Origin: Desulfobulbus oligotrophicus
Lineage (GTDB): Bacteria > Desulfobacterota > Desulfobulbia > Desulfobulbales > Desulfobulbaceae
Direction of reading: 5' to 3'
Length of the DNA: 64,000 bases
Assembly: GCF_016446285.1 (NCBI RefSeq)
Contig: NZ_CP054140.1
Coordinates: 911,501-975,500 of the forward strand
The notes under the pieces are model-generated. The model did no database searches, was not told where the DNA came from, and saw only the letters and a program-made list of their open reading frames with translations. This document shows, one piece after another, positions 1-64,000 of the stretch (positions within the stretch are counted from its first letter, which is position 1; each line of letters begins with the position of its first letter). The position numbers and the translations under genes were made by a program.

Positions 1-348
1 TCGGCCTGTCGAGTATGATGCACCGGAATCGCTGAAAACGCGGGAGGGACGGCTGTCATGACGTTCATCGATGAAGGTGAAAAAATAGTTGACAATCCGA
101 AAGCTCATCCCGTGCTGGAGCCGGACGCCGGTGACCCGCTGGTTGTCCAGCCACACACCATTGGTACTTTCATGATCAAACAGCATGAATTCGTTGTCTT
201 CCCGGTGAACAATGGAGGCATGACGCCGTGATACCTGAGGTGAGGCAAGTACGATATCGTTGTCGCTGTCTCGACCGATGGTGAGCGATGCGGTGAATTC
301 GACGACCCGGTAATTCTGGGCATCCTGGCTGACTATCACACTGGGCAT
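1..348 (-). CDS. FHA domain protein, N-terminal part (cut by window edge)
   Basis: The first 116 codons of a minus-strand gene run off the left edge of the window with no stop. The reading begins MPSVIVSQDAQNY and shows the core of a forkhead-associated domain: TIGRDSDNDIVL at about residues 23-34, VSRRHASI at 39-46 and the STNGVWLDN turn at 61-69. FHA domains bind phosphothreonine peptides, so the protein is probably a signalling or scaffold component; its C-terminal partner domain cannot be seen. The gene diverges from pckG. No convincing ribosome binding site precedes the ATG, so the start is moderately sure. Confidence 0.8.
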   Translation of the reverse strand, partial: MPSVIVSQDAQNYRVVEFTASLTIGRDSDNDIVLASPQVSRRHASIVHREDNEFMLFDHESTNGVWLDNQRVTGVRLQHGMSFRIVNYFFTFIDERHDSRPSRVFSDSGASYSTGR

Positions 349-651
349 GGGTATATTTCTGCGGGTAAATGGTTACAGTACAGGAACGTTGGTTGCAACA
401 ATAGCCCCTTCGATCCAATTTTCAAGCCGGAATACGTGAGGATGTCGTAAGCTGACATTTCGCCTGTTCGAGATATCAACGTGGGAGCGCCATGGTGCCA
501 CGCTGTTGATTCCGATGAAAAATCGTACCGATCTTATTCGTGTTTGCGAAATCCTCTGTTTCAGGATAATACTTAAAATTATAAATCAGTCGACAACTGT
601 AAATAGAACAACTTCTGAGACCACGGTAGAGAGGAAATTCCCGGAGGAAGG
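349..651. other. Divergent intergenic region between FHA gene and pckG
   Basis: No coding signal is visible in these 303 bases. Towards pckG there is a weak sigma70-like pair, TTGCGA at 544-549 and GATAAT at 565-570 with a short 15-base spacer, so it is only a candidate promoter. A good ribosome binding site (GGAGG, 643-647) sits just before pckG. Confidence 0.35.
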
Positions 652-2586
652 ATGATGGAATTTAAAAAAGGTGTGGATATTTTATCAGCGGTTGGCGGTA
701 TTGCCACTATCGAAGAGGCGCAGAATTTATTGAAAGAGCGGCTTGATAGCGAGCATCTGCAACGCTTGGACGTGATCCGTCACCAAGAGGTCTTGCTGAA
801 GATTGCCAACGCCATTTCCATGTGTGCACCGGAAGCCGTCTATATTCACACCGGTAGTGAAGATGACTGTGCATACGTGCGTCAGATGAGCCTTGAAAAG
901 GGTGAAGAGCAACCATTGGCCATGCCCGGCCATACCATTCATTTCGACCTGCCTGAAGACCAGGGCAGGATGGTTAACCAGACCTTTTACATTGTGAACG
1001 AAGATGAAGAGGTGTCGTCACTGGCCAAAAAAGAGGTACGGGAGCACTCTCTTGTCTATATTCGTGAACATATGCGTGACATTATGCGCGGTAAAACCAT
1101 GTTTGTCGGTTTTTACAGCCGTGGTCCGGTCGGAGCGCAAACCTCTATTCCAGCCATCGAGATTACCAGCTCAACCTATGTTATGCACTCGGCTGAGTTA
1201 CTGTACCGCAACTGTTATGCGGACTTTGATGCTGAAGTTACACGGCGCGGTGAATTTTTCACCAATGTCCACTCCGAAGGAACGAACCGTTCTGAAGATG
1301 TTCCCAAAGCCCGCATCTATATGGATAGAAGCTGGCAGACAACCTTTTCGTGTTACTGCACTTACGCCGGTAACACGCTGCTGATGAAAAAGGGCAACCA
1401 CCGTTTTGCCTCGGACAGCGCCTTGTATAAATATAACGGTGAAGAGTTGTCAGAGCATATGTTCATCACCGGCATGACCGGCCCCGGCGGGCGAAGTACG
1501 TTTTTTGCCGGTGCCGCCCCTTCCGGATGCGGAAAGACCACCACGGCCATGGTCGGCGATGATTTTATCGGTGATGATCTGGCACAGATGTGGATTGGTC
1601 CTGACGGTACTCTGCGGGCGGTCAATCCGGAGATCGGCATCTTTGGGATTCTGGAAGATGTTAATCTGGAGGGGGACCCCTATCTGATGCGATGTCTGCG
1701 ACAGCCCGGTACGGAAGTGATCTTCTCCAATGTTCTGGTCGACGAACAGGGGAAGCCGCGTTGGACCGGTGACGGTGAACCGCCTGCAGACAGGGGAGTC
1801 AACTTTCAGGGGACATGGACCAGGGATATGGTCGGTGTGCCCATGTCTCATCCCAACTCACGCTGCACCCTGAAATCCGAGGCTGTCGGCAATCATAACA
1901 AGGCTGTCAATGCCGATCCTGCCGGCATGGTGATCAGGGTTGTCACCTACTCGGGACGCGATGCCGATACCATGCCGCCGGTCTGGGTGGCCGAGAGTAT
2001 GGACGCCGGGGTTGCCATCGGTGCCTCCATCGTCTCCAAAGCAACAGCCGCAGAGATCGGTACCAGCGGTGTCAACCGTCAACCCTGGGCCAATGCCCCT
2101 TTTGTAGCCGGCCCACTGGCCAACTATCTGGACGCACAGTTTAACTTTTACGGCAACCCAAAGATGACAAAGGCGCCGATCATGGCCGGGCTTAACTACT
2201 TTTTGACCCGTGAAGCGAGGGGAGACCGTGGCAAGGGACTCTTAGGGGAAAAACGGGATGTCCATGTCTGGCTGGGCTGGCTTGAGCTCTATGCCCATGG
2301 CGATGTCCAGGCGATTGCAACGCCGATCGGCTTACTTCCAAAGTATGAAGATTTAAAGAAGCTGTTCACAGAGAAGATCAGCAAGGATTATCCCCAATCA
2401 CTGTATGATATGCAGTTCTCTCTGTACATTGACAACCTTGTCAGCCGAATCGATCTTCAGCAGGCTGCCTGGAGCAAGGAACCTGGCGCATCATCACGGC
2501 TGTTCAACGTTTATGCAGAACAGAGGGCTGCATTACTGGTTCTCAGGGATGCCAAAGGGAGTGTGGTCGCTCCGCGAGACCTCTAA
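652..2586 (+). CDS. pckG: Phosphoenolpyruvate carboxykinase (GTP)
   Basis: This enzyme interconverts oxaloacetate plus GTP with phosphoenolpyruvate, CO2 and GDP in the cytoplasm, linking the TCA intermediates to gluconeogenesis. The 644-residue length fits the GTP-dependent family. The nucleotide-binding P-loop PSGCGKTT lies at residues 290-297, followed by a GDDFIGDDLAQMW stretch that supplies metal and nucleotide ligands; the substrate loop RGPVGAQTS is near 157-165. Two ATG codons occur at 652 and 655; GGAGG at 643-647 is better spaced for the second, so translation may begin one codon later. The gene stands alone and ends at a strong terminator shared with the convergent transketolase gene. 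Confidence 0.93.
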   Translation: MMEFKKGVDILSAVGGIATIEEAQNLLKERLDSEHLQRLDVIRHQEVLLKIANAISMCAPEAVYIHTGSEDDCAYVRQMSLEKGEEQPLAMPGHTIHFDLPEDQGRMVNQTFYIVNEDEEVSSLAKKEVREHSLVYIREHMRDIMRGKTMFVGFYSRGPVGAQTSIPAIEITSSTYVMHSAELLYRNCYADFDAEVTRRGEFFTNVHSEGTNRSEDVPKARIYMDRSWQTTFSCYCTYAGNTLLMKKGNHRFASDSALYKYNGEELSEHMFITGMTGPGGRSTFFAGAAPSGCGKTTTAMVGDDFIGDDLAQMWIGPDGTLRAVNPEIGIFGILEDVNLEGDPYLMRCLRQPGTEVIFSNVLVDEQGKPRWTGDGEPPADRGVNFQGTWTRDMVGVPMSHPNSRCTLKSEAVGNHNKAVNADPAGMVIRVVTYSGRDADTMPPVWVAESMDAGVAIGASIVSKATAAEIGTSGVNRQPWANAPFVAGPLANYLDAQFNFYGNPKMTKAPIMAGLNYFLTREARGDRGKGLLGEKRDVHVWLGWLELYAHGDVQAIATPIGLLPKYEDLKKLFTEKISKDYPQSLYDMQFSLYIDNLVSRIDLQQAAWSKEPGASSRLFNVYAEQRAALLVLRDAKGSVVAPRDL

Positions 2587-2672
2587 CTGAACAACCTCCG
2601 CCTGGAGCCACGCTACCGGGAGAAGCAGAAAGCCTGGTGCGGCGGAAACTTCTTTCTCCCTCCCCCAAAAAA

Positions 2673-2714
2673 ATAACCGGAGTACCTGTGCAGGTAACTC
2701 CGGTTATCGTTTTT
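2673..2714. terminator. Bidirectional rho-independent terminator
   Basis: A near-perfect stem, ATAACCGGAGTACCTG at 2673-2688 against 2691-2707, has one bulged base and a two-base loop. It is followed by CGTTTTT on the plus strand and preceded by an A-run that becomes a T-run on the minus strand. It therefore can end both pckG and the convergent transketolase transcript. Confidence 0.85.
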
Positions 2715-2744
2715 GAACAGATCAGGTCCCTGACTCGGTGCCGT

Positions 2745-4637
2745 TCACCTCTTGAGCATCCGGACTACCCGGTCGCGAATCGCCTCTATCCCCATACCCT
2801 GGTATGGTATCTGCTCAGAAAGTCCACCGGCACCGTCTTTCCAGGTTCCCATGGCCCCATATTTCGGCGTGTAACCGCGTTCGAGCAGCCAGGTTCCGTA
2901 CCGTGCCCCCAGTCCGCTTTTGGTATTCTGGGTTTCGATCACCAGCACCAGAGGGCTTGTGCCGACCGTGGCGAGCATGGTCTCATCAATGACATTGAGT
3001 ACTGGTTTATTGATGAGGCCAACCTCGATGCCTTCGTCCTTCAGCAGTTCGACCACATGCAGGCACCGATACAGCATCTCACCGTAGGAGACGATATATC
3101 CGTCACGACCGGGGCGAATGATCTCATCACAGTCACGTTTGAACGTGTAACCCTCACCAAAAAACCGCTTGCCGTTTGTATCCAGAATAAATGGAGTTCC
3201 TGAACGGGTAGAGAAGACAAAACGCAATCCTGCATCAGGAAAGATCGTGGTCAGGATTGCCTTTAACTGCAGAGCATCGGCCGGAAAATAGAGGCGGGTG
3301 CGGTCGTGCTCGGCCAGGCCGTTGTCCGCAAAGAAGTTGTTGATTCCGAAATGGCAGGTGTTGTCTGCCATGTCATCGACGCCGGAGTGTGAAAAGTGTG
3401 CCAGCACACTGGCCTGGTTGAGACGGGCCATGGTGATTTCGGAAACAACCATTTCCAGAAAGGCGGCAAAGGTGCCGAAGATACCTTGTTTGCCCGGCGC
3501 TGATCCGAATCCTGCGGCAACAGAGAAGTTGTTGCGCTCCATGATACCGGCATTGATATAGACTTCCGGGCAATTCTTACGGACATGATGCAGGCCGCAG
3601 GAGCCTTCAAGGTCGGAATCAATGACCAGGACCCTGGAAGTCGGGTTGTCCAGTTCTGTAATCAGGTCACTGACGATTTTACCGAATTCATCGCGGTTTT
3701 TGGCCTGCTCCGGCGTTGAACCGCGATAGGTGATCTTGGCAGCTGCAGCAGGAGTTTGTTTGAGCAGTGCCACTGCGGCATCACAACCTTTGGCAGTGAG
3801 GTAGTCAATGGCCATATCGACTGGAATGACGTCATGGCCCTTGGGGAGTCCTTCGATGCCCGGAACACCCGGGGCCATTTTTCGTTTGATCGCTACTGCC
3901 GTTGGTGCCTGATTTGTGATTGCCCGGCGAATGGCAGTGAAAAGAGCGTCAATATCTTCACCATCACAGACGTGAACATCAAGACCGTGTCCGGAGAGGG
4001 TACGGGTAAGATCAAATCCCGGCATATAGCTGCTCGGGTGACCGGCGATGGTGACATCGTTGTCATCGAGCAACAACACAACCTTAAGCTGCCGTGCCAC
4101 TGCATAGCGGGCTGCTTCAGCATCACCACCTTCCTGCTGAGAACCATCACTGCCAAACATGAACACGGTCTTGTTCGGGTGAGCCTCGGCAACGCCGTTG
4201 ACATGACTCCAGAGGTGCCCTAAGCGGCCGGAGCTGAAGAAAATACCGGCCGGCTCATTCCGTTCGGGATGGCCGTACAAACCTTTGCCGAACTCACGAT
4301 AATGGAGCAGATCAGCCGGTTGCCTATAACCGTTGAGTACCGCCATCAGGTACTGAATCGCTACCCGGTGGCCGGCTTCGTCGAAATAGACCGGATAACA
4401 GGAATCGCTACCCTTCATAAAACCGTCGGCAATCAGCAGCTCGGGAACAATGTCGTAGGCGCCTCCTGTATGGCCGCCAAGTCCTTTTGTGTTGGCCAGG
4501 GCTGTAAAAAAGATGATGGCGTTACGGACGAGTTCAATGTTGTGCCTGAGAGTGGAGCGTTGTTCGGCGGTTAACTTTTCCTGGCTTAAAGAAAAATGCA
4601 GGGGAGTATAGGTCGAGAGATCAATGGGGAATGTCAT
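2745..4637 (-). CDS. Transketolase (thiamine diphosphate enzyme)
   Basis: The 630-residue protein has the whole transketolase arrangement: an N-terminal TPP-binding domain with GHTGGAYD (about 55-62) and GSDGSQQEG...DDND (162-194), a central pyrimidine-binding domain with INAGIMERNNF (the activating Glu lies in GIME), and a C-terminal domain. It should move two-carbon ketol units between sugar phosphates in the non-oxidative pentose phosphate pathway. The usual GDG of the TPP motif reads SDG here, and the sequence is not a close match to the classical TktA type, so the exact substrate is uncertain. It is a single gene, convergent with pckG. Confidence 0.82.
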   Translation of the reverse strand: MTFPIDLSTYTPLHFSLSQEKLTAEQRSTLRHNIELVRNAIIFFTALANTKGLGGHTGGAYDIVPELLIADGFMKGSDSCYPVYFDEAGHRVAIQYLMAVLNGYRQPADLLHYREFGKGLYGHPERNEPAGIFFSSGRLGHLWSHVNGVAEAHPNKTVFMFGSDGSQQEGGDAEAARYAVARQLKVVLLLDDNDVTIAGHPSSYMPGFDLTRTLSGHGLDVHVCDGEDIDALFTAIRRAITNQAPTAVAIKRKMAPGVPGIEGLPKGHDVIPVDMAIDYLTAKGCDAAVALLKQTPAAAAKITYRGSTPEQAKNRDEFGKIVSDLITELDNPTSRVLVIDSDLEGSCGLHHVRKNCPEVYINAGIMERNNFSVAAGFGSAPGKQGIFGTFAAFLEMVVSEITMARLNQASVLAHFSHSGVDDMADNTCHFGINNFFADNGLAEHDRTRLYFPADALQLKAILTTIFPDAGLRFVFSTRSGTPFILDTNGKRFFGEGYTFKRDCDEIIRPGRDGYIVSYGEMLYRCLHVVELLKDEGIEVGLINKPVLNVIDETMLATVGTSPLVLVIETQNTKSGLGARYGTWLLERGYTPKYGAMGTWKDGAGGLSEQIPYQGMGIEAIRDRVVRMLKR

Positions 4638-4869
4638 GGCCGATCCTGATGAGTGGAAGTTTGACAGACAACGGTATCGACGTGGCCGATACCCGCAGGT
4701 CTTTATGCAATGTACTGCACAGATAACAGAACTGTCAAAATCCGCAAGGACGAACTGAAATCAACGGAGGATGCCTGTGCTGTTCAGATTTTTTGAATGA
4801 TGACGTTACCGGGATCGGCCTGATTTTATCAGGGGCGGGTATAAAAAGAGATTTTTATAGAAATCATTC
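4638..4869. other. Intergenic region between transketolase and the TonB receptor operon
   Basis: No gene is supported here. The stretch lies between divergent genes and should hold the transketolase promoter on the minus strand, but no clear -35/-10 pair was recognised for it. Confidence 0.4.
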
Positions 4870-4899
4870 TTGTTTTTCATTTTTTTTCTCCCCTATAAT
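4870..4899 (+). promoter_or_regulatory. Candidate sigma70 promoter of the TonB receptor-YfiR-kinase operon
   Basis: A perfect TATAAT at 4894-4899 is preceded at 18 bases by TTGTTT (4870-4875). Transcription would start near 4906 and leave a leader of about 130 bases before the receptor gene. Confidence 0.5.
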
Positions 4900-4955
4900 G
4901 AACGATGACAGTGCACAGTTTAAGTACCTGCCTGCTGTCAGGACGTAAAAAGGGT

Positions 4956-5029
4956 AATCAGAAGATTGGCAGTCTGATTCCAGAAATATTCCGCTGTACC
5001 GGCATCTGTGACAGAAAGATCTGTCCGGT
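4956..5029 (+). promoter_or_regulatory. Structured 5' leader of the TonB receptor operon
   Basis: Two clean hairpins lie between the promoter and the start codon. One pairs AATCAGA (4956-4962) with TCTGATT (4973-4979). The other pairs GACAGA (5010-5015) with TCTGTC (5020-5025) around an AAGA tetraloop and is closed by an outer ACCGG/CCGGT helix (4998-5002 with 5025-5029, sharing one base). The helices suggest post-transcriptional control, but no known riboswitch class was recognised. Confidence 0.4.
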
Positions 5030-5038
5030 CGCTGAATC

Positions 5039-7108
5039 ATGAAAAATGATGGTCCCATGTTAACAAACAGACGATATGCTCGAATGATCAGGATGGGGTT
5101 GGTTCTGAGCGGCTTTCTATCCCTGGAGGTCTCTGCAGCTCTGGGGATGAGTACCGGTCCGACTGACAACCTCTACCTTGATATGGATCTTTCTCAGCTG
5201 ATGCAGGTGACCATCACCTCTGTGAGCAAGAAGCCACAGACGCTGGGAAATACTCCGGCAGCGGTCTTTGTCATCTCCCAGGAGGATATCCGCCGTTCCG
5301 GAGCAACCTCGATTGCCGAGGCTCTGGCCATGGCTCCCGGTATCCAGGTTTCACAGATCAGCAGTTCAAAATGGTCGATCTCTTCCCGTGGTTTTTCCGG
5401 ATTTATCTCCAATAAACTCTTGGTACTGATTGATGGCCGTTCCGTTTATTCTCCGGTGTACAGCGGTGTCTTTTGGGATGCGCAGACCACCATGCTTGAA
5501 GACATCGACCGGATTGAGGTGATTCGCGGTCCGGGTGGGACTATCTGGGGTGCCAACGCCGTCAATGGAGTGATCAATATCATCACGAAAAAGGCGCAAG
5601 ATACCCAGGGCGGCCTGTTGCGCGCCGGATTCGGAACTCAGGAGAGACTGCAGGGCGCAGTGCGCTACGGTACAAAGATCAATGAAGACGCCTTTGCCCG
5701 TTTCTACGCCATGGGCAACGATCGTGAGAGTAACCGCCTCAAGGAAAGCGGTCTTGATGCCGGGGACAGCTGGAACACGATGCAGACCGGTTTTCGTGCC
5801 GACGGTGTGGTGGGCACCCGGAACGAATGGACTTTGCAGGGGGATCTTTTTCGCAACCAGGGAGATCAGATTCTCTTTCCCTACTGGCTGTCAACCGCAC
5901 CCTATGTCGTGAGTAAACACACGGATTTTGATGACAACGGCGGTAACCTGCTTGCCGGCTGGCAGCATCGATTTGGGGAGCATGAGCGACTTTCACTCCA
6001 GATGTACTACGATTACGCCGCAAGAGATGAGGACTTTTATAACATTTCGTACCGGACGTTTGATGCCGCTGTGCAGTATGAAACCCGCCTTGGCGCCCGT
6101 CACGATATCACTGCCGGGGCGGGATTTCGTCATATCAGGGGAGATAACGAAGCGACGTTCCAGTCGTATTTTCCCAGTCGAACCGATGAGGTGTTCAGCC
6201 TCTTCCTGCAAGACGCCTTTCATCTGATTCCCGATCGCCTCATCATCACCGTGGGGAGCAAGTACGAGCATACCCCCTACACCGGCAGTGAATGGCAACC
6301 CAGCGGTAAGTTGCTGTGGGCACCCAGTGAGCATCACTCCTATTGGGCGTCCATTGTCCGGGCGGTCCGGACACCGTCGGTCCTGGAGGACGGAGGTACA
6401 GTCACCTTCTCCAACCTCCCGCCCCCCTATGGTATGGGGTATGTGGCGTCCAGCGGGTCTGAGGATTTCGCAGCAGAGACAGCCCTGAGCTACGAGTTGG
6501 GCTATCGCTGGCAACCGTATCAGAGTTTTTCCTTTGACCTTGCCCTCTTTTATACGGAGTATGATGACCTGTATACATTTCGGCCCAGGCCAAGTGAGAG
6601 AGGCCTGGATCTGGTCTTCACCAATGGTGTTGCCGGTCACAATTATGGAGCTGAAGTGGCCATGACCTGGAAGCCGAAGTCATGGCTCTCCCTGGCCGGT
6701 ACCTACAGTTATCTCCAGTCTTCCTATAAACCGGACACGATCGTCTCTCCGCTCGATCAAAATATTTCCGATTTGTTTGAAAAAATGCAACCGATGCACC
6801 AGTTCGGCCTTCGCTCTTCCCTTGACCTTACCCATAACTGGCAGCTCAATGCCTGGCTCCGGTATACCGACAGTTTTACCGGTGGAAACGTCACCAGCAT
6901 ATCAGCCGAACTTCCGGTCGACGGATCCGTTGATGGCTCTGCAGATCTCAGTGTCAACCTGATCTGGAAACCGAGGCCTGATATGGAATGTATGCTTGCC
7001 GGTCAGAACCTGCTCAATTCCGGGCAACTCTACTACAACTCCGAACACCTGACTCCACCCACTGAGATTAAGCGTGGTGTCTTTGGTAAAATAATCTGGC
7101 GTTTCTGA
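5039..7108 (+). CDS. TonB-dependent outer-membrane receptor
   Basis: A signal-like hydrophobic N-terminus (MIRMGLVLSGFLSLEVSAAL) precedes a plug domain at about residues 55-180, with ITSVSKKPQTLGNTPAAVFVI at its start and RIEVIRGPGGTIWGANAVNGVINI at its end; the rest is a 22-strand beta-barrel ending in the aromatic outer-membrane signature IIWRF. It imports an unknown large ligand with energy from TonB. At 689 residues it has the normal size. YfiR and a hybrid kinase follow within 12 and 18 bases, so the receptor probably belongs to a sensing operon rather than a pure uptake operon. A second ATG 18 bases downstream is an equally possible start. Confidence 0.9.
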   Translation: MKNDGPMLTNRRYARMIRMGLVLSGFLSLEVSAALGMSTGPTDNLYLDMDLSQLMQVTITSVSKKPQTLGNTPAAVFVISQEDIRRSGATSIAEALAMAPGIQVSQISSSKWSISSRGFSGFISNKLLVLIDGRSVYSPVYSGVFWDAQTTMLEDIDRIEVIRGPGGTIWGANAVNGVINIITKKAQDTQGGLLRAGFGTQERLQGAVRYGTKINEDAFARFYAMGNDRESNRLKESGLDAGDSWNTMQTGFRADGVVGTRNEWTLQGDLFRNQGDQILFPYWLSTAPYVVSKHTDFDDNGGNLLAGWQHRFGEHERLSLQMYYDYAARDEDFYNISYRTFDAAVQYETRLGARHDITAGAGFRHIRGDNEATFQSYFPSRTDEVFSLFLQDAFHLIPDRLIITVGSKYEHTPYTGSEWQPSGKLLWAPSEHHSYWASIVRAVRTPSVLEDGGTVTFSNLPPPYGMGYVASSGSEDFAAETALSYELGYRWQPYQSFSFDLALFYTEYDDLYTFRPRPSERGLDLVFTNGVAGHNYGAEVAMTWKPKSWLSLAGTYSYLQSSYKPDTIVSPLDQNISDLFEKMQPMHQFGLRSSLDLTHNWQLNAWLRYTDSFTGGNVTSISAELPVDGSVDGSADLSVNLIWKPRPDMECMLAGQNLLNSGQLYYNSEHLTPPTEIKRGVFGKIIWRF

Positions 7109-7119
7109 ACTGCTGATAC

Positions 7120-7680
7120 GTGATGCTACGTCTGTTTCGTTTGTTCCTCTTCCTGTTTCTGTTCTGGACTTCTCTCTGGGTGGTCAGCCGGGTCGCCGAT
7201 GTACAGGCGGAAGAGTGTAATCATGAGTACCATTTAAAGGCGGCTTTTCTGGTCAATTTTGCCAAATTCATTACCTGGCCTGAGCAGGCTCTGCCTGCTG
7301 ATCAGCAGGATTTCGTTCTCTGTGTGGTGGGAAAAGACGTCTTTGGCTCGGCGCTTGACGGCGTGGAAAGCAAAACAGTTGGTGGACGTACTGTCCGGGT
7401 TGTTCGTGTCAAGTCGCTGAAAAACGTTCCAACCTGCCAGATGCTCTTTATCAGTCCTTCTGAGGCGGACAATCTCAGCCTGATCGATCGGTGGGCAACG
7501 GGTGGGCAGAAGGCTGCAGTCATGGTCAGCGATGTTTTTAATTTTATTGAAGCCGGAGGTCATATCCAGCTGATCGTAACCGATAACCGCCTCTCTTTTG
7601 TTGTCAACCACACAGCCATGAGAAAATTGGGCCTCCAGGCCAACTCCTCCCTGCTCAGTCTGGCCTCGACTGTGTATTAA
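7120..7680 (+). CDS. YfiR family periplasmic protein (DUF4154)
   Basis: The 186-residue protein has a hydrophobic leader (LFLFLFLFWTSLWVV) and the typical DUF4154/YfiR opening YHLKAAFLVNFAKFITWPE, then ILCVVGKD-like and VMVSDVFNFIEAGGHIQLIV blocks. In Pseudomonas, YfiR sits in the periplasm and represses the membrane cyclase YfiN by touching its periplasmic domain. The next gene here has a YfiN-like periplasmic domain but ends in a kinase, so YfiR most likely represses that kinase instead. GTG at 7120 and ATG at 7123 are both possible starts. The gene lies 11 bases after the receptor. Confidence 0.87.
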   Translation: MMLRLFRLFLFLFLFWTSLWVVSRVADVQAEECNHEYHLKAAFLVNFAKFITWPEQALPADQQDFVLCVVGKDVFGSALDGVESKTVGGRTVRVVRVKSLKNVPTCQMLFISPSEADNLSLIDRWATGGQKAAVMVSDVFNFIEAGGHIQLIVTDNRLSFVVNHTAMRKLGLQANSSLLSLASTVY

Positions 7681-7698
7681 TACGGTGAAAAATGCACC

Positions 7699-10098
7699 AT
7701 GCGATTTCAGTGGTTTTTTCAACTTCCGATTCGAATCAAACTGTATGCCATCGTTCTGGCAGCCACTACCCTGGCGTTGCTGCTGGCAACGACAGCCTCC
7801 TTTATTCTGCAACATCAGCTGATCAGCAAACAGCTGCATGATGAACTGCGCTCGCTTGCTGTCATCATCGGGGAAACCGCTGGTGCCGGCATTATGTTTG
7901 AGGATAAGGGAACGTTAAGCAACATCCTGCAGGCTGCACTGAATACCAAAAAACATATTGTAACCGGACGTCTCTTCAGCCAGGACGGTTCATTGCTGAG
8001 CGTCTACAACAGTGAAGACTTTCCAGGCGAATATCAGCAGGATTTCGAGGATGCAGTCACATCGAACCTTGAGGGGTTCCAGCAGAACAATGCTGTTATC
8101 CTGCTGCGTTTACCGGTGGTCCATGATAATGAGCCTATCGGCCATATCCTCATTGCGGCGGATCTCACCGAGTACAGGTTGACCCTTCTTTTTATGGCCA
8201 TTCTGATGATCGGAGTGCTGCTGTTCGGTCTGCTGCTGGCCATGCTGCTGTCTTCCCGTCTCCTGCGGGTCATCGTCGAGCCCATTATGCACCTGACCAG
8301 GCTGGTCAACAAGATTTCACGGAAGCAGAAGTATGATGTTCGTGCCGAGGTGTTGAGCCAGGATGAGTTGGGTCAGCTGGCAGCCGGTTTCAACACCATG
8401 ATCGAGCGGATTCAAGTCCGTGACAGTATCCTCGAGGAACAGGTGGCCGAACGAACGAGAGATCTTGAGCAGCGGCATCTCCAACTCATTGAGGCAAAGG
8501 ACAGGGCTGAAGCTGCCAATCTTGCTAAAAGCCGTTTTCTGGCCAATATGAGCCATGAAATCAGGACACCGATGAACGCCATCATCGGCATGACGCACCT
8601 GGCCATAACGGCCAAGGAACGCGGGCAACAGCAGCGTTTTCTTGCCACGGTCCGCCATTCTGCGGAGAATCTGTTGGGAGTGCTGAACGATATCCTTGAT
8701 TTTTCCAAGATCGAGGCCGGCCAGTTGCAGTTGAACTGCCGGCCGTTTCATCTTGGGCGATTCCTTGACAATATCGTTGCTACCATGCGACCCTCGGCTG
8801 AAGAAAAGGGATTGGTACTGAGGGCACACGCTGCCCCAACCCTGCCCCGGACTGTGGTGGGTGACGATTTCCGCTTGCATCAGATCCTGATTAATCTGGT
8901 GGGTAATGCCATCAAATTCACTGCGGCCGGCTCTGTCACCATCCAGGTTGTTACAGCCGATGACCAGAAGAGGACGGATGACAAGATCAGACTGCATTTC
9001 AGTGTTATCGATACCGGTATCGGGATTGCCGAGCATAAAAAGGAGGATATCTTTAAGTGTTTTGAACAGGCGGACTCTTCGTATGCACGGGAATTCGGCG
9101 GTACCGGCCTCGGATTGGCAATCGCCCGTCAGTTGACCGGACTGATGGGGGGAACCATGTGGGTGGAGAGTGTCGAGCATCAGGGGAGTATCTTTCATTT
9201 CACCGTGGCCTGCGATGTTTGGACCCGGGAAGTGGCTGAATCGATGGCTGCGGTGGAAGATGCAGCCGATATCGGTGTGTCCGGCCGACATATTCTGGTG
9301 GTGGATGATAACGAGGTTAACCGCGATATCGCCTCAATTACCCTGGAACAGCGCTATCAGGTTTCCACCGCGGGTAACGGCCTGGAATCGCTCGAACGAC
9401 TGGCGACCCTGGATATTGATCTTGTGCTCATGGATGTACAGATGCCGTTGATGGACGGTCTTGCCACTACCGCCGTTATTCGCGCCTGTGAACAGGGGGT
9501 GGCCCTGGATTGCAGTCTGCCTGAAGAACTCATCGCCGCTCTGCAACAGCGGTTGACAGGCGCCCATGTACCGATTGTGGCGATGACGGCACATGCCATG
9601 GCTGAGGATCGGCAGATGTGCCTGGCCGCCGGTATGGATGGGTATATCACCAAACCTTTTCTGCCGGATCAACTTTTTCAGGAAGTGGCTTCGTTTATCC
9701 GTGCAGAGGCATCATCGCCGGCTGGACAGCCGGCAACAGGCGAAGAACAGACAGCTGCCGGCACTGCGAAAGAGGTAAGCATGGCCGGAATCAATGGTCA
9801 CCTGCAAAGCAGCACTGGTTTGACTGCCTCTCAGATCAGCCGGCTGTTGATTGCTATTCAGGAGAGCATGCGCAACAATCTGGCCAAGATGGAGGAGGCC
9901 TTTGCTGCAGATGATGTTTCCACCCTGGCTGTGGCCGCTCATACGCTTAAGGGTACCTTGCTGCAGTGCGGGCTGAACGATCTGGCCGCCGTGGCAGAGC
10001 AGATCCACAGCCGGGCCCGCCACGGTGACGGCGGCAATGACAATAGCAAAATCATATTCCTGCAGCAGTCCCTGGCTGATATTCTGGTGACATCATAA
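7699..10098 (+). CDS. Hybrid histidine kinase with YfiN-like (CHASE8) sensor, REC and HPt domains
   Basis: A 799-residue inner-membrane kinase. Order: transmembrane segment (about 13-36), periplasmic CHASE8-type domain (about 40-155, with [21 protein letters not shown]), second membrane segment (162-184), HAMP, HisKA with the phospho-acceptor His286 in MSHEIRTP, HATPase with [10 protein letters not shown] near 468, receiver with Asp579 in [11 protein letters not shown], and a C-terminal HPt with His748 in AAHTLKGTL. All phosphorelay residues are present. The periplasmic domain resembles that of YfiN, the diguanylate cyclase bound by YfiR, and the YfiR gene lies 18 bases upstream. The HPt could pass phosphate to the REC-GGDEF-EAL protein encoded 1.3 kb downstream; this target is an inference. 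Confidence 0.9.
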
Positions 10099-10314
10099 AC
10101 AAAGACAATCTTTTCACCTGTTCCTGGTCATTTTGTGCGCTGCGGTATCATGACCTGCTATGCGACCGTACATTGATGACGGTGTCCTCCTGTTCGTTTG
10201 ACTCGGACTGATGGAAGATGATACACTTTGATTGTTGGAGATACCCCTTAACAAACACAGATACTTCCGTGGCAACCCGCAGATCAGGACAGGTTGAACA
10301 CACTCGGAGCCGAT

Positions 10315-11307
10315 ATGCCCAACCCCGTCACTTGCATGACCTTTTCTCCTTACCAGCGCCTGCTCACTGCCATTGAACAGTCGCCCATACCAGGTGCCGA
10401 CAAAGTACGTCTCACCCATTTTGCCGTCTTTGTTCTGCTTGGGCAGCCCGGACTGCTGGGATACTGTGTCTACAGTCTGGTGGAAGGGGAACTGCTCATG
10501 GCATTGATTCTTTTTGTAACCAACGTCACCCTGCTTCTCAGCTGGCAGTTGCTGTGTCATCTGCCGGTGGCGCAGCCGGTTTACAGGACCGTTGCGGTGA
10601 TTTTCGGTGTCTTGCTGCTCTCCCTGATTGTAAACGGTGGAGACGGTGGTTCAAGAAGTCTGTGGATGCTGACGTATCCCCTTTTTGTCGTCTTTTTAGT
10701 CGGTGAAAAGGAAGGTTTTATCTGGATCTGCAGCCTGCTGGCAGTGACCTTGCTCGTGCTGTTTGTGCCCCTGTCCTTTCTTCACCCCTTCCCCTATGGC
10801 AAGGAATTTATCGTACGATTTGTGTCTGTTTACATGGTCGTGGCGGCCATTGCCTGCTGGACCGAGCATTTTCGTGCGCACTCCCGGACGTTGAACAGTG
10901 CGAAAAGACGACAGCTTGAATCTGTGCTCGAAGCTCTTCCGGCTGCGGTTCGTCTGAATGATAATACGGGAAGACCCCTGCTTTGTAACAGGGCCTATCT
11001 TGTTTTGACGCAGTTGACCCATGATGAGGTGTTTGATCCGGAGGAGATCGACAGTCCGATAATACCTCCTGACATGCAGTACACGAATATCCCGATTTCT
11101 GCTCCTGATGGAGCGTTGTATCGCCTGCAGATGTGGCAGGAGCGCGAAAGAGCTCAGGTGCAACCGGCACTATCCGATGGTCGGCGGGAAGAGGGGCGAC
11201 ATTCCATGGAGTATTGCAATGATACGGTACTTTCGTCTGTGGGGCCACATGATGTGGGGGTGGTTTCGAACACCCGGGACAACCAGATGCCTGCAAAACC
11301 CCTCTGA
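10315..11307 (+). CDS. Multi-pass membrane protein with PAS-like remnant, no output domain
   Basis: About 330 residues. Five to six hydrophobic segments fill residues 20-190, as in the membrane sensor halves of bacterial kinases and GGDEF proteins. A short PAS-like start follows (LESVLEALPAAVRLNDN, then LCNRAYLVLT). Past about residue 290 the sequence becomes low in hydrophobic pattern (RDNQMPAKPL end) and matches nothing I know, and no kinase or cyclase domain follows. I take it as a truncated sensor, or a stand-alone sensor that talks to the next gene. The ATG at 10315 is chosen because GGAG at 10306-10309 is well spaced; an in-frame TTG lies 21 bases earlier. Confidence 0.6.
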   Translation: MPNPVTCMTFSPYQRLLTAIEQSPIPGADKVRLTHFAVFVLLGQPGLLGYCVYSLVEGELLMALILFVTNVTLLLSWQLLCHLPVAQPVYRTVAVIFGVLLLSLIVNGGDGGSRSLWMLTYPLFVVFLVGEKEGFIWICSLLAVTLLVLFVPLSFLHPFPYGKEFIVRFVSVYMVVAAIACWTEHFRAHSRTLNSAKRRQLESVLEALPAAVRLNDNTGRPLLCNRAYLVLTQLTHDEVFDPEEIDSPIIPPDMQYTNIPISAPDGALYRLQMWQERERAQVQPALSDGRREEGRHSMEYCNDTVLSSVGPHDVGVVSNTRDNQMPAKPL

Positions 11308-11443
11308 TATGAGCATAAGCAAAGTACGATCCAACATCGTGCTTCACGATGAACAGGCACCAAGGCCATGAGAAGACGGTCTGCAGCCGGTACTGCCTGC
11401 AGGCCCCGAACCCCTAACTGTATACACACATTGACTTAAGACT

Positions 11444-13579
11444 ATGCCTGTACCTGCTGAGCACTCGACGCATCAATCAACTCCTCTGGTGCTGGTGGTC
11501 GACGACGATCCGGCCATCCGCCTGCAAATCCGTTTTGCTTTGGAAAATACGGGACTCGCCATTGCTGAAGCGGGCAGTGGAGAAGAGGCGCTGGCGCTGT
11601 TTCGCGAAAACCCGCCGGATCTGGTTATGCTTGACGTGGTGATGACCGGTATGGATGGATTCAGCACCTGTTGGACCCTTCGCACTTTACCGGGAGGTTC
11701 CCATACTCCGGTGGTCATGATCACCGGGATGGAAGAACCGGAGACGATTGTCAAGGCCTTTGAAGCCGGAGCCACGGATTTTATCAGTAAACCCATAAAC
11801 CTGCTTGTTCTGGGGTACCGGGTTAAATACTGGTTACGATCCGGCTTTATTCTCAACGAGCTGAGAATCAACCAGCAGCGACTGTTCAAAGCCCAGGAGC
11901 TTGCCAGCATGGCTCATTGGGAACGGGATCTCGACGACAACAGATTTCAACTCACCTGTCCGTTGCCCGGGGATTTCGGTCTCTCTACATCCAGCACCTA
12001 TGATGATCTCTTTGCGCGGATCAACCCGGCCGAACAGGAAACAGTTCGACAGCATATCGACACCGCCTGCAGCCAGGAGCAGGCTTTTTCCGTGCAGTAT
12101 CAGATCACTTTGACCGGCGGCGGTGAGCGGACTATCCTCAATCAGGGAGAGGTGGTATGGGACAGTGCGCATCAGCACCGGCTTGCCGTCGGCATCATTC
12201 AGGATATAACGGCGCTTAAACGCGCTGAAGACCGGATTCGTTACCTTGCCTTTTACGATAACCTCACCGGCCTGCCCAATCGCTCCCTTTTCCGTGAGCA
12301 TTGGAATAAATTACTCCCGCTGGCGCGGCGGCACAACACGCGTTTAGCTGTTCTTTTTATTGATCTTGATCATTTCAAGCAGATTAACGACACCTTGGGA
12401 CATTCCAGCGGTGATAAGGTTCTGGTCATAGTGGGTGAGCGTCTGAAGATGCTTTTCCGCCAGTCAGACATTGTTGCTCACAACCGCGAAGATCAGGTTT
12501 CCTCCCTCATTTCCCGGGTGGGAGGAGATGAGTTCACGGTGCTGGTGTCGGATATTACCAATCCTAATCATGTTGCCAATCTGGCCGAGCGGATCATTGC
12601 AGCTCTTCGAGAACCACTGCAGCTTGATGAACAGTCGGTGGTGTTGACCGCAAGCATTGGTATCAGTGTGTACCCTGAAGATGGAGACAACATCGATACG
12701 CTGCTTAAAAATGCCGACACCGCCATGTATGAGGCTAAAATTCAGGGCCGAGACAACTACCAGTTTTTCCAGACAGCCATGAATGAAGCAGCGGTGGCCC
12801 GGTTTCAGTTAAGTAACCGGCTTCGCAATGCTCTGGACAACAGGCAGCTCATTCTCTATTACCAACCGCAGTTTGCCACGACCAGTGGCCGGCTTACCGG
12901 CGTTGAGGCCCTTATCCGCTGGCAGGATCCGGAATTCGGCCTTATTCCGCCGAACCAATTTCTTCCCTTTGCCGAAGAAAACGGATTTATTCACCAGATC
13001 AACGACTGGGTTATCCGTGAAGCCTGCACGCAGGCACAGAAGTGGGTGAGCGCAGGGCTCTTTGAAGACAGCCGCATAAGTGTCAATATCTCCGGGCAGA
13101 ATATTAACTTTAAACGTTTGGGAGAAACTATTTTTGAAGTCCTGAAGGATACCGGTCTCAATCCATACCATCTTGAGATCGAACTGACAGAACGGGTGAT
13201 GATGGAGAAGCCTGATGAGGTCTGCCATACACTGAGTCTCCTGAAGCAGGCCGGTGTTTCCATTGCCATTGATGACTTTGGCACCGGTTACTCAGCTCTT
13301 AGCCATCTGCAGCTCTTTCCGCTCAACACCCTCAAGATCGACAAGTCCTTCATTGATAATCTCCAGACCACGGCAAATGGACATGCCCTTCTGCAGTCGA
13401 TCATAGGCATTGCCAAAAGTTTTAATCTCAGGGTCGTGGCTGAAGGGGTGGAGACCGATGATCAGCGACTGGCTCTTGACGGTATGGCCTGTGACGAGTT
13501 GCAGGGGTATTTACTCGGCAGGCCGATGCCCCGGGAGTTGTTTGAGCAGCGCCTTTTAACTGATTATAATCAGACGTAG
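11444..13579 (+). CDS. Response regulator with REC-PAS-GGDEF-EAL (c-di-GMP turnover)
   Basis: The 711-residue cytoplasmic protein has a receiver domain (VVDDDP near 18, phospho-acceptor Asp64 in VMLDVVMTGMDG, Lys in ISKPIN), a PAS-like segment (about 150-258), a GGDEF domain with intact GGDEF at 360-364 and an EAL domain with E-A-L at 488-490, DDFGTGYSAL and VAEGVE. Both catalytic sets look intact, so synthesis and breakdown of c-di-GMP are both possible. An RQSD inhibitory-type motif (339-342) is separated from GGDEF by an extra loop of about ten residues. It is the likely output of the hybrid kinase upstream. Confidence 0.9.
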   Translation: MPVPAEHSTHQSTPLVLVVDDDPAIRLQIRFALENTGLAIAEAGSGEEALALFRENPPDLVMLDVVMTGMDGFSTCWTLRTLPGGSHTPVVMITGMEEPETIVKAFEAGATDFISKPINLLVLGYRVKYWLRSGFILNELRINQQRLFKAQELASMAHWERDLDDNRFQLTCPLPGDFGLSTSSTYDDLFARINPAEQETVRQHIDTACSQEQAFSVQYQITLTGGGERTILNQGEVVWDSAHQHRLAVGIIQDITALKRAEDRIRYLAFYDNLTGLPNRSLFREHWNKLLPLARRHNTRLAVLFIDLDHFKQINDTLGHSSGDKVLVIVGERLKMLFRQSDIVAHNREDQVSSLISRVGGDEFTVLVSDITNPNHVANLAERIIAALREPLQLDEQSVVLTASIGISVYPEDGDNIDTLLKNADTAMYEAKIQGRDNYQFFQTAMNEAAVARFQLSNRLRNALDNRQLILYYQPQFATTSGRLTGVEALIRWQDPEFGLIPPNQFLPFAEENGFIHQINDWVIREACTQAQKWVSAGLFEDSRISVNISGQNINFKRLGETIFEVLKDTGLNPYHLEIELTERVMMEKPDEVCHTLSLLKQAGVSIAIDDFGTGYSALSHLQLFPLNTLKIDKSFIDNLQTTANGHALLQSIIGIAKSFNLRVVAEGVETDDQRLALDGMACDELQGYLLGRPMPRELFEQRLLTDYNQT

Positions 13580-13708
13580 GTCACGGGCGGAGTTTGTGAA
13601 ACCTTGCTGCCAGTTGACAAGAGGTTTTTGCAAGATCGGCCGCGGGCATGAAGAGACTGTTGACCGGTCTGAAGCCCGTCAGGTGTTACCTGGGGGTGAG
13701 GAGAGCGT

Positions 13709-13744
13709 CAGGTATCCAGCCGGTGAACTCTCTCCGGCTGCCTG
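13709..13744. repeat. Inverted repeat between convergent genes
   Basis: CAGCCGG (13717-13723) pairs with CCGGCTG (13734-13740), and outer CAGG/CCTG bases extend the stem. No T-run follows, so it is not a standard terminator, though it may protect or end the GGDEF-EAL transcript. Confidence 0.45.
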
Positions 13745-13842
13745 AAGGAGGCGCGCAGGTGGTGTCAATGAATGGACTGTTTCTGGTTTTAATTTAACGA
13801 TGACTCCGTGGTGACGTCTTGTTCAGGCGTTACCCGGTCTTC

Positions 13843-15351
13843 TCAGAGCAGAACATGTTTCTGCTTCATTGTGCCATACACCATGGAAGAGAAGTTGCGA
13901 ATGGCATCGCCGCTGTTTCGCATCCACTGTTTGTAATTCCCGGGTCGGGATGAACGTTCAACAATACCGACCACCGCATACGGTACCTTGCGGCCATTGG
14001 GACCGCGGGTTACCAGAATCCCCATGTCGCCGCACAGAAGAGCCGTAGTGCCGGTTTTGTTATACACTGCCGTACTGTCGGGTATATTGGTGCCACGCAC
14101 CAGCCGGTTAGGCTTCGGCAGTGACATCACTCGCAATATTTCTTGAGATTTTGGCAGCTTGTGCTGCCACAGCGCCCGTAAAAACTGTATGTAATCAGAA
14201 GGGAGTGCACTGTTCTTATAGGTTCTGCCATCGGCGGGGATATACTCTTGAATGCGTACCTGCCGAAACAGATGTCCGTACTCTTTTGCCAGTAACGCCT
14301 GACAGCGTGCAGGGCCGCCAAGCCGGCGAATAAACCAGTTGGTTGCCGGGTTGTCGCTCTGCTGGATCATAGCCTCCATCATCCGTCGATGTTGTGCGGT
14401 ATAGGGCTGCAGTCCCTTTGCGTGCTGATGAAAAAAAGCAAGTGCCACAAAGGGTTTGATCATGCTGGCCGCCTGAAACGACCGCGACGCATTGTAGTTG
14501 ACCAGATAGGTGTTACTGCTCAGGTCATAAGCGACCCAGGCGGTTCTGTCTGTCGGACGTAACCGGCCTTTTTGGGTTTGTTCCTGGATAAACTGGCCCA
14601 TCTTGCCGCTGGCCACAGCCCCTTTTTTGTGTGGTGCCGGGCTTTTTATTGCCGCTTTACCAGCCAGGACCGGGGCGGTGGTCGGGGTGGTGGTCTGCTG
14701 TTTGGGTTGTTTTTCCGGTTGGTTGAGCTCAGCACTCCGGATCAGAGCCTGCTGAACAACCGGTCGTGGTACCGCAGCAACCAGTGCGGGAACGAGTTTA
14801 TCCTTTTTTAACAGTTGCGCGTGCCGGCTGGAGAGGCGGGTGACGGCCTCCTTGCTCTGCCAGCAGCGATATACAAGCGCGTAGTTCTGCTGGTCAATTT
14901 TTTCAATGACCAATCGTTTGCTTGTTGGGGGTACCAGGGTTGTTTGCACGACTTTCCAGTCGTTTTGAAGGTCTTCCGGTCGCGTACTGCGTTTATAGCA
15001 GATATGATAGAGATTGAAAAAGCCGGAGGTCTTTACCGGCTGAGCCGGTTTTAAGCCGGCGCGCTGGAGCGCAGCTGCCTGTTGACCGGCAATCTTGTTC
15101 GCCTGGGCAAGGGAGGTGTTGATATTCAGGATAACGCCGAACTCCTGACCGCGCCCCACGATCTCCAGGCGGGTGCCGGGTTGTAAGGCAAGCAGAGGGG
15201 TTATCCGTATCCGGTGGTCTAATGCCCGTTGCAGTTGACCACTCCACATGTATCCCAGAGCATAGCGTTCGGCTGGTGCCGCCCAGGTCACAGCTGCTTG
15301 AAGAACAGTAAAAAAGAGGCACAGGATAAAAATGATCGGGCGTTGCATCAC
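13843..15351 (-). CDS. Exported serine hydrolase of the class A beta-lactamase fold with SPOR-like N-terminal region
   Basis: A signal peptide (about 1-26, cut near TWAAPAE) leads to a 502-residue secreted protein. Residues 60-195 hold two segments that look like SPOR peptidoglycan-binding repeats. A Pro/Thr/Lys-rich linker (205-250) joins a C-terminal class A serine hydrolase with SMIK at 296-299 (nucleophile Ser296, Lys299), SDN at 332-334 and KTG at 432-434. The fold allows either a beta-lactamase or a peptidoglycan peptidase; I could not place a convincing Glu166 equivalent, which argues for a wall enzyme. It is convergent with the GGDEF-EAL gene. ATG codons at 15351 and 15348 are adjacent. 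Confidence 0.75.
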   Translation of the reverse strand: MMQRPIIFILCLFFTVLQAAVTWAAPAERYALGYMWSGQLQRALDHRIRITPLLALQPGTRLEIVGRGQEFGVILNINTSLAQANKIAGQQAAALQRAGLKPAQPVKTSGFFNLYHICYKRSTRPEDLQNDWKVVQTTLVPPTSKRLVIEKIDQQNYALVYRCWQSKEAVTRLSSRHAQLLKKDKLVPALVAAVPRPVVQQALIRSAELNQPEKQPKQQTTTPTTAPVLAGKAAIKSPAPHKKGAVASGKMGQFIQEQTQKGRLRPTDRTAWVAYDLSSNTYLVNYNASRSFQAASMIKPFVALAFFHQHAKGLQPYTAQHRRMMEAMIQQSDNPATNWFIRRLGGPARCQALLAKEYGHLFRQVRIQEYIPADGRTYKNSALPSDYIQFLRALWQHKLPKSQEILRVMSLPKPNRLVRGTNIPDSTAVYNKTGTTALLCGDMGILVTRGPNGRKVPYAVVGIVERSSRPGNYKQWMRNSGDAIRNFSSMVYGTMKQKHVLL

Positions 15352-15589
15352 ACGTACAGGAAGCTGGCAGAATAATTTCCGAAAACAGGACGGGGTTGAT
15401 AAGTTGCAGGTTTCTTTATGGTGGCCGTTTCAAGGCGAACCCATTGCAACATGCCGTGTTCAGTGTTTTGGTGCAAGGTGAAATTGGTCGAACTCTGGAT
15501 TCACCGGCAAAAATATGCTACAAGAGGGCCGCTGACTGTCACCGCGGCCTGCAGAACCATGTATCTGTGAACACCATGTCGGAGCACCC

Positions 15590-15880
15590 ATGAAAACTAT
15601 TTGGAAATTTGAACTCACTCCCAACCGTATTCAGTCCATTCCCCTGCCGTCCGGGGCGCAGATACTCACCGTGCATGCTAAAGACGACAATGCTCCCCTG
15701 ATGTGGGTTCTGGTCGATCCGGATATGCCGCCCCAGGAACGTTATCTCGGTGTCTATACCACCAACACCGCTGTGCCCGATGATCCGGGCCGGTACATCG
15801 GATCCTTTTTCATCTACGAGGGGACTCTCGAATTTCATCTCTTTGAGATGGATGAACCAGCTGAAGAGACGACAGAATGA
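15590..15880 (+). CDS. Small DUF7352-type protein
   Basis: A 96-residue soluble protein beginning MKTIWKFELTP, with LPSGAQILTVHAKDD, MWVLVDPD and IGSFFIYEGTLEFHLFE. This pattern matches the small DUF7352 family found scattered in bacteria and phages, for which no function is known. GGAG at 15581-15584 is well spaced from the ATG. It is a single gene that converges on purU. I recognise the family by memory of its pattern only. Confidence 0.7.
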   Translation: MKTIWKFELTPNRIQSIPLPSGAQILTVHAKDDNAPLMWVLVDPDMPPQERYLGVYTTNTAVPDDPGRYIGSFFIYEGTLEFHLFEMDEPAEETTE

Positions 15881-15892
15881 ACGGGAGGGCCC

Positions 15893-15910
15893 GGTCTTCA
15901 GGAAAAGACC
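15893..15910. repeat. Hairpin at the junction of convergent genes
   Basis: GGTCTT (15893-15898) pairs with AAGACC (15905-15910) around a six-base loop, overlapping the purU stop codon. There is no T-run, so any terminator role is uncertain. Confidence 0.35.
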
Positions 15911-16779
15911 AGGGTCCGATTCTGGTAGACCAGGATCTGGCGTTGCAGATGATGCCAAATGGATCGGGATAAGATAACCTTCTCCAGGTCCCGTCCTTTG
16001 CGAATAAGATCTTCCACCGAGTCGGCATGGCTGACCCGGATGATATCCTGGGCGATGATCGGCCCGGCATCGAGCTCCCTGGTAACATAGTGGCTGGTGG
16101 CGCCGATAACCTTGACCCCTCGCTCAAAGGCGGAGTGATACGGCTTGGCCCCGGGAAATGCAGGCAGGAAGGAGTGGTGAATGTTGATAATCCGGTTTCT
16201 GTAATGACTGATAAACTCCTCGGAAAGGATCTGCATATACCGGGCAAGGACAATGAACTCAATGCGATGTTTCGCCAGAAGTGCCAGCTGCTCCTGTTCC
16301 TGCTCACGTTTATTTTCACCGTTGATGATAAAGAGGTGAAAATCGATGTCAAATTGTCGGGCCACTGTTTCAAGATCAGGATGATTGCTGATAATCAGTG
16401 GAATCTCGACCTCAATTTCCTGTGATTTCCAGCGGGCAAGTATATCGTAGAGGCAGTGCGGCTGTTTGGAGACAAACAGGGCCATGCGGGGCACTTCGTG
16501 TGAGAAGTGGAGTTGCCACTGCATCTGGAATCTCTTAGCGATCAGGGTGTCAAAGTATTCGCCGATCTTTTCGTTGGGAATGATGAAGTTATCGAGTTCC
16601 CATTCAATGCGCATAAAAAAGACCTCGCGTTCCAGGTCGACATGCTGGTCGAGATTGGTAATGTTGCCGTTGTTCTGGTAGATGAACTCGCTGACCGTCG
16701 CAATAATACCTTTACTGTCAGGGCAGTGAATCAGCAAAATAGCAGAGGCCGGTAGATGGGAGGAGTGGATTGCGCTCAT
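15898..16779 (-). CDS. purU: Formyltetrahydrofolate deformylase
   Basis: This enzyme hydrolyses 10-formyl-tetrahydrofolate to formate and tetrahydrofolate and so balances the one-carbon pool. The 293-residue protein has an N-terminal ACT domain (about 10-90; ILLIHCPDSKGIIATVS) and a C-terminal formyltransferase-fold domain with the catalytic trio Asn199, His201 (NIHHSFLPAFPGAKPYH) and Asp237 (ELDAGPII). Length and motifs fit the family closely. It is transcribed alone on the minus strand. The folate chemistry connects it with purN, but the two genes are 26 kb apart. Confidence 0.93.
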   Translation of the reverse strand: MSAIHSSHLPASAILLIHCPDSKGIIATVSEFIYQNNGNITNLDQHVDLEREVFFMRIEWELDNFIIPNEKIGEYFDTLIAKRFQMQWQLHFSHEVPRMALFVSKQPHCLYDILARWKSQEIEVEIPLIISNHPDLETVARQFDIDFHLFIINGENKREQEQEQLALLAKHRIEFIVLARYMQILSEEFISHYRNRIINIHHSFLPAFPGAKPYHSAFERGVKVIGATSHYVTRELDAGPIIAQDIIRVSHADSVEDLIRKGRDLEKVILSRSIWHHLQRQILVYQNRTLVFS

Positions 16780-17008
16780 GGGTATCGTGGTGTACGGGTC
16801 GATGATGAACAGATGCGTGTGATTTCGCTCATTGTACTCTGTATTTGTGACAGTTGCATAAAAGAAAACAACTTATCGTTTTCCTCGAAAATGCGCAAGT
16901 TACTGGTGGTGCCTTTTGTTGGTCGGAGGTGTTTTGTCTGCCTGTGTGAACACCGTGTCTCCGGCTTCACCACAGCAAGGCCGTAACGTTACAGGGCGGA
17001 GGATGCTC

Positions 17009-18418
17009 TTATCCGTCCCGGTGGAGTTGCCAGCCGCCACCAAGGGCTTTGTAGAGGACGACCAGACTGATCAACTGCCGTCCCTTTGACTCGATAAGAG
17101 CACTCTGCGCAGTATACAGGGCCTGTTGCGCTGTCAGCACATCAAGAAAGGTGGTGAGACCTCGACGATAGCGATCAAGAGCCAGCGACACGGCCTCTTC
17201 GTTGATCTCGACCGATTTGTCAAGAACATGGTGACGGGTGCGTTCAGCATAGTGGGCGGTTAAGGCATTTTCAACATCTTCCAGAGCACTGTTGTAAAGA
17301 GCCCTGTACTTGGCAAGTAACTCATTGTATTTTGCCTGTTGCATATCAATGGCCGCTCTTCTCTTGCCGCCATCAACAAGCGGCAGAGTTACTCCGGGTA
17401 CTATTGACCAGTAGCGGCTTGCCCGTTCAACAAAACTGGATGAACTGTCAGCCTGTAAACCAAGACCAAGGGTCAGGTCGAATCTGGGGTACAGGTCAGC
17501 CGTGGCGACGCCTATATCGGCTGAAGCTGCTGCCAGCAGGCGTTCAGTGGCGCGCAGATCCGGACGACGGGACAGAAGGTCTGCCGGAAGACCGGGAGCG
17601 AGCAGTCCGGTTGTCGCCGGTAGGGGACAGTCGGCTGCAAGCTCGTTTACAAGAGCTCCCGGCGGTTCTGCCAGAAGGACGGCGAGGCGATACATGGAGG
17701 CCTTTATTGCCGATTCAAATGAGGGAATGAGCGCTTCGGTGGCCTTCTGTTGCCCCTCTGCCTGGGTGACATCAAGGTAACTGGTCAGGCCGAGCTGATA
17801 GCGTTCTGTGGTCAGGCCGACCACATGTTGCTGGGCGGCCAGATTGTGACGGGCAACCTGCAGCTGTGCCTGGTTGATGCGTAAGTCTATGTAGTTACCG
17901 GCAACATCGCCGAGCAATGTGAGGATTGCACCGTGCAGCCCCTCGGTGTTGGCCTCAAGTTGTGCGTCGGCTGACTGGATGCTTCGGCGGACCCCACCAA
18001 ACACATCGATTTCCCAGCCAACGTCGAAACCGGCCTGATAGAGGGTGCTCGTATATCCCGAGCCTGCTGCGGATGCGTTGCTGCTCTGCCTGCTCCGGTT
18101 CACGGCAGCAGCAGTGTTGACCTGGGGTACCCCTGCAGCACCGGCCAGGATCACAGCTGCCCGAGCCTGAGCTATGCGCTCCCGGGCCTGTTCGAGTTCC
18201 AGGTTGGTGCGCACTGCCCGGTGGATTAAATCAGAGAGAAGGGGGGCTTCAAACCCCTCCCACCAGGCGGTATGTACCAATGCGGAAGCTGTCTGTCCGG
18301 AAGCAGCGGCGCTTGTCCAGGCATCGGGTGTTTGCAGAGACGGAGGCCGGTAATCCGGGCCAACAGCTGCACAGCCGTAAAGAAGCAGCAGGAGTACAAA
18401 GAGAACAGACCTGTTCAC
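17009..18418 (-). CDS. NodT/TolC-type outer-membrane efflux lipoprotein
   Basis: The 469-residue protein starts with a lipoprotein signal (VLLLLLYGC, Cys near 16) and continues with AAVGPDYRPP, the hallmark of the NodT family of outer-membrane factors. Two OEP repeats follow, each with long helices (for example ELEQARERIAQARAAV and YNELLAKYRALYNSALEDVE). It forms the trimeric exit duct of a tripartite exporter. It is the last gene of a four-gene operon and overlaps the adaptor gene by four bases (ATGA), which implies coupled translation. Confidence 0.92.
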   Translation of the reverse strand: MNRSVLFVLLLLLYGCAAVGPDYRPPSLQTPDAWTSAAASGQTASALVHTAWWEGFEAPLLSDLIHRAVRTNLELEQARERIAQARAAVILAGAAGVPQVNTAAAVNRSRQSSNASAAGSGYTSTLYQAGFDVGWEIDVFGGVRRSIQSADAQLEANTEGLHGAILTLLGDVAGNYIDLRINQAQLQVARHNLAAQQHVVGLTTERYQLGLTSYLDVTQAEGQQKATEALIPSFESAIKASMYRLAVLLAEPPGALVNELAADCPLPATTGLLAPGLPADLLSRRPDLRATERLLAAASADIGVATADLYPRFDLTLGLGLQADSSSSFVERASRYWSIVPGVTLPLVDGGKRRAAIDMQQAKYNELLAKYRALYNSALEDVENALTAHYAERTRHHVLDKSVEINEEAVSLALDRYRRGLTTFLDVLTAQQALYTAQSALIESKGRQLISLVVLYKALGGGWQLHRDG

Positions 18419-19386
18419 AACCTGCTCTCCACGGCCACCGATGTGGTCGAAATATCAGGTGCTTCAATGAACACGTCCATCTGTTGACCGACATAGGCTG
18501 GTAAAGCCTGACGCGGAAAACTGTACAGCACCTGCAGAACCCGGGTGTCAACCCGCTCGGTGCTGCTGCCGGTGAGGGATTTTTTGGCGACAATAAATGG
18601 TTCAACACGGACAAAGTGCAGGTCAGCCTTCAGGTCACGGTTACCGCGCATGGAGGCAACGGCTTTGGTCTCCGGCTTAAACCGCCAGGCGTCATTTTCA
18701 TCGATATCAACCCGGACATACAGAAGGTCAAGGTTGCCAAGCAGGATCAGCGGCGTTGCGAGCACCCCGGTTGATGCGTACTCACCTGCACGGATATTCA
18801 CCTGCATCACCTCACAGGCCATGGGCGCACGCACTGTCAGCTGTTCAATCATCAGGTGCGTTGCCTTGAGTTCCGCATCGGCAACTTCCTTTGCCGCCCC
18901 GGCACTCTCTACTTTTGCCTGCGCCAGCAGTTCGGCGTTGCGGCGTTTTTGAATGTCATCAACACTGACAGCCTTGCTGTTCGTGGCTGTCTTGACTAAG
19001 GCATATTGAGAACGGGCATCCTCCAAAAGGGCCTTAGCCTCATTGATGGAGGCTTGAGCATGAATCCGGTTTGCCTCTTTAACGAGTTGTTGAGCCTGCA
19101 GATCGCGATCATCTATCAGGAAAAGAGGATCACCCTGCTTGAGCCTGTCGCCGACCTTGACGTAAACAACTTTCACAAGACCGGGCAGGGACGTGCCGAT
19201 GCTGATGTTGTTGCTGCTGGCTTCAACGATACCGGCCCCTCCGATATAGGAGGTAAACGGTGCTTTGGCCGGTAAGCCGACGGGCTGGGCCGGTGGTCTT
19301 TTCTTCTGGGTCTGTAAGGCGACAAGAAGGGCTAAAACAATGCCCAGCGCTGCGAGGATGGGGAGGATCTTATTTTTGAGGGTCAT
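18415..19386 (-). CDS. HlyD-family periplasmic adaptor of ABC exporter
   Basis: One N-terminal membrane anchor (KILPILAALGIVLALLVAL) is followed by a biotinyl-lipoyl-like segment (LVKVVYVKVGDRLKQGDPLFLID), a coiled-coil arm (residues about 95-180 rich in Ala, Gln and Lys) and a beta-barrel. It bridges the inner-membrane permease and the outer-membrane factor. I chose the ATG at 19386 because GGAAG lies nine bases before it and the basic-then-hydrophobic anchor starts there; an earlier ATG at 19425 would overlap the ATPase gene by 56 bases. Family type is like DevB/MacA. Confidence 0.88.
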   Translation of the reverse strand: MTLKNKILPILAALGIVLALLVALQTQKKRPPAQPVGLPAKAPFTSYIGGAGIVEASSNNISIGTSLPGLVKVVYVKVGDRLKQGDPLFLIDDRDLQAQQLVKEANRIHAQASINEAKALLEDARSQYALVKTATNSKAVSVDDIQKRRNAELLAQAKVESAGAAKEVADAELKATHLMIEQLTVRAPMACEVMQVNIRAGEYASTGVLATPLILLGNLDLLYVRVDIDENDAWRFKPETKAVASMRGNRDLKADLHFVRVEPFIVAKKSLTGSSTERVDTRVLQVLYSFPRQALPAYVGQQMDVFIEAPDISTTSVAVESRL

Positions 19387-20110
19387 CTGCTGTTGCTTCC
19401 ACACCGGGGTTGGATGAGCTGACATGGGTTATTCTGCCATCGTCCATGTTGGCAATGCGATCGGCAAAGGGAAAAATACGCGCATCGTGGGTAACAATGA
19501 TCAGGCATCGATTTTGGCCTACAGCCAGCTGTTTCAGGGTTTCCATGACTTTGAGTCCGGTTGCATGGTCAAGAGCGCTGGTCGGTTCATCACAGACCAC
19601 GAGTCTGGGGCTGTGCACCAGAGCACGGGCAATGGCAACCCGCTGCTGTTGACCGCCGGACAGCTGTGAGGGGAGTGAATGTTCCCGACCTGCCAGCCCG
19701 ACTTCAGTGAGCAGCTGACCGGCCTTTTTTATTGCTGTGCTCATCGTCGTACCGTTAACCAACAGGGGGATGGCGACATTTTCCGCTGCGGTGAGTGTTG
19801 GAATCAGATTGAAAGATTGGAAGACAAAGCCGATGTTCAGTCCTCGATAACGTACCCGCTTCTTTGGAGGAAAACGGATGATATCTTCGCCGAACAGAAG
19901 GCATTGGCCGTCATCCTGGTCAAGTATGCCCGCGATGATGGAAATCAGGGTTGTTTTGCCGCAGCCGGACGGGCCCACCAGCATGAGCAACTCTCCTGCC
20001 TGAACCGTGAGGTCTACTCCACGCAGGGCATGGACTTTGGTATCTCCTGTTCCATAGGCCTTGGTGATACCGTTGCAGCGAACGGCAAGGGGAGGCGCGT
20101 TCATTGTCAT
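19370..20110 (-). CDS. ABC transporter ATPase (MacB/DevA/LolD type)
   Basis: The 246-residue ATPase has Walker A GPSGCGKTTL, the Q-loop in FVFQSFNLIPTLTAAENV, signature LSGGQQQRVAIARAL, Walker B RLVVCDEPTSALD and the switch His in IIVTHDARI. All catalytic motifs are intact. It overlaps the permease gene by four bases and the adaptor gene by 17, so the operon order is permease, ATPase, adaptor, outer-membrane factor. The FtsX-type permease and ATPase subtype suggest a mechanotransmission exporter of lipids, peptides or small toxins; the substrate is unknown. Confidence 0.93.
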   Translation of the reverse strand: MTMNAPPLAVRCNGITKAYGTGDTKVHALRGVDLTVQAGELLMLVGPSGCGKTTLISIIAGILDQDDGQCLLFGEDIIRFPPKKRVRYRGLNIGFVFQSFNLIPTLTAAENVAIPLLVNGTTMSTAIKKAGQLLTEVGLAGREHSLPSQLSGGQQQRVAIARALVHSPRLVVCDEPTSALDHATGLKVMETLKQLAVGQNRCLIIVTHDARIFPFADRIANMDDGRITHVSSSNPGVEATADDPQK

Positions 20111-21267
20111 TTGAAGACCACCGCCGGCTCAAGTTGCATCACCTTGCGCACGCTGATCAATGCCGCCAGCAGCACGATGACAGCGACCGCAATGGCGCTG
20201 CCAAGCAGTAATTGCCAGTTGAGCGTCATGGTCAGACCGGTGCCTCCGCGGGTTATGGCGGCGACGAGACTGGTGATGCCTGCTCCGAAACCAAAACCGA
20301 TAAAACCCACCAGCAAGGCCTGGACAAAGATCATCCCCTGCAACATCCGATCAGAGGCTCCCATTGCCTTGAACACCGCGAAGTAGCGAAGATTGTCGAG
20401 GGTGAAGTTGTAGAAAATCTGACCTGTGACCGCAGCGCCGACAATAAAGCCGATCACGACCACAAAGCCGAAGTTGGTGAGAATCGAGGTGTTTTTGCGA
20501 ACATAGTTGAGCGTCATTCTTTTGAATTCGCGGGCGGTCCGGGCAGCCATTCCTGTGTCCCGGCTGATACGTTCAGCAACAGCAGGCACGGTTTCGTCTG
20601 GTTTTATTTTGACAAGGATATAGGAGAGCATTTTGCGTTCGGAAAACGCATAGGTCTTGGCCCGGGTATAGGTCGTGTAGATAATCGGTTGCGACCCGAA
20701 CGTGGCGGTCGCCCTGGCGATACCCACCACCACCGCACGTTTATCATTGATCTCAAGCATATCACCGACCTTAAGCGGTATCGGCCTGCCATCGGGCGTG
20801 GCCGGAGGTTTGGCTAATCTGCCCCTGGCACCGGCCTCATCTATGATCACACTGTCCGGCAGACGAAGATCGGCCAGACGTCCTTCAAGAATGACGGCAG
20901 GTCCGCCGATCAGCGTGGCATCGTCCAATCCCAGCATGTTGGAGGTAACCAGCTGGCCGTTGCTCATGCGCACCCGCGTATTTCCTTTGTACAGGGGCAC
21001 AGCCCATTCAACGCCTTTTACACCGCGTACCCGGTACAGTTGCGTATCAAGCATTGGCTGTGAATCATCAATAAATCTGACCATGGGGTCCATAACCCAG
21101 ATGTCGGGAAGCGCCACATCCGTGATAAAACTGTAGGTCCTGGCAAAGATTGAGATCAGAATACCGGGCTGTTGGATCATCAGTATCGAGGCGAGCGCGA
21201 TACCGGTGATAATGCCGATATATTTCCCCCGGTCGCCGAGGAGCATTTTGAGAGCAATGCTGAGCAT
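20107..21267 (-). CDS. FtsX-type ABC permease (DevC/MacB-like)
   Basis: About 386 residues. One N-terminal membrane segment (YIGIITGIALASILM) is followed by a periplasmic MacB-PCD-like domain of about 210 residues (for example SVIIDEAG and PLKVGDMLEINDKRAVVVGIA) and three C-terminal membrane segments with the conserved YFAVFKAMGASD coupling motif. The start at 21267 (MLSIALKMLLGDRG) is chosen because homologous sequence begins there; an upstream in-frame ATG adds 36 residues without family character. No strong ribosome binding site is seen. It leads a four-gene exporter operon. Confidence 0.88.
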   Translation of the reverse strand: MLSIALKMLLGDRGKYIGIITGIALASILMIQQPGILISIFARTYSFITDVALPDIWVMDPMVRFIDDSQPMLDTQLYRVRGVKGVEWAVPLYKGNTRVRMSNGQLVTSNMLGLDDATLIGGPAVILEGRLADLRLPDSVIIDEAGARGRLAKPPATPDGRPIPLKVGDMLEINDKRAVVVGIARATATFGSQPIIYTTYTRAKTYAFSERKMLSYILVKIKPDETVPAVAERISRDTGMAARTAREFKRMTLNYVRKNTSILTNFGFVVVIGFIVGAAVTGQIFYNFTLDNLRYFAVFKAMGASDRMLQGMIFVQALLVGFIGFGFGAGITSLVAAITRGGTGLTMTLNWQLLLGSAIAVAVIVLLAALISVRKVMQLEPAVVFK

Positions 21268-21517
21268 GGTTGTTTGTATAAAAGGCTTATGGTGTACTGC
21301 AATCGGATGCAGCGATCTGCAACGCACAGCGAAGTTGATAAAAGCATCGCCCGGGAGAGTTCTTGCGCGGAGCATCGTCGATATTAAGTGGATGCAATGG
21401 TAGCAGATGTGCGGGAAAATCGCAGCACTCTTCAGCAGGGTTGATGGAGTACCTTGTTTTTTTGCGGCAGAACTTTACGTATAGCCGGCTCTTTTATTCG
21501 TGATGGGCTGATACACG

Positions 21518-21561
21518 AGAAAAAATAAACCGGGATGCTGTCAGCTCCGGTATGATCCCGG
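21518..21561 (-). terminator. Rho-independent terminator (minus strand)
   Basis: On the minus strand CCGGGAT pairs with ATCCCGG (21530-21536 with 21555-21561) across an 18-base loop and is followed by TTTATTTTTTCTC. It probably ends the outer-membrane channel transcript after a long 3' untranslated region. Confidence 0.55.
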
Positions 21562-21755
21562 CTGCCGGGAACGGCAGCTCATCTCCATGGAGCGGAAAGA
21601 GACGCTGTCAGGTGGATATGGTTGTTTGTTCCGGATGTCGGCGATGATTGCAGGTGTCAACAGGGGGATAGAACCACCGGCTGATCCGTCCATCGGCATC
21701 TTTACCGACGCGTATAAAGTATATTTTCAGATCGCAGATGTCACGTCTTAAGGAT

Positions 21756-21785
21756 GCGGGAGAGCAGCACCGTCAACTCTCCCGC
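21756..21785. repeat. Inverted repeat GCGGGAGAG/CTCTCCCGC
   Basis: A perfect nine-base inverted repeat (21756-21764 and 21777-21785, 12-base loop) lies in the 3' region of the channel gene. No T-run follows on either strand. Confidence 0.5.
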
Positions 21786-21880
21786 AGGATGGCTCATATG
21801 TGCAATTTCGTTGAATATTTTGATGCTGGACCATGGCAGACAGCTTTTGATCGATCCCATGCCATTGATCGGACAAAGTG

Positions 21881-22819
21881 TCACCAGCTCCAGACCTTGC
21901 CGAGCTTGATTTCGATGCGGACGTCATCGGACGCGGTCGGGATGTCGTAATCTCGAATCACGGGGAAAAAGGCCCCGAGTCCCAGCCACATGTTCCACTG
22001 CGGCATACAGAAGTTCATGGTCGGACCGACATACATCTCCGTGTATCCGTTACGCATATCAACACCGTTTCGTTCCCACTCCCTGCTTTTTTCCAGGGTG
22101 AACTCAAGGCCGACATCAAAGTTTTGTGTAAAGACATAGTGGTAGCTGCCGGTCATGGTGATGGTCGTATCCTTGCGCACGCCCTGGTTGCCGGTTTCCG
22201 TGGGCTGAACAAAACCAAGGTCCCAGTCAATACGGTGCGTAGGGTGCCATACCTTGGTGATGCCAACCTTGGCATTGTAGGACCAGACGTCGCCTCCCGG
22301 AGGATGCTCAGATCCGTCTTGGCCAGTGGGCATATTCACCCCCAGAGCAAGCCCGAGGCTGAACGGGTCGCCCAGTCGTTGTGACAGCGGTGTATAGGTG
22401 CCGGCCAGGGCAAAGTCGGTCACTCCTTCAATCCGATCGGCCTTGGCTCCGCCGTACGCATCCCGGTGTGTGCTGACATACCCCGGTACAAAGGCCAATT
22501 CAAACCTATCCGTCACGCCGTAGCGCAACTTGAGCAGATACAGCTGCTGTTCCAGGAGTCGAGCGCCCAGGCCCGCATCATCAACGACTTTGTCCTTGTC
22601 ACGGTAGGAAAAGTTGAGGGCGGTGAGCAGCATGCCCTTGGGCACAATTGCTCCACCACTGATGGCCGAGTTAACCGGTGTACCGCTCGGCCCCCCCATC
22701 TTCTCTGTTGTTGGTTGTGCTGCCTGAGCTTTTTTTTCCGCGGCGCAGACGGGCGTAATCATCAGACAGGCAGTCAACACCCCGCTGATGAGCGGTGTAT
22801 ACATCCTTTTGTACATCAT
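21881..22819 (-). CDS. Outer-membrane channel of the phenol MetA-degradation family
   Basis: About 312 residues. A signal peptide (YTPLISGVLTACLMITPVCAAE) is followed by a 12- or 14-strand beta-barrel with alternating hydrophobic strands, with the family block GAIVPKGMLLTALNFSYRDK and the terminal ...VRIEIKLGKVWSW. Members of this family (PF13557-like) lie in operons for uptake or breakdown of phenols and other aromatics. The ATG at 22819 follows GGGAGG with a five-base spacer. The promoter carries the shared locus operator (22913-22953), so it is predicted to be co-regulated with the MFS transporter and arylsulfotransferase operon. Confidence 0.75.
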   Translation of the reverse strand: MMYKRMYTPLISGVLTACLMITPVCAAEKKAQAAQPTTEKMGGPSGTPVNSAISGGAIVPKGMLLTALNFSYRDKDKVVDDAGLGARLLEQQLYLLKLRYGVTDRFELAFVPGYVSTHRDAYGGAKADRIEGVTDFALAGTYTPLSQRLGDPFSLGLALGVNMPTGQDGSEHPPGGDVWSYNAKVGITKVWHPTHRIDWDLGFVQPTETGNQGVRKDTTITMTGSYHYVFTQNFDVGLEFTLEKSREWERNGVDMRNGYTEMYVGPTMNFCMPQWNMWLGLGAFFPVIRDYDIPTASDDVRIEIKLGKVWSW

Positions 22820-22883
22820 GTATCCCTCCCTTGAAGTGCTGAGAAATCGATTTAATCCGGTGGGCAGCATGCCACCCGTCCAC

Positions 22884-22953
22884 TGTATAAACCAGAGAGC
22901 ACGTCTTCTGGGAACTCGGATATTTACGAGGTTTGCCAGGTAATTGTACCAGG
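22884..22953 (-). promoter_or_regulatory. Regulated promoter 1: shared operator before outer-membrane channel gene
   Basis: On the plus strand AACTCG (22913-22918), an eight-base spacer ending TA, CGAGGTTT (22927-22934), and CCAGG (22949-22953) 17 bases beyond CGAGG. Reading in the gene's direction, a -10-like TATACA (22889-22884) starts 24 bases after the palindrome and no -35 match exists, so an activator is expected. Two other promoters in the locus carry the same element. Confidence 0.7.
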
Positions 22954-22995
22954 CGGAGGGAGATGATCGTTAAAAGAGCTTGTATACCGCTGTAC

Positions 22996-23721
22996 TTACC
23001 AGGGCAGCGGATCATTGAGATGAAAAAATCCGCCGGTGGGTCCGTCCGCCGGCAGCATGGCCAGCTGTACCGCTGTTCGGGCTCCCTCAACCACACTGAT
23101 GAGGCCGTTCGGGTTGAGGTCTGTGATCACATCTCCCGGATGAGCGGCATTCACCTTGATGGCTGTGTCTTTGAGCGCGTGAGCCAGGTGCACGGTAAAG
23201 GCGTTGACAGCGGTCTTGCTGGCATTATAGGCCAGCGGCTTGAGATTCTCGAGGCCGGAATCCGGGGTGGAGTGCAGGGTCAGGGAGGCGAGGATACTGG
23301 ACTGATTGACAATACGTCCTGCCGGAGCTGTTCGCAGAAGCGGTAGAAGCTGCTGGGTCAGGGCGATCAGGTTGAAGAAGTTAACTGCAAAGGTTTCCTG
23401 TATCAGGGTAACCGGTACATCCGCTGCTGTATAGGCCCAATCATTGGCAATACCGGCGTTGTTGACCAGGATGTCAAGCTGGCCATGGGTTGTGGCGATC
23501 CAGTCGTGCAGTCGGCTGAACGAGGTCACATCGTTCATGTCAACATGAACAGCATGAACGTCAAGTTTTTTGCTCTGCAGTTGCCGGGCAGCTGTACAAC
23601 CATGCTCGATGTCGCGGGCACCCAGCAACACAGTGCAGCCGAGCCCGGCAAGCTGGCGGCAGATCTCAAAGCCGATGCCCCTGTTGGCACCGGTCACCAG
23701 GACGATTTTTTGTGAACCCAT
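22996..23721 (-). CDS. Short-chain dehydrogenase/reductase
   Basis: About 241 residues, the usual SDR length. The cofactor motif TGANRGIG lies near the N-terminus, NNAG marks the Rossmann core, and the catalytic Ser (NQSSI) and YNASK are present. The Asn-Arg after the TGA motif and ARD at the second strand end favour NADP(H). The ATG at 23721 follows AAGGAG; the gene starts 60 bases after the response regulator, so it is probably in the sensor-regulator operon. A carbonyl or alcohol substrate is likely, perhaps of the aromatic pathway; this last point is inference. Confidence 0.85.
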   Translation of the reverse strand: MGSQKIVLVTGANRGIGFEICRQLAGLGCTVLLGARDIEHGCTAARQLQSKKLDVHAVHVDMNDVTSFSRLHDWIATTHGQLDILVNNAGIANDWAYTAADVPVTLIQETFAVNFFNLIALTQQLLPLLRTAPAGRIVNQSSILASLTLHSTPDSGLENLKPLAYNASKTAVNAFTVHLAHALKDTAIKVNAAHPGDVITDLNPNGLISVVEGARTAVQLAMLPADGPTGGFFHLNDPLPW

Positions 23722-23781
23722 AGTGTACTCCTTGATTGATTGGGCCGGACCAGAACAAGAAAACAACAGGAGTTGCGGCTG

Positions 23782-24420
23782 TTACTTGATGGCGTGTTCC
23801 ACAGCAAAGCGCATCAGTTCCGCTGAATTTTTCAGTCCTAAAGATTCCATCATACTGTACTTGTGAAATTCGACTGTCCGGGCAGATATACCAAGCACAG
23901 CCGCAGCCTCTTTGACGGAAAGACCTTCGGCGATCAGTTGCAACACCTCGCGCTGTCGCGCCGTTAATCGGGCAAGACCGTCAGGTTGTTCACCCTGAGG
24001 ACGATTCCGCTGATAGTTGAGCAGTTCTCCGGCCAGCATGGGCGTGATGTAGGTCCGTCCTTTCAGAGCGTTGTCGATGGCGGTTAACAGTTCGGAAGAG
24101 GCGGAGTGTTTGAGCACGTAGCCGGAGGCACCGGCCTCAAAGGCGCTGGCCGCATAGGCAACGTCAAGGTGCATGGTGAGAAAAACGACTGCGAGTTCCG
24201 GATTTTTTTTCTTGAGCTGTCGGACGGCTTCAATGCCGTTTAAAAGCGGCATTGATATGTCTGCCACCACCACATCCGGAACCAGCCTGTCTGCAGCCTC
24301 AAGCAGGGCGCGTCCATCTTCGACAATGCCCACCAGCTGGTAAGCGGGCTCCAGGAGACCTCGGAGACCTTCAGCCACCAGGCGATGATCGTCAGCCAGG
24401 AGCAGGCGCGGTTTTTTCAT
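23782..24420 (-). CDS. NarL/LuxR-type response regulator
   Basis: A 212-residue regulator. The receiver domain (LLLADDHRLVAEG, phospho-acceptor Asp54 in VVVADISMPLLNG, Lys in GYVLKHSASS) is joined to a C-terminal LuxR helix-turn-helix (LTARQREVLQLIAEGLSVKEAAAVLGIS). It should bind DNA as a phosphorylated dimer, often to palindromes. The start at 24420 is set by GAGGAGG four bases upstream and overlaps the sensor gene by 29 bases. It is the best candidate to bind the AACTCG-N8-CGAGG element found upstream of three nearby transcripts. Confidence 0.92.
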   Translation of the reverse strand: MKKPRLLLADDHRLVAEGLRGLLEPAYQLVGIVEDGRALLEAADRLVPDVVVADISMPLLNGIEAVRQLKKKNPELAVVFLTMHLDVAYAASAFEAGASGYVLKHSASSELLTAIDNALKGRTYITPMLAGELLNYQRNRPQGEQPDGLARLTARQREVLQLIAEGLSVKEAAAVLGISARTVEFHKYSMMESLGLKNSAELMRFAVEHAIK

Positions 24421-26278
24421 GATCCCTCCTCGGCAGCGGGATCGAGAGATGAATAGTTGTTCCCTGACCCGGTGCGGATTGAATGGTGAACTCTCCCTGG
24501 GCATGCTGCACCCGTTCACGCATGCTTGCCAGGCCGATTCCCGGGGTATGGCGGGCACAGCCGGGATCAAACCCGGTGCCGTCATCCTCGATGGTGGCCA
24601 GCAGGTGATTGGCTGTACACCGTACAAAAACATCGGCTCGATGGGCGCGAGCATGTTTGGCAATGTTGCGTAAACCTTCCTGGACGACCCGATAGGCACA
24701 CAGTGCCGTATCCAGGGGGATATCGTCGGGCAGGGTATCAATATGACTGGTTACAGAAATTGCTTCTCGATCGGAAAAGTTAAGACAGAGTGATCGTATG
24801 GCCCGTTCCAGGCCGAGATCCTTCAGAATCGCCGGATGCAGCTCCCTTGAGAGGGCATGAATATCATCGGAGAGGTTGATCAGTTGCCCCTTGAGATGAC
24901 TGATCTGGTTTTTCAATGGGGCATCCAGGCCGGCGGATTGCAGCTCCAGGGTCCCTGTTTCGATGGCCATGGCTGCCAGGCGCTGGGCATAGTCGTCGTG
25001 GAATTCCCGCGACAGCCGGCTCAGCTCTTCTTCTTGCGAGGAGATGAGGCGTCCGGCAAGGTTTTTCAGCGCCTTTTGACTGTCACAGAGGGCTGCCTGC
25101 GCCTTTTTACGTTGACGAAGATTGAACACCAGGCCGATGATCAGAATTGACTGGACAGCCAGCACAAGAAGAACGCCGATGATGTAGTGCCTGTACAGTT
25201 CCCACATCGTGGCTTCCCGAAAGAGTATGGTGCTGTTGGGGGGCAGAAGACTTTCATCAATGGCATGGCGTTGCAGCTGTTGCCAGTCATAGAGACTGAC
25301 CCAGGTGTCGGCACCGAGATCGGTCGGGTTGTGTACGGCTTGGCCTCGGAGCAGGGTGAGGGCCGTCTCGGCAGCCTTTTTTCCCTGCAGGCGCAGAGAG
25401 ATCAGCGGCCCGCCAATGATACCGTGTCCGATAAAAGATTCGTACGGTCCGAATATAGGGACCTCGGTATGGGCGGCAATGGCTTGCAGGACCGCCTTGG
25501 GAATAAAGTGACGGTCGTTCGCGTCGACAAACATTGTGGAAAAGAGCAGGGCAGAATCCGGTGGCAGCTGTTCACACTTTTCCAGAATCTGTCCCAGGGA
25601 ATAGTTGGTGAGGTCAATGAGCCGCCTGTCGCCTGCAATGGTGGTGAACGCCTGCCGCAAGGCCTCAGCGCGCATTTGGTCGTTTTCATACACCCCGGAA
25701 ACTAAGTATACCTCTTTGGTTGCCGGTTTGAACTGCTCGATGGAACGGACGAGCATGCGAAGAGCATCAGCGGGCTCAAAGATGCTGGTCACCCGGCTGT
25801 TCAGCGATGAGGTCTTGATGCGCTCGCGAAGTGTCTCGGGAATGGAGCAGAGGAGAATGGGTGTGACTGGAAAAAGATCGTCATGCTCCATCAGAAAGGT
25901 TGCAGCAGGTGTGTCGACGCCGATGACCAGATCAATAGGACTGTTACCGTATCGCTGACGCAGCAGATCGGACAGGGCTTTATCGTGCTCTTTGTCGCGA
26001 AAGCGAGAGAGCTCCAGGTATTCCGAAGACAGGTGCAGGGGCAGTCTTTTTTCGCCGGCCAGCCCCTCACTGATCCCCTGTTCCACCTGTTTGGTGGCGG
26101 GAAAGTCACGGGCAGTGGAGTAGAGGATAACGACCCGTTTCTCAGTGCGGTCACTGAAGAGCGGTTCCGCTGCCCTTACCTGGTCCGGTCCGGCGAGCAG
26201 AAAAGACGCCGGATACAGACAGGACAGGAACAGGAGAATAGGCAGGGCGGTAGGATTTATTCGCTTGGCAGCCGTCAT
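24392..26278 (-). CDS. NarL-type sensor histidine kinase with ABC substrate-binding-like periplasmic domain
   Basis: About 628 residues from the ATG at 26278. Signal/membrane segment (IKRINPTALPILLF region), then a large periplasmic domain of the ABC-substrate-binding TrpX type (about 46-317; VVILYSTARDFPATKQVEQGI, DLVIGVDTPAA), a transmembrane segment (365-384), a HisKA_3 domain with phospho-acceptor His427 in REFHDDYAQRL, and HATPase with DDGTGFDPG and GIGLASMRERV. The periplasmic domain probably binds a small aromatic or amino-acid-like ligand directly. GAGGAA precedes the ATG. A longer start at 26296 is possible. It forms a two-gene system with the regulator. Confidence 0.88.
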   Translation of the reverse strand: MTAAKRINPTALPILLFLSCLYPASFLLAGPDQVRAAEPLFSDRTEKRVVILYSTARDFPATKQVEQGISEGLAGEKRLPLHLSSEYLELSRFRDKEHDKALSDLLRQRYGNSPIDLVIGVDTPAATFLMEHDDLFPVTPILLCSIPETLRERIKTSSLNSRVTSIFEPADALRMLVRSIEQFKPATKEVYLVSGVYENDQMRAEALRQAFTTIAGDRRLIDLTNYSLGQILEKCEQLPPDSALLFSTMFVDANDRHFIPKAVLQAIAAHTEVPIFGPYESFIGHGIIGGPLISLRLQGKKAAETALTLLRGQAVHNPTDLGADTWVSLYDWQQLQRHAIDESLLPPNSTILFREATMWELYRHYIIGVLLVLAVQSILIIGLVFNLRQRKKAQAALCDSQKALKNLAGRLISSQEEELSRLSREFHDDYAQRLAAMAIETGTLELQSAGLDAPLKNQISHLKGQLINLSDDIHALSRELHPAILKDLGLERAIRSLCLNFSDREAISVTSHIDTLPDDIPLDTALCAYRVVQEGLRNIAKHARAHRADVFVRCTANHLLATIEDDGTGFDPGCARHTPGIGLASMRERVQHAQGEFTIQSAPGQGTTIHLSIPLPRRDHEKTAPAPG

Positions 26279-26503
26279 GGCTTCCTCATTATACATGACT
26301 GCAGATTGTGTTGGCTGGTACTGTACCGCATAGTGGTGGAGACTGAAATGAGAAAATAGCAAGAGCGGGACGATGACGCGTGTTGACGATGGTGTCGTCA
26401 GGAGATGCGGCGGTGTCAGTGCAGCATCTTCTACGATTGACTGCGCCGGCCGGGGATTGGCTGTGTTCAGATCCCAGGCCGGCAGGCAGAGAGGCGGGGC
26501 TGT

Positions 26504-27883
26504 TTATTCGATCTCTTCCAGGCTTTTACCACCGGTACGTCTGCCCCAGATGAGCAGCGGGATAACCGGCAGGAAGAAGAGAATACCCACGGCGGTGAAG
26601 ATTCCCGTAAATCCGTAGGCTCCGTGAATCATGGGAATGAAGAACTGTGAACCGGATACGGAGAGCCGGGCCAGTCCATTGTGGAAACCGGTGGCAGTAT
26701 TTCGCATGCGGGTCGGATAGCTCTCTGCTGTGTAGGAGAAGAGCAGAAAACTCAGTGCCATGTTGAAGACCGTGACCAGGAAACCGGCAATGGTCAGCAT
26801 GGTCAACGATTTCATGCCACCAAAGGTGAAGGCGGTGATCGAGGCAAAGACGATCAGAATGGCAAGTGGTATTTTACGTCCCCCCTTGTCGGCAACCACC
26901 GAGTTAAGAAAACAGCCCAGCGGTACACCGATACTGATAATGGTCATGGCGGTCAGGGTGTCTTTCACTGAAAAACCAAGCATCTTGAGGAGTTGTGGTG
27001 TCCAGTTGGCCACCAGGAAGCCGGCTGGTACAGTGGTGACAAAGATAAAGATAAGTAACAGGGTACGGCCGATATACTTGCGGGTAAACATGCCGATGAG
27101 CACGTCCATGAAGGCAATTTTCGGCGGGACTTTTTTTGCGGCTTCGGAAAGATCGATGTCTTTGCCGGTCATATAGGTGACCACCTCCTCAGCCTCCTTG
27201 ATACGACCGTGGGCCACCAGCCAGCGAGGTGACTCCTTAAGATATCTGAGTCCGAGCAGGAAGGGGACAAGGCCAAGGCCACCGGCGTAAAAAATCCACC
27301 GCCACGCCTCCTCAGCCATGGGGACGACCATTCGGCAGGCAAGGGCAACAAAGGGGACAGCGCAAAAGCCGATGGCAGCCACCCGTCCCTGCCACATGCC
27401 ACGGCTTTCGCAGGGCGCCATCTCAGCAATGTAGGCCTGGGAGGTGACCATCATGCAGAACACACCGAAACCGGTCAACGCCCGGAACAGGGTGAAGATA
27501 ACGAAGCTGTCGGTGAATCCGGTGATCACCGAACTCACTGAAAAGACGACGATGGAGATGAGGAAGGTCGGTCGTCGACCGATAAGATCTGAGATAACGC
27601 CGCCCAGAAAACCACCGGAGGTCATACCGATGAAGTACCAGAACATAATGGTGGCGATGTCTGTTGGTTTCAATCCCCAGGACTGCGACAGGGCCGGGGC
27701 CAGAAAGCCGAAGTTCCAGTTGTCGAACTGTTCAAAGAAATAGGCTGCCATGATGATGAAAAACAGCAGGGCGTGAATACCACGGACCGGGATACCGTCA
27801 AAGTAGTTGTTGACAAACCGCCCGGTTTCGCCGGACTTGTCACCCAGGTGACAGGCGGTGTTGTCGTTGAGTTCGTATTGCAT
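26504..27883 (-). CDS. MFS transporter, sugar/aromatic-acid type
   Basis: A 459-residue protein with about 12 membrane segments. The loop 2-3 signature GGFLGGVISDLIGRRPTF, an ESPRWL motif after segment 6 and the loop 8-9 copy VVADKGGRKIP place it in the sugar porter/aromatic acid-proton symporter side of the superfamily. It likely imports an organic acid or phenolic compound. The ATG follows GAGGAG five bases upstream. Its promoter carries the shared operator (27981-28021), tying it to the outer-membrane channel and the arylsulfotransferase operon. The substrate is inferred from this context only. Confidence 0.82.
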   Translation of the reverse strand: MQYELNDNTACHLGDKSGETGRFVNNYFDGIPVRGIHALLFFIIMAAYFFEQFDNWNFGFLAPALSQSWGLKPTDIATIMFWYFIGMTSGGFLGGVISDLIGRRPTFLISIVVFSVSSVITGFTDSFVIFTLFRALTGFGVFCMMVTSQAYIAEMAPCESRGMWQGRVAAIGFCAVPFVALACRMVVPMAEEAWRWIFYAGGLGLVPFLLGLRYLKESPRWLVAHGRIKEAEEVVTYMTGKDIDLSEAAKKVPPKIAFMDVLIGMFTRKYIGRTLLLIFIFVTTVPAGFLVANWTPQLLKMLGFSVKDTLTAMTIISIGVPLGCFLNSVVADKGGRKIPLAILIVFASITAFTFGGMKSLTMLTIAGFLVTVFNMALSFLLFSYTAESYPTRMRNTATGFHNGLARLSVSGSQFFIPMIHGAYGFTGIFTAVGILFFLPVIPLLIWGRRTGGKSLEEIE

Positions 27884-27951
27884 GGTTGCTCCTCGCTATG
27901 GGGGTCGAATTTGTGGCTGGTACCGAAGTTTTGGTTCGTTTTATGTATCAG

Positions 27952-28021
27952 GTATTAAAAGAGAAAACAGTCTGACCAGCAACTCGCAAACTTACGAGGT
28001 TTGTCACTTTCCTTTACCAGG
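27952..28021 (-). promoter_or_regulatory. Regulated promoter 2: shared operator before MFS transporter gene
   Basis: AACTCG (27981-27986), eight bases ending TA, CGAGG (27995-27999), then CCAGG (28017-28021) after exactly 17 bases, on the plus strand. In the gene's direction a TAATAC -10-like box (27957-27952) begins 24 bases after the palindrome. Spacing equals that of promoter 1. Confidence 0.7.
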
Positions 28022-28073
28022 TGTGGTACAGATACAGACTATGATCTGTAACTGATGCGATCTGGTGCAGCAC

Positions 28074-28109
28074 AAAAAAACCCCTGCCACACTTCAAGGG
28101 TGGCAGGGG
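28074..28109 (-). terminator. Rho-independent terminator of trxB-trx-arylsulfotransferase operon
   Basis: CCCCTGCCAC (28081-28090) pairs perfectly with GTGGCAGGGG (28100-28109). On the minus strand a run of seven T follows. It lies 36 bases after the arylsulfotransferase stop codon. Confidence 0.85.
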
Positions 28110-28145
28110 TACACGATCGAATCAGAAGAACAGTAAACCCTGGTC

Positions 28146-30029
28146 TTACGGGCAAAGGATCGTTACGCCGGTCTGGTACTTCTTCTCGTTGATGATCAGT
28201 TTGATATGGAATATGCCCTGCAGTCCCAGTTTGCTGATATGGATCTTGACGTCACGGTCGTCATCCGACAGGAAAGCGCCGGAGCACATGGCCAGATGTA
28301 ACACAGCGGCGGTGTTGATAAAGTAATTATGGCTCTCTTTCTCGTTTTCAAGACAGAGCATGGCCAGAGTGCCCTTTTCAAATTTGCCGTGGAAGACAAA
28401 GCGGTCTTCATCTTCTTCAATAAGGATTTCGTGGAAGCTCGGCGGCAGTTCATGTACCTCTTCTGCATCGGGTACAGTGTCGAACTCTTCGGTCACCTCC
28501 AGGCTACCGATCAGTTTACCTTCTCCAAAGACCAGATTGTCGCCGTCGTGGTAGAACGGCAGTTTCTCAGCCCGGTAAAAGTTACCCTCGGTCTCCAGCT
28601 CGTAGAGCACAACACCGTCTTTTTCCTCAACAGTGATCGAACGAAGTTCAACGTTCGGGTCCTGCATGTCAAGAAAAGCACCTAAAGATTTACTGGCATA
28701 GCCATTTTCACGGCCGATACCACCGGAGTGGGTCATGTAATGGCCTTCGCCGTAGTACTCGACGTTGCAGATGTAGGGGCTGAAGAACTCCGGGCCACGT
28801 TCCTTACCGTACTGCCAGACCTGTTCGATCTCCATCTTGTCGGTATCGATGCGGTAGCGCACACCTCGGGAGAAGTTGTCTTTATTTTCAATATATTTTT
28901 CTTTGACCTTGGCACGGTACTGGCCGTTGTCAAAACACATCACATCACCGTTCGGACAGACCACACAGGCATGCTGTTCATACTGCCAGTCGAACTTGGA
29001 CAGATCGCCCACGGGTGTAAAAAAATATTTGTCAACCAGATCCTGCGGCCAGCCTTCCGGGTCACCGATGATCCAGTTGAGCTCGCCGGTGTCATAATCA
29101 ATGTTGATAACGGCATCCTGATGCCGGCCGGACAGGGTCAGGCTGTGGGTGGGTTTATCGTACCAGACAGCGTTGTTGTGGAACCAGTCGTGAGCATCCT
29201 GTGAACCGGACCCGCCGACATCCATGGGCAGGACCTTGCGATAGTCCCAGGTCTTAAGGATGTCCCCGGTGTTGCGGTCGATGAGCACACACATATCTTC
29301 TACAGTATCGCGGCTGAAATCCTGGGTTAGTGCCAGGAGATTACCATCTTCCATCTCAAAATGGTCGTGGTGGTAGTTGCCCGGCATGCGATATTCTTTA
29401 TAGATCTTTCCCAGCAGGTTGATCTCGATCATGCCGGTGGAGTTATAGGGCATGTGGCAAAAACGGCTGGATCCGGTGACAATGTTCCCGTTTTTCATCC
29501 GCTTGATGTCGAACATGGTATTTTCCGTGAGTAACCAACGGATGTCACCCTTGTAGTCATAGGCAGTGGGCAGGTTTTTACCGGCCGGGGTGAGAAACAT
29601 GATGTTGTCGCCCAGGTAGTCGGGTGAGGTCTGGATGTTGAGGCAACGACAGATATCCTCCGGGAGCTTGCCGGTCTGGATAGTGACCGTGGTGCTGTTG
29701 CCGTCGGGCAGGGTGACGGTCACTCTGTTGGCAAAGTCCTCGTAGAGACCGAGTACCGGCAGGGCATGTTCGGTTGCGGCTTTGAAGGTGTGGGTGATGT
29801 TCTCCCGCTCGTACCGTTTGCCGTGGATGGTAAGGGTCGGGGCCACGGCATTTGGTGTGGTGAACATGATCAGGGCACACAGGGGATTGATGAGGTAGGG
29901 GTTGACCACGACCTTGGGTTGTTCAAAGGTGGGTTTTTCCGCCTTAAAGGCATCGAGGAAGGCCTTTTCAGCTCGGTTTTGGCGGGTAATGAGGTGTTCC
30001 TGGCTGGTGTAACGGATTCGGGTTGTCAT
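28146..30029 (-). CDS. Arylsulfotransferase (AssT family), apparently cytoplasmic
   Basis: AssT moves a sulfuryl group from an aryl sulfate to a phenol without PAPS. The 627-residue protein has a six-bladed propeller pattern and the active-site residues in the E. coli spacing: His284-x-Asn286 in HDWFHNNAVWY and Arg302 eighteen residues after His284; His353 in YEQHACVV is the likely catalytic nucleophile. Unlike the E. coli enzyme there is no signal peptide, so it is probably cytoplasmic, and it lies in an operon with thioredoxin and thioredoxin reductase rather than Dsb genes. Cys355, Cys358 and Cys365 sit beside His353. AAGGAG precedes the ATG. Residue matches rest on remembered family data. 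Confidence 0.78.
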   Translation of the reverse strand: MTTRIRYTSQEHLITRQNRAEKAFLDAFKAEKPTFEQPKVVVNPYLINPLCALIMFTTPNAVAPTLTIHGKRYERENITHTFKAATEHALPVLGLYEDFANRVTVTLPDGNSTTVTIQTGKLPEDICRCLNIQTSPDYLGDNIMFLTPAGKNLPTAYDYKGDIRWLLTENTMFDIKRMKNGNIVTGSSRFCHMPYNSTGMIEINLLGKIYKEYRMPGNYHHDHFEMEDGNLLALTQDFSRDTVEDMCVLIDRNTGDILKTWDYRKVLPMDVGGSGSQDAHDWFHNNAVWYDKPTHSLTLSGRHQDAVINIDYDTGELNWIIGDPEGWPQDLVDKYFFTPVGDLSKFDWQYEQHACVVCPNGDVMCFDNGQYRAKVKEKYIENKDNFSRGVRYRIDTDKMEIEQVWQYGKERGPEFFSPYICNVEYYGEGHYMTHSGGIGRENGYASKSLGAFLDMQDPNVELRSITVEEKDGVVLYELETEGNFYRAEKLPFYHDGDNLVFGEGKLIGSLEVTEEFDTVPDAEEVHELPPSFHEILIEEDEDRFVFHGKFEKGTLAMLCLENEKESHNYFINTAAVLHLAMCSGAFLSDDDRDVKIHISKLGLQGIFHIKLIINEKKYQTGVTILCP

Positions 30030-30042
30030 GGTATGCTCCTTG

Positions 30043-30351
30043 TCAGGCGATCGCTTCGATCGCTTTAATGATAACGGGTTTTTGTTTCAGACCTTCCAGG
30101 CGGCTGACCTCTTTGCCGTCCTTGAAGAACAGCATGGTGGGGAAGCCCTTGACACCAAGACGTTCTTTCAGTTCCCGGTTCTCGTCGAAGTCGATGATAT
30201 AGATGGGAAAGTCGGGGTTTTGCTTGGCAATGTCCTTGAGGACAAAGGACAGCATCTTGCACGGTCCGCAGGTCTTGGAATAAAACTCGATCAACATGGG
30301 GACATTGTGATCAAGGGACTCATAGTCTTTTTCAGTTATTTCGGTAATCAT
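30043..30351 (-). CDS. Thioredoxin
   Basis: A 102-residue thioredoxin-fold protein with the active site TCGPCK near residues 27-32 and the cis-Pro in GFPTMLFF. It reduces disulfides with electrons from thioredoxin reductase. The residue before CGPC is Thr rather than the usual Trp. AAGGAG precedes the ATG. It lies between trxB (32 bases upstream) and the arylsulfotransferase gene (13 bases downstream), all on the minus strand, so the three form one operon, and a service role for the sulfotransferase is likely. Confidence 0.9.
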   Translation of the reverse strand: MITEITEKDYESLDHNVPMLIEFYSKTCGPCKMLSFVLKDIAKQNPDFPIYIIDFDENRELKERLGVKGFPTMLFFKDGKEVSRLEGLKQKPVIIKAIEAIA

Positions 30352-30383
30352 AATTGGTTACTCCTTGATAAAAGAGACGGCTC

Positions 30384-31313
30384 TTACTGTTTGAGAGATT
30401 CAACATAGGCAGCGGCGCTGTTCGCTGCCACGGCCCCGTCTGAACAGGCGGTGACAATCTGCCTGAGATGCTTGACCGTGATGTCGCCTGCTCCGAAGAT
30501 ACCGGGAACAGAGGTGCGCATCCGGCTGTCGGCCTCAATACAACCGGTGCGGTCGACAATGCCGAGCTTGGCAAAGGCTTCGGATGATGCTGAAAAACCG
30601 ATGTATTCAAAGACACCGTCGCAGGTGACGTACCGTTCGGTGGCGTCTTCTTTGGTTGATTTAAAGCGCACACCGGTTATGCGGTCGGTACCGGTAAATT
30701 CTAAGACTTCCTGGTACGGATAGATGGTGACATTGGGCATCTTCCGCAGCTGGTCGCAGGCCTTTGGATCAGCGGTCAGGTCGAACATGGTGACAATCGT
30801 CAGCTTGGTGCAGATGCCGGCGAGATAAATGGACTCCTCAACCGCCGAGTTGCCACCGCCGATGACCACCACCTCTTTGTCACGATACTGGGCGCCATCG
30901 CATATTGCACACCAGCTGATACCGTTGGCCGCCCACTCTTCTTCTCCGGGAACGCCGAGGCGTCGCGGTACAGTACCGGTGGCGAGAATCACTGCCCGGG
31001 CCTGATATACGGCGTCGTCCTCTTCGCAGGTAATGGTTTTTAAAGAATCGCTGTTACTGATATCGATGACGGTTTTGTAATCAAATTCCACGCCAAGTTC
31101 CTGGGTGTGTTCAAACATCTTAATAGCCAGGTCGGCACCGCTCAGTTTACCGGCACCGGTGTAGTTTTCGATTTCATTGGTGTTGACCATTTGCCCGCCG
31201 GGCGACAACCGGTCGAGCAACAATACTTTCATATTGGCGCGAACGGCATAAATGGCTGCGGTCATACCGGCCGGACCAGCTCCAACGATGACGATGTCAT
31301 AAATGTTTTCCAT
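30384..31313 (-). CDS. trxB: Thioredoxin reductase
   Basis: This flavoprotein passes electrons from NADPH to thioredoxin. The 309-residue protein has the FAD-binding GAGPAGMTAAIYA, the NADPH-binding VIGGGNSAVEESIYL and the redox pair CAICD (about residues 135-139). The ATG at 31313 (MENIYDIVIVG) follows AGGGAG by eight bases; a longer in-frame reading upstream has no family character. Length fits the low-molecular-weight class. It is the first gene of the trxB-trx-arylsulfotransferase operon and is preceded by the shared operator. Confidence 0.92.
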   Translation of the reverse strand: MENIYDIVIVGAGPAGMTAAIYAVRANMKVLLLDRLSPGGQMVNTNEIENYTGAGKLSGADLAIKMFEHTQELGVEFDYKTVIDISNSDSLKTITCEEDDAVYQARAVILATGTVPRRLGVPGEEEWAANGISWCAICDGAQYRDKEVVVIGGGNSAVEESIYLAGICTKLTIVTMFDLTADPKACDQLRKMPNVTIYPYQEVLEFTGTDRITGVRFKSTKEDATERYVTCDGVFEYIGFSASSEAFAKLGIVDRTGCIEADSRMRTSVPGIFGAGDITVKHLRQIVTACSDGAVAANSAAAYVESLKQ

Positions 31314-31847
31314 GATTATATCTCCCTGGCGCCCCGGGTTATCAAGGTTGGCGGAGCATGCTATGAGTGAAATGTGGTGCGTGTGCACTGTCCTGTCCAG
31401 TGGAACCGGGTGTGACCTGTTGTGGTTGCTGAGCCTTCTCCTGGATGTCTGATGACAGATTGTTCCTCTTCAAGCCGATGGTGCCAGTTAAAGAAAAAAA
31501 GATCATTCAGACAACTCGCAAAACTACGAGGTTTTGCTTTTTCTTTTTCCAGGGAACTGGTGGGCAGAGCAGGAAAAACACCAGAGACCGGCAGTGAATT
31601 GCCAGTATTCAGGAAGGTTTCCTGTTGGATATCGCAATGCTGTCAATGGAGAAGAGGCGGAAAGGACGTAGAGAGGTACCGGATTTTAATATACTTCTAA
31701 ATACGTGTAGTCTGTGTGGATGCAAGATGATACAGCATGGTTGCCTGTGTTGTTTTAGAAACAGACACTGTTGCCTTTCCTCATGAAATGGTTAATAGTA
31801 GCTCGTGATATTGTATAGATACTCTAATCGTTAAGGAGAAAGCAGTT
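31314..31847. other. Intergenic region between trxB operon and BI-1 gene
   Basis: This 534-base divergent region contains the shared operator (31513-31553) and its -10-like box (about 31486-31491, TTAACT) towards trxB, with a leader of about 160 bases. Towards the BI-1 gene no clear sigma70 pair was found. No gene is supported. Confidence 0.5.
31486..31553 (-). promoter_or_regulatory. Regulated promoter 3: shared operator before trxB-trx-arylsulfotransferase operon
   Basis: AACTCG (31513-31518), eight bases ending TA, CGAGG (31527-31531), then CCAGG (31549-31553) after exactly 17 bases, on the plus strand. In the operon's direction a weak -10-like TTAACT (31491-31486) begins about 22 bases after the palindrome. 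Confidence 0.7.
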
Positions 31848-32561
31848 ATGCAGACGCAGGTTGGTACCCACGAAATTACTTTGGCGAAGGCCCGGCAGCA
31901 GGCTTCGACTATCTTTCTGGCAAAAGTGTTTAACTGGATGGCTGCCGGTTTGGCCGTTACCGGTGTTATCGCCTATTTTGTTGCCCAGTCCGGCCTGGTG
32001 GCTTCCCTGATTGCCAGTCCCATCTTCTTTATACTGGTCCTGGCTGAGCTTGGTATGGTTTTTTATCTTTCCGCCCGTATCGAGAAAATTCAACCGGGAA
32101 CCGCCACCGGCCTTTTTGTCACCTATTCGGCCCTTAACGGCGTGACTTTATCGACTATTTTTCTTGCCTACACCCATGCCTCCATTGCCGCCACCTTTTT
32201 AGTCACTGCGGGTATGTTTGCGGCAATGGCTGTTTTCGGTCTGGTCACGAAACGCGACCTTTCCGGAATGGGCTCATTTATGTTCATGGGGCTGATCGGC
32301 CTTATCCTGGCTTCAATCGTGAACATCTTTTTGAAAAGCACTGCTGTGTACTGGGCAATTTCAGCGATTGGTGTTTTGGTTTTTGTTGGGCTGACCGCTT
32401 ATGATGTCCAGAAAATTAAACAGATCGGTGAACAGGGTATTATGGAACAGGGCGAGGCAGCTATCCGTAAAGGAGCCATTATCGGTGCCCTGGCTCTTTA
32501 CCTCGACTTTATCAATCTTTTTCTTATGCTGCTCCGTTTTTTCGGCGGTAGCCGTGATTAA
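31848..32561 (+). CDS. BI-1/YccA family membrane protein
   Basis: A 237-residue inner-membrane protein with seven hydrophobic segments and the conserved UPF0005 pattern: YSALNGVTLSTIF in the middle and GLTAYDVQKIKQI near residues 180-195. Members (Bax inhibitor-1 homologues, E. coli YccA/YbhL) modulate FtsH or leak calcium; no function is assigned for this one. AAGGAG precedes the ATG with good spacing. It stands alone and is followed by a double hairpin terminator. Confidence 0.9.
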   Translation: MQTQVGTHEITLAKARQQASTIFLAKVFNWMAAGLAVTGVIAYFVAQSGLVASLIASPIFFILVLAELGMVFYLSARIEKIQPGTATGLFVTYSALNGVTLSTIFLAYTHASIAATFLVTAGMFAAMAVFGLVTKRDLSGMGSFMFMGLIGLILASIVNIFLKSTAVYWAISAIGVLVFVGLTAYDVQKIKQIGEQGIMEQGEAAIRKGAIIGALALYLDFINLFLMLLRFFGGSRD

Positions 32562-32588
32562 CTAACGCCTTTTCTCCAAAGAGGTGAG

Positions 32589-32640
32589 CAGGGGGAGCGA
32601 TGATACCGATCCCCCTGTTTTTACTTCTTGAGAAGTAAAA
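32589..32640 (+). terminator. Tandem terminator hairpins after BI-1 gene
   Basis: CAGGGGGA (32589-32596) pairs with TCCCCCTG (32610-32617), followed by TTTTT. A second hairpin, TTTTACTTC/GAAGTAAAA, follows at about 32619-32640. Confidence 0.8.
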
Positions 32641-32658
32641 CGGATACCCTTTTTCTGC

Positions 32659-32687
32659 TTGACGCTCATCAGTAAATATTATAGAAT
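32659..32687 (+). promoter_or_regulatory. Sigma70 promoter of ppaC
   Basis: TTGACG (32659-32664) and TAGAAT (32682-32687) are separated by 17 bases, each matching five of six consensus positions. The leader to the start codon is about 90 bases. Confidence 0.65.
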
Positions 32688-32785
32688 TTTTCAATTTTAT
32701 TGTTCCTGACCAGGTGTGGTCCGGATGGAAAGAGAAACGTACGTATTGTATGTGTCACTGAACAAGTATTGGGAGGTTTTACGCT

Positions 32786-33706
32786 ATGTCTGTTTATGTT
32801 ATTGGTCACAAAAGTCCGGATACCGATTCTGTCACCGCTGCTATTGCCTATGCTGCATTGATGAAGGCAAAAGGCGAGGATTATGTTCCCGCTGTCTCTG
32901 GTAAGTTGAATCCTGAATCCGAGATGGTACTTAAGCAGTTCGGTTTTGCCACACCCGAACTTCTGACCGATGCCACCGGCAAGAAGATTGCCCTTGTCGA
33001 TCACAGCGATCTTACCCAGGCTCCCGATAACCTGAATGCCGGTGAAGTTGTCGCTGTTGTTGATCATCACAAGATCGGTGATGTGACCACAAACCAGCCG
33101 ATTTTCTTTTTCAATATGCCGGTTGGCTGCACCGGTACAGTCCTTAAGATTCTCTATGATATGGAAGGTGTCAAAGTTGAGCCGAAGGTTGCAGGATTGA
33201 TGCTGGCCGCCATCTTAAGCGATACCGTTAACTTCAAGTCCCCAACCACCACCGACGCTGACAAGAAGGCTGTTAAAGAACTGGCAGCCATTGCCGGCGT
33301 GACTGACACCGAGGGTCTGTTCATGGAGATGCTGAAGGCAAAGAGCGCTGTTGCCGGAGTACCTGCCATGGATCTGCTCCACCGTGATTACAAGGATTTT
33401 GATATGAACGGCAAGAAGGTTGGTGTGGGACAGCTTGAACTTGCCACCCTTGATCAGGTTGCTGATATGCGTGATGCCCTTTACAATGCCATGAAAGAGC
33501 AGAAGGGGACAGAACGTCACTCGGTTTTGCTCATGCTGACCGATGTGGTGAAAGAGGGGACTGATCTGATGGTCATTTCCGATGATCCGGCTTTGATAGA
33601 AGGTGCTTTTGGTGACAAACTGGACGGCGTTTCAATGTGGATCGATGGTATGATGAGTCGTAAAAAGCAGACTGTTCCCAACCTGCAAAAGGCTTTTGGC
33701 TGCTAA
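32786..33706 (+). CDS. ppaC: Manganese-dependent inorganic pyrophosphatase (family II)
   Basis: This cytoplasmic enzyme splits pyrophosphate to two phosphates; family II enzymes are fast and need Mn2+ or Co2+. The 306-residue protein has the DHH-type metal and substrate motifs: GHKSPDTDS at 7-15, VDHS, VVDHHKIGD, SDTVNFKSPTTT and the C-terminal SRKKQ lysines. There are no CBS or DRTGG inserts, so it is the short soluble type. Sulfate activation makes much pyrophosphate, which fits a sulfate reducer. The gene is monocistronic with its own promoter and terminator. Confidence 0.95.
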   Translation: MSVYVIGHKSPDTDSVTAAIAYAALMKAKGEDYVPAVSGKLNPESEMVLKQFGFATPELLTDATGKKIALVDHSDLTQAPDNLNAGEVVAVVDHHKIGDVTTNQPIFFFNMPVGCTGTVLKILYDMEGVKVEPKVAGLMLAAILSDTVNFKSPTTTDADKKAVKELAAIAGVTDTEGLFMEMLKAKSAVAGVPAMDLLHRDYKDFDMNGKKVGVGQLELATLDQVADMRDALYNAMKEQKGTERHSVLLMLTDVVKEGTDLMVISDDPALIEGAFGDKLDGVSMWIDGMMSRKKQTVPNLQKAFGC

Positions 33707-33728
33707 GTATATTTTTTGTTCAGTGTGT

Positions 33729-33761
33729 AAAAAAAGCCGCCTTTCCAGGCGGCTTTTTTTA
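33729..33761. terminator. Bidirectional terminator between ppaC and the UshA-like gene
   Basis: An A-run, GCCGCC (33736-33741), a six-base loop, GGCGGC (33748-33753) and a T-run of seven. It serves ppaC on the plus strand and the convergent minus-strand gene. Confidence 0.85.
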
Positions 33762-33783
33762 TGCGTTTTTTTATATGGATTCA

Positions 33784-34785
33784 CTACTTTCTCTCATTAC
33801 CGCAGAGGAGTTTTTCGGTGAATGCATCTGCCGTTTGCTGCGCCTCTTGCAGTAAGGCCTCAATGTTAAGATCGCTGACCAAAGACTGTCGAATCGGCAG
33901 GAAGCGATTGCTGTAGGTGGAGGCTGCCTGTTGTGCCCCCTTCTGGTCTAATGGAATCGGCAGCTCGGTCCATGCGCCGCGGTGTTGCCAATCAATATCA
34001 AGCACACCAAGATATTTACCACGGATATCTGTTTGTATAAGAAGCGCATTGTTGACCGGTATCGGGTTCATATTACCGATGGCATGACCGGTCTGCAGGA
34101 TTACATCTATCGAGCTGAAGGCACGCGCGATTTCCAGATTTTCACTGTAGGGGTAGTTCGACAACAACAGCACGAAATCCGTGTCCTTCTCTGCCGTCGC
34201 AACACTTGCCGGTAATGTTGCCCGCCAATCCTGGACAATAAAATCACGCCCGGTATTTTGAAAAGCAGTGTGATCGGTAACAGCCAGAATGGCTATTTTG
34301 ACACGACCGGCCTGGCGGTGGAGTATGGGTGTAAACAGGGGCTTGAGCGAAGTCGGGTCAACAAGATTTGCCGACAGCCAGTTGAAAGCCGGCGGTTTGT
34401 GCAACTGCTGCAGCCATTCCATCCCTGCGGCCAGGTCCAGTGAGCCGATGCCGGCAAAGGTTGCCCCCATCTTTTGAGTGGCGGCAAGGACGCCTGCACT
34501 GGTCGCCAGTTCTGCTTTTTGAGCGTCTGCTGCATCCAGGTGATCGGTGGGGAAAAGAAGGTTGCCGCCGGTGACCACCAGGTTTGGCTGCTGACCATCT
34601 CGTTGCAACTCTTGAATCAGGGAAGCTTTTTTGGACAGACCGCCCAATCTGCTCTTGCCTCAACCGCTCCCGTCCACATTGCCGAGGTTGTCGTTACTGT
34701 ACAGGAGGCGGAAGTCGGCACCTTCAACCCGGCTCGCCAGGACGGCAACCAGGAGGATGAACAAAAAACAGCCAAGGTGTTTCAC
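33784..34785 (-). CDS. UshA/5'-nucleotidase-like exported protein with predicted selenocysteine (in-frame UGA)
   Basis: The reading frame is continuous from GTG 34785 to the stop at 33784 except for one TGA at codon 42 (34662-34660). Before it are a signal peptide (HLGCFLFILLVAVLASRVEG) and LYSNDNLGNVDGSG; after it are GKSRLGGLSKKASLIQEL, NLVVTGGNLLFPTDH, IGSLDLAAG and VILQTGHA, the layout of a UshA-like phosphoesterase-fold family whose members carry a PCGC motif at this place. The TGA aligns with the second Cys, and a small hairpin follows it. I read it as selenocysteine, giving 333 residues. Several usual metal ligands (GD, NHE) are lost, so hydrolase activity is doubtful. GTG starts one base after the rarA stop. 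A nonsense mutation is the alternative. Confidence 0.65.
34633..34662 (-). promoter_or_regulatory. UGA codon and candidate bacterial SECIS hairpin
   Basis: The in-frame TGA at 34662-34660 is followed, eight bases on, by a small helix CAGA/TCTG (extended by a G-T pair) with an eight-base G-rich loop TTGGGCGG. Bacterial SECIS elements lie just after the UGA with a G-containing loop, so this fits in position and form. Confidence 0.5.
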
Positions 34786-34786
34786 T

Positions 34787-36148
34787 TTATACTGCTGGTG
34801 GAGTCTGTGTATGTTGTTGACGTTTTTCAAGAATCTGTTTCCATTTAGTGAGTCGGTCTTTAATGACGGCCTCATAGCCGCGGGTGGTCGGTTCGTAGTA
34901 GGTGGTGCCGGTGAGTTCCGGGGGTAGGTGTTCCTGAAAGACTATGCCGTCACGATGATCATGGGCGTACTGGTACCCCCGGCCGTAACCAAACTCCCGC
35001 ATGAGTGCGGTCGGTGCATTGCGCAGGTGAAGAGGAACCGGCAGGGATCCGGTACGCTGGATATCCTTCTGGACGCTTTTGGTGCACAGGTAGACGGCAT
35101 TGCTCTTGGGTGCGGTTGCCAGATAGATGGTTGCCTGCATCAGGGCCAGTTCACCTTCAGGGGTGCCCAGCAGATGGTAGGCCTCCCGGCAGTCGAGTGC
35201 AACGCGCAGAGCCTGGGGGTCGGCGTTACCGATGTCTTCAGAGGCAAAGCGGATCATTCGCCGGGCAAGATAAAGGGGATCTTCACCGCTGGCAAGCATC
35301 CGGCCCAGCCAGTAGACCGCCCCGTCGGGATCACTGTCACGCATGCTCTTGTGGAGGGCGGAGATCAGATTGTAGTGTTCTTCTCCCTTGGCATCGTAGC
35401 GGAGTGTTTTCTGCTGGAGTGTTGTAGCTATGGTTGTCGAAGAGATGGTGGGGGTGTCTGAAGACACCGAGTCCTCCTGGTCTTTGGCCTCCACGGTAAG
35501 CCTGGCGGCTGTTTCCAGATAGTTCAGGGCGCGGCGGCCGTCACCGTCTGCAGCCCTGCAGAGCAGGTGTAGCGCTGCTTCGTCAATACCCAGATGATAC
35601 GAGCCCAGTCCATGTTCTGTGTCGGTCAGGGCACGTTGCACCATCTGCTCTATATCGTGGGGAGTAAGCGGATGGAGGGGGAGAACCTGGCAGCGGGAGA
35701 GAAGGGGTGCCGTGATTTCAAAAGACGGATTTTCAGTGGTTGCTCCGATCAAAGTCAGCAGGCCGCTTTCCACATGCGGGAGGAAGGCATCTTGTTGACT
35801 TTTATTGAATCGATGAATTTCATCGACAAAGAGAATCGTTGGTTTGTCGGTTTGCTCACGAAGCTCCTGAGCATCTTTGACGATTTGCCGTATCTCCTTG
35901 ACCCCGGAAAGGACGGCGGAGAAAAAGACAAAATGGGCGGAGATCGTGTGGGCAAGAAGAGTGGCCAGCGTTGTTTTCCCGGAACCGGGCGGCCCCCAGA
36001 GGATCAGTGACGGTATGGCCCCGCTGTCAATGAGCTGACAGAGAAGCTTGCCTTCTCCGACCAGGTGTTCCTGACCGATGAAGTTCTTGAGACTTTTGGG
36101 ACGCATCCGTTCGGCAAGCGGACGCTGGTGCGATGTAGGGACTGTCAT
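34787..36148 (-). CDS. rarA: Replication-associated recombination protein A (AAA+ ATPase)
   Basis: RarA (MgsA) is a clamp-loader-like AAA+ ATPase that acts at stalled replication forks. The 453-residue protein opens with RPLAERMRPKSLKNFIGQEHLVG, then Walker A GPPGSGKTTL, Walker B ILFVDEIHRFNK, sensor IGATTENPSFE and the C-terminal tetramerisation region with MRDSDPDGAVYWLGRML and FASEDIGNADP. The start at 36148 (MTVPTSHQ) is one of two close ATG codons; neither has a clear ribosome binding site. The UshA-like gene follows with a one-base gap after the TAA, so the two are probably co-translated. Confidence 0.93.
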   Translation of the reverse strand: MTVPTSHQRPLAERMRPKSLKNFIGQEHLVGEGKLLCQLIDSGAIPSLILWGPPGSGKTTLATLLAHTISAHFVFFSAVLSGVKEIRQIVKDAQELREQTDKPTILFVDEIHRFNKSQQDAFLPHVESGLLTLIGATTENPSFEITAPLLSRCQVLPLHPLTPHDIEQMVQRALTDTEHGLGSYHLGIDEAALHLLCRAADGDGRRALNYLETAARLTVEAKDQEDSVSSDTPTISSTTIATTLQQKTLRYDAKGEEHYNLISALHKSMRDSDPDGAVYWLGRMLASGEDPLYLARRMIRFASEDIGNADPQALRVALDCREAYHLLGTPEGELALMQATIYLATAPKSNAVYLCTKSVQKDIQRTGSLPVPLHLRNAPTALMREFGYGRGYQYAHDHRDGIVFQEHLPPELTGTTYYEPTTRGYEAVIKDRLTKWKQILEKRQQHTQTPPAV

Positions 36149-36292
36149 GACAAAATCATACACGAGTCTGATGAAAAAATACAGGCGTGAGAAGCGGCAG
36201 GTTTCATTTCCGTTCTCTTTCTTGTCGAGTTTTTATCCGGATGGTACTATGAACAGACAGGTTGATTAACTTTATTCGTATGGGCGTTTTGC

Positions 36293-37852
36293 ATGTGCGC
36301 AGCTGCCATTCTTTTTGCAACAGATGATGTCCAGGCCACAACAATCGCATCGGCGCTTCCGTGGCTTGAAATTATCCGTTGTCGAAATGCGGAAGCAGGC
36401 CAGGAACTTTGCACAGGCTATAAAGTCTGCCTGGCCCTCATTGTAACCGATCATCCCGATGATGAGGGATATCAGTTTTTTGCCAGGTTGTGCACATTAC
36501 AACCTGGTGTTGCCGGCGTTCTGTTTACCAGCACCGTTGACTTTGATCTGGTGCGTGGGGCTCTGGAAGCCGGCTTTTCCGGTCTGGTGAAACTGCCGAT
36601 CAACACCGCACAGGCTGAACAGGTGGTGCGCCAGGCTCTGGAGCGTCATCACCTGCAACAGGAGAACATCCGTTTACGGACACTGCTGCCTCTGTACAGA
36701 CTTGGTGAACAGTTTGCTGCAGCATCGAGTGAGAACGAGATTTTGGAACACCTGCTTGACGCTGTCAGTGTACAAACCGGGGCAAGCCGTATTTCAGTCA
36801 TGCTCTTTCAGCCCAACGAGGGGTACCTTCGCATTGCCGCTTCCCGGGGTATGGAGAGTGCCCTGGTGGAAGCAATTCAGCAGTTACCGGGTGAACAGAT
36901 TGCCGGCTGGGTGTTCCAGCAGGGGAAGCCGGTGATCCTGAATAAGGAGGACCAGACCGCCTCTCTTTTTGCACCGCTGTTGCAACAGCCGGACGTTGTT
37001 TCCGCCATTTCCTATCCATTGAAGATCAGAGACCGGAATATTGGTGTCCTCAATATCAGTCAAAAAGAAACAGATGACCGGTTTTCCGAGGCGGATAACG
37101 AGATGCTGGCCATACTCTGCAGTCAGACGGCGGTGGCCATTGAAAATCTGCGCGGGTCCATGCAGCTGGCTGCAACCACGCGTCTCCGGACCCTGTTTGA
37201 ACAGTATGTGGCACCTGAGGTGGCGGAGCTGTTGCTTAAAGAACCGGCGAATTTAACGGAAGTCGGAGATATCAAACAGGTAACCATCCTGTTTGCCGAT
37301 ATTCGTAACTTCACGCGTCTGGTGCAACACGTTGACTTGCAGCCGTTGCGGCAGTTTCTCAACGAATTTTTTCAGTTTTTCACAGAAGAGGTGTTCCGGT
37401 ATCAGGGCACTATTGACAAGTTCATGGGTGATGCGGTCCTGGCTGTTTTTGGCGCACCGGTCCAACTGGAAGCTCCGAGTCTTGCCGCTGCTCATGCCGC
37501 CTTGGCGATTAAAGAACGTTTCACTGTTTTCCGGGATCAGTGGATCAGCAGAAGCCCTGCTTTTCAACCGGTTGATTTAGGAATTGCCATCACCAGCGGT
37601 ACCGTGTTCTTCGGGAACATCGGTTCAGCTCGACGCCTTGATTATACGGTGATCGGTAACGAGGTCAATATTGCACAACGGTTGGCTGCCAAGGCATGGG
37701 CAAGCAGGGTGTATGTCACCGAATCGGTGCTGAGAGAGATCGGCGATTATTTTGCTGTTGAAGATGTGGGCGAAATTGCGCTGCGCGGAGTAGAGAAAAA
37801 AGTTCAGACCTTTAGTCTGATAGGAAAAAAGACTGAAAATACCATGCCCTAA
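36293..37852 (+). CDS. Class III adenylate cyclase with receiver-like and GAF domains
   Basis: A 519-residue soluble protein. An N-terminal receiver-like domain (about 1-115) has lost the usual Asp site, a GAF domain spans about 140-285 (SRISVMLFQPNEGYLRIAA) and a class III cyclase domain occupies 325-510. Catalytic residues are present: metal Asp336 (ILFADIRNF) and Asp380, adenine-selecting Lys376 and Asp450 (LDYTVIG), and Asn459/Arg463 for the transition state. It therefore should make cAMP in answer to a GAF ligand. No clear ribosome binding site is seen. It is divergent from rarA. Confidence 0.87.
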   Translation: MCAAAILFATDDVQATTIASALPWLEIIRCRNAEAGQELCTGYKVCLALIVTDHPDDEGYQFFARLCTLQPGVAGVLFTSTVDFDLVRGALEAGFSGLVKLPINTAQAEQVVRQALERHHLQQENIRLRTLLPLYRLGEQFAAASSENEILEHLLDAVSVQTGASRISVMLFQPNEGYLRIAASRGMESALVEAIQQLPGEQIAGWVFQQGKPVILNKEDQTASLFAPLLQQPDVVSAISYPLKIRDRNIGVLNISQKETDDRFSEADNEMLAILCSQTAVAIENLRGSMQLAATTRLRTLFEQYVAPEVAELLLKEPANLTEVGDIKQVTILFADIRNFTRLVQHVDLQPLRQFLNEFFQFFTEEVFRYQGTIDKFMGDAVLAVFGAPVQLEAPSLAAAHAALAIKERFTVFRDQWISRSPAFQPVDLGIAITSGTVFFGNIGSARRLDYTVIGNEVNIAQRLAAKAWASRVYVTESVLREIGDYFAVEDVGEIALRGVEKKVQTFSLIGKKTENTMP

Positions 37853-37873
37853 AGTTGGGGGAGCGTTGTTCTC

Positions 37874-38308
37874 TCATGTTTTGCAGTGAAGCTTCCACCA
37901 GGAGGCGCGTTGTTCCTGATCCGCACCAAGTGCTTCCTGTACCTCATGTATGTGATCTAGGCGTACCTCAGCGGTGAACTGTACTCCCATCCTGAAGGCT
38001 CTGACCTCCTGCTGCTGAAAAGGTTTCAACCAGACCGGATGAGCCGTAAAGACCAGTGAATCATCTGCGCTAATATTCGTAAAGCCAAGGCCGATCGCCA
38101 CCCCATCCGTGTTCCGGGTTGTATGGAATATATGAAACCCGTTGACCAGGACCTGGGTCATCAGGAGGCAGGCTCCATGGTCGGAGATATCGATGATCCT
38201 TCCTGAAAACGGACCGGCTATCACCTTGTGACTTACAAGATGCAGGGCATGGATTTCAAGGGGAAAAAAATCGACAACACGTTCGGATTTTCGTCGTTCG
38301 ATCGTCAT
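37874..38308 (-). CDS. PilZ domain protein
   Basis: About 144 residues. The c-di-GMP binding residues are present: the RRKSERV motif (RxxxR type) near the N-terminus and DISDHGACLL (D-x-S-x-x-G) about 40 residues later. Only this single domain is seen, as in stand-alone PilZ effectors that change motility, secretion or polysaccharide synthesis on binding c-di-GMP. The start at 38308 is taken because homology begins at MTIERRKSER; GAGGAG lies 13 bases upstream, a long spacing. It converges with the cyclase gene. Confidence 0.85.
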   Translation of the reverse strand: MTIERRKSERVVDFFPLEIHALHLVSHKVIAGPFSGRIIDISDHGACLLMTQVLVNGFHIFHTTRNTDGVAIGLGFTNISADDSLVFTAHPVWLKPFQQQEVRAFRMGVQFTAEVRLDHIHEVQEALGADQEQRASWWKLHCKT

Positions 38309-38492
38309 AGTGCCGCTTTGCTCCTCAAGAGTGAACAGGAGTGAAAAAAGTACAATCTCCGTGTATGGTGATCTGCCCATAGTATATAGTGCAGATTGTG
38401 AAGATTGAAGATGCTTTTTTATTTTACCCGGTAACCGCGACCAGCGCCTGGATACGGCTTGGTCTTTGTTACAGCTTTACAGGGAGTAGGAC

Positions 38493-39950
38493 ATGAAACC
38501 TGTCCGACGGGAGCTGCTGCGCTCCCACTGTTTTATCGATGGCCAGTGGATAGAGGCAAAAAACGGCAAGAGGATGACCGTCATAGATCCGGCATCCGGT
38601 GCGGTCGTCGGCTCGGTGCCGGCGCTGGGGCGAGAGGAGACGGCAAGCGCCATCACTGCCGCCCATCGGGCCTGGCCTGCCTGGAAGAGTTTGACGGCAA
38701 AGGATCGCTCCCGCCTCCTGCGTCGCTGGTATGAGCTGGTCATTTTGCATCAGCACGATCTTGCCCGGATCATGACCATGGAACAGGGAAAGCCCCTTGC
38801 CGAGGCGGAGGAGGAGATCCTTTACGGCGCAAACTACCTGGAATGGTATGCTGAGGAGGCTAAGCGTGTGTATGGTGATACCATTCCCATGGCGCAACAG
38901 GGGAAGAGGATCATTGTTCTGAAAGAGCCTGTGGGGGTATGCGGTGCCATTACTCCCTGGAACTTTCCCTCCTCCATGGTGACCCGTAAAGCAGCTCCGG
39001 CCCTGGCAGCGGGATGTCCGGTTGTGGTTAAGCCCGCTGGGCAGACGCCGTTTTCCGCCCTGGCGCTGGCATTTCTGGCTGAAGAGGCCGGCATCCCGGC
39101 AGGGATTTTTAATGTGATTACCGGCCCGGCCCAGGAGATCGGCGCGGAAATGACCGCCAATCCCCTGGTACGAAAGCTCAGTTTTACCGGATCGACCGCT
39201 GTGGGAAAGCTGCTGATGCGTGATTGTGCCGCCTCGGTGAAAAAGATATCCCTGGAGCTGGGCGGACATGCTCCTTTTATCGTTTTTGATGATGCCGATC
39301 TGGACGAGGCCGTCAGGGGGGCAATGGCCTCAAAATATCGAAATTCCGGGCAAACCTGTGTGTGTGCGAACCGGTTTTTTATTCAGGAAAAGGTGTATGA
39401 AGAGTTTGCAGCCAAGCTTGTGGCTGCCGTACAAAGACTGCGCGTGGGCAGCGGCTTTGAAAAAGACGTGCAGCAGGGACCGTTGATTGACCTGCAGGCA
39501 GTGACAAAGGTGGAAGAGCAGGTACAGGATGCACTGGCCAAAGGGGCTCGGATCGCCTGTGGTGGCGAACGTGTGAAGTCGGGCGGGTTCTTTTTCGAAC
39601 CAACGGTGTTGCTGGATGCGACTCCGGACATGCTGATAGCCCGTGAGGAGACTTTTGGGCCGGTGGCGCCGCTGTTTGTTTTTACTGATGACAGGTGCGC
39701 TGTTGAGCTCGCCAACAGGACACCTTACGGCCTTGCAGCGTACTTTTACAGTCGCGATATCGGTCGTATCTGGCGGACCGCCGAAGCCCTGGAATACGGT
39801 ATGGTGGGTGTGAACACCGGACGGATGTCGTCAGAGGCCGCACCCTTTGGTGGTGTGAAGGAGTCTGGAATCGGGCGGGAAGGTTCAAAGTACGGCATTG
39901 AAGAGTATCTGGAGCTGAAGTATCTCTGCCTGGGCGGTCTGAGACAATAG
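38493..39950 (+). CDS. gabD: NAD(P)-dependent succinate-semialdehyde-type aldehyde dehydrogenase
   Basis: The 485-residue protein matches the aldehyde dehydrogenase family of GabD type: cofactor and fold motif PWNFPSSMVTRKAAPALAAGC, general base Glu255 in LELGGHAP and nucleophile Cys289 in NSGQTCVCANRF. It oxidises an aldehyde, most likely succinate semialdehyde, to the acid. Specificity cannot be fixed by motifs alone. GGGAGTAGGACATG gives an acceptable ribosome binding site. No 4-aminobutyrate transaminase gene is next to it; the gene ends convergently with folE2. Confidence 0.88.
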   Translation: MKPVRRELLRSHCFIDGQWIEAKNGKRMTVIDPASGAVVGSVPALGREETASAITAAHRAWPAWKSLTAKDRSRLLRRWYELVILHQHDLARIMTMEQGKPLAEAEEEILYGANYLEWYAEEAKRVYGDTIPMAQQGKRIIVLKEPVGVCGAITPWNFPSSMVTRKAAPALAAGCPVVVKPAGQTPFSALALAFLAEEAGIPAGIFNVITGPAQEIGAEMTANPLVRKLSFTGSTAVGKLLMRDCAASVKKISLELGGHAPFIVFDDADLDEAVRGAMASKYRNSGQTCVCANRFFIQEKVYEEFAAKLVAAVQRLRVGSGFEKDVQQGPLIDLQAVTKVEEQVQDALAKGARIACGGERVKSGGFFFEPTVLLDATPDMLIAREETFGPVAPLFVFTDDRCAVELANRTPYGLAAYFYSRDIGRIWRTAEALEYGMVGVNTGRMSSEAAPFGGVKESGIGREGSKYGIEEYLELKYLCLGGLRQ

Positions 39951-39970
39951 CGCGGAAGGTGCGGAGCAGG

Positions 39971-40720
39971 TCAGATGCTTTCTTTTTTAAGGTCCCTGCT
40001 GTCGACAAAGGCGTAGGCACTGTGGTTGTGGATGGATTCAAAGCTCTCAACCCCGACGGAAAACCAACCGATATCAGCATGGGCCATCACCTGCTGGGCA
40101 ATCTTTCGTGCCACATCCTCGACAAACATGGGGTGAGTATAGGCCTGCTCAGTCACATATTTTTCGTCCGGTCGTTTCAGCAGCGCATAGACTTCGGAAG
40201 AGCCGCAGGATTCCGCCATGGCAATCAGATCTTCCAGCCAGATCAGGGCCAATGGCTGGACTGAAAGGGTAATGGTTGCCCGCTGGTTATGCGCTCCAAA
40301 CGAACTGATCTCTTTGGAGCAGGGACAGAGGGTGGTCACCGGTGCGGCGATTGTAAGCAGAGGTTCGCCGGTATCTTCCGAAGAGGCGCTGAAGGCGCAC
40401 TGATACTCCATGAGACTGGGGGTACCGCTGACCGGCGCAGTCTTGGCAATGAAATAAGGAAACCGCATTGAAAGCCGTGCCTCTTGCGCCTGCAACTGTT
40501 CACGGACTTGGGTCAGGAGCGCAGGGAAATTACCGGTGTGAATGTCAGGGAGGCACCGGGTGAGCAGTTTTGTCATGACATCGACACACGATTCGATCTG
40601 GTCCTGCGGCATGCGGGCGACCAGGCTGATTGCGGCCACCGTATCCTGAACATCGCCCCCTTTTTGGGGAATACGGACAGGGCAGGTAAAATTGTTGATT
40701 CCGGCTGTGTGTAAGGACAT
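39971..40720 (-). CDS. folE2: GTP cyclohydrolase FolE2
   Basis: FolE2 (type IB) turns GTP into 7,8-dihydroneopterin triphosphate at the first step of folate and related pterins, using Mn2+ or other metals in place of Zn2+. The 249-residue protein has the family metal and catalytic Cys motif TTLCPCSKEIS (Cys132 and Cys134), SAHNQRATITL-type HNQR at about 145, and the C-terminal HNHSAYAFVDS. It is 249 residues, the usual length. It is divergent from the hslR-purH run and convergent with gabD. Confidence 0.92.
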   Translation of the reverse strand: MSLHTAGINNFTCPVRIPQKGGDVQDTVAAISLVARMPQDQIESCVDVMTKLLTRCLPDIHTGNFPALLTQVREQLQAQEARLSMRFPYFIAKTAPVSGTPSLMEYQCAFSASSEDTGEPLLTIAAPVTTLCPCSKEISSFGAHNQRATITLSVQPLALIWLEDLIAMAESCGSSEVYALLKRPDEKYVTEQAYTHPMFVEDVARKIAQQVMAHADIGWFSVGVESFESIHNHSAYAFVDSRDLKKESI

Positions 40721-40851
40721 GGTATGTTCAGAAAAAGTGTTAGCGCCCCCCTTACCCTATTTCATTCGGTTCGGCAACCTTCGCGCTGAGGCTGTTGGGG
40801 ATAAACAGACAGAACTGTCTGTTACCGGGCAATCACCAGTGTTTTCTTTAT

Positions 40852-40880
40852 TTGAAGGATCTACAAAATCATGGTATTTT
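40852..40880 (+). promoter_or_regulatory. Candidate promoter of hslR-purH-purN-pyrR run
   Basis: TTGAAG (40852-40857) and TATTTT (40875-40880) lie 17 bases apart, 30 bases before the hslR start. Each hexamer matches four consensus positions. Confidence 0.45.
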
Positions 40881-40911
40881 CACAGGATAGCACAGGCCGG
40901 AAACGTTGGTG

Positions 40912-41292
40912 ATGGAGCAGGTACGTATCGATAAATGGCTGTGGGCGGCGCGCTTTTATAAAACCCGGTCATTGGCAGCCAAAGCCGTGGGCGGGGGGCA
41001 TGTCGCTGTCAATGGCAGCAGGGTGAAACCGGCACGAACGGTCCGGCCGGGTGACATGGTGCACATTCGTCAGGGCCCGTTTGCATGGGAGATTCAGGTG
41101 TTGGCCGTGAGTGAACAACGAGGCCCGGCAACTGCTGCCCGCATGCTTTACGAGGAAACGGAAGCATCACAGGTGAGACGCGAACTGGCGCGGGCTGAAC
41201 GTAAGGTTTTACAGCTGCATATCCAGGCGCCTGAGCGGAAACCCGATAAACACGAACGGCGGAAGATCCGTCAATTTTTGAAAAAAGAATAG
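40912..41292 (+). CDS. hslR: S4-domain RNA-binding protein, Hsp15 family
   Basis: Hsp15 binds free 50S subunits that carry stalled peptidyl-tRNA and helps recycle them. The 126-residue protein opens MEQVRIDKWLWAARFYKTRSLA, the S4 domain, with HVAVNGSRVKPARTVRPGD, and ends in a basic tail (DKHERRKIRQFLKKE) as the family does. The ATG at 40912 is preferred over an in-frame TTG six bases upstream. It is the first gene of a tight run that continues with purine and pyrimidine genes. Confidence 0.9.
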   Translation: MEQVRIDKWLWAARFYKTRSLAAKAVGGGHVAVNGSRVKPARTVRPGDMVHIRQGPFAWEIQVLAVSEQRGPATAARMLYEETEASQVRRELARAERKVLQLHIQAPERKPDKHERRKIRQFLKKE

Positions 41293-41312
41293 CCTCAGGA
41301 CGTGAACAGACA

Positions 41313-41933
41313 ATGAGACGAGCACAGCGGGCGCTGATCAGCCTAACAGATAAATCGGGGTGTGAGGAGTTTGCCGGGGCACTTGCCGCCATGGGCATCG
41401 CCATTCTTTCAACCGGTGGTACGGCACGCAAATTACGTGACAGCGGCATCGAGGTGACCGATGTCTCAACCTTCACCGGTTTTCCGGAGCTGCTTGATGG
41501 CCGGGTCAAAACTCTGCACCCGCTGGTGCACGGTGGTATCCTGCAGCAACGCCGCAACGAGCAGCATCAGGAGCAATGTCGGCAGCATGGTATTCAACCC
41601 ATTGATATTGTTGTTGTTAACCTCTACGCCTTTGAAAATGCGGTCGCTTCTACTGACTGCACGCTTGAAGATGCTGTCGAGCATATCGATATCGGTGGGC
41701 CGGCCATGCTGCGGGCATCGGCCAAAAATTTTCAGGATGTTACGGTTGTCGTCGATCCTGCTGATTATCCTGTGGTGTTGGCTGAGTTGCAGTCTCAGGG
41801 CAATACAATGCTGCCAACAAGGTTTCGGCTGGCACGTAAGGCGTTCGCATTGACTGCAGCCTATGATACGGCCATTGCCCAATGGCTGGACAGTGTTGAT
41901 CCTGTCACCAACCCGTATTTTATCGGAGCATGA
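41313..41933 (+). CDS. purH: Stand-alone IMP cyclohydrolase (PurH N-terminal domain only)
   Basis: This domain closes FAICAR to IMP, the last step of purine synthesis. The 206-residue protein has the MGS-like IMPCH core: ALISLTDKSG at the start, ILSTGGTA, GFPELLDGRVKTLHPLVHGGIL and DIGGPAMLRASAKNF. Bifunctional PurH is about 520 residues, with an AICAR formyltransferase half after this domain; here the reading ends cleanly with TGA at 41931-41933 and purN begins four bases later. The formyltransferase step must be encoded elsewhere. The gap to hslR is 20 bases. It is a separate form and not a decayed gene, since the frame is intact. Confidence 0.88.
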   Translation: MRRAQRALISLTDKSGCEEFAGALAAMGIAILSTGGTARKLRDSGIEVTDVSTFTGFPELLDGRVKTLHPLVHGGILQQRRNEQHQEQCRQHGIQPIDIVVVNLYAFENAVASTDCTLEDAVEHIDIGGPAMLRASAKNFQDVTVVVDPADYPVVLAELQSQGNTMLPTRFRLARKAFALTAAYDTAIAQWLDSVDPVTNPYFIGA

Positions 41934-41936
41934 CCT

Positions 41937-42518
41937 ATGCGCAAGATGGCGGTATTGCTCTCCGGGAGCGGCAGAACCCTTGACAACTTTCACAACTGCA
42001 TCAAGGCCGGTACGTTATACGCGGAGATTCAGGTGGTCATAGCCAATGCTGTGGATGCACTTGGTCTGAAAAAGGCGAAACAGTACGGATATCCGGCATT
42101 TTATGCCAGGGATAACGAGGCTGCCAACCAGATTCTGGCCGGGTATGAGGTTGATCTCATTGCACTTGCCGGGTACTTGAAACTGTATACTCCGCCCGCT
42201 CATCTCAAGCGCTGTGTTCTCAACATTCATCCGGCGCTTCTTCCCTCCTTCTGCGGTGCCGGGTTTTATGGTCATCGTGTCCACGAGGCGGTTAAGGCAA
42301 GAGGGTGTACGGTCAGCGGTTGCTCAGTGCACTTTGCAAACGAGTTTTACGACCAGGGGCCCATTGTTTTGCAACGGTGTGTTGCCCTGGAGGACAGCGA
42401 TACTCCCGATGATATTGCCGCACGGGTTTTTGCTGTGGAGTGCGAGGTGTATCCTGAGGCGATCAACCTTGTGGATCTTAAGGGTGTAGACTACTTTTGG
42501 AATCGGGTGGGAGCATGA
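41937..42518 (+). CDS. purN: Phosphoribosylglycinamide formyltransferase
   Basis: PurN moves a formyl group from 10-formyl-THF to GAR in purine synthesis. The 193-residue protein has VLLSGSGRTLDNFHNC at the start, the catalytic region NIHPALLPSFCGAGFYGHRVHEA (Asn and His) and Asp in FYDQGPIVLQ. It is of normal length. It starts four bases after the IMP cyclohydrolase and its stop overlaps the pyrR ATG (ATGA), so translation is coupled. The pairing of purH' with purN groups two folate-linked purine steps. Confidence 0.9.
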   Translation: MRKMAVLLSGSGRTLDNFHNCIKAGTLYAEIQVVIANAVDALGLKKAKQYGYPAFYARDNEAANQILAGYEVDLIALAGYLKLYTPPAHLKRCVLNIHPALLPSFCGAGFYGHRVHEAVKARGCTVSGCSVHFANEFYDQGPIVLQRCVALEDSDTPDDIAARVFAVECEVYPEAINLVDLKGVDYFWNRVGA

Positions 42519-43048
42519 CAACACAGACGATCATGGTTGGCAGGGATATAGAACGCAGTCTGCATCGAATCAGTCTGGAGGTGGTTGAGCGCAACCATGG
42601 CGTTGCAGATCTTTCGATCATCGGTATCCATACCGGCGGTGTTTACCTGGCACAGCGTATCAGGCAGTACATAGAAGAACGTGAGGACGCTGTCCTGCCG
42701 TCAGGTACTCTGGATATTACCCTGTACAGGGACGACTGGAGTCTTATCTCCCAGAATCCGGTTGTCAAGAAGTCGGATATCGGTTTCTTATTGGAGGACA
42801 AGTGTGTTGTGCTTGTTGATGATGTCATCTTTACGGGAAGAACCATCCGGGCGGCCATGGATGCCATTATGGATTACGGTCGTCCACTTTCCATCCAACT
42901 GGCTGTACTGATTGATCGGGGCGGACGAGAGTTACCGATTCAACCGGATTATGTCGGTATGTCTGTCAGTGCCCTGGCAAAGGAACGGGTTGATGTTTTA
43001 TTAGCTGAAAAAGACGGCGAAGATGCGGTCATTCTGACCAAACGATAA
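42515..43048 (+). CDS. pyrR: Bifunctional pyrimidine regulator PyrR / uracil phosphoribosyltransferase
   Basis: PyrR makes UMP from uracil and PRPP and, in many bacteria, binds pyr mRNA to control attenuation. The 177-residue protein has the PRPP-binding loop CVVLVDDVIFTGRTIRAAMDAI at about residues 90-110 and DRGGRELPIQPDYVG near the C-terminus. The ATG at 42515 overlaps the purN stop by four bases. No pyr-type attenuator was noticed in the window, so its regulatory role here is unproven. Confidence 0.92.
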   Translation: MTTQTIMVGRDIERSLHRISLEVVERNHGVADLSIIGIHTGGVYLAQRIRQYIEEREDAVLPSGTLDITLYRDDWSLISQNPVVKKSDIGFLLEDKCVVLVDDVIFTGRTIRAAMDAIMDYGRPLSIQLAVLIDRGGRELPIQPDYVGMSVSALAKERVDVLLAEKDGEDAVILTKR

Positions 43049-43113
43049 ACCATCATCGGATACGTGCTGTCTGTGAAACGATGCGGCCAATTGACTATCT
43101 GATCAGTTAGTTT

Positions 43114-44571
43114 ATGAGTGATTTAAAGAGAACACATGCTATTCCAGCAGACCTGCAGAGCATGTGCCAACGCATCCGGGAGAAGGCGGAAAGTTACGCG
43201 CAGTATAATTTTTCCCAGGGACGCAACGATTTTCTGAAGGCATTTTTTGATCTTGCCCAGGAATTTGATTCCCTTGATGATTTTTATCGGATCTGCGTAT
43301 CTGTTCCCCTGGCACTGGTTGATGTGGACAGTGCTCTGTACTTATGTCAGGGGTCGGACAAAGGATTACAGCTGATCTGTTCCAGCAGAGAAGGTGTTTT
43401 GTCTGCTGCCAGACCGGCGGCTTACCCTGTGCAGATGCAGGAAAATCCCTACGAACTGGCCGGGTCGTATATTATTCCCATTTTCAGCAAACAACCCTTC
43501 GGTCGTCGCAACCATGGCGATGGTGACGATCAGCGGCAGATGAAACTGTATGCGTTGCCCGGGGGGTGTACCGGCGGACGATTGCTGGGTATGTTTGAGG
43601 TGCACCACAAAGAGCGGTTGACCGAGACCGACAGATTTTTTTTCACGAAGTACGCCAACCGAATCGGCTACAATCTCGATAACCGGTTGATTGCCAGGCA
43701 GAACATCGAGCGTTTGAAGTTCATCAGTAATCTGGTCATTGATATCGAGCACAATATCATCGTCCCTAACATGTACTTTCGCTACCTGTTCAAACAGCTC
43801 AGAAAAAAGATCGGTCTTATTGAAGAGCTGAGACAGGAGCTCAGCGGGGGACCGGAGAGGTTGGAGCTGCACGGGCGGTGTGAGCAGTGCTGCGTTAAAC
43901 TGCAGAGATTACAGGATGAGCTGTTACGGTATCATCAGGAGATTGTGAAACACCATGCCAACATGAGCCTCTTTATCGAGAGTCTGTTTCGTCGGGAACA
44001 TTTTGAGCGAGGGCATCTGGTGCTTCACCCCAAGCGATGTTTTGTGGAGAAAGAGGTGATTGTTCCGCAGTTGGAGCATTATGCAAGTCGGCTGCAGGCT
44101 GCTGATATCGCAGTGGATCGGCCACTGAACATGCTGGAGGAAGAGTTTCCGCTCACTGTGGATATCGGTCTGTTGTCGCAGGTCTATGCCAACCTCTTTG
44201 CCAACGCTGCCAAGTACACCAAGGAGATCATTGATCATGAAGGCCGGCCGCGGAAAGCCATGGCCTATGGCCGGGAGTTGATCAATGATTTTCCCAGTCA
44301 GGGGAAAAAAGGTATCAAGTTCAACGTGTTTACCACCGGCCCAAGTATGTCGATCGAAGAGGGAAACAGACTGTTTCAGGATGGCACCCGCGGTGATGAT
44401 CAGCATAATGTTCCCGGCACCGGTCATGGACTGTCCTTTGTGCGCCTGGTCGTTGAGATGCACGGCGGCCGTGTCGGCTATGAACCCACTGTCCAGGGCA
44501 ACAATTTTTATTTTATTCTCCCCCTGCCGACGTTGGATTATCCCCCAGTCCTGTATTCTCCCAACGAATAG
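43114..44571 (+). CDS. Cytoplasmic histidine kinase-like protein with GAF-type input
   Basis: A 485-residue protein without membrane segments. The first 200 residues look like a GAF-type sensory domain (FYRICVSVPLALVDVDSALYLC). A helical segment with VIDIEHNIIVPNM, a likely His-phosphotransfer helix in an unusual context, precedes a HATPase with N-box LLSQVYANLFANAAKYT and GTGHGLSFVRLVVEMHGG. The sequence around the His is not the canonical HisKA motif, so autophosphorylation is uncertain. It follows pyrR by 65 bases and precedes the U32 gene by 21 bases. No partner regulator lies near. Confidence 0.75.
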   Translation: MSDLKRTHAIPADLQSMCQRIREKAESYAQYNFSQGRNDFLKAFFDLAQEFDSLDDFYRICVSVPLALVDVDSALYLCQGSDKGLQLICSSREGVLSAARPAAYPVQMQENPYELAGSYIIPIFSKQPFGRRNHGDGDDQRQMKLYALPGGCTGGRLLGMFEVHHKERLTETDRFFFTKYANRIGYNLDNRLIARQNIERLKFISNLVIDIEHNIIVPNMYFRYLFKQLRKKIGLIEELRQELSGGPERLELHGRCEQCCVKLQRLQDELLRYHQEIVKHHANMSLFIESLFRREHFERGHLVLHPKRCFVEKEVIVPQLEHYASRLQAADIAVDRPLNMLEEEFPLTVDIGLLSQVYANLFANAAKYTKEIIDHEGRPRKAMAYGRELINDFPSQGKKGIKFNVFTTGPSMSIEEGNRLFQDGTRGDDQHNVPGTGHGLSFVRLVVEMHGGRVGYEPTVQGNNFYFILPLPTLDYPPVLYSPNE

Positions 44572-44592
44572 TCAAACGGTCCCGGGAGGATC

Positions 44593-46929
44593 TTGTTTGG
44601 CAGTGTACAGGCAACCGGCCTCACCTCTTTATCTTGTTATCTTCGTATGATATCTGCTTCCGGTGGGCTGACCCCACCTTCAACCATGGAGTTGCTGGCT
44701 CCTGCCGGCACTGTGCAAACGTTTACAGCAGCCTTTGAGGCCGGAGCGGACGCGGTTTACGTCGGCGCACCAGGATTCAATGCCCGGGCGCTTGCTCGGG
44801 ATTTCACTCTGGCGGAAATCGCTGCCATGGTTGAACAGGCCCATGCAGATCAGAAAAAGATCTATGTGGCTATGAACAGTCTGGTGAAGGAGGATGAGAT
44901 TCCCAAGGCCGTAGAGACCCTGGCCACGCTTGCCGTTATCTCCCCCGATGCGCTGATCATCCAGGACCTGGGGCTCTTGTACCTTATCCGACGGTTTTTC
45001 CCGGGGCTCAAGGTCCATGCCTCAACACTGATGACGGTCAACCATGTGGTTGCCGCTGATTATTTTGCAGAGTTAGGATTTGAACGTATTGTTCTTGCCC
45101 GCGAGTTGAGTTTAGCGGAAATCCATGCCATCCATCAGCACACCCGGGTGGAGCTTGAGATCTTTATCCATGGAGCCATGTGCTTCAGCTATTCCGGATT
45201 GTGCCGTTTTTCCAGCCTTTATGGCGGGAAGTCCAGCCTGCGCGGGCAGTGCGTCCAACCCTGCCGGCGCCGGTATGAGTGGTCGCATGTGGGGCGGAAG
45301 AAGGGCGGTCGGCCGGGAAGCGGTAGCTATATCTTTTCGATGAACGATCTGTCCGGGCTTGATTATCTGGCGGAAGCAAGAGCTGCCGGTGTGGTCAGTC
45401 TGAAAATAGAAGGCCGTCTGCGTTCTGTGGAATATGTGCGCAATACGGTACGGGCCTACCGCATGGTCCTTGACAGCCTTGATGCCGGAGCCGACAGGCA
45501 GGCTGAAAGACTGACAGAGGCACATCGACTCCTGGATGCGGCCATGGGGCGTAAACGCTCTTCAGGATACTTCATCGCCGGCAGTGAAGATAAGATGATC
45601 GTTCCGCATCTCTCGGGCAGCATGGGCACGGTTGTCGGCAGAGTGGTCCGTTTGGAGGTTGTCAGAGGAAAGGGAAGGGTGACCGGTGCGGTCATGCAGG
45701 TGAGCTTCCAGGAGCAGGTGCGTTTAGGAGACCGTCTGCGGCTCTATGAGGAGCGAACCGGAGAGCGCAAAAACTTTACGCTTCGGACTTTACTCGTCAG
45801 GCAGCGTCCGGTTTCCCTGGTTAAAAAGGGGCAGACAGCAACTGTTCATCTGGAGGGCCATGAGTGGGGCAACCTGCAACAACCCTTTCGCGGCCTGCTC
45901 TTCCGGGTGGACATCAGTACCCGGGCAGAAAAATCCGGCACTGCTGCAAAGCAGCTGCTTAAACGCCTTCCAGCACCCCCCTCGTGCAGAGCTGTTCTCC
46001 AACCGATACTGCAGGCATTGGCCTTTGATACTGGTGGAGATGCACGTTCAGAACAACTGAGCATCCGACATCGTTTTACCGGGACAAAGACGCAGTCCCG
46101 GCAACCGCAAAAAGCCATGGAGTGGTGGCTGAAGGTGCGGACAGTCGAATCCCTCTCTCTTCGCTTTCCCTTCAAGGTCAGCAAGGTGGTGCTTGATCTG
46201 AACAAAGAAAATCTGGAGCAGTTTGTCGTGGGCCGGCACAGTCGGCAGTCCGGCCGTCTGCAGCGGGTCTGGGCCTTGCCGCCGGTGCTGCTTGATGAGC
46301 AGCTGCCATGGTTTCGTAAGGCTGTGGAGCAACTGCAGCAACGGGGTGAGGATCATTTTCAGATCAGTCATGTCGGCCAGCTCGGTCTGTTTTCCCGACA
46401 GAGCTACGATCCGGACCAGCGACCGGTGCAACTCTATGGCGATTACACCTGTAATGTGTTAAACAGTGCCGCCTTGCATTTATTCACAGCAAAAGGGTTG
46501 ACCGGAATCCAGTTTTCGCTGGAAACAGATCAGTCTGCATTGATGGCAGCTCTTGGTCACTACCAGAAGAGTCAACCTCATCCTGCTGCAGCACCAATGC
46601 AGATCGGTCTCTACGTCCATGGTCGGCCACCCCTGTTTACGTCGCGACTGGCTGCCCCTCATTTTAAAGGTCGGCGCAGCTTCAGCAGTCCGCGCGGTGA
46701 ACGGTTCTATCTCGACCAGGGAGAAGATGTCATATATGCCTACTCTTATGTCAGTTTTTCTCTCTTGCCGTACGTCAAAGAGTTCAAAAGTCTGGGGGTG
46801 GACTATGTTGTCGTGGATATCAGTCAGGGCCAGCCGAGGAACATGGGTGCCGAAGTAAGGGCGCTGCTCAGCGGTCGTGATACACTGCCGGCGCATAGTA
46901 CCGGTAATTACATCGGTGGCCTTTCATGA
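44593..46929 (+). CDS. Peptidase U32 family protein (RNA hydroxylation type)
   Basis: The 778-residue protein begins its family region at MELLAPAGTVQTFTAAFEAGADAVYVG and contains the U32 signature EIFIHGAMCFSYSGLCRFSS...GQCVQPCRRRY, with four conserved Cys that hold an iron-sulfur cluster in TrhP/RlhA-type enzymes. Those relatives hydroxylate tRNA or rRNA, which is a likelier role than proteolysis. The C-terminal 350 residues form the long extension of YhbU/RlhA-like members. TTG at 44593 is the only start with a good ribosome binding site (GGAGG at 44585-44589); ATG 44647 or 44686 are alternatives. Confidence 0.82.
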   Translation: MFGSVQATGLTSLSCYLRMISASGGLTPPSTMELLAPAGTVQTFTAAFEAGADAVYVGAPGFNARALARDFTLAEIAAMVEQAHADQKKIYVAMNSLVKEDEIPKAVETLATLAVISPDALIIQDLGLLYLIRRFFPGLKVHASTLMTVNHVVAADYFAELGFERIVLARELSLAEIHAIHQHTRVELEIFIHGAMCFSYSGLCRFSSLYGGKSSLRGQCVQPCRRRYEWSHVGRKKGGRPGSGSYIFSMNDLSGLDYLAEARAAGVVSLKIEGRLRSVEYVRNTVRAYRMVLDSLDAGADRQAERLTEAHRLLDAAMGRKRSSGYFIAGSEDKMIVPHLSGSMGTVVGRVVRLEVVRGKGRVTGAVMQVSFQEQVRLGDRLRLYEERTGERKNFTLRTLLVRQRPVSLVKKGQTATVHLEGHEWGNLQQPFRGLLFRVDISTRAEKSGTAAKQLLKRLPAPPSCRAVLQPILQALAFDTGGDARSEQLSIRHRFTGTKTQSRQPQKAMEWWLKVRTVESLSLRFPFKVSKVVLDLNKENLEQFVVGRHSRQSGRLQRVWALPPVLLDEQLPWFRKAVEQLQQRGEDHFQISHVGQLGLFSRQSYDPDQRPVQLYGDYTCNVLNSAALHLFTAKGLTGIQFSLETDQSALMAALGHYQKSQPHPAAAPMQIGLYVHGRPPLFTSRLAAPHFKGRRSFSSPRGERFYLDQGEDVIYAYSYVSFSLLPYVKEFKSLGVDYVVVDISQGQPRNMGAEVRALLSGRDTLPAHSTGNYIGGLS

Positions 46930-47091
46930 TCGTGCACAAGGCCGGTACCCTGCAGTGCGCAGGAGGTATCCGCTATCCCGGGAATTACAGAGGACCGCGT
47001 GCTATGCTTTGCGTCTTTACAGAAGACCCGGTTTGCATTTTTTATCTGAACCTGCCAGGATCAACTTCAAGCGTTCCGCGCTTCCTCTAAT

Positions 47092-48828
47092 ATGACGAAT
47101 AAAGATATCATCAGACGTCTGTCTGCCGTACTCAAGCCCCATTCAAAAAAACTTATTGTTGCAATGGTGACAATGGTTACTGTCGGTGGTTTTAACGCAC
47201 TGCAGGCCTATCTCGTCAAACCCCTCCTTGATGAGATTTTTATTAAAAAAGATGCAAGTCTTCTTAATCTTCTGCCTTTATTCTTATTGGCGGTATTTTT
47301 TGTTAAAGGCATCTTTTATTTTCTTTACTCCTATTTTCTGGAGATGACCGGTCAATGTGTGATCAGAGATTTGCGGACCAAACTGTACAGTCATATCATC
47401 GACCAGCCGCTCAGTTTTTTTCATAAAACTTCAACCGGTGAACTGATATCACGGGTCATTAATGATGTGAGTATTGTTCAAAGTTGTGTTTCGTATACGC
47501 TGATCCGTTCTTTACGGGATCTCTTCTCTGTTATCGGTCTGTTGGGGGTCATCTTTTATATGGATTGGCGCCTTGCGCTCGTTACGCTGGTGTTTTTACC
47601 GGCCGCGGGAGTGCCCATCGTTGTGTTCGGGCGGAAATTCAGAAGGATCAGCACAAGCTACCAGGAGAAGCTGGGAGAGGCGACGAATCAGCTGCATGAA
47701 ACCATAACCGGTGTCAGCATTGTCAAGGCGTTCTGTATGGAGCCGTATGAGAAAAAACGATTTGCCGACCGAGCACAAAACATCTTAAAGATCCTCCTGT
47801 CCGAGACCTGGTACAACAGTTTGTCGCACCCGAGTGTAGAGCTGCTTGCCGGTGTCGGGATGGCTTTTATCATTTGGTTCGGTGGTGGGCAGGTCCTGCA
47901 GGGCAACTCCACCCCCGGAGCGTTCATGGCCTTTTTCACGGCGTTACTCATGCTGTACGAGCCGATCAAAGGCGTGAGCAAGGTAAACGCCACTATTCAA
48001 CAAGGTATTGCCGCGGCGGATCGTATTTTCACACTTTTAGACACCCGTTCCACCATCGTTGATGCTGCTGAGGCGATGACCATGCCGCCCTTTCACCAGA
48101 GCATCGTGTTTGATCGGGTTACGTTTTGCTATGAGAGTGATATCCGGGTGCTTCGCGGGCTCTCCTTTCAGGTGAACCGTGGCGAGGTGCTTGCTGTGGT
48201 CGGACCGAGTGGGGGGGGCAAAACCACCCTGACCAATCTGCTGCTGCGTTTTTACGATGTTACAGATGGCCGGCTTCTTGTTGACGGTGTTGATATCCGC
48301 CGGTACAGTTTGAACTCCCTGCGCGGGCAGATGGCCCTGGTGACCCAGCAGACCATCTTGTTTAACGATACCGTGCGGAACAATATCACCTACGGACGGG
48401 AAGGCTGTTCCGAAGAGGAGATTGTGGCGGCTGCCCGGGCGGCCAATGCACTGGACTTTATCATGGCCTTACCGCTCGGCTTTGAGACGGTGATCGGTGA
48501 GTCAGGGACACGGTTATCCGGCGGGCAGCGACAACGGCTTTCAATTGCACGCGCCCTTCTCAAAGATGCCCCTATCCTCATCCTTGATGAAGCAACTTCG
48601 GCCCTTGATAACGAGTCGGAGCGCGAGGTGCAACAGGCACTGGAAAATCTCATGCACAATCGCACCACCATCGTGATCGCTCATCGGCTGTCCACCATCC
48701 AGAATGCCGACCGGATCATCGTGCTGAAGGACGGGCAGCTGGTCGAAGAGGGAACGCATAAAGAGCTCCTTGCCCTGCAGGGAGAGTACAGTGGTCTGTA
48801 CCGTCTCCAGTTCTCTGAAGGCGTGTGA
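47092..48828 (+). CDS. msbA: MsbA-type ABC exporter (lipid A flippase)
   Basis: A 578-residue half-transporter: six membrane segments (about 20-310) followed by an ATPase with Walker A GPSGGGKTTL, signature LSGGQRQRLSIARALL and Walker B ILILDEATSALD. MsbA flips lipid A-core across the inner membrane. The glycosyltransferase genes that follow support a lipopolysaccharide role. The start ATG at 47092 lacks a clear ribosome binding site. A gap of 162 bases separates it from the U32 gene, and the next gene starts 92 bases after. Confidence 0.9.
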   Translation: MTNKDIIRRLSAVLKPHSKKLIVAMVTMVTVGGFNALQAYLVKPLLDEIFIKKDASLLNLLPLFLLAVFFVKGIFYFLYSYFLEMTGQCVIRDLRTKLYSHIIDQPLSFFHKTSTGELISRVINDVSIVQSCVSYTLIRSLRDLFSVIGLLGVIFYMDWRLALVTLVFLPAAGVPIVVFGRKFRRISTSYQEKLGEATNQLHETITGVSIVKAFCMEPYEKKRFADRAQNILKILLSETWYNSLSHPSVELLAGVGMAFIIWFGGGQVLQGNSTPGAFMAFFTALLMLYEPIKGVSKVNATIQQGIAAADRIFTLLDTRSTIVDAAEAMTMPPFHQSIVFDRVTFCYESDIRVLRGLSFQVNRGEVLAVVGPSGGGKTTLTNLLLRFYDVTDGRLLVDGVDIRRYSLNSLRGQMALVTQQTILFNDTVRNNITYGREGCSEEEIVAAARAANALDFIMALPLGFETVIGESGTRLSGGQRQRLSIARALLKDAPILILDEATSALDNESEREVQQALENLMHNRTTIVIAHRLSTIQNADRIIVLKDGQLVEEGTHKELLALQGEYSGLYRLQFSEGV

Positions 48829-48920
48829 TCTGATGTCCGGCAACGGTGGTCGTATCATCGGGCCTTTGGGTCGTTATCTGCCGGCAAGCGGTCCGGTGAC
48901 GCTTTATCCCGGAAAATAAC

Positions 48921-50525
48921 ATGGCAAGAAGGACCTCTGTTTTTATGTCGGCCTCAGGCCGGCATGTTTCATCAATGTGGCTGTTTGCGGCGGTGCTGGC
49001 CGCCGGTCTGGCTGTCCGGCTGGCGGCCCTGGCGCAGATCACGATCATCAATCCCGACGGTATACTCTACATCAATCAGGCCAGAGCAATATGGAGCGGT
49101 CAGTGGGGTCTGGTTGATCAGTGCCAACTCCCCTATGTCTCCCTGTACTCCTTTCTCATCGCGTTTGGTTATCATCTCGTCCCAGACTGGGTATTGAGCG
49201 GTCAGCTGGTTTCCGTTGCCTGCGGAATGGGTATGCTGGTCATCCTCTATCAGCTTGTACGCCTTTTTTTCGATCGGATCATCAGCAGCCTGACCATACT
49301 GCTGCTGGCGTTTACGCCGATCTTTGTCCGCTACAGCGTTGATGTCATGCGCGACGCCCTTTTCTGGTTTTTATTTTCCCTCGCGTTGTGGCTGTTTGTT
49401 CTGCATATACACAAAAAGACCAGTCCCAGATATATGTACTGGTTGTTAAGTGGCAGCAGCATCGCCATCCTGCTGGCCTCCTGGAGCCGGATTGAGGCCA
49501 TTGTTTTACTGCCGGTATCTCTGCTCTTTTTATGCGTGTACCGAGAAAAGAACAAACTGCAGAGACTGCTGGCATTTACAGTGCCCGTTATCGGTGTTGC
49601 CGTGATCGGAGCGGTCGTTACCCTGACCGGGGGTCAGGATGTTTTCGCTCTGGTGCGGCTGGATGAGATTGTCCGGAAGTTTTCAGAGCCGATCCAGGCG
49701 TATGAAACACTCCGGGCCGAGCTCAAACAACTTGCTGATGGGTATGGGTTCTCGCTGCTCGGTAACTATCTGGAGAGCAGTTATCATACCATCTGGATGA
49801 CCGCTCTGGGCACCTTGACGGCCAATGCCGCAGAGGCATTTTTTTATCCATACCTGATCTTCTATGTTGCCGGCTGGAAAGAGGGGGTTCGCCGGGCACG
49901 ATCCCTGCCGGAGTATCAGTATATGTTTTTGCTGCTGGCGTGCTCTTTTGTCGTCTTGTTCGTTCATACGCAGCATCATTGGGTTGCCACGTATCGTTTC
50001 ATGACACTGCTTATTTTTCCATCGTGCCTGCTTGCCGGTTTGGGGATACAGAGAGTACACGGATTTTTGATGCGGACAGGCAAGTTGACCCGTGCACAAG
50101 CAGGTGTAGTGCTCGCGGTTGTTGTAGTGATGGTGAGTCTGAGCAAAAATATACAGAAGATTGAGGCTGATAAGGAAGTTTACGTACGTATCGCTTCCAC
50201 AGTCGCCTCTTTGACGTCTACTGAGCACTCGGTGGTCATTGCCGCCAAGAGTTCAGTGGCTGCCCGCTGGATCACTTTTTATGCAAATGTGGGGAAAAAA
50301 GGAGTGTCATGCTCCCAGCCGGTGATCACAGACTCCGCATCAGCGGATGAAGTCATGGCCATGATGCGCGCGACGAATGCCGCCTATTTTCTGTGGGAAC
50401 AACAACGTTGGGAGAACAGTCCTTCCGGCCGTCACCCTTCTGAATTTTCACAATTTTTTAAAGAAGTCGGCCGCTGGCAGCATGAGGACACCGGCCAGCT
50501 TATTCTGTTTGAGAAGACGCTGTGA
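48921..50525 (+). CDS. Membrane glycosyltransferase, GT39/ArnT-like family
   Basis: A 534-residue polytopic protein with about 12 hydrophobic segments. The first periplasmic loop contains IINPDGILYINQARAIWSGQW, the Asp-containing motif of GT-C enzymes such as ArnT and PMT that use polyprenyl-phosphate sugars. It likely adds a sugar to a lipid-linked or lipid A acceptor at the periplasmic face. It lies between msbA and two other glycosyltransferases. The ATG at 48921 is the first in frame; the exact substrate is unknown. Confidence 0.82.
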   Translation: MARRTSVFMSASGRHVSSMWLFAAVLAAGLAVRLAALAQITIINPDGILYINQARAIWSGQWGLVDQCQLPYVSLYSFLIAFGYHLVPDWVLSGQLVSVACGMGMLVILYQLVRLFFDRIISSLTILLLAFTPIFVRYSVDVMRDALFWFLFSLALWLFVLHIHKKTSPRYMYWLLSGSSIAILLASWSRIEAIVLLPVSLLFLCVYREKNKLQRLLAFTVPVIGVAVIGAVVTLTGGQDVFALVRLDEIVRKFSEPIQAYETLRAELKQLADGYGFSLLGNYLESSYHTIWMTALGTLTANAAEAFFYPYLIFYVAGWKEGVRRARSLPEYQYMFLLLACSFVVLFVHTQHHWVATYRFMTLLIFPSCLLAGLGIQRVHGFLMRTGKLTRAQAGVVLAVVVVMVSLSKNIQKIEADKEVYVRIASTVASLTSTEHSVVIAAKSSVAARWITFYANVGKKGVSCSQPVITDSASADEVMAMMRATNAAYFLWEQQRWENSPSGRHPSEFSQFFKEVGRWQHEDTGQLILFEKTL

Positions 50526-50586
50526 TGTATACGATGCCAGTTGCCTGTTGGACAAGAGCATGAACAGGGCTGTGAGGGAGGACCTG

Positions 50587-51438
50587 ATGTTTTCAATCAT
50601 CATCGTCAATTACAATACAGGTGATCTGCTGTCGGCCTGTCTTGATTCTTTGCAGGGTCAGCAGGCACTGATCCGTGAGGTTGTTGTTGTTGATAATAAC
50701 TCACAGGATAACAGTGTTGACAGGATCCGGAAGGCCTTTCCAGCTGTCCGCGTTATCGGCCTGCCTGAGAATATAGGTTTCGGCAGGGCGAATAATAGAG
50801 CGCTGGACAGCTGCAGCGGTGATCTTTTTTTTCTCCTTAATCCGGACACCCGGCTGCGGCCCGGCTGCATGGCGGCCATGGCTGCATATATGGCGGCCAA
50901 CAGGGATGTCGGCATGGCCGGGACAGCCGTGTACGATGCGCAGGGTATTCGACAGGCCACAGCCAACCCGGAGTATCCGGGCAATCATTATAGCGGCGCT
51001 CTTTTTTCCGGACTTCCCGGTGATATCGCCTGGTTACTTGGTGCAAGTTTAGTCATACGCAGGCAGGTTATGGAACAGGTGCAGGGATTTGACCCGGATT
51101 ATTTCTTGTACGGAGAAGATATCGATCTTTCTCTCCGGGTCCGTCAGGCCGGCTGGAGATTGGGGTACATACCGGATGCGGGCATTATTCATCTGGAAGG
51201 ACAAAGTGAGCGGACGACACCGCCGGCACAGTTGTTTGAAAAGAAGATGCAGGGTGAGTTGCTGTTTTATACGAAACATTATCCTGCCGATACAGTCCGT
51301 CGCATCAAACGGGTACGCAGAGTACAGGCTGTGTGGCGACTTGCGAGCCTGTGGATACAGAAGATATTTGGACGAGAAGATGAAGTTTTACGACAAAAGC
51401 GGGCAAAGTATACAGTGGCGGCCCGACTGTACAGGTAA
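50587..51438 (+). CDS. Family 2 glycosyltransferase (rhamnosyltransferase-like)
   Basis: About 283 residues of GT-A fold, with SIIIVNYNTGDLLSACLDSL, VVVDNNSQDNS, the metal motif region FFLLNPDTRLRPG and a C-terminal FDPDYFLYGEDIDLSLRVR (WbbL-like). It transfers a sugar, perhaps rhamnose, from a nucleotide sugar to a glycan or glycolipid. The ATG at 50587 is picked because GGAGG (50577-50581) sits five bases upstream; the reading upstream of it is out of character. Thirteen bases after stop the GT4 gene starts. Confidence 0.88.
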   Translation: MFSIIIVNYNTGDLLSACLDSLQGQQALIREVVVVDNNSQDNSVDRIRKAFPAVRVIGLPENIGFGRANNRALDSCSGDLFFLLNPDTRLRPGCMAAMAAYMAANRDVGMAGTAVYDAQGIRQATANPEYPGNHYSGALFSGLPGDIAWLLGASLVIRRQVMEQVQGFDPDYFLYGEDIDLSLRVRQAGWRLGYIPDAGIIHLEGQSERTTPPAQLFEKKMQGELLFYTKHYPADTVRRIKRVRRVQAVWRLASLWIQKIFGREDEVLRQKRAKYTVAARLYR

Positions 51439-51447
51439 TAGACGCCT

Positions 51448-52491
51448 ATGCGAGTAGCACTGGTTCATACTAATCTGACCCGGGGCGGCGGCATGGAGGC
51501 CTATCTGCTTTCTCTTGTCAAAGGGTTCAGGCGACAAGGCGATGACGTTACCGTGTATGCCTGCCGCGTTGATCACCAGCTGGCAGAGGAACTCGGTTGC
51601 ACAGTGCAGCAGATCCGTCCACCGTGGCCACGGAAGATGCGGGAGTTTCGATTTTTGCACTGCTGCAACCAGCTGCCCCTGCGTCGCGACTATGATCTTG
51701 CCATCGGTACGGCCCGTACCTGCAGTCCGCACGTGACGGTGTGCGGCGGGGTGCATGTTGAAACGATCAGACATATTCGGCGCACGGCTCTTTTTCGCGG
51801 TGTCTACGACCTGTTTGAAAACAGGTTCGAGGAGAAGGCCTTTCGCGAAGCACCGTACATCATGGCGCATTCAGGCACCATTGCCCGTCAGATTCGTGAC
51901 CACTATGCGATCCCTGCCAACAAGATCAATGTTCTCTATCCTCCCATTGATACCGAGACCTTCACTCCCATGGAGGAGGCTGAACGGGTACAGGCCCGAT
52001 CAGCTCTGGGCATTCAGGGTCATCAGACAACGTTCCTGTTTGTCTCCTGCGGGCACCAGCGCAAAGGGCTGGATCAGCTGCTTAAAACCTTTTCAGTACT
52101 GGATCCGAATCGCTACCAGCTGCTCGTGGCAGGCAGCCCCATTGGTTCCGGTCATCCGGCAAATGTTCGTTACATCGGCTATGTGAACAACCTGCGCCCG
52201 GTGTACAGTGCCGTTGATTTCACGGTGCTTCCATCCTACTACGAACCGTTCGGCCTGGTTGTTCCGGAATCGATCCAGTGCGGTACACCGGTTATCGTGA
52301 CGAAGAGTGTGGGGGCTGCTGAGCTGTTATCCGAAGAGGAGGGTATCCTTCTTGAAGATAACAGTCATGAAACCATGGTGCGAACGATGACCCGGCTCGA
52401 TTCCGGCCACAGAGTGGCTGCTGGTTTTGCCGAACAGCATGGTCTGACCATAGAGCAGCATATCAACCTGATAAAAAAAGCGTATACCTGA
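51448..52491 (+). CDS. Family 4 glycosyltransferase (lipopolysaccharide core type)
   Basis: A 347-residue GT-B protein: the N-terminal MRVALVHTNLTRGGGMEAYLLSLVKGF with the GGxE-type loop, a nucleotide-sugar domain with LVSCGHQRKGLDQLLKTF, and the EX7E motif in YYEPFGLVVPESIQCGTPVI. It likely extends the lipopolysaccharide core or another envelope glycan, in series with the GT2 and GT39 proteins. The gene follows the GT2 gene closely and may be the last main gene of the msbA cluster. Confidence 0.88.
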   Translation: MRVALVHTNLTRGGGMEAYLLSLVKGFRRQGDDVTVYACRVDHQLAEELGCTVQQIRPPWPRKMREFRFLHCCNQLPLRRDYDLAIGTARTCSPHVTVCGGVHVETIRHIRRTALFRGVYDLFENRFEEKAFREAPYIMAHSGTIARQIRDHYAIPANKINVLYPPIDTETFTPMEEAERVQARSALGIQGHQTTFLFVSCGHQRKGLDQLLKTFSVLDPNRYQLLVAGSPIGSGHPANVRYIGYVNNLRPVYSAVDFTVLPSYYEPFGLVVPESIQCGTPVIVTKSVGAAELLSEEEGILLEDNSHETMVRTMTRLDSGHRVAAGFAEQHGLTIEQHINLIKKAYT

Positions 52492-52492
52492 G

Positions 52493-52630
52493 GTGTGCTG
52501 TCTTTTTTTGATTGTTGTGACGATGTGTGCGTTGGCGGGGTGTGTGACGGCAGGTGTGTACTACAGCTTGCAGAAGACATCGGATACCGCCTCTATAACA
52601 GGAAGAGACGGTTCTCCCGATGCCTGTTAG
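52493..52630 (+). CDS. Candidate tiny lipoprotein
   Basis: A 45-codon reading begins with GTG one base after the GT4 stop codon and ends at TAG 52628-52630. It encodes VCCLFLIVVTMCALAGC then VTAGVYYSLQKTSDT, a hydrophobic leader with a lipobox (ALAGC). It has no good ribosome binding site, but it could be translated by coupling with the GT4 gene. It resembles other short, unassigned lipoproteins in shape only. I could not match it to a family. Confidence 0.4.
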   Translation: MCCLFLIVVTMCALAGCVTAGVYYSLQKTSDTASITGRDGSPDAC

Positions 52631-52644
52631 TGGTTTAAAGATTT

Positions 52645-53175
52645 TCACAAATTTTTACGTTCAAAGAAAACAAAGAGCCAGAGGGTTACCGCCCAGAAAA
52701 CAAAGATGATGGCCCAGGGCGAGATCCCCAGGACTTCCGGCAGGCCGATTTTTCCAAAGTCCTTCCATGCCAAAACTGTTGATTTGAGGAAGGGATAGAT
52801 CTCTGCATAGATTGCTGCTCCTGTTATCATACCGGCAACGGCAAAGATGGCGTGCCAGCGACCTTCGCCAAGCGCTCCCACAGAGGTACCGGGGCAGAAC
52901 CCCATCACCGCCCAACCACCACCAAACAAAACACCACCGATAACGATTGCCCCCACGTTCATAGGCTTGTGACTGAGGGTGATGATCCCGGCGCTGGAGA
53001 GCAGTTGGACGCCGACCATGCCGACCAGTATAGCAGACAGCATGAATTTTAAGATCGTCATGTCTTTTAAGAGCATGGCACCGACCTGCTTGTCAAAACG
53101 CAGGACCCGCCCTTTTTGCAGAAGAAATCCGAAGAGTATGCCGGTTACCAGTCCAAGTATCTGATCAGTGCTCAT
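52645..53175 (-). CDS. YeeE/YedE-family sulfur transporter, second subunit
   Basis: A 176-residue membrane protein with four or five hydrophobic segments and the conserved GFCPGTSVGALGEGRWHA motif, whose Cys guides sulfur or thiosulfate in TsuA-type channels. It pairs with the upstream half-protein, so the two make a split YeeE/YedE transporter. The ATG at 53175 has GGAGG eight bases upstream; an ATG at 53181 overlaps the upstream stop (ATGA) but lies too near the GGAGG. It converges with the glycosyltransferase cluster. Confidence 0.85.
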   Translation of the reverse strand: MSTDQILGLVTGILFGFLLQKGRVLRFDKQVGAMLLKDMTILKFMLSAILVGMVGVQLLSSAGIITLSHKPMNVGAIVIGGVLFGGGWAVMGFCPGTSVGALGEGRWHAIFAVAGMITGAAIYAEIYPFLKSTVLAWKDFGKIGLPEVLGISPWAIIFVFWAVTLWLFVFFERKNL

Positions 53176-53177
53176 GG

Positions 53178-53714
53178 TCATTTCCTCCTGTAAACAAGCC
53201 CGGCAACAAGGACCCCGGTTCCGAAGAACATGGCCAGGGCGACAAACGAGCTGACCGACAGCTGCATCATGCCACTCATCCCGTGTCCACTTGGGCATCC
53301 GTCCGCCATACGGGCGCCGATCATGGCGACAATGCCTCCCAGAAAAGCACTGACAGCCCGTTTACCTGTGGAGGGGCCAAATCGTTCTTCCCAGGTGGGT
53401 GGAACACTTTCCAGCTTGAAACTCTTGTCGGTTTTCGAGGAGATCAGGGCACCGATAAAGATGCCGATGATGAGCATGAATTGCCAGTCAACCCGCACTT
53501 TTTCCTTGGTAAAGTACGCATTGGCCGTAACCCGTTCCGGATAGACCACCTGTTCAAGTAAACCGGCGGCCCGTACAAAGGTTGTTGAGGCGCCGAGATA
53601 GTTGCTTTTTCCCATCCATTGGGTTGTTGCATAGACGGAAAGAAGCGCCAACAGTCCCACCAGAGCCCCGGCCAGATAAGGGCTCCATCCATTGTCTTGT
53701 GTCTTTCTGTGCAT
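53178..53714 (-). CDS. YeeE/YedE-family sulfur transporter, first subunit
   Basis: A 178-residue membrane protein with an N-terminal segment (LAGALVGLLALLSVYATTQW), a periplasmic-type loop of about 50 residues and further membrane segments ending in RMADGCPSGHGMSGMMQLSVSS, the conserved Cys-containing YeeE/YedE motif. The other half lies downstream with two bases between them. The role is uptake of thiosulfate or another sulfur or selenium species. The start at 53714 (MHRKTQDNGW) follows AGGAGG by 11 bases. Confidence 0.85.
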   Translation of the reverse strand: MHRKTQDNGWSPYLAGALVGLLALLSVYATTQWMGKSNYLGASTTFVRAAGLLEQVVYPERVTANAYFTKEKVRVDWQFMLIIGIFIGALISSKTDKSFKLESVPPTWEERFGPSTGKRAVSAFLGGIVAMIGARMADGCPSGHGMSGMMQLSVSSFVALAMFFGTGVLVAGLVYRRK

Positions 53715-54025
53715 AGATGCTGTTTCCTCCTTTTGATTTCGAATGATTACAAGCAGTGACAGTCCACTGGTATCCACTTGGTTATCTGGGTTGGTGCACC
53801 TTTCGGGTGACTTTTTGAACGTGTGCTGCTGGTACCGGCCGGTCCCGTGTCGGGAAGAACAGAAGGTCTGTTTACCTCGGTAGACAAGAATGCGATTGTA
53901 TCTGCATTGATCACGGCCTGTCTTTAAATAACAGTTTAATAATGATTTTCAAGTAGGAATATCCAGGATGAACGATTTGTCTGCTGGTGAAGCAGGGTTG
54001 GTAAGGCAGACACGGTGTCCTTGTT

Positions 54026-54042
54026 GACAGGACACGCCTGTC
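54026..54042. repeat. Inverted repeat GACAGG-N5-CCTGTC
   Basis: A perfect six-base inverted repeat with a five-base loop in the long gap upstream of pta. It has neighbouring alternative pairings but no T-run. Confidence 0.4.
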
Positions 54043-54390
54043 TCCGGACAGGGTGTACAGCAGGAACAAAGCCGGATCGAAAGGTTCAGGGTATGCGGCT
54101 GCGAGGCCGGGAAAGTAGCAACTGCCTGCGTACTGTACCTGAAACCAGAAATTCCGCAAACTTGAAGACAGTGAGGTATGTTGGAGGATGCAAATAATTG
54201 CAGGTGCCGGCGGGTGTGCAGGCTTATTTTCCGCCTCTTGTCTGTTGATCTGTTTTAAGCAAAACATCCAGCTGCAGATGTGCACAACAGGCATGGCTGC
54301 ATTACAACGTTCCCGCCTGTGGTATCGGCAGTCCTTCCAAGCCTGCACGCAGTGCGCAGGTTTTCGTTTTTTGCGAACTGTTGTCCCTGC

Positions 54391-54420
54391 TTGCGTCTTT
54401 GGTTTGTCTCCGACTATAGT
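54391..54420 (+). promoter_or_regulatory. Candidate promoter of pta
   Basis: TTGCGT and TATAGT are separated by 18 bases, about 100 bases before the pta start. The -10 matches five of six positions, the -35 only three. Confidence 0.4.
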
Positions 54421-54517
54421 GACCTGGAATCACGGGGCTATTTTTTGTGTCGGCTGGAAAGGTCAATGATCAGTTCAATCGGTGCGAACAGAGTGCAAGA
54501 GAAGGGGCGCGGAGAGC

Positions 54518-56638
54518 ATGGCGGATTCACTGTATATTGCCAACCTGGAAAAGGACAGCGGTAAGCTGGTCGTCACCTTAGGTGTTATGGAGATACTTTC
54601 TCGCCGGATCAGCCGTATTGGTTTTTTCCGGCCGATTATTCCCGGTGACGGCAAGGGTGACAACGATATCGAACTCATCCGGAAACGCTACAATATCGGT
54701 CTGCGGTTTGATGAGATGGCAGGGGTGAGTCATGAACTGGCCCGGACCATGATAGCTGAGGGTGAGGAACTGCTTCTTTTTCGCGAGATTGTTCGCAAGT
54801 ACAGTGAAGTTCGCAAAAAGTGCGACTTTCTTCTGTGTGAAGGACCCAATATCGTCAGCATGTCCGAGGCCTTTGACTATGACATCAGTATTCGGATTGC
54901 CCGGGAACTCGGTACCCCGACTCTGCACGTCACCAATGGACGTAACCATACGGTTGCCGAAATCGAGGAGGATATAGCCGTTGCGGAAAGGATTTATGAG
55001 CAGTACCAGTGCCCGCTTCTGGCGATCTTTGTCAATCGGATAGATCCTGATCTGTTGGGGAGTGCTGAGGCCGAAATACGCAGGAATCTGTGGAACAAAC
55101 CGTATCGGCTCGGTTTTTTACCGGAGATGACAGGGTTCAGTATGCCGACCATGGAGGAGATCATCGAAGCCTTGGATGCCCGTCATTTCAGCGGACCGAC
55201 AACCGGCCTGCAGCGTGAGGTTCATTCCATTAAGGTGGCGGCGATGAGCCCGGTCAACTACATTGATTTTTTAGAGGAAAATGATCTGATCGTTACCCCT
55301 GGAGATCGTCCGGATATTATCTTTGCCACCCTGGGGGCCATAGCCTCACGCAACTATCCTTCGCCGGCCGGCCTGATTCTGTCCGGCGGCATGGTTCCCG
55401 GTCCGTCCATGGTCAGGCTGCTTGACGGTATTGATGATCTGGCCCTGCCGATCTATCTGGTCTCCCCTGATACCTATACCGTGGCCCAGCTGGCCGGTGA
55501 GATCAAGGGTATCCTGCGACCGCATTACGAACAGAAGATCAACCGTGCCCTGGGTGTTTTTGAGAACCACATCGATACCACCGGTTTGGAGCAGCAGGTC
55601 ATTGAGACCACTGCCACCACCATGTCACCGCTGATGTTTGAGTACTCGCTGTTTCAGCGGGCCCGGGCTGATCGCAAGCATATTGTTTTACCTGAAGGTG
55701 AAGAGGATCGTATTCTGCAGGCCGCTGAAATTCTACGCTCCCGGGAGGTTGTTGATCTGACTTTGCTGGGCGATGAAAAGGTTATTCGCAGTCGGGCGGC
55801 AACCCTTGGTCTGAAGGTGCAGGATGTAACCATCATCGACCCAACAACATCGCCGCTGCGGGAGGAGTTCATCGAAACGCTGTACGAACTCCGGCGACAC
55901 AAAGGCGTCACCAGAGATTATGCCAACGATGCGATCAATGATGTCAGCTACTTCGGAACGCTGATGGTTCACACCGGCAGGGCAGACGGTATGGTATCCG
56001 GTGCCGTACACACCACACAGCACACGGTTCTCCCTGCTTTCCAGATCATCCGTACCCGGCCGGGGGTGCAGGTTGTTTCCAGCGTTTTTTTCATGTGCTT
56101 TGAAACCAGGATACTGGTTTATGGTGATTGCGCAGTCAATCCCAACCCGAACAGTGAAGAGCTCGCCGAGATCGCCATCCGCTCGGCTGAAACAGCCGCC
56201 ATGTTCAACATTGATCCGGTTATTGCCATGCTCTCGTACTCCAGCGGTACTTCCGGGCAGGGTGAGGATGTTGAACGAGTACGGCAGGCTGTGCAGCTGG
56301 CCCGACAGCGCTGCCCGGAGTTAGTGATTGACGGCCCTATTCAGTATGATGCCGCCATTGATCTTTCTGTGGGGACGCAGAAGATGCCGAAGAGTCAGGT
56401 GGCCGGTCGGGCCACGGTGTTCATCTTTCCGGATCTCAACACCGGCAACAACACCTATAAGGCGGTTCAACGCTCTTCCGGGGCTGTGGCCATCGGCCCG
56501 ATTCTTCAGGGATTGAATCGACCGGTCAACGATCTGAGTCGTGGTTGCCTGGTGGCTGACATTGTCAATACGGTTGCAATCACTGCTGTGCAGGCCCAGG
56601 CGGTTACAGTACAGTGCGCAAAATCACAGGGTGCTTGA
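54518..56638 (+). CDS. pta: Phosphate acetyltransferase (long form)
   Basis: Pta interconverts acetyl-CoA and acetyl phosphate, central to acetate formation or use in anaerobes. The 706-residue protein has an N-terminal BioD-like P-loop domain (about 1-230), a DRTGG domain (about 230-330) and the catalytic PTA_PTB domain with IVLPEGEEDRIL, GTLMVHTGRADGMVSGAVHTT and DGPIQYDAAIDLSVG. The start at 54518 (MADSLYIANLE) is chosen by homology; GGAGA lies three bases before it. No acetate kinase gene is adjacent. Confidence 0.93.
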   Translation: MADSLYIANLEKDSGKLVVTLGVMEILSRRISRIGFFRPIIPGDGKGDNDIELIRKRYNIGLRFDEMAGVSHELARTMIAEGEELLLFREIVRKYSEVRKKCDFLLCEGPNIVSMSEAFDYDISIRIARELGTPTLHVTNGRNHTVAEIEEDIAVAERIYEQYQCPLLAIFVNRIDPDLLGSAEAEIRRNLWNKPYRLGFLPEMTGFSMPTMEEIIEALDARHFSGPTTGLQREVHSIKVAAMSPVNYIDFLEENDLIVTPGDRPDIIFATLGAIASRNYPSPAGLILSGGMVPGPSMVRLLDGIDDLALPIYLVSPDTYTVAQLAGEIKGILRPHYEQKINRALGVFENHIDTTGLEQQVIETTATTMSPLMFEYSLFQRARADRKHIVLPEGEEDRILQAAEILRSREVVDLTLLGDEKVIRSRAATLGLKVQDVTIIDPTTSPLREEFIETLYELRRHKGVTRDYANDAINDVSYFGTLMVHTGRADGMVSGAVHTTQHTVLPAFQIIRTRPGVQVVSSVFFMCFETRILVYGDCAVNPNPNSEELAEIAIRSAETAAMFNIDPVIAMLSYSSGTSGQGEDVERVRQAVQLARQRCPELVIDGPIQYDAAIDLSVGTQKMPKSQVAGRATVFIFPDLNTGNNTYKAVQRSSGAVAIGPILQGLNRPVNDLSRGCLVADIVNTVAITAVQAQAVTVQCAKSQGA

Positions 56639-56692
56639 AAGACGATTATCCGTCTGCCCTTTACCTTTCCTACAAGATCATGGAGCACAGTA

Positions 56693-57079
56693 ATGACCAG
56701 TGAACAGCAGGATGTGGAAGCCGTTCGTGAACAGATCGCCGCGGTGTTGACAGCCGCACAGCAGAACGATGTTGATGCGCTTTATGAACATCGGGCAGCT
56801 GTTATCGCCATGTATGCCCAGGCCATGGTGGAGTTTCATTTTGAAGAATCTCAACTGCCATGGCTCAACGATCTGCTGGCAGCGGTGCAGATGGATGACA
56901 GTGGCTCCTGCCGGCGTCTGCTGGCGCAACAGGAGGATGTGGATACTGTTTTTCTTGCCACACAGTTTGCCAGTGTGATTGCCGGTTTTTTCCACCATGA
57001 TGAGTGCTCAACCGTTCTGCAGGCCATCGGTCTGCAGGCGTTGCTCGATGAAATGGACGGCATGCCGGGAAACCAATAA
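56693..57079 (+). CDS. Uncharacterised soluble helical protein
   Basis: A 128-residue protein that I do not recognise. It is mostly acidic and helix-forming, with SEQQDVEAVREQIAAVLTAAQQ at the start, no membrane segment and a His-His-Asp run (FFHHDE) near residue 100 that could bind metal. GGAG lies seven bases before the ATG. It sits 54 bases after pta and 74 bases before the radical SAM gene, which suggests an operon. No function can be given. Confidence 0.6.
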   Translation: MTSEQQDVEAVREQIAAVLTAAQQNDVDALYEHRAAVIAMYAQAMVEFHFEESQLPWLNDLLAAVQMDDSGSCRRLLAQQEDVDTVFLATQFASVIAGFFHHDECSTVLQAIGLQALLDEMDGMPGNQ

Positions 57080-57153
57080 GTGCAGCTGACGCCCGGCTGG
57101 AAGCATCTGCAGCGTTAATGCCGGTGTACTGTGTCAGCTGAAGGAGAGGCTGT

Positions 57154-58095
57154 ATGTCTATCGTTGCTCACACCTTGCTTGCCAACGGTCTTTTGCAGCA
57201 AAGAGCTGTTGAGGCCGAACAGTTGTTGCAGAATTGCATGCTTTGCCCCCGTCAGTGCCGTGTCAACCGGCTGGCCGGAGAAACCGGCTGGTGCGGTACC
57301 GGGGCGCTGGCGCGAATTGCCGGTTATGGGCCGCATTTCGGAGAAGAGCAGCCACTGGTCGGCACAGGTGGTTCCGGTGCTGTTTTTATTGCCGGTTGCA
57401 GCCTCTGTTGCTGTTTCTGCCAGAATATGGATATCAGCCAGGGGGATGGACCGGCCGATGAGGTTGACGCCAAAGCGTTTGCCGCCATCATGCTCGAATT
57501 ACAGGCCAGGGGGTGCCATAATATCAATCTGGTTACGCCCAGCCATGTGGTACCACAGATCCTGGCCGCCCTGATACCGGCCCTGGAAGCAGGACTCAAT
57601 ATTCCCGTTGTGTTTAACTGCAGTGGCTATGAACGGGTTGAGACGCTGGATCTGCTGGCCGGTGTGGTCGATATCTACATGCCGGATGTCAAGTTCTGGC
57701 GTGCGCAGACAGCCGAGCGCTATGCCCAGGCTGCTGACTATCCAGAACGGATGCAGGCGGCCCTGGCGACCATGCACCGCCAGGTCGGTGATCTGGTGAT
57801 CGATGCGGATGGTCTGGCCCGATCCGGCCTGCTTATCCGTCATCTGCTGATGCCCGGACTCATGGAAGAGACCGAGGCCATCCTTGCCTGGATCGCCACT
57901 CAAATTTCAGCACAGACCTACGTCAATATCATGGCCCAGTATCACCCCTGTGGCCGGGCAGATGAGTATGAGGAGCTCCGGCACCAGATCAGCGGCACAG
58001 AGTACCGTCATGCCATGGAAGTGGCCGGGAAGGTCGGCCTGACTCGTCTTGACGAACCTGATCTGGTGCGGATTCTGCGCCGCCTGCACCCATAA
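57154..58095 (+). CDS. Radical SAM protein of the PflA/AmmeMemoRadiSam-like group
   Basis: A 313-residue enzyme with a Cys-rich N-terminal block CMLCPRQCRVNRLAGETGWCG and the radical SAM cluster motif GCSLCCCFCQN (Cys-x3-Cys-x2-Cys). This arrangement is that of PflA-like activases of unknown target. It should cut SAM to make a 5'-deoxyadenosyl radical in the cytoplasm. The target cannot be told. AAGGAG precedes the ATG at 57154. It follows the uncharacterised gene closely and ends before a 190-base gap. Confidence 0.85.
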   Translation: MSIVAHTLLANGLLQQRAVEAEQLLQNCMLCPRQCRVNRLAGETGWCGTGALARIAGYGPHFGEEQPLVGTGGSGAVFIAGCSLCCCFCQNMDISQGDGPADEVDAKAFAAIMLELQARGCHNINLVTPSHVVPQILAALIPALEAGLNIPVVFNCSGYERVETLDLLAGVVDIYMPDVKFWRAQTAERYAQAADYPERMQAALATMHRQVGDLVIDADGLARSGLLIRHLLMPGLMEETEAILAWIATQISAQTYVNIMAQYHPCGRADEYEELRHQISGTEYRHAMEVAGKVGLTRLDEPDLVRILRRLHP

Positions 58096-58284
58096 CGTCA
58101 GCAGCGTCTTCTTTTGTCATCACCAGCTGGCCGGTGAGACGATTGATTTTGACGAACGAGTGCGCTGTTGCTACCATGAAAGCATAAGATATTACCGTCA
58201 AAGCCGACATGGTAGTCCGATTATACATGGCAAACGTACTTCATCGGGTTTGACGGCCGAACAAACTGGGCCTATGAGGAAGAA

Positions 58285-58626
58285 ATGATGGCTTTTCAAG
58301 CAACTGTAGACTCCATTCGCGCGTTTATGGAAAAAACCAACCTGCCTCAACAGGTAAAAGAGGTTGATTTCGCTGGACTCTTTTCCAACCCCTGGTTTTT
58401 GGTTCCGTTTATTGCACTGGCTGTCTACCTGATCTATAAAAAAGCGTTTCGTGATATGATCATTTTAGGGTTGATCCTGGGCGTCTGGTATGCCTCGGGT
58501 ACACCGTACATGCAGACCCTGGTGGTGAACGGTGAAGTGCAGGTTGCCAAAGTGTTGCCAGTTGTTTTTGGCGGTGCCGCTGTTATGGGACTGATCATCT
58601 ATCTTCTTCTGGGCCGGTCTGATTGA
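58285..58626 (+). CDS. Small membrane protein
   Basis: A 113-residue protein with three hydrophobic segments (WFLVPFIALAVYLIYK, MIILGLILGVWYA and VVFGGAAVMGLIIYLLLG) and a soluble N-terminal helix of about 35 residues. I do not recognise it. GAGGAA precedes the first ATG; a second ATG follows directly. It lies 64 bases before the cyclic-nucleotide-type regulator and could share its transcript. Confidence 0.65.
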   Translation: MMAFQATVDSIRAFMEKTNLPQQVKEVDFAGLFSNPWFLVPFIALAVYLIYKKAFRDMIILGLILGVWYASGTPYMQTLVVNGEVQVAKVLPVVFGGAAVMGLIIYLLLGRSD

Positions 58627-58689
58627 GCATGCTGCGATCTTTTTTTCATGCAGGCCATCCCGCAGCCGACCGTAACCTCCTGGAGGAAC

Positions 58690-59760
58690 ATGGACTATCG
58701 TAACGCCATTTTTATTGTTACCGAGGAACGGAACTGTCCGATCTACAATGTTGGTGAAGAGTTTAAAGTTGAACAGATGGCCTTAACCGTGCCTGAGGGA
58801 AAAGCCGCCTGTCTGATGATGGTACGAGAACTGATGAGGGCGGTGACGGAAAAAAAGAGTATGGAACGTTTTTCTCCGTTTGGTCAACAGCGGGTCAAAT
58901 TTGAGTGCGGCGGGTGTACCGGTTTAATCCGTTTTGAATTTAAAAAAGAAAAGGACTTTGCAACCCTGCAGATGAAACTGCTGGCCGTGGCCGAACAGAG
59001 GGCGCGGATGCGGCATCTCGATCGATTTTATGATGTTCTGCGCACACTGGATATTTTTGAGCCACTGGATGAGGACAGCCTCCGTGACCTTTCCGCTCAG
59101 CTCCGGTTGAAGGAGTATGGCGCCAACAAGGTCCTGCTGAAAAAGGGTGAGCCGGGAACCAGTCTGTATATCATCCTTGAGGGTCGGGTGGCTGTGATCG
59201 GTAATGAGGGACAAACCTTATCGGAGATGGGTGTCGGTGATATTTTTGGTGAGATGAGCCTGCTGTCGGGAGAGCCGGTGACAACAACCATTCACTCCAA
59301 GGAGAAAACCAGGCTGGCCACCCTGTCCAGTAAAGATTTTAAGCATATCCTTAATCGCTATCCTGTCCTGCAGGTCTTCTTTTACCGCATGCTGGTGGAA
59401 CGTGCCCAGGCCAACACCATGCGGGCCGGTACCATCAGTTCCGGCATGACCGGCCGTCTTTCTGAAATCAATTCCGTGGAACTCTTTCAGTTGATCAACT
59501 CCAGCCAGAAAAGCGGGAAGGTGCAGCTGGTACTTGATGACGGTACTGCAGAGGCTGTGTTCCATGAAGGTGAGCTGATTGATACCCGCTACAAGAACCT
59601 GGACGGGAAAGAGGCGTTCTTTGCCCTGCTGGCAAAGAATAACGGCACGTTTACCTATACAAGCAGCCTGTCTGATGAAGAAAAGAAACTACCGGTTATC
59701 GGTGGGTTCATGGGACTGATCATGGAGGGTATGCGACGTATGGACGAACTCAATGATTGA
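58690..59760 (+). CDS. Cyclic-nucleotide-binding-fold protein with TIGR04076-like N-terminus and DUF4388
   Basis: A 356-residue soluble protein in three parts. Residues 1-100 resemble TIGR04076 proteins (CPIYNVGEEFKVE and a FECGGCTGLIRF Cys pair). Residues 120-225 form a cNMP-binding beta-barrel with GDIFGEMSLLSGEP. Residues 270-350 are a DUF4388/PATAN domain (SGKVQLVLDDGTAEAVFHEGELI). The Arg that binds the cyclic phosphate in CRP-type sites is not found after the FGE motif (GEPVTTTIH), so nucleotide binding may be lost or changed. There is no helix-turn-helix. GGAGG precedes the ATG at 58690. Confidence 0.78.
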   Translation: MDYRNAIFIVTEERNCPIYNVGEEFKVEQMALTVPEGKAACLMMVRELMRAVTEKKSMERFSPFGQQRVKFECGGCTGLIRFEFKKEKDFATLQMKLLAVAEQRARMRHLDRFYDVLRTLDIFEPLDEDSLRDLSAQLRLKEYGANKVLLKKGEPGTSLYIILEGRVAVIGNEGQTLSEMGVGDIFGEMSLLSGEPVTTTIHSKEKTRLATLSSKDFKHILNRYPVLQVFFYRMLVERAQANTMRAGTISSGMTGRLSEINSVELFQLINSSQKSGKVQLVLDDGTAEAVFHEGELIDTRYKNLDGKEAFFALLAKNNGTFTYTSSLSDEEKKLPVIGGFMGLIMEGMRRMDELND

Positions 59761-60125
59761 TCAAAGGATTGCAAGCGCATGACGCCGGTTTTTTCCCGAT
59801 CAAGAAGATGGGCCTCTCTTTGTCCGTCTGCAATCTCAGGACATGCAGCCCGCAGGCACAGTCAGAAGAATCCTTCTTTTGTCCCGACCGGCAGGAGCAT
59901 GATTTTTTTGCTGTGCTGATCGTCGTTCTGGTCAGCACAGTCACCACATAGTGCAGGCAGTCCCAGTGCCTGCACATCCCCGGTCGTCAGACAGGTAGAG
60001 CACAGTCTGACTGCTTATCGCAAAACCGCGCAGCCATGGCAGTTCACTGGTTCATTCTCCACAGCCCGAACATACCACCGTATCAGGGATGATTGTATAA
60101 CCGGATATTAAAGTGTGAGGTGTTC
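59761..60125. other. Non-coding region with three perfect hairpins
   Basis: No gene is supported. Three perfect inverted repeats follow one another: CTGTGCTGA/TCAGCACAG (59911-59919, 59932-59940), GTGCAGGCA/TGCCTGCAC (59951-59959, 59967-59975) and GTCAGAC/GTCTGAC (59986-59992, 60005-60011). A long-range GATTGCA/TGCAATC pair (59767-59773, 59829-59835) and a small AGAAG/CTTCT hairpin with TTTT (59864-59880) lie earlier. It may be a structured RNA or a set of protein sites. Confidence 0.5.
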
Positions 60126-60671
60126 TTAATCAGGCTGGGAAGGGGTGTCCGTGACATACCGGGCGAGATAGACAGACTGCACGATAACAAAGGCCAACGT
60201 CAGGCCCAGCATACCGAAAAGCTTGAAGTTCACCCAGGTATTGCTATCAAAAAAATGCATCACATAGAGATTGATCCCGCCAAGGATGAAGAAGAAGGTG
60301 GACCAGGCAAGGTTGAGCCGACGCCAGACCGGTTGCGGCAAGGTCAGGTTGCCTCCTATCAACCGTTCAATGGCTGTTTTTTGCCCAATCCAGTGGCTCA
60401 GGAGAAAGGCCGCACCAAAGAGCCAGTTGATGGCCGTGGGTTTTATCTTGATGAACAGTTCATCACGGAGAAACAGGGTGAGGCCGCCGAAAACAAGGAT
60501 AATGGCAAGGGTGACCAGTTGCATACCCGGGATCTTTCGGGTTTTCAGCCAGGAAAACGTGCACTGAACAACCGTGGCAACAATTGCTGCTCCAGTGGCA
60601 ACATAGATGTCATAGAGTTTGTAGGTGATGAAAAAAAGAAGAACCGGAAAAAAATCAGCGAGAAATTTCAT
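60126..60671 (-). CDS. yciB: Septation protein A-like inner-membrane protein (YciB)
   Basis: A 181-residue protein with five hydrophobic segments, opening MKFLADFFPVLLFFITYKLYDIYVATG and containing FLLSHWIGQKTAIERLIG, both typical of the YciB/IspZ family. It is linked with cell division and envelope upkeep in enterics. It is monocistronic and minus strand; no clear terminator or promoter was seen next to it. Confidence 0.9.
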   Translation of the reverse strand: MKFLADFFPVLLFFITYKLYDIYVATGAAIVATVVQCTFSWLKTRKIPGMQLVTLAIILVFGGLTLFLRDELFIKIKPTAINWLFGAAFLLSHWIGQKTAIERLIGGNLTLPQPVWRRLNLAWSTFFFILGGINLYVMHFFDSNTWVNFKLFGMLGLTLAFVIVQSVYLARYVTDTPSQPD

Positions 60672-61140
60672 AAAAAAAGACGGTCATGAAGGAATACGGT
60701 TAAAAAATTCATGCAGCTGTACAGGATCAATAGAAAGAAAATCGAACAAGGACAGGCATGCTGTTCTGCGTTCATGGTACGCACGAGTCGGTGGCAGTGC
60801 AACTTAAAACATCCGGGCCGTCAACGCCAGCCTCAAACGAACAGATGTCTTGTAAAGGGTATTGAAGGCCAGAACCACAATCCTGGTGATTGTAATTTTT
60901 CTCCTGTTCTTTTACATCATCGGTATTGTCCGACCTTTGTTCTGTTCCGCCTCCCAGCTGAAAAGAAGTACAACTGCACGAACACAGACAGTGTTTTTTG
61001 CCGGTTTGCCGATATAATCCGGATGCGCATCTGAAAGATCCATGCTATCTGTTTGCCAGTGAGCCACGATCAGCGATGATTTGTCAACCTTCCCTGAGCC
61101 GGTCGCCGCATCCCGGCCAACACCTTCTGGAGACAATGTC
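60672..61140. other. Intergenic region between yciB and lipoprotein esterase gene
   Basis: These 469 bases show no convincing gene. A perfect TATAAT lies at 61013-61018 upstream of the lipoprotein gene, but no good -35 was found at standard spacing. Confidence 0.4.
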
Positions 61141-62538
61141 ATGGCAAGAATAACAGGACTTCTGGCAGCTGTTTTGTCTGTTGGTTTTTTTCTCACCTCA
61201 TGCACTCCGCATACACAGTATCGGGACAACGGGCAGTGCGTCAGTCAAACCGCTGTGCCCAATGCCGACTGTGAGCAGCATGCTTTACAGTATCTTCCAA
61301 CCGACAACGGTGCCCAGTACCTGTTGGGCTTTATAGAGTTCGATGATCAGGGACAGCTCTGGGATCGTCAGCAGATGCGCACTGTTCTTGATACTGTGTA
61401 CGAACAGACGGCCAAAAAGGATATACTGCTGGTGAGTTTTGTTCATGGCTGGAAGCACAGTGCCGCCCCTGGAGACAGCAACATTGAAACCTTTCGTCGT
61501 TTCCTTGCCAAACTGAGTGATACAGAGCAATTTGTTGCCCGGACCACCGGCAGCCAACCGCGACTTGTGACGGGAATTTACCTTGGTTGGCGAGGCGGCT
61601 CTTTGACCGTCCCCTACCTGGAAAATATAACTTTCTGGGATCGGAAAAATACCGCAGAAAAGGTCGGCCATGGCAGGGTGACCGAGGTGCTCAGTCACCT
61701 TGAAGATGTAAAACGGACCAGAGACAGCATGGTTTGCCGTGCTGACGACGGGGTCGGGGGGGCAGACTGTGAAAGCAGCACCAGGCTGATCACTCTGGGC
61801 CACAGTTTTGGCGGTGCTATTGTCCATACGGCTTTAGCACAGATTCTGGAAAATCGGTTTATACAGACCAAAGGCCCTGCCGGACAGAAATCAGATGTGC
61901 AGGGATTCGGCAACCTCGTGGTGCTGATCAATCCGGCGTTTGAGGCCAATCTGTACACGCCGCTGAGTGATATGAGCACGGAACGCGGTTTTTACACCGC
62001 CGATCAACGGCCGGTACTGCTGATCCTGACTTCTGAGGCTGATCTGGCAACCAAAATAGCCTTTCCGGCCGGTCGTCGACTTTCGACCATGTTTGAGAAG
62101 AGCAACTCACAGCATGTACGTCGAAATGCGGCCTCCGGTGAGCTGGAGAGCATTGATGAACAAAGGGCGAACAGGACTGCAGTCGGCCACTTTGAACCGT
62201 ATCGGACACATCACCTTGCTCCGAAAGCTGTACAAAAACGGGAAGCTGTTCAATCAGCCAGCGCAGCGGAGAGTGTACGCACGTTTGTTCAGGCAAGTGA
62301 CGGCTGGAAAAACGATACCAAGGGCAGCCGGCTGGAATTCGGTGCGGTTGTGTTAGAACGCACTGCCGGCTCCGCCGCACGCAATCCATACCTGGTGACC
62401 TCTGTTGATAAGAATCTGATTGCCGGTCACAATGACATTGATGATGAGCGGATCATCGAGTTTGTTAAACAGCTGGTTTTGTTCTCCAGTTATGAGAATA
62501 CTGAGCTGTTGCGCCAATCACTTTTCCATGAAAAGTAG
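61141..62538 (+). CDS. Lipoprotein with alpha/beta-hydrolase (esterase) domain
   Basis: About 465 residues. A lipoprotein signal (GLLAAVLSVGFFLTSC, lipobox TSC) anchors the protein in the envelope. The hydrolase core contains LVSFVHGWKHSA (oxyanion region), the nucleophile elbow TLGHSFGGAIVHTAL and a downstream region with INPAFEANLY, typical of the larger bacterial alpha/beta-hydrolase lipoproteins. It may cleave esters or lipids at the membrane; the substrate is unknown. The ATG at 61141 is preferred because GGAGA lies seven bases upstream and the signal starts there. Confidence 0.75.
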   Translation: MARITGLLAAVLSVGFFLTSCTPHTQYRDNGQCVSQTAVPNADCEQHALQYLPTDNGAQYLLGFIEFDDQGQLWDRQQMRTVLDTVYEQTAKKDILLVSFVHGWKHSAAPGDSNIETFRRFLAKLSDTEQFVARTTGSQPRLVTGIYLGWRGGSLTVPYLENITFWDRKNTAEKVGHGRVTEVLSHLEDVKRTRDSMVCRADDGVGGADCESSTRLITLGHSFGGAIVHTALAQILENRFIQTKGPAGQKSDVQGFGNLVVLINPAFEANLYTPLSDMSTERGFYTADQRPVLLILTSEADLATKIAFPAGRRLSTMFEKSNSQHVRRNAASGELESIDEQRANRTAVGHFEPYRTHHLAPKAVQKREAVQSASAAESVRTFVQASDGWKNDTKGSRLEFGAVVLERTAGSAARNPYLVTSVDKNLIAGHNDIDDERIIEFVKQLVLFSSYENTELLRQSLFHEK

Positions 62539-62591
62539 GGCTTACTCCGCTGGGGCGGTTATCAGGTCCGCTAATCCGGTCCTTTTCATTA

Positions 62592-64000
62592 TCATGCCTG
62601 TCGAAGTTTGGCCTGAAGCCCTGAGTAGCGAATTAATCGCCGTTGACTGATGAGCTGCAGGAGATCTGCTCGGCAGTAGAGGGTCAGTTCGGCTCGCGCC
62701 CGGGTAATTCCAGTATACAGGAGTTCCTTGCTGAGAATGGGCAGATCCTCCTGGGGCATGATCAGTAAAACCCTGGCAAACTCGGAGCCCTGCGCCTTAT
62801 GCACTGTAAGAGCATAGGATGGTTGCCAGGCCGGTAACTGCCCCGGGTGGAATGGTTTAAGTTCGCCGTCTGCAAGAGGAAACCAGGCCTGGAGGACTCC
62901 CCGCTCATCGGGCCACAGCACACCGGTATCTCCGTTGAACAGGCCGATGTGGTAGGCGTTACGCAGGATCAATATCGGCATGCCACGATACCAGTACCCG
63001 CCTCCGGAGATGTGGCCAAGGCGTCGCCCCATACTTTCCGCCACGCGGTTGATGCCTTCAACGCCGGTCGGGCCTTCCCGCAGGGCACAGAGAACACGAC
63101 GATCAGCCAGTTCCTGAAGGGCGATGAGCGGCGAAGTGGCCGTCAGCAACGGCAGAATAAATGGAACAAGGTGTTCCTGTAACCGGGCGGTGAAAGAGCC
63201 GTGCTTGTCACATGGCAGGTGCAGGTCTGTGAAGGAGCGCTGCTGTACTGCCTGGAGACTGTCGACAGCGCCGTCAAGAACCGCCCGGGCCAGGGTGCTG
63301 ATCCCGGAATTTTCAGAGAACCGATGACTCACCTGTAGCCTGACCAGCGAGTCTGCCATGGGTTCTGCCGGTTCTCCGGCTGGAGCAGGTGGAAGCGAAG
63401 TCCCCAGAAATGGCCGCAACTGATCCCGCAATCGGCTTGACCAGTGGTTGCCGCCATCACCACAGACATCACCAAAAAAATTGCCCGCCTCCACCGAGGC
63501 TAACTGATCCTTATCTCCCAGCAGAATCAGCTGACAGGTAGCAGGCAGCGCACTCAGGGTGGCTGCCATGAGCGGTATGTCGATCATCGATGCCTCGTCA
63601 AGCAGGAGGAGGTCGAGATGAAGCGGGTTGCTCCGGTTGTGAAAGAAATCCGAGCTGTACCTCTGATATCCGAGCAGGCGATGAATGGTTTGTGTCTGGT
63701 CCGGAATGAGTTCGGTTAAGGCCTGTGGCAGTGTTGTTTTTGCACGGCGAATCGACTCCTGAAGACGAAGGGCGGCCTTCCCGGTGGGTGCAGCCAGGGC
63801 GATGCGAAGTGGTGTGGGGGCAAGAGACGTGAGAAGGGCAAGGATGCGGGTTGCGGTATGTGTTTTTCCTGTCCCGGCACCGCCGGTTATCACGACAACA
63901 CGCCGGAAAAGCGCCAGGGCCGCAGAGGCGCGTTGCCAGTCGGTATCTTCTGTCTGTGCCGTATCCGGGAACAGCTGATTGAGTATCGACAAAGTATCCG
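62592..64000 (-). CDS. recD: Exodeoxyribonuclease V alpha subunit, 5' end outside window
   Basis: RecD is the fast 5'-3' helicase subunit of RecBCD. The visible 469 codons include Walker A TGGAGTGKTHTATRIL, Walker B LDLLLLDEASMIDIPLM, LLGDKDQLASVEAG, HRF (VSHRFSENS) and the C-terminal SYALTVHKAQGSEFARVLL and LYTGITRARAELTLY motifs. The open frame continues past 64000, so the N-terminal part is missing. It is convergent with the lipoprotein esterase gene and no terminator stands between them. Confidence 0.9.
   Translation of the reverse strand, partial: DTLSILNQLFPDTAQTEDTDWQRASAALALFRRVVVITGGAGTGKTHTATRILALLTSLAPTPLRIALAAPTGKAALRLQESIRRAKTTLPQALTELIPDQTQTIHRLLGYQRYSSDFFHNRSNPLHLDLLLLDEASMIDIPLMAATLSALPATCQLILLGDKDQLASVEAGNFFGDVCGDGGNHWSSRLRDQLRPFLGTSLPPAPAGEPAEPMADSLVRLQVSHRFSENSGISTLARAVLDGAVDSLQAVQQRSFTDLHLPCDKHGSFTARLQEHLVPFILPLLTATSPLIALQELADRRVLCALREGPTGVEGINRVAESMGRRLGHISGGGYWYRGMPILILRNAYHIGLFNGDTGVLWPDERGVLQAWFPLADGELKPFHPGQLPAWQPSYALTVHKAQGSEFARVLLIMPQEDLPILSKELLYTGITRARAELTLYCRADLLQLISQRRLIRYSGLQAKLRQA

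Follow-up and report, generated by a model that had tools for sequence, protein, structure and literature searches.

The 64,000-nucleotide stretch of Desulfobulbus oligotrophicus DNA analysed here, referred to as the window, harbors on its minus strand a reading frame that is interrupted by a single TGA. This locus raises the question of whether the codon is read as selenocysteine (Sec) and, if so, what the selenol would do in the encoded UshA-like protein.

The in-frame UGA and its conservation

The features relevant to this question are the following:

33784..34785, minus strand: gene of the UshA-like selenoprotein, 333 residues with the TGA read as Sec; open frame with one TGA and a match to the NCBIfam model NF041198
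34785 (start GTG) to 33786-33784 (stop TAG), minus strand: the reading frame
34717..34785, minus strand: signal-peptide-like hydrophobic N-terminal stretch, residues 1 to about 23, from sequence and alignment, its end judged by eye
34663..34668, minus strand: Ser40-Gly41 (AGC GGT), where Cys-Gly precedes Sec in most relatives
34660..34662, minus strand: in-frame UGA, almost certainly Sec codon 42; all 36 Sec loci read share this TGA codon, and 12 homologues have a Cys codon instead
34631..34647, minus strand: bacterial SECIS hairpin with a 6-bp stem and the 5-nt loop GGUCU, the apical loop lying 18 nt past the UGA
34787..36163, minus strand: upstream neighbour from the list of open reading frames, presumably a RarA/MgsA-like AAA ATPase
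32786..33706, plus strand: convergent neighbour from the same list, which we take to be a manganese-dependent inorganic pyrophosphatase-like (ppaC-like) gene

Apart from the TGA at 34662-34660, the read-through frame of 333 residues contains no stop. The initial annotation had described one TGA in an otherwise open frame and the sequence context DGSG-U-GKSRLGGLSKKA, and both recur in the read-through translation, with the TGA at codon 42. The GTG at 34785 sits one base past the stop of the upstream rarA-like gene. A TTG further upstream in the same frame is a possible alternative start; we favour the GTG because the closest relative, L018, has the GTG but lacks that TTG. The export that had been proposed on account of the N-terminal hydrophobic stretch is likewise supported by the sequence, the stretch being judged by eye. 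Among 38 homologous loci, whose flanks are short, a rarA-like gene is found upstream in 34 and a ppaC-like gene downstream in 20, and these neighbours are of little help in assigning a function. About 3 kb off in the window (30043-31388, minus strand), a thioredoxin-like open reading frame with a CGPC motif adjoins a thioredoxin-reductase-like one, both named by the look of their translations.

For the Sec machinery, the organism's own genome (one contig of 3,102,012 bases) was searched with family cut-offs applied. The initial annotation had called for a check for selA, selB, selC and selD, and we observed a single tRNA-Sec (71.5 bits) as well as selA (619.2 bits), selB (347.7 bits) and selD (361.5 bits), all above their cut-offs. 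The selD gene (L048, G000:C1:1078205-1079146) itself has one in-frame TGA and is probably a selenoprotein gene, as is common for selD.

All 23 genomes of the genus have a homologue, as do 181 of the 193 genomes that were sampled across the order. Among the matches listed for the order, counted by hand, 138 of 150 contain one TGA inside the match, one of them with an additional TAA near the match end, and 12 contain none. All 12 TGA-free homologues among the matches listed (L031 and L063-L073) encode Cys, by TGC or TGT, at the Sec site. Moreover, the TGA occupies the same codon in all 36 Sec loci read, always just before an LGGL-type stretch; L052 was omitted from this set because it duplicates L018, and the site is missing from the fragment L060. 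The search for both kinds of homologue at codon 42, as suggested at the outset, thus yielded 12 Cys homologues and 36 Sec loci, and in the alignment the UGA falls on the second Cys of CGC relatives, the position to which it had been assigned. Among the matches listed, seven genomes (G019, G029, G038, G053, G062, G080 and G093) carry both a Sec and a Cys copy.

In addition, the window gene was compared with L018 over the 282 codons downstream of the UGA, which gave dN 0.158 and dS 0.851 by NG86 and dN 0.178 and dS 0.613 by YN00, that is, a dN/dS of about 0.19 or 0.29, respectively; two more distant comparisons with dS over 2 were left out. Judged by these substitution rates, purifying selection acts on the part of the protein encoded after the UGA.

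The hairpin downstream of the UGA

An alignment of the 36 Sec genes from the UGA onward was folded by RNAalifold and yielded a single 6-bp hairpin with the loop GGNCU, 12 nt after the UGA, in which positions 34647-34642 of the window pair with 34636-34631. Pairing in this stem amounts to 99.0% of 210 cells, compared with 24-59% in slid controls. Four of the six pairs are invariant and the five besides the outermost hardly vary; among 35 distinct rows the outermost position has CG 19 times, UA 14 times and no pair twice, which includes 14 double changes, and the covariation of the SECIS thus rests on this one pair. The Cys genes are the best control for the hairpin core, since the peptide that they encode is much alike: 36 of 36 Sec genes contain the core TGGGCGGNCTGYCCA, versus 1 of 12 Cys genes. 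The one Cys copy with an intact core, which follows a TGC codon, is L070 (G062:C62), and a further one, L073 (G093:C53), is one base off the core. In both, Sec seems to have been exchanged for Cys recently, with the hairpin left behind.

Folding energy by itself does not single out a hairpin in the window sequence (z -0.36; an equally good fold in 67 of 200 shuffles). According to the available part of a 2026 review (PMC13188914), the bacterial SECIS model comprises a stem of 4-16 bp, a loop of 3-9 nt with a G in the first two loop positions and a spacing of 16-37 nt between UGA and loop. The window hairpin, with 6 bp, 5 nt, GG and 18 nt, conforms to these rules. The published model further sets an energy of -7.5 kcal/mol or lower; the 24-nt hairpin alone (-6.4 kcal/mol) is weaker than this limit, whereas the fold of a 53-nt stretch (-12.7 kcal/mol) passes it. 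An Rfam scan of the window at gathering thresholds returned 0 matches, which neither supports nor opposes the SECIS.

The small hairpin placed eight bases after the UGA by the initial annotation, which we take to be a 4-bp stem starting at that distance, turned out not to be conserved. It is paired in 57.1% of 140 cells at a shuffled mean of 57.7%, and it was rejected as the SECIS, the conserved stem being the 6-bp one that begins 12 nt after the UGA.

Taken together, the TGA at 34662-34660 almost certainly encodes selenocysteine, because the genome holds the Sec machinery, homologues carry Cys at the site, and the TGA is conserved together with the hairpin. A nonsense mutation or a sequencing error, leaving a broken gene whose halves are not joined, would be in keeping with the interrupted frame, and a TTG downstream at 34647 might restart translation. 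However, the TGA recurs at the same codon in the 36 loci read and as the single TGA in most of the matches listed, the downstream part appears to be held by purifying selection, and the hairpin is fixed at synonymous sites only alongside the TGA, with the one exception among the Cys genes. The probability of such a defect is thus next to nil, and it was rejected on account of the shared TGA and the Cys at the site in homologues, as had been anticipated when error and mutation were deemed unlikely.

A known family and its reduced form

The best NCBIfam match of the read-through protein by far is NF041198, 'UshA-like (seleno)protein' (271.7 bits, E 1.1e-80), the curated cut-off of which, 275, is narrowly missed. 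Within the genus, L019 (290.6) and L022 (286.9) pass this cut-off, whereas L018 (268.1), L026 (269.4) and L031 (251.5) fall short of it; the scores of three long relatives range from 553 to 626 bits. The window protein matches positions 8-274 of the 519 profile positions and nests in the tree among genus members that pass. Judged by sequence, the window gene is therefore a member of the known NF041198 family in the broad sense, in the short form of the genus. With NF041198 (UshA_like_PCGU; COG0737 UshA-like selenoprotein, Zhang and Gladyshev 2008) it shares the N-terminal domain, the Sec codon and the order, and with the long relatives also the SECIS core; unlike the family model, it has 333 residues instead of 519 positions, lacks the cytochrome tail and carries SGU in place of CGU.

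The UshA-like assignment of the initial annotation is thus upheld, both by this match and by the profile alignment to E. coli UshA described below. The claim of a new selenoprotein, made along with the statement that none had been described in this family, is contradicted: in the available parts of the sources, the 2008 Global Ocean Sampling paper (PMC2398784) includes UshA-like CxU selenoproteins in a table and UshA-like selenoproteins are listed in a 2022 review (PMC9312934) and in the 2026 review, which names NF041198 (PMC13188914), so that the family has been in print since 2008 and has an NCBIfam model. What was not spelled out is that the window copy lacks the first Cys of the motif. In the parts of the open-licence literature that were available, we found no report of a cytochrome tail or a lost partner Cys in UshA-like selenoproteins.

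Other models match far less well. NF049981 (UshA_like_Sel_2, family 2) likewise describes a short UshA-like domain (262 positions) with Sec, yet the window protein scores 36.3 bits, far below the cut-off of 140, and the family 2 motif is given as CxxU in the available part of the 2026 review (PMC13188914). Pfam gave only KfrB on the read-through protein, at 13.5 bits versus a cut-off of 25. A search of solved structures returned one weak relative (3jyf, E 0.0028), a search of plasmid records one distant UshA-type match, and a search of genome contigs one relative, from a Desulfobulbus sp. MAG, identical in sequence to L018.

The long relatives are joined to a cytochrome. The Cytochrome_C554 domain scored above its cut-off in five of five long relatives scanned, and four CXXCH motifs follow the Sec in 14 of 15 loci outside the genus. 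The remaining locus, L043 (G033:C8), has 341 codons after the Sec, a shortened C-terminal part and no CXXCH; judging from it, loss of the heme tail may have occurred repeatedly. No CXXCH is present in the 22 genus rows that include the Sec site, the window among them; three of these rows are truncated by a contig end.

All 15 loci outside the genus have a Cys at position -2 from the Sec, as do 17 of the 22 genus rows with the site. The five genus rows without it are the window and L018 (SGU), L026 and L057 (SGGU) and L021 (CSGU, with a Cys at -3); the window motif thus reads SGU instead of CGU, and the PCGU (CxU) motif is absent. In a tree of 34 proteins the window groups with L018 (100/100) and L026 with L057 (100/100), and L021 stands beside L022 (99/87). 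Since the Cys-less rows fall on three branches and CGU is the state of the other rows, the simplest reading of the sequences would be that the partner Cys was lost on three separate branches of the genus. In L018 the stretch that starts 20 residues before the Sec and runs to the protein end is otherwise free of Cys; the window protein, L026 and L057 each have a single one close to the C-terminus.

We tentatively consider an order of events in which the lineage would have shed the heme tail first and then, three times, the partner Cys, with the Sec being kept. An internal CxU bond would then not be open to the selenol. On what would be a dead phosphatase scaffold, it might be a lone nucleophile in the periplasm, or it might take part in an exchange whose other half is a thiol or cytochrome on another molecule; we regard this as a possible course, somewhat short of an even chance.

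The UshA metal site and a proposed role of the selenol

A profile of 34 family members was aligned by hhalign with E. coli UshA, the 5'-nucleotidase/UDP-sugar hydrolase, over 232 columns (probability 97.4%), the aligned part being its N-terminal metallophosphatase domain. Unlike UshA, the window protein has no C-terminal substrate domain and carries a Sec, and five of the seven UshA metal ligands as well as His117 are replaced in it. The UshA metal ligands we take to be Asp41, His43, Asp84, Asn116, His217, His252 and Gln254, with His117 and Asp120 as catalytic residues. Given this set, Asp41 and His252 match D32 and H234 of the window protein, and His43, Asp84, Asn116, His217 and Gln254 correspond to L34, N75, S115, N210 and I236, so that five of the seven ligands are replaced; His117 and Asp120 correspond to L116 and A119. 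In the alignment H234 is not constant among genus members, and the Sec follows D32, in a loop. Structure prediction from the sequences of the window protein and L052 reached a mean pLDDT of only 34.7 and was discarded; where the Sec lies in the fold is therefore taken from the sequence alignment only.

Because most of the metal-binding and catalytic residues are replaced, the window protein is probably not a nucleotidase. Were it still a metal-dependent nucleotidase or esterase, the Sec, with or without a Cys, would be a metal ligand or a structural residue. The homology to UshA, weak matches to the SoxB, CpdB and NadN models and the retention of an Asp and one His of the metal set are consistent with such an enzyme; however, the five replaced ligands, the loss of the catalytic His and the absence of H234 in some genus members make it unlikely.

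The reading that we favour is a periplasmic protein that would use its selenol for redox chemistry or thiol exchange, on what would be an inactive phosphatase scaffold. UGA 42 would be read as Sec by means of tRNA-Sec and SelB, the latter recognising the hairpin just downstream, and the protein would presumably be exported to the periplasm. It would fold like the N-terminal metallophosphatase domain of UshA, with the metal and catalytic residues mostly replaced, and the selenol would, according to the alignment, be next to the former active site, in the loop that follows the first strand. The long relatives of other genera combine the CGU pair and four c-type heme motifs on one chain, an arrangement suggestive of a redox centre and of electron exchange between it and the hemes. 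In the window's genus, where the heme tail is absent and some members lack the partner Cys as well, the selenol would need a partner from outside, such as a thiol that resolves it, or would have to act as a nucleophile by itself. These two losses speak against a simple CxU electron relay in the window protein.

The selenol might also replace the dimetal centre in a SoxB-like handling of sulfane-sulfur or S-sulfonate groups. The thiosulfohydrolase SoxB (TIGR04486) is the second-best model for the window protein, with a weak domain match of 42.8 bits, long and short relatives match it too, and the order of the members includes Desulfobulbus, a genus of sulfur-cycling bacteria. This score falls far below the SoxB cut-off of 550, however, and the neighbours seen at the loci were rarA and ppaC, with no sox gene among them, and we thus hold this chemistry to be improbable.

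Taken together, it is highly probable that the window encodes a selenoprotein of the NF041198 type in its short form, with Sec inserted by way of tRNA-Sec, SelB and the hairpin, a presumably exported UshA-like fold in which most metal-binding residues are replaced, and a presumed redox role. As the family is known, the novelty is limited to the reduced SGU form without a heme tail, a modest variant. The available parts of PMC2398784, PMC9312934 and PMC13188914 give no function for UshA-like selenoproteins, and the present data narrow the functional guess: most UshA ligands are replaced, the long form has a cytochrome domain attached, and the Sec outlasts both the hemes and the partner Cys. The family moreover supplies a clear SECIS with a Cys-gene control. 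Because the Sec outlives the hemes and the partner Cys, it is the selenol, and not the CxU pair or the metal site, that is the part to test.
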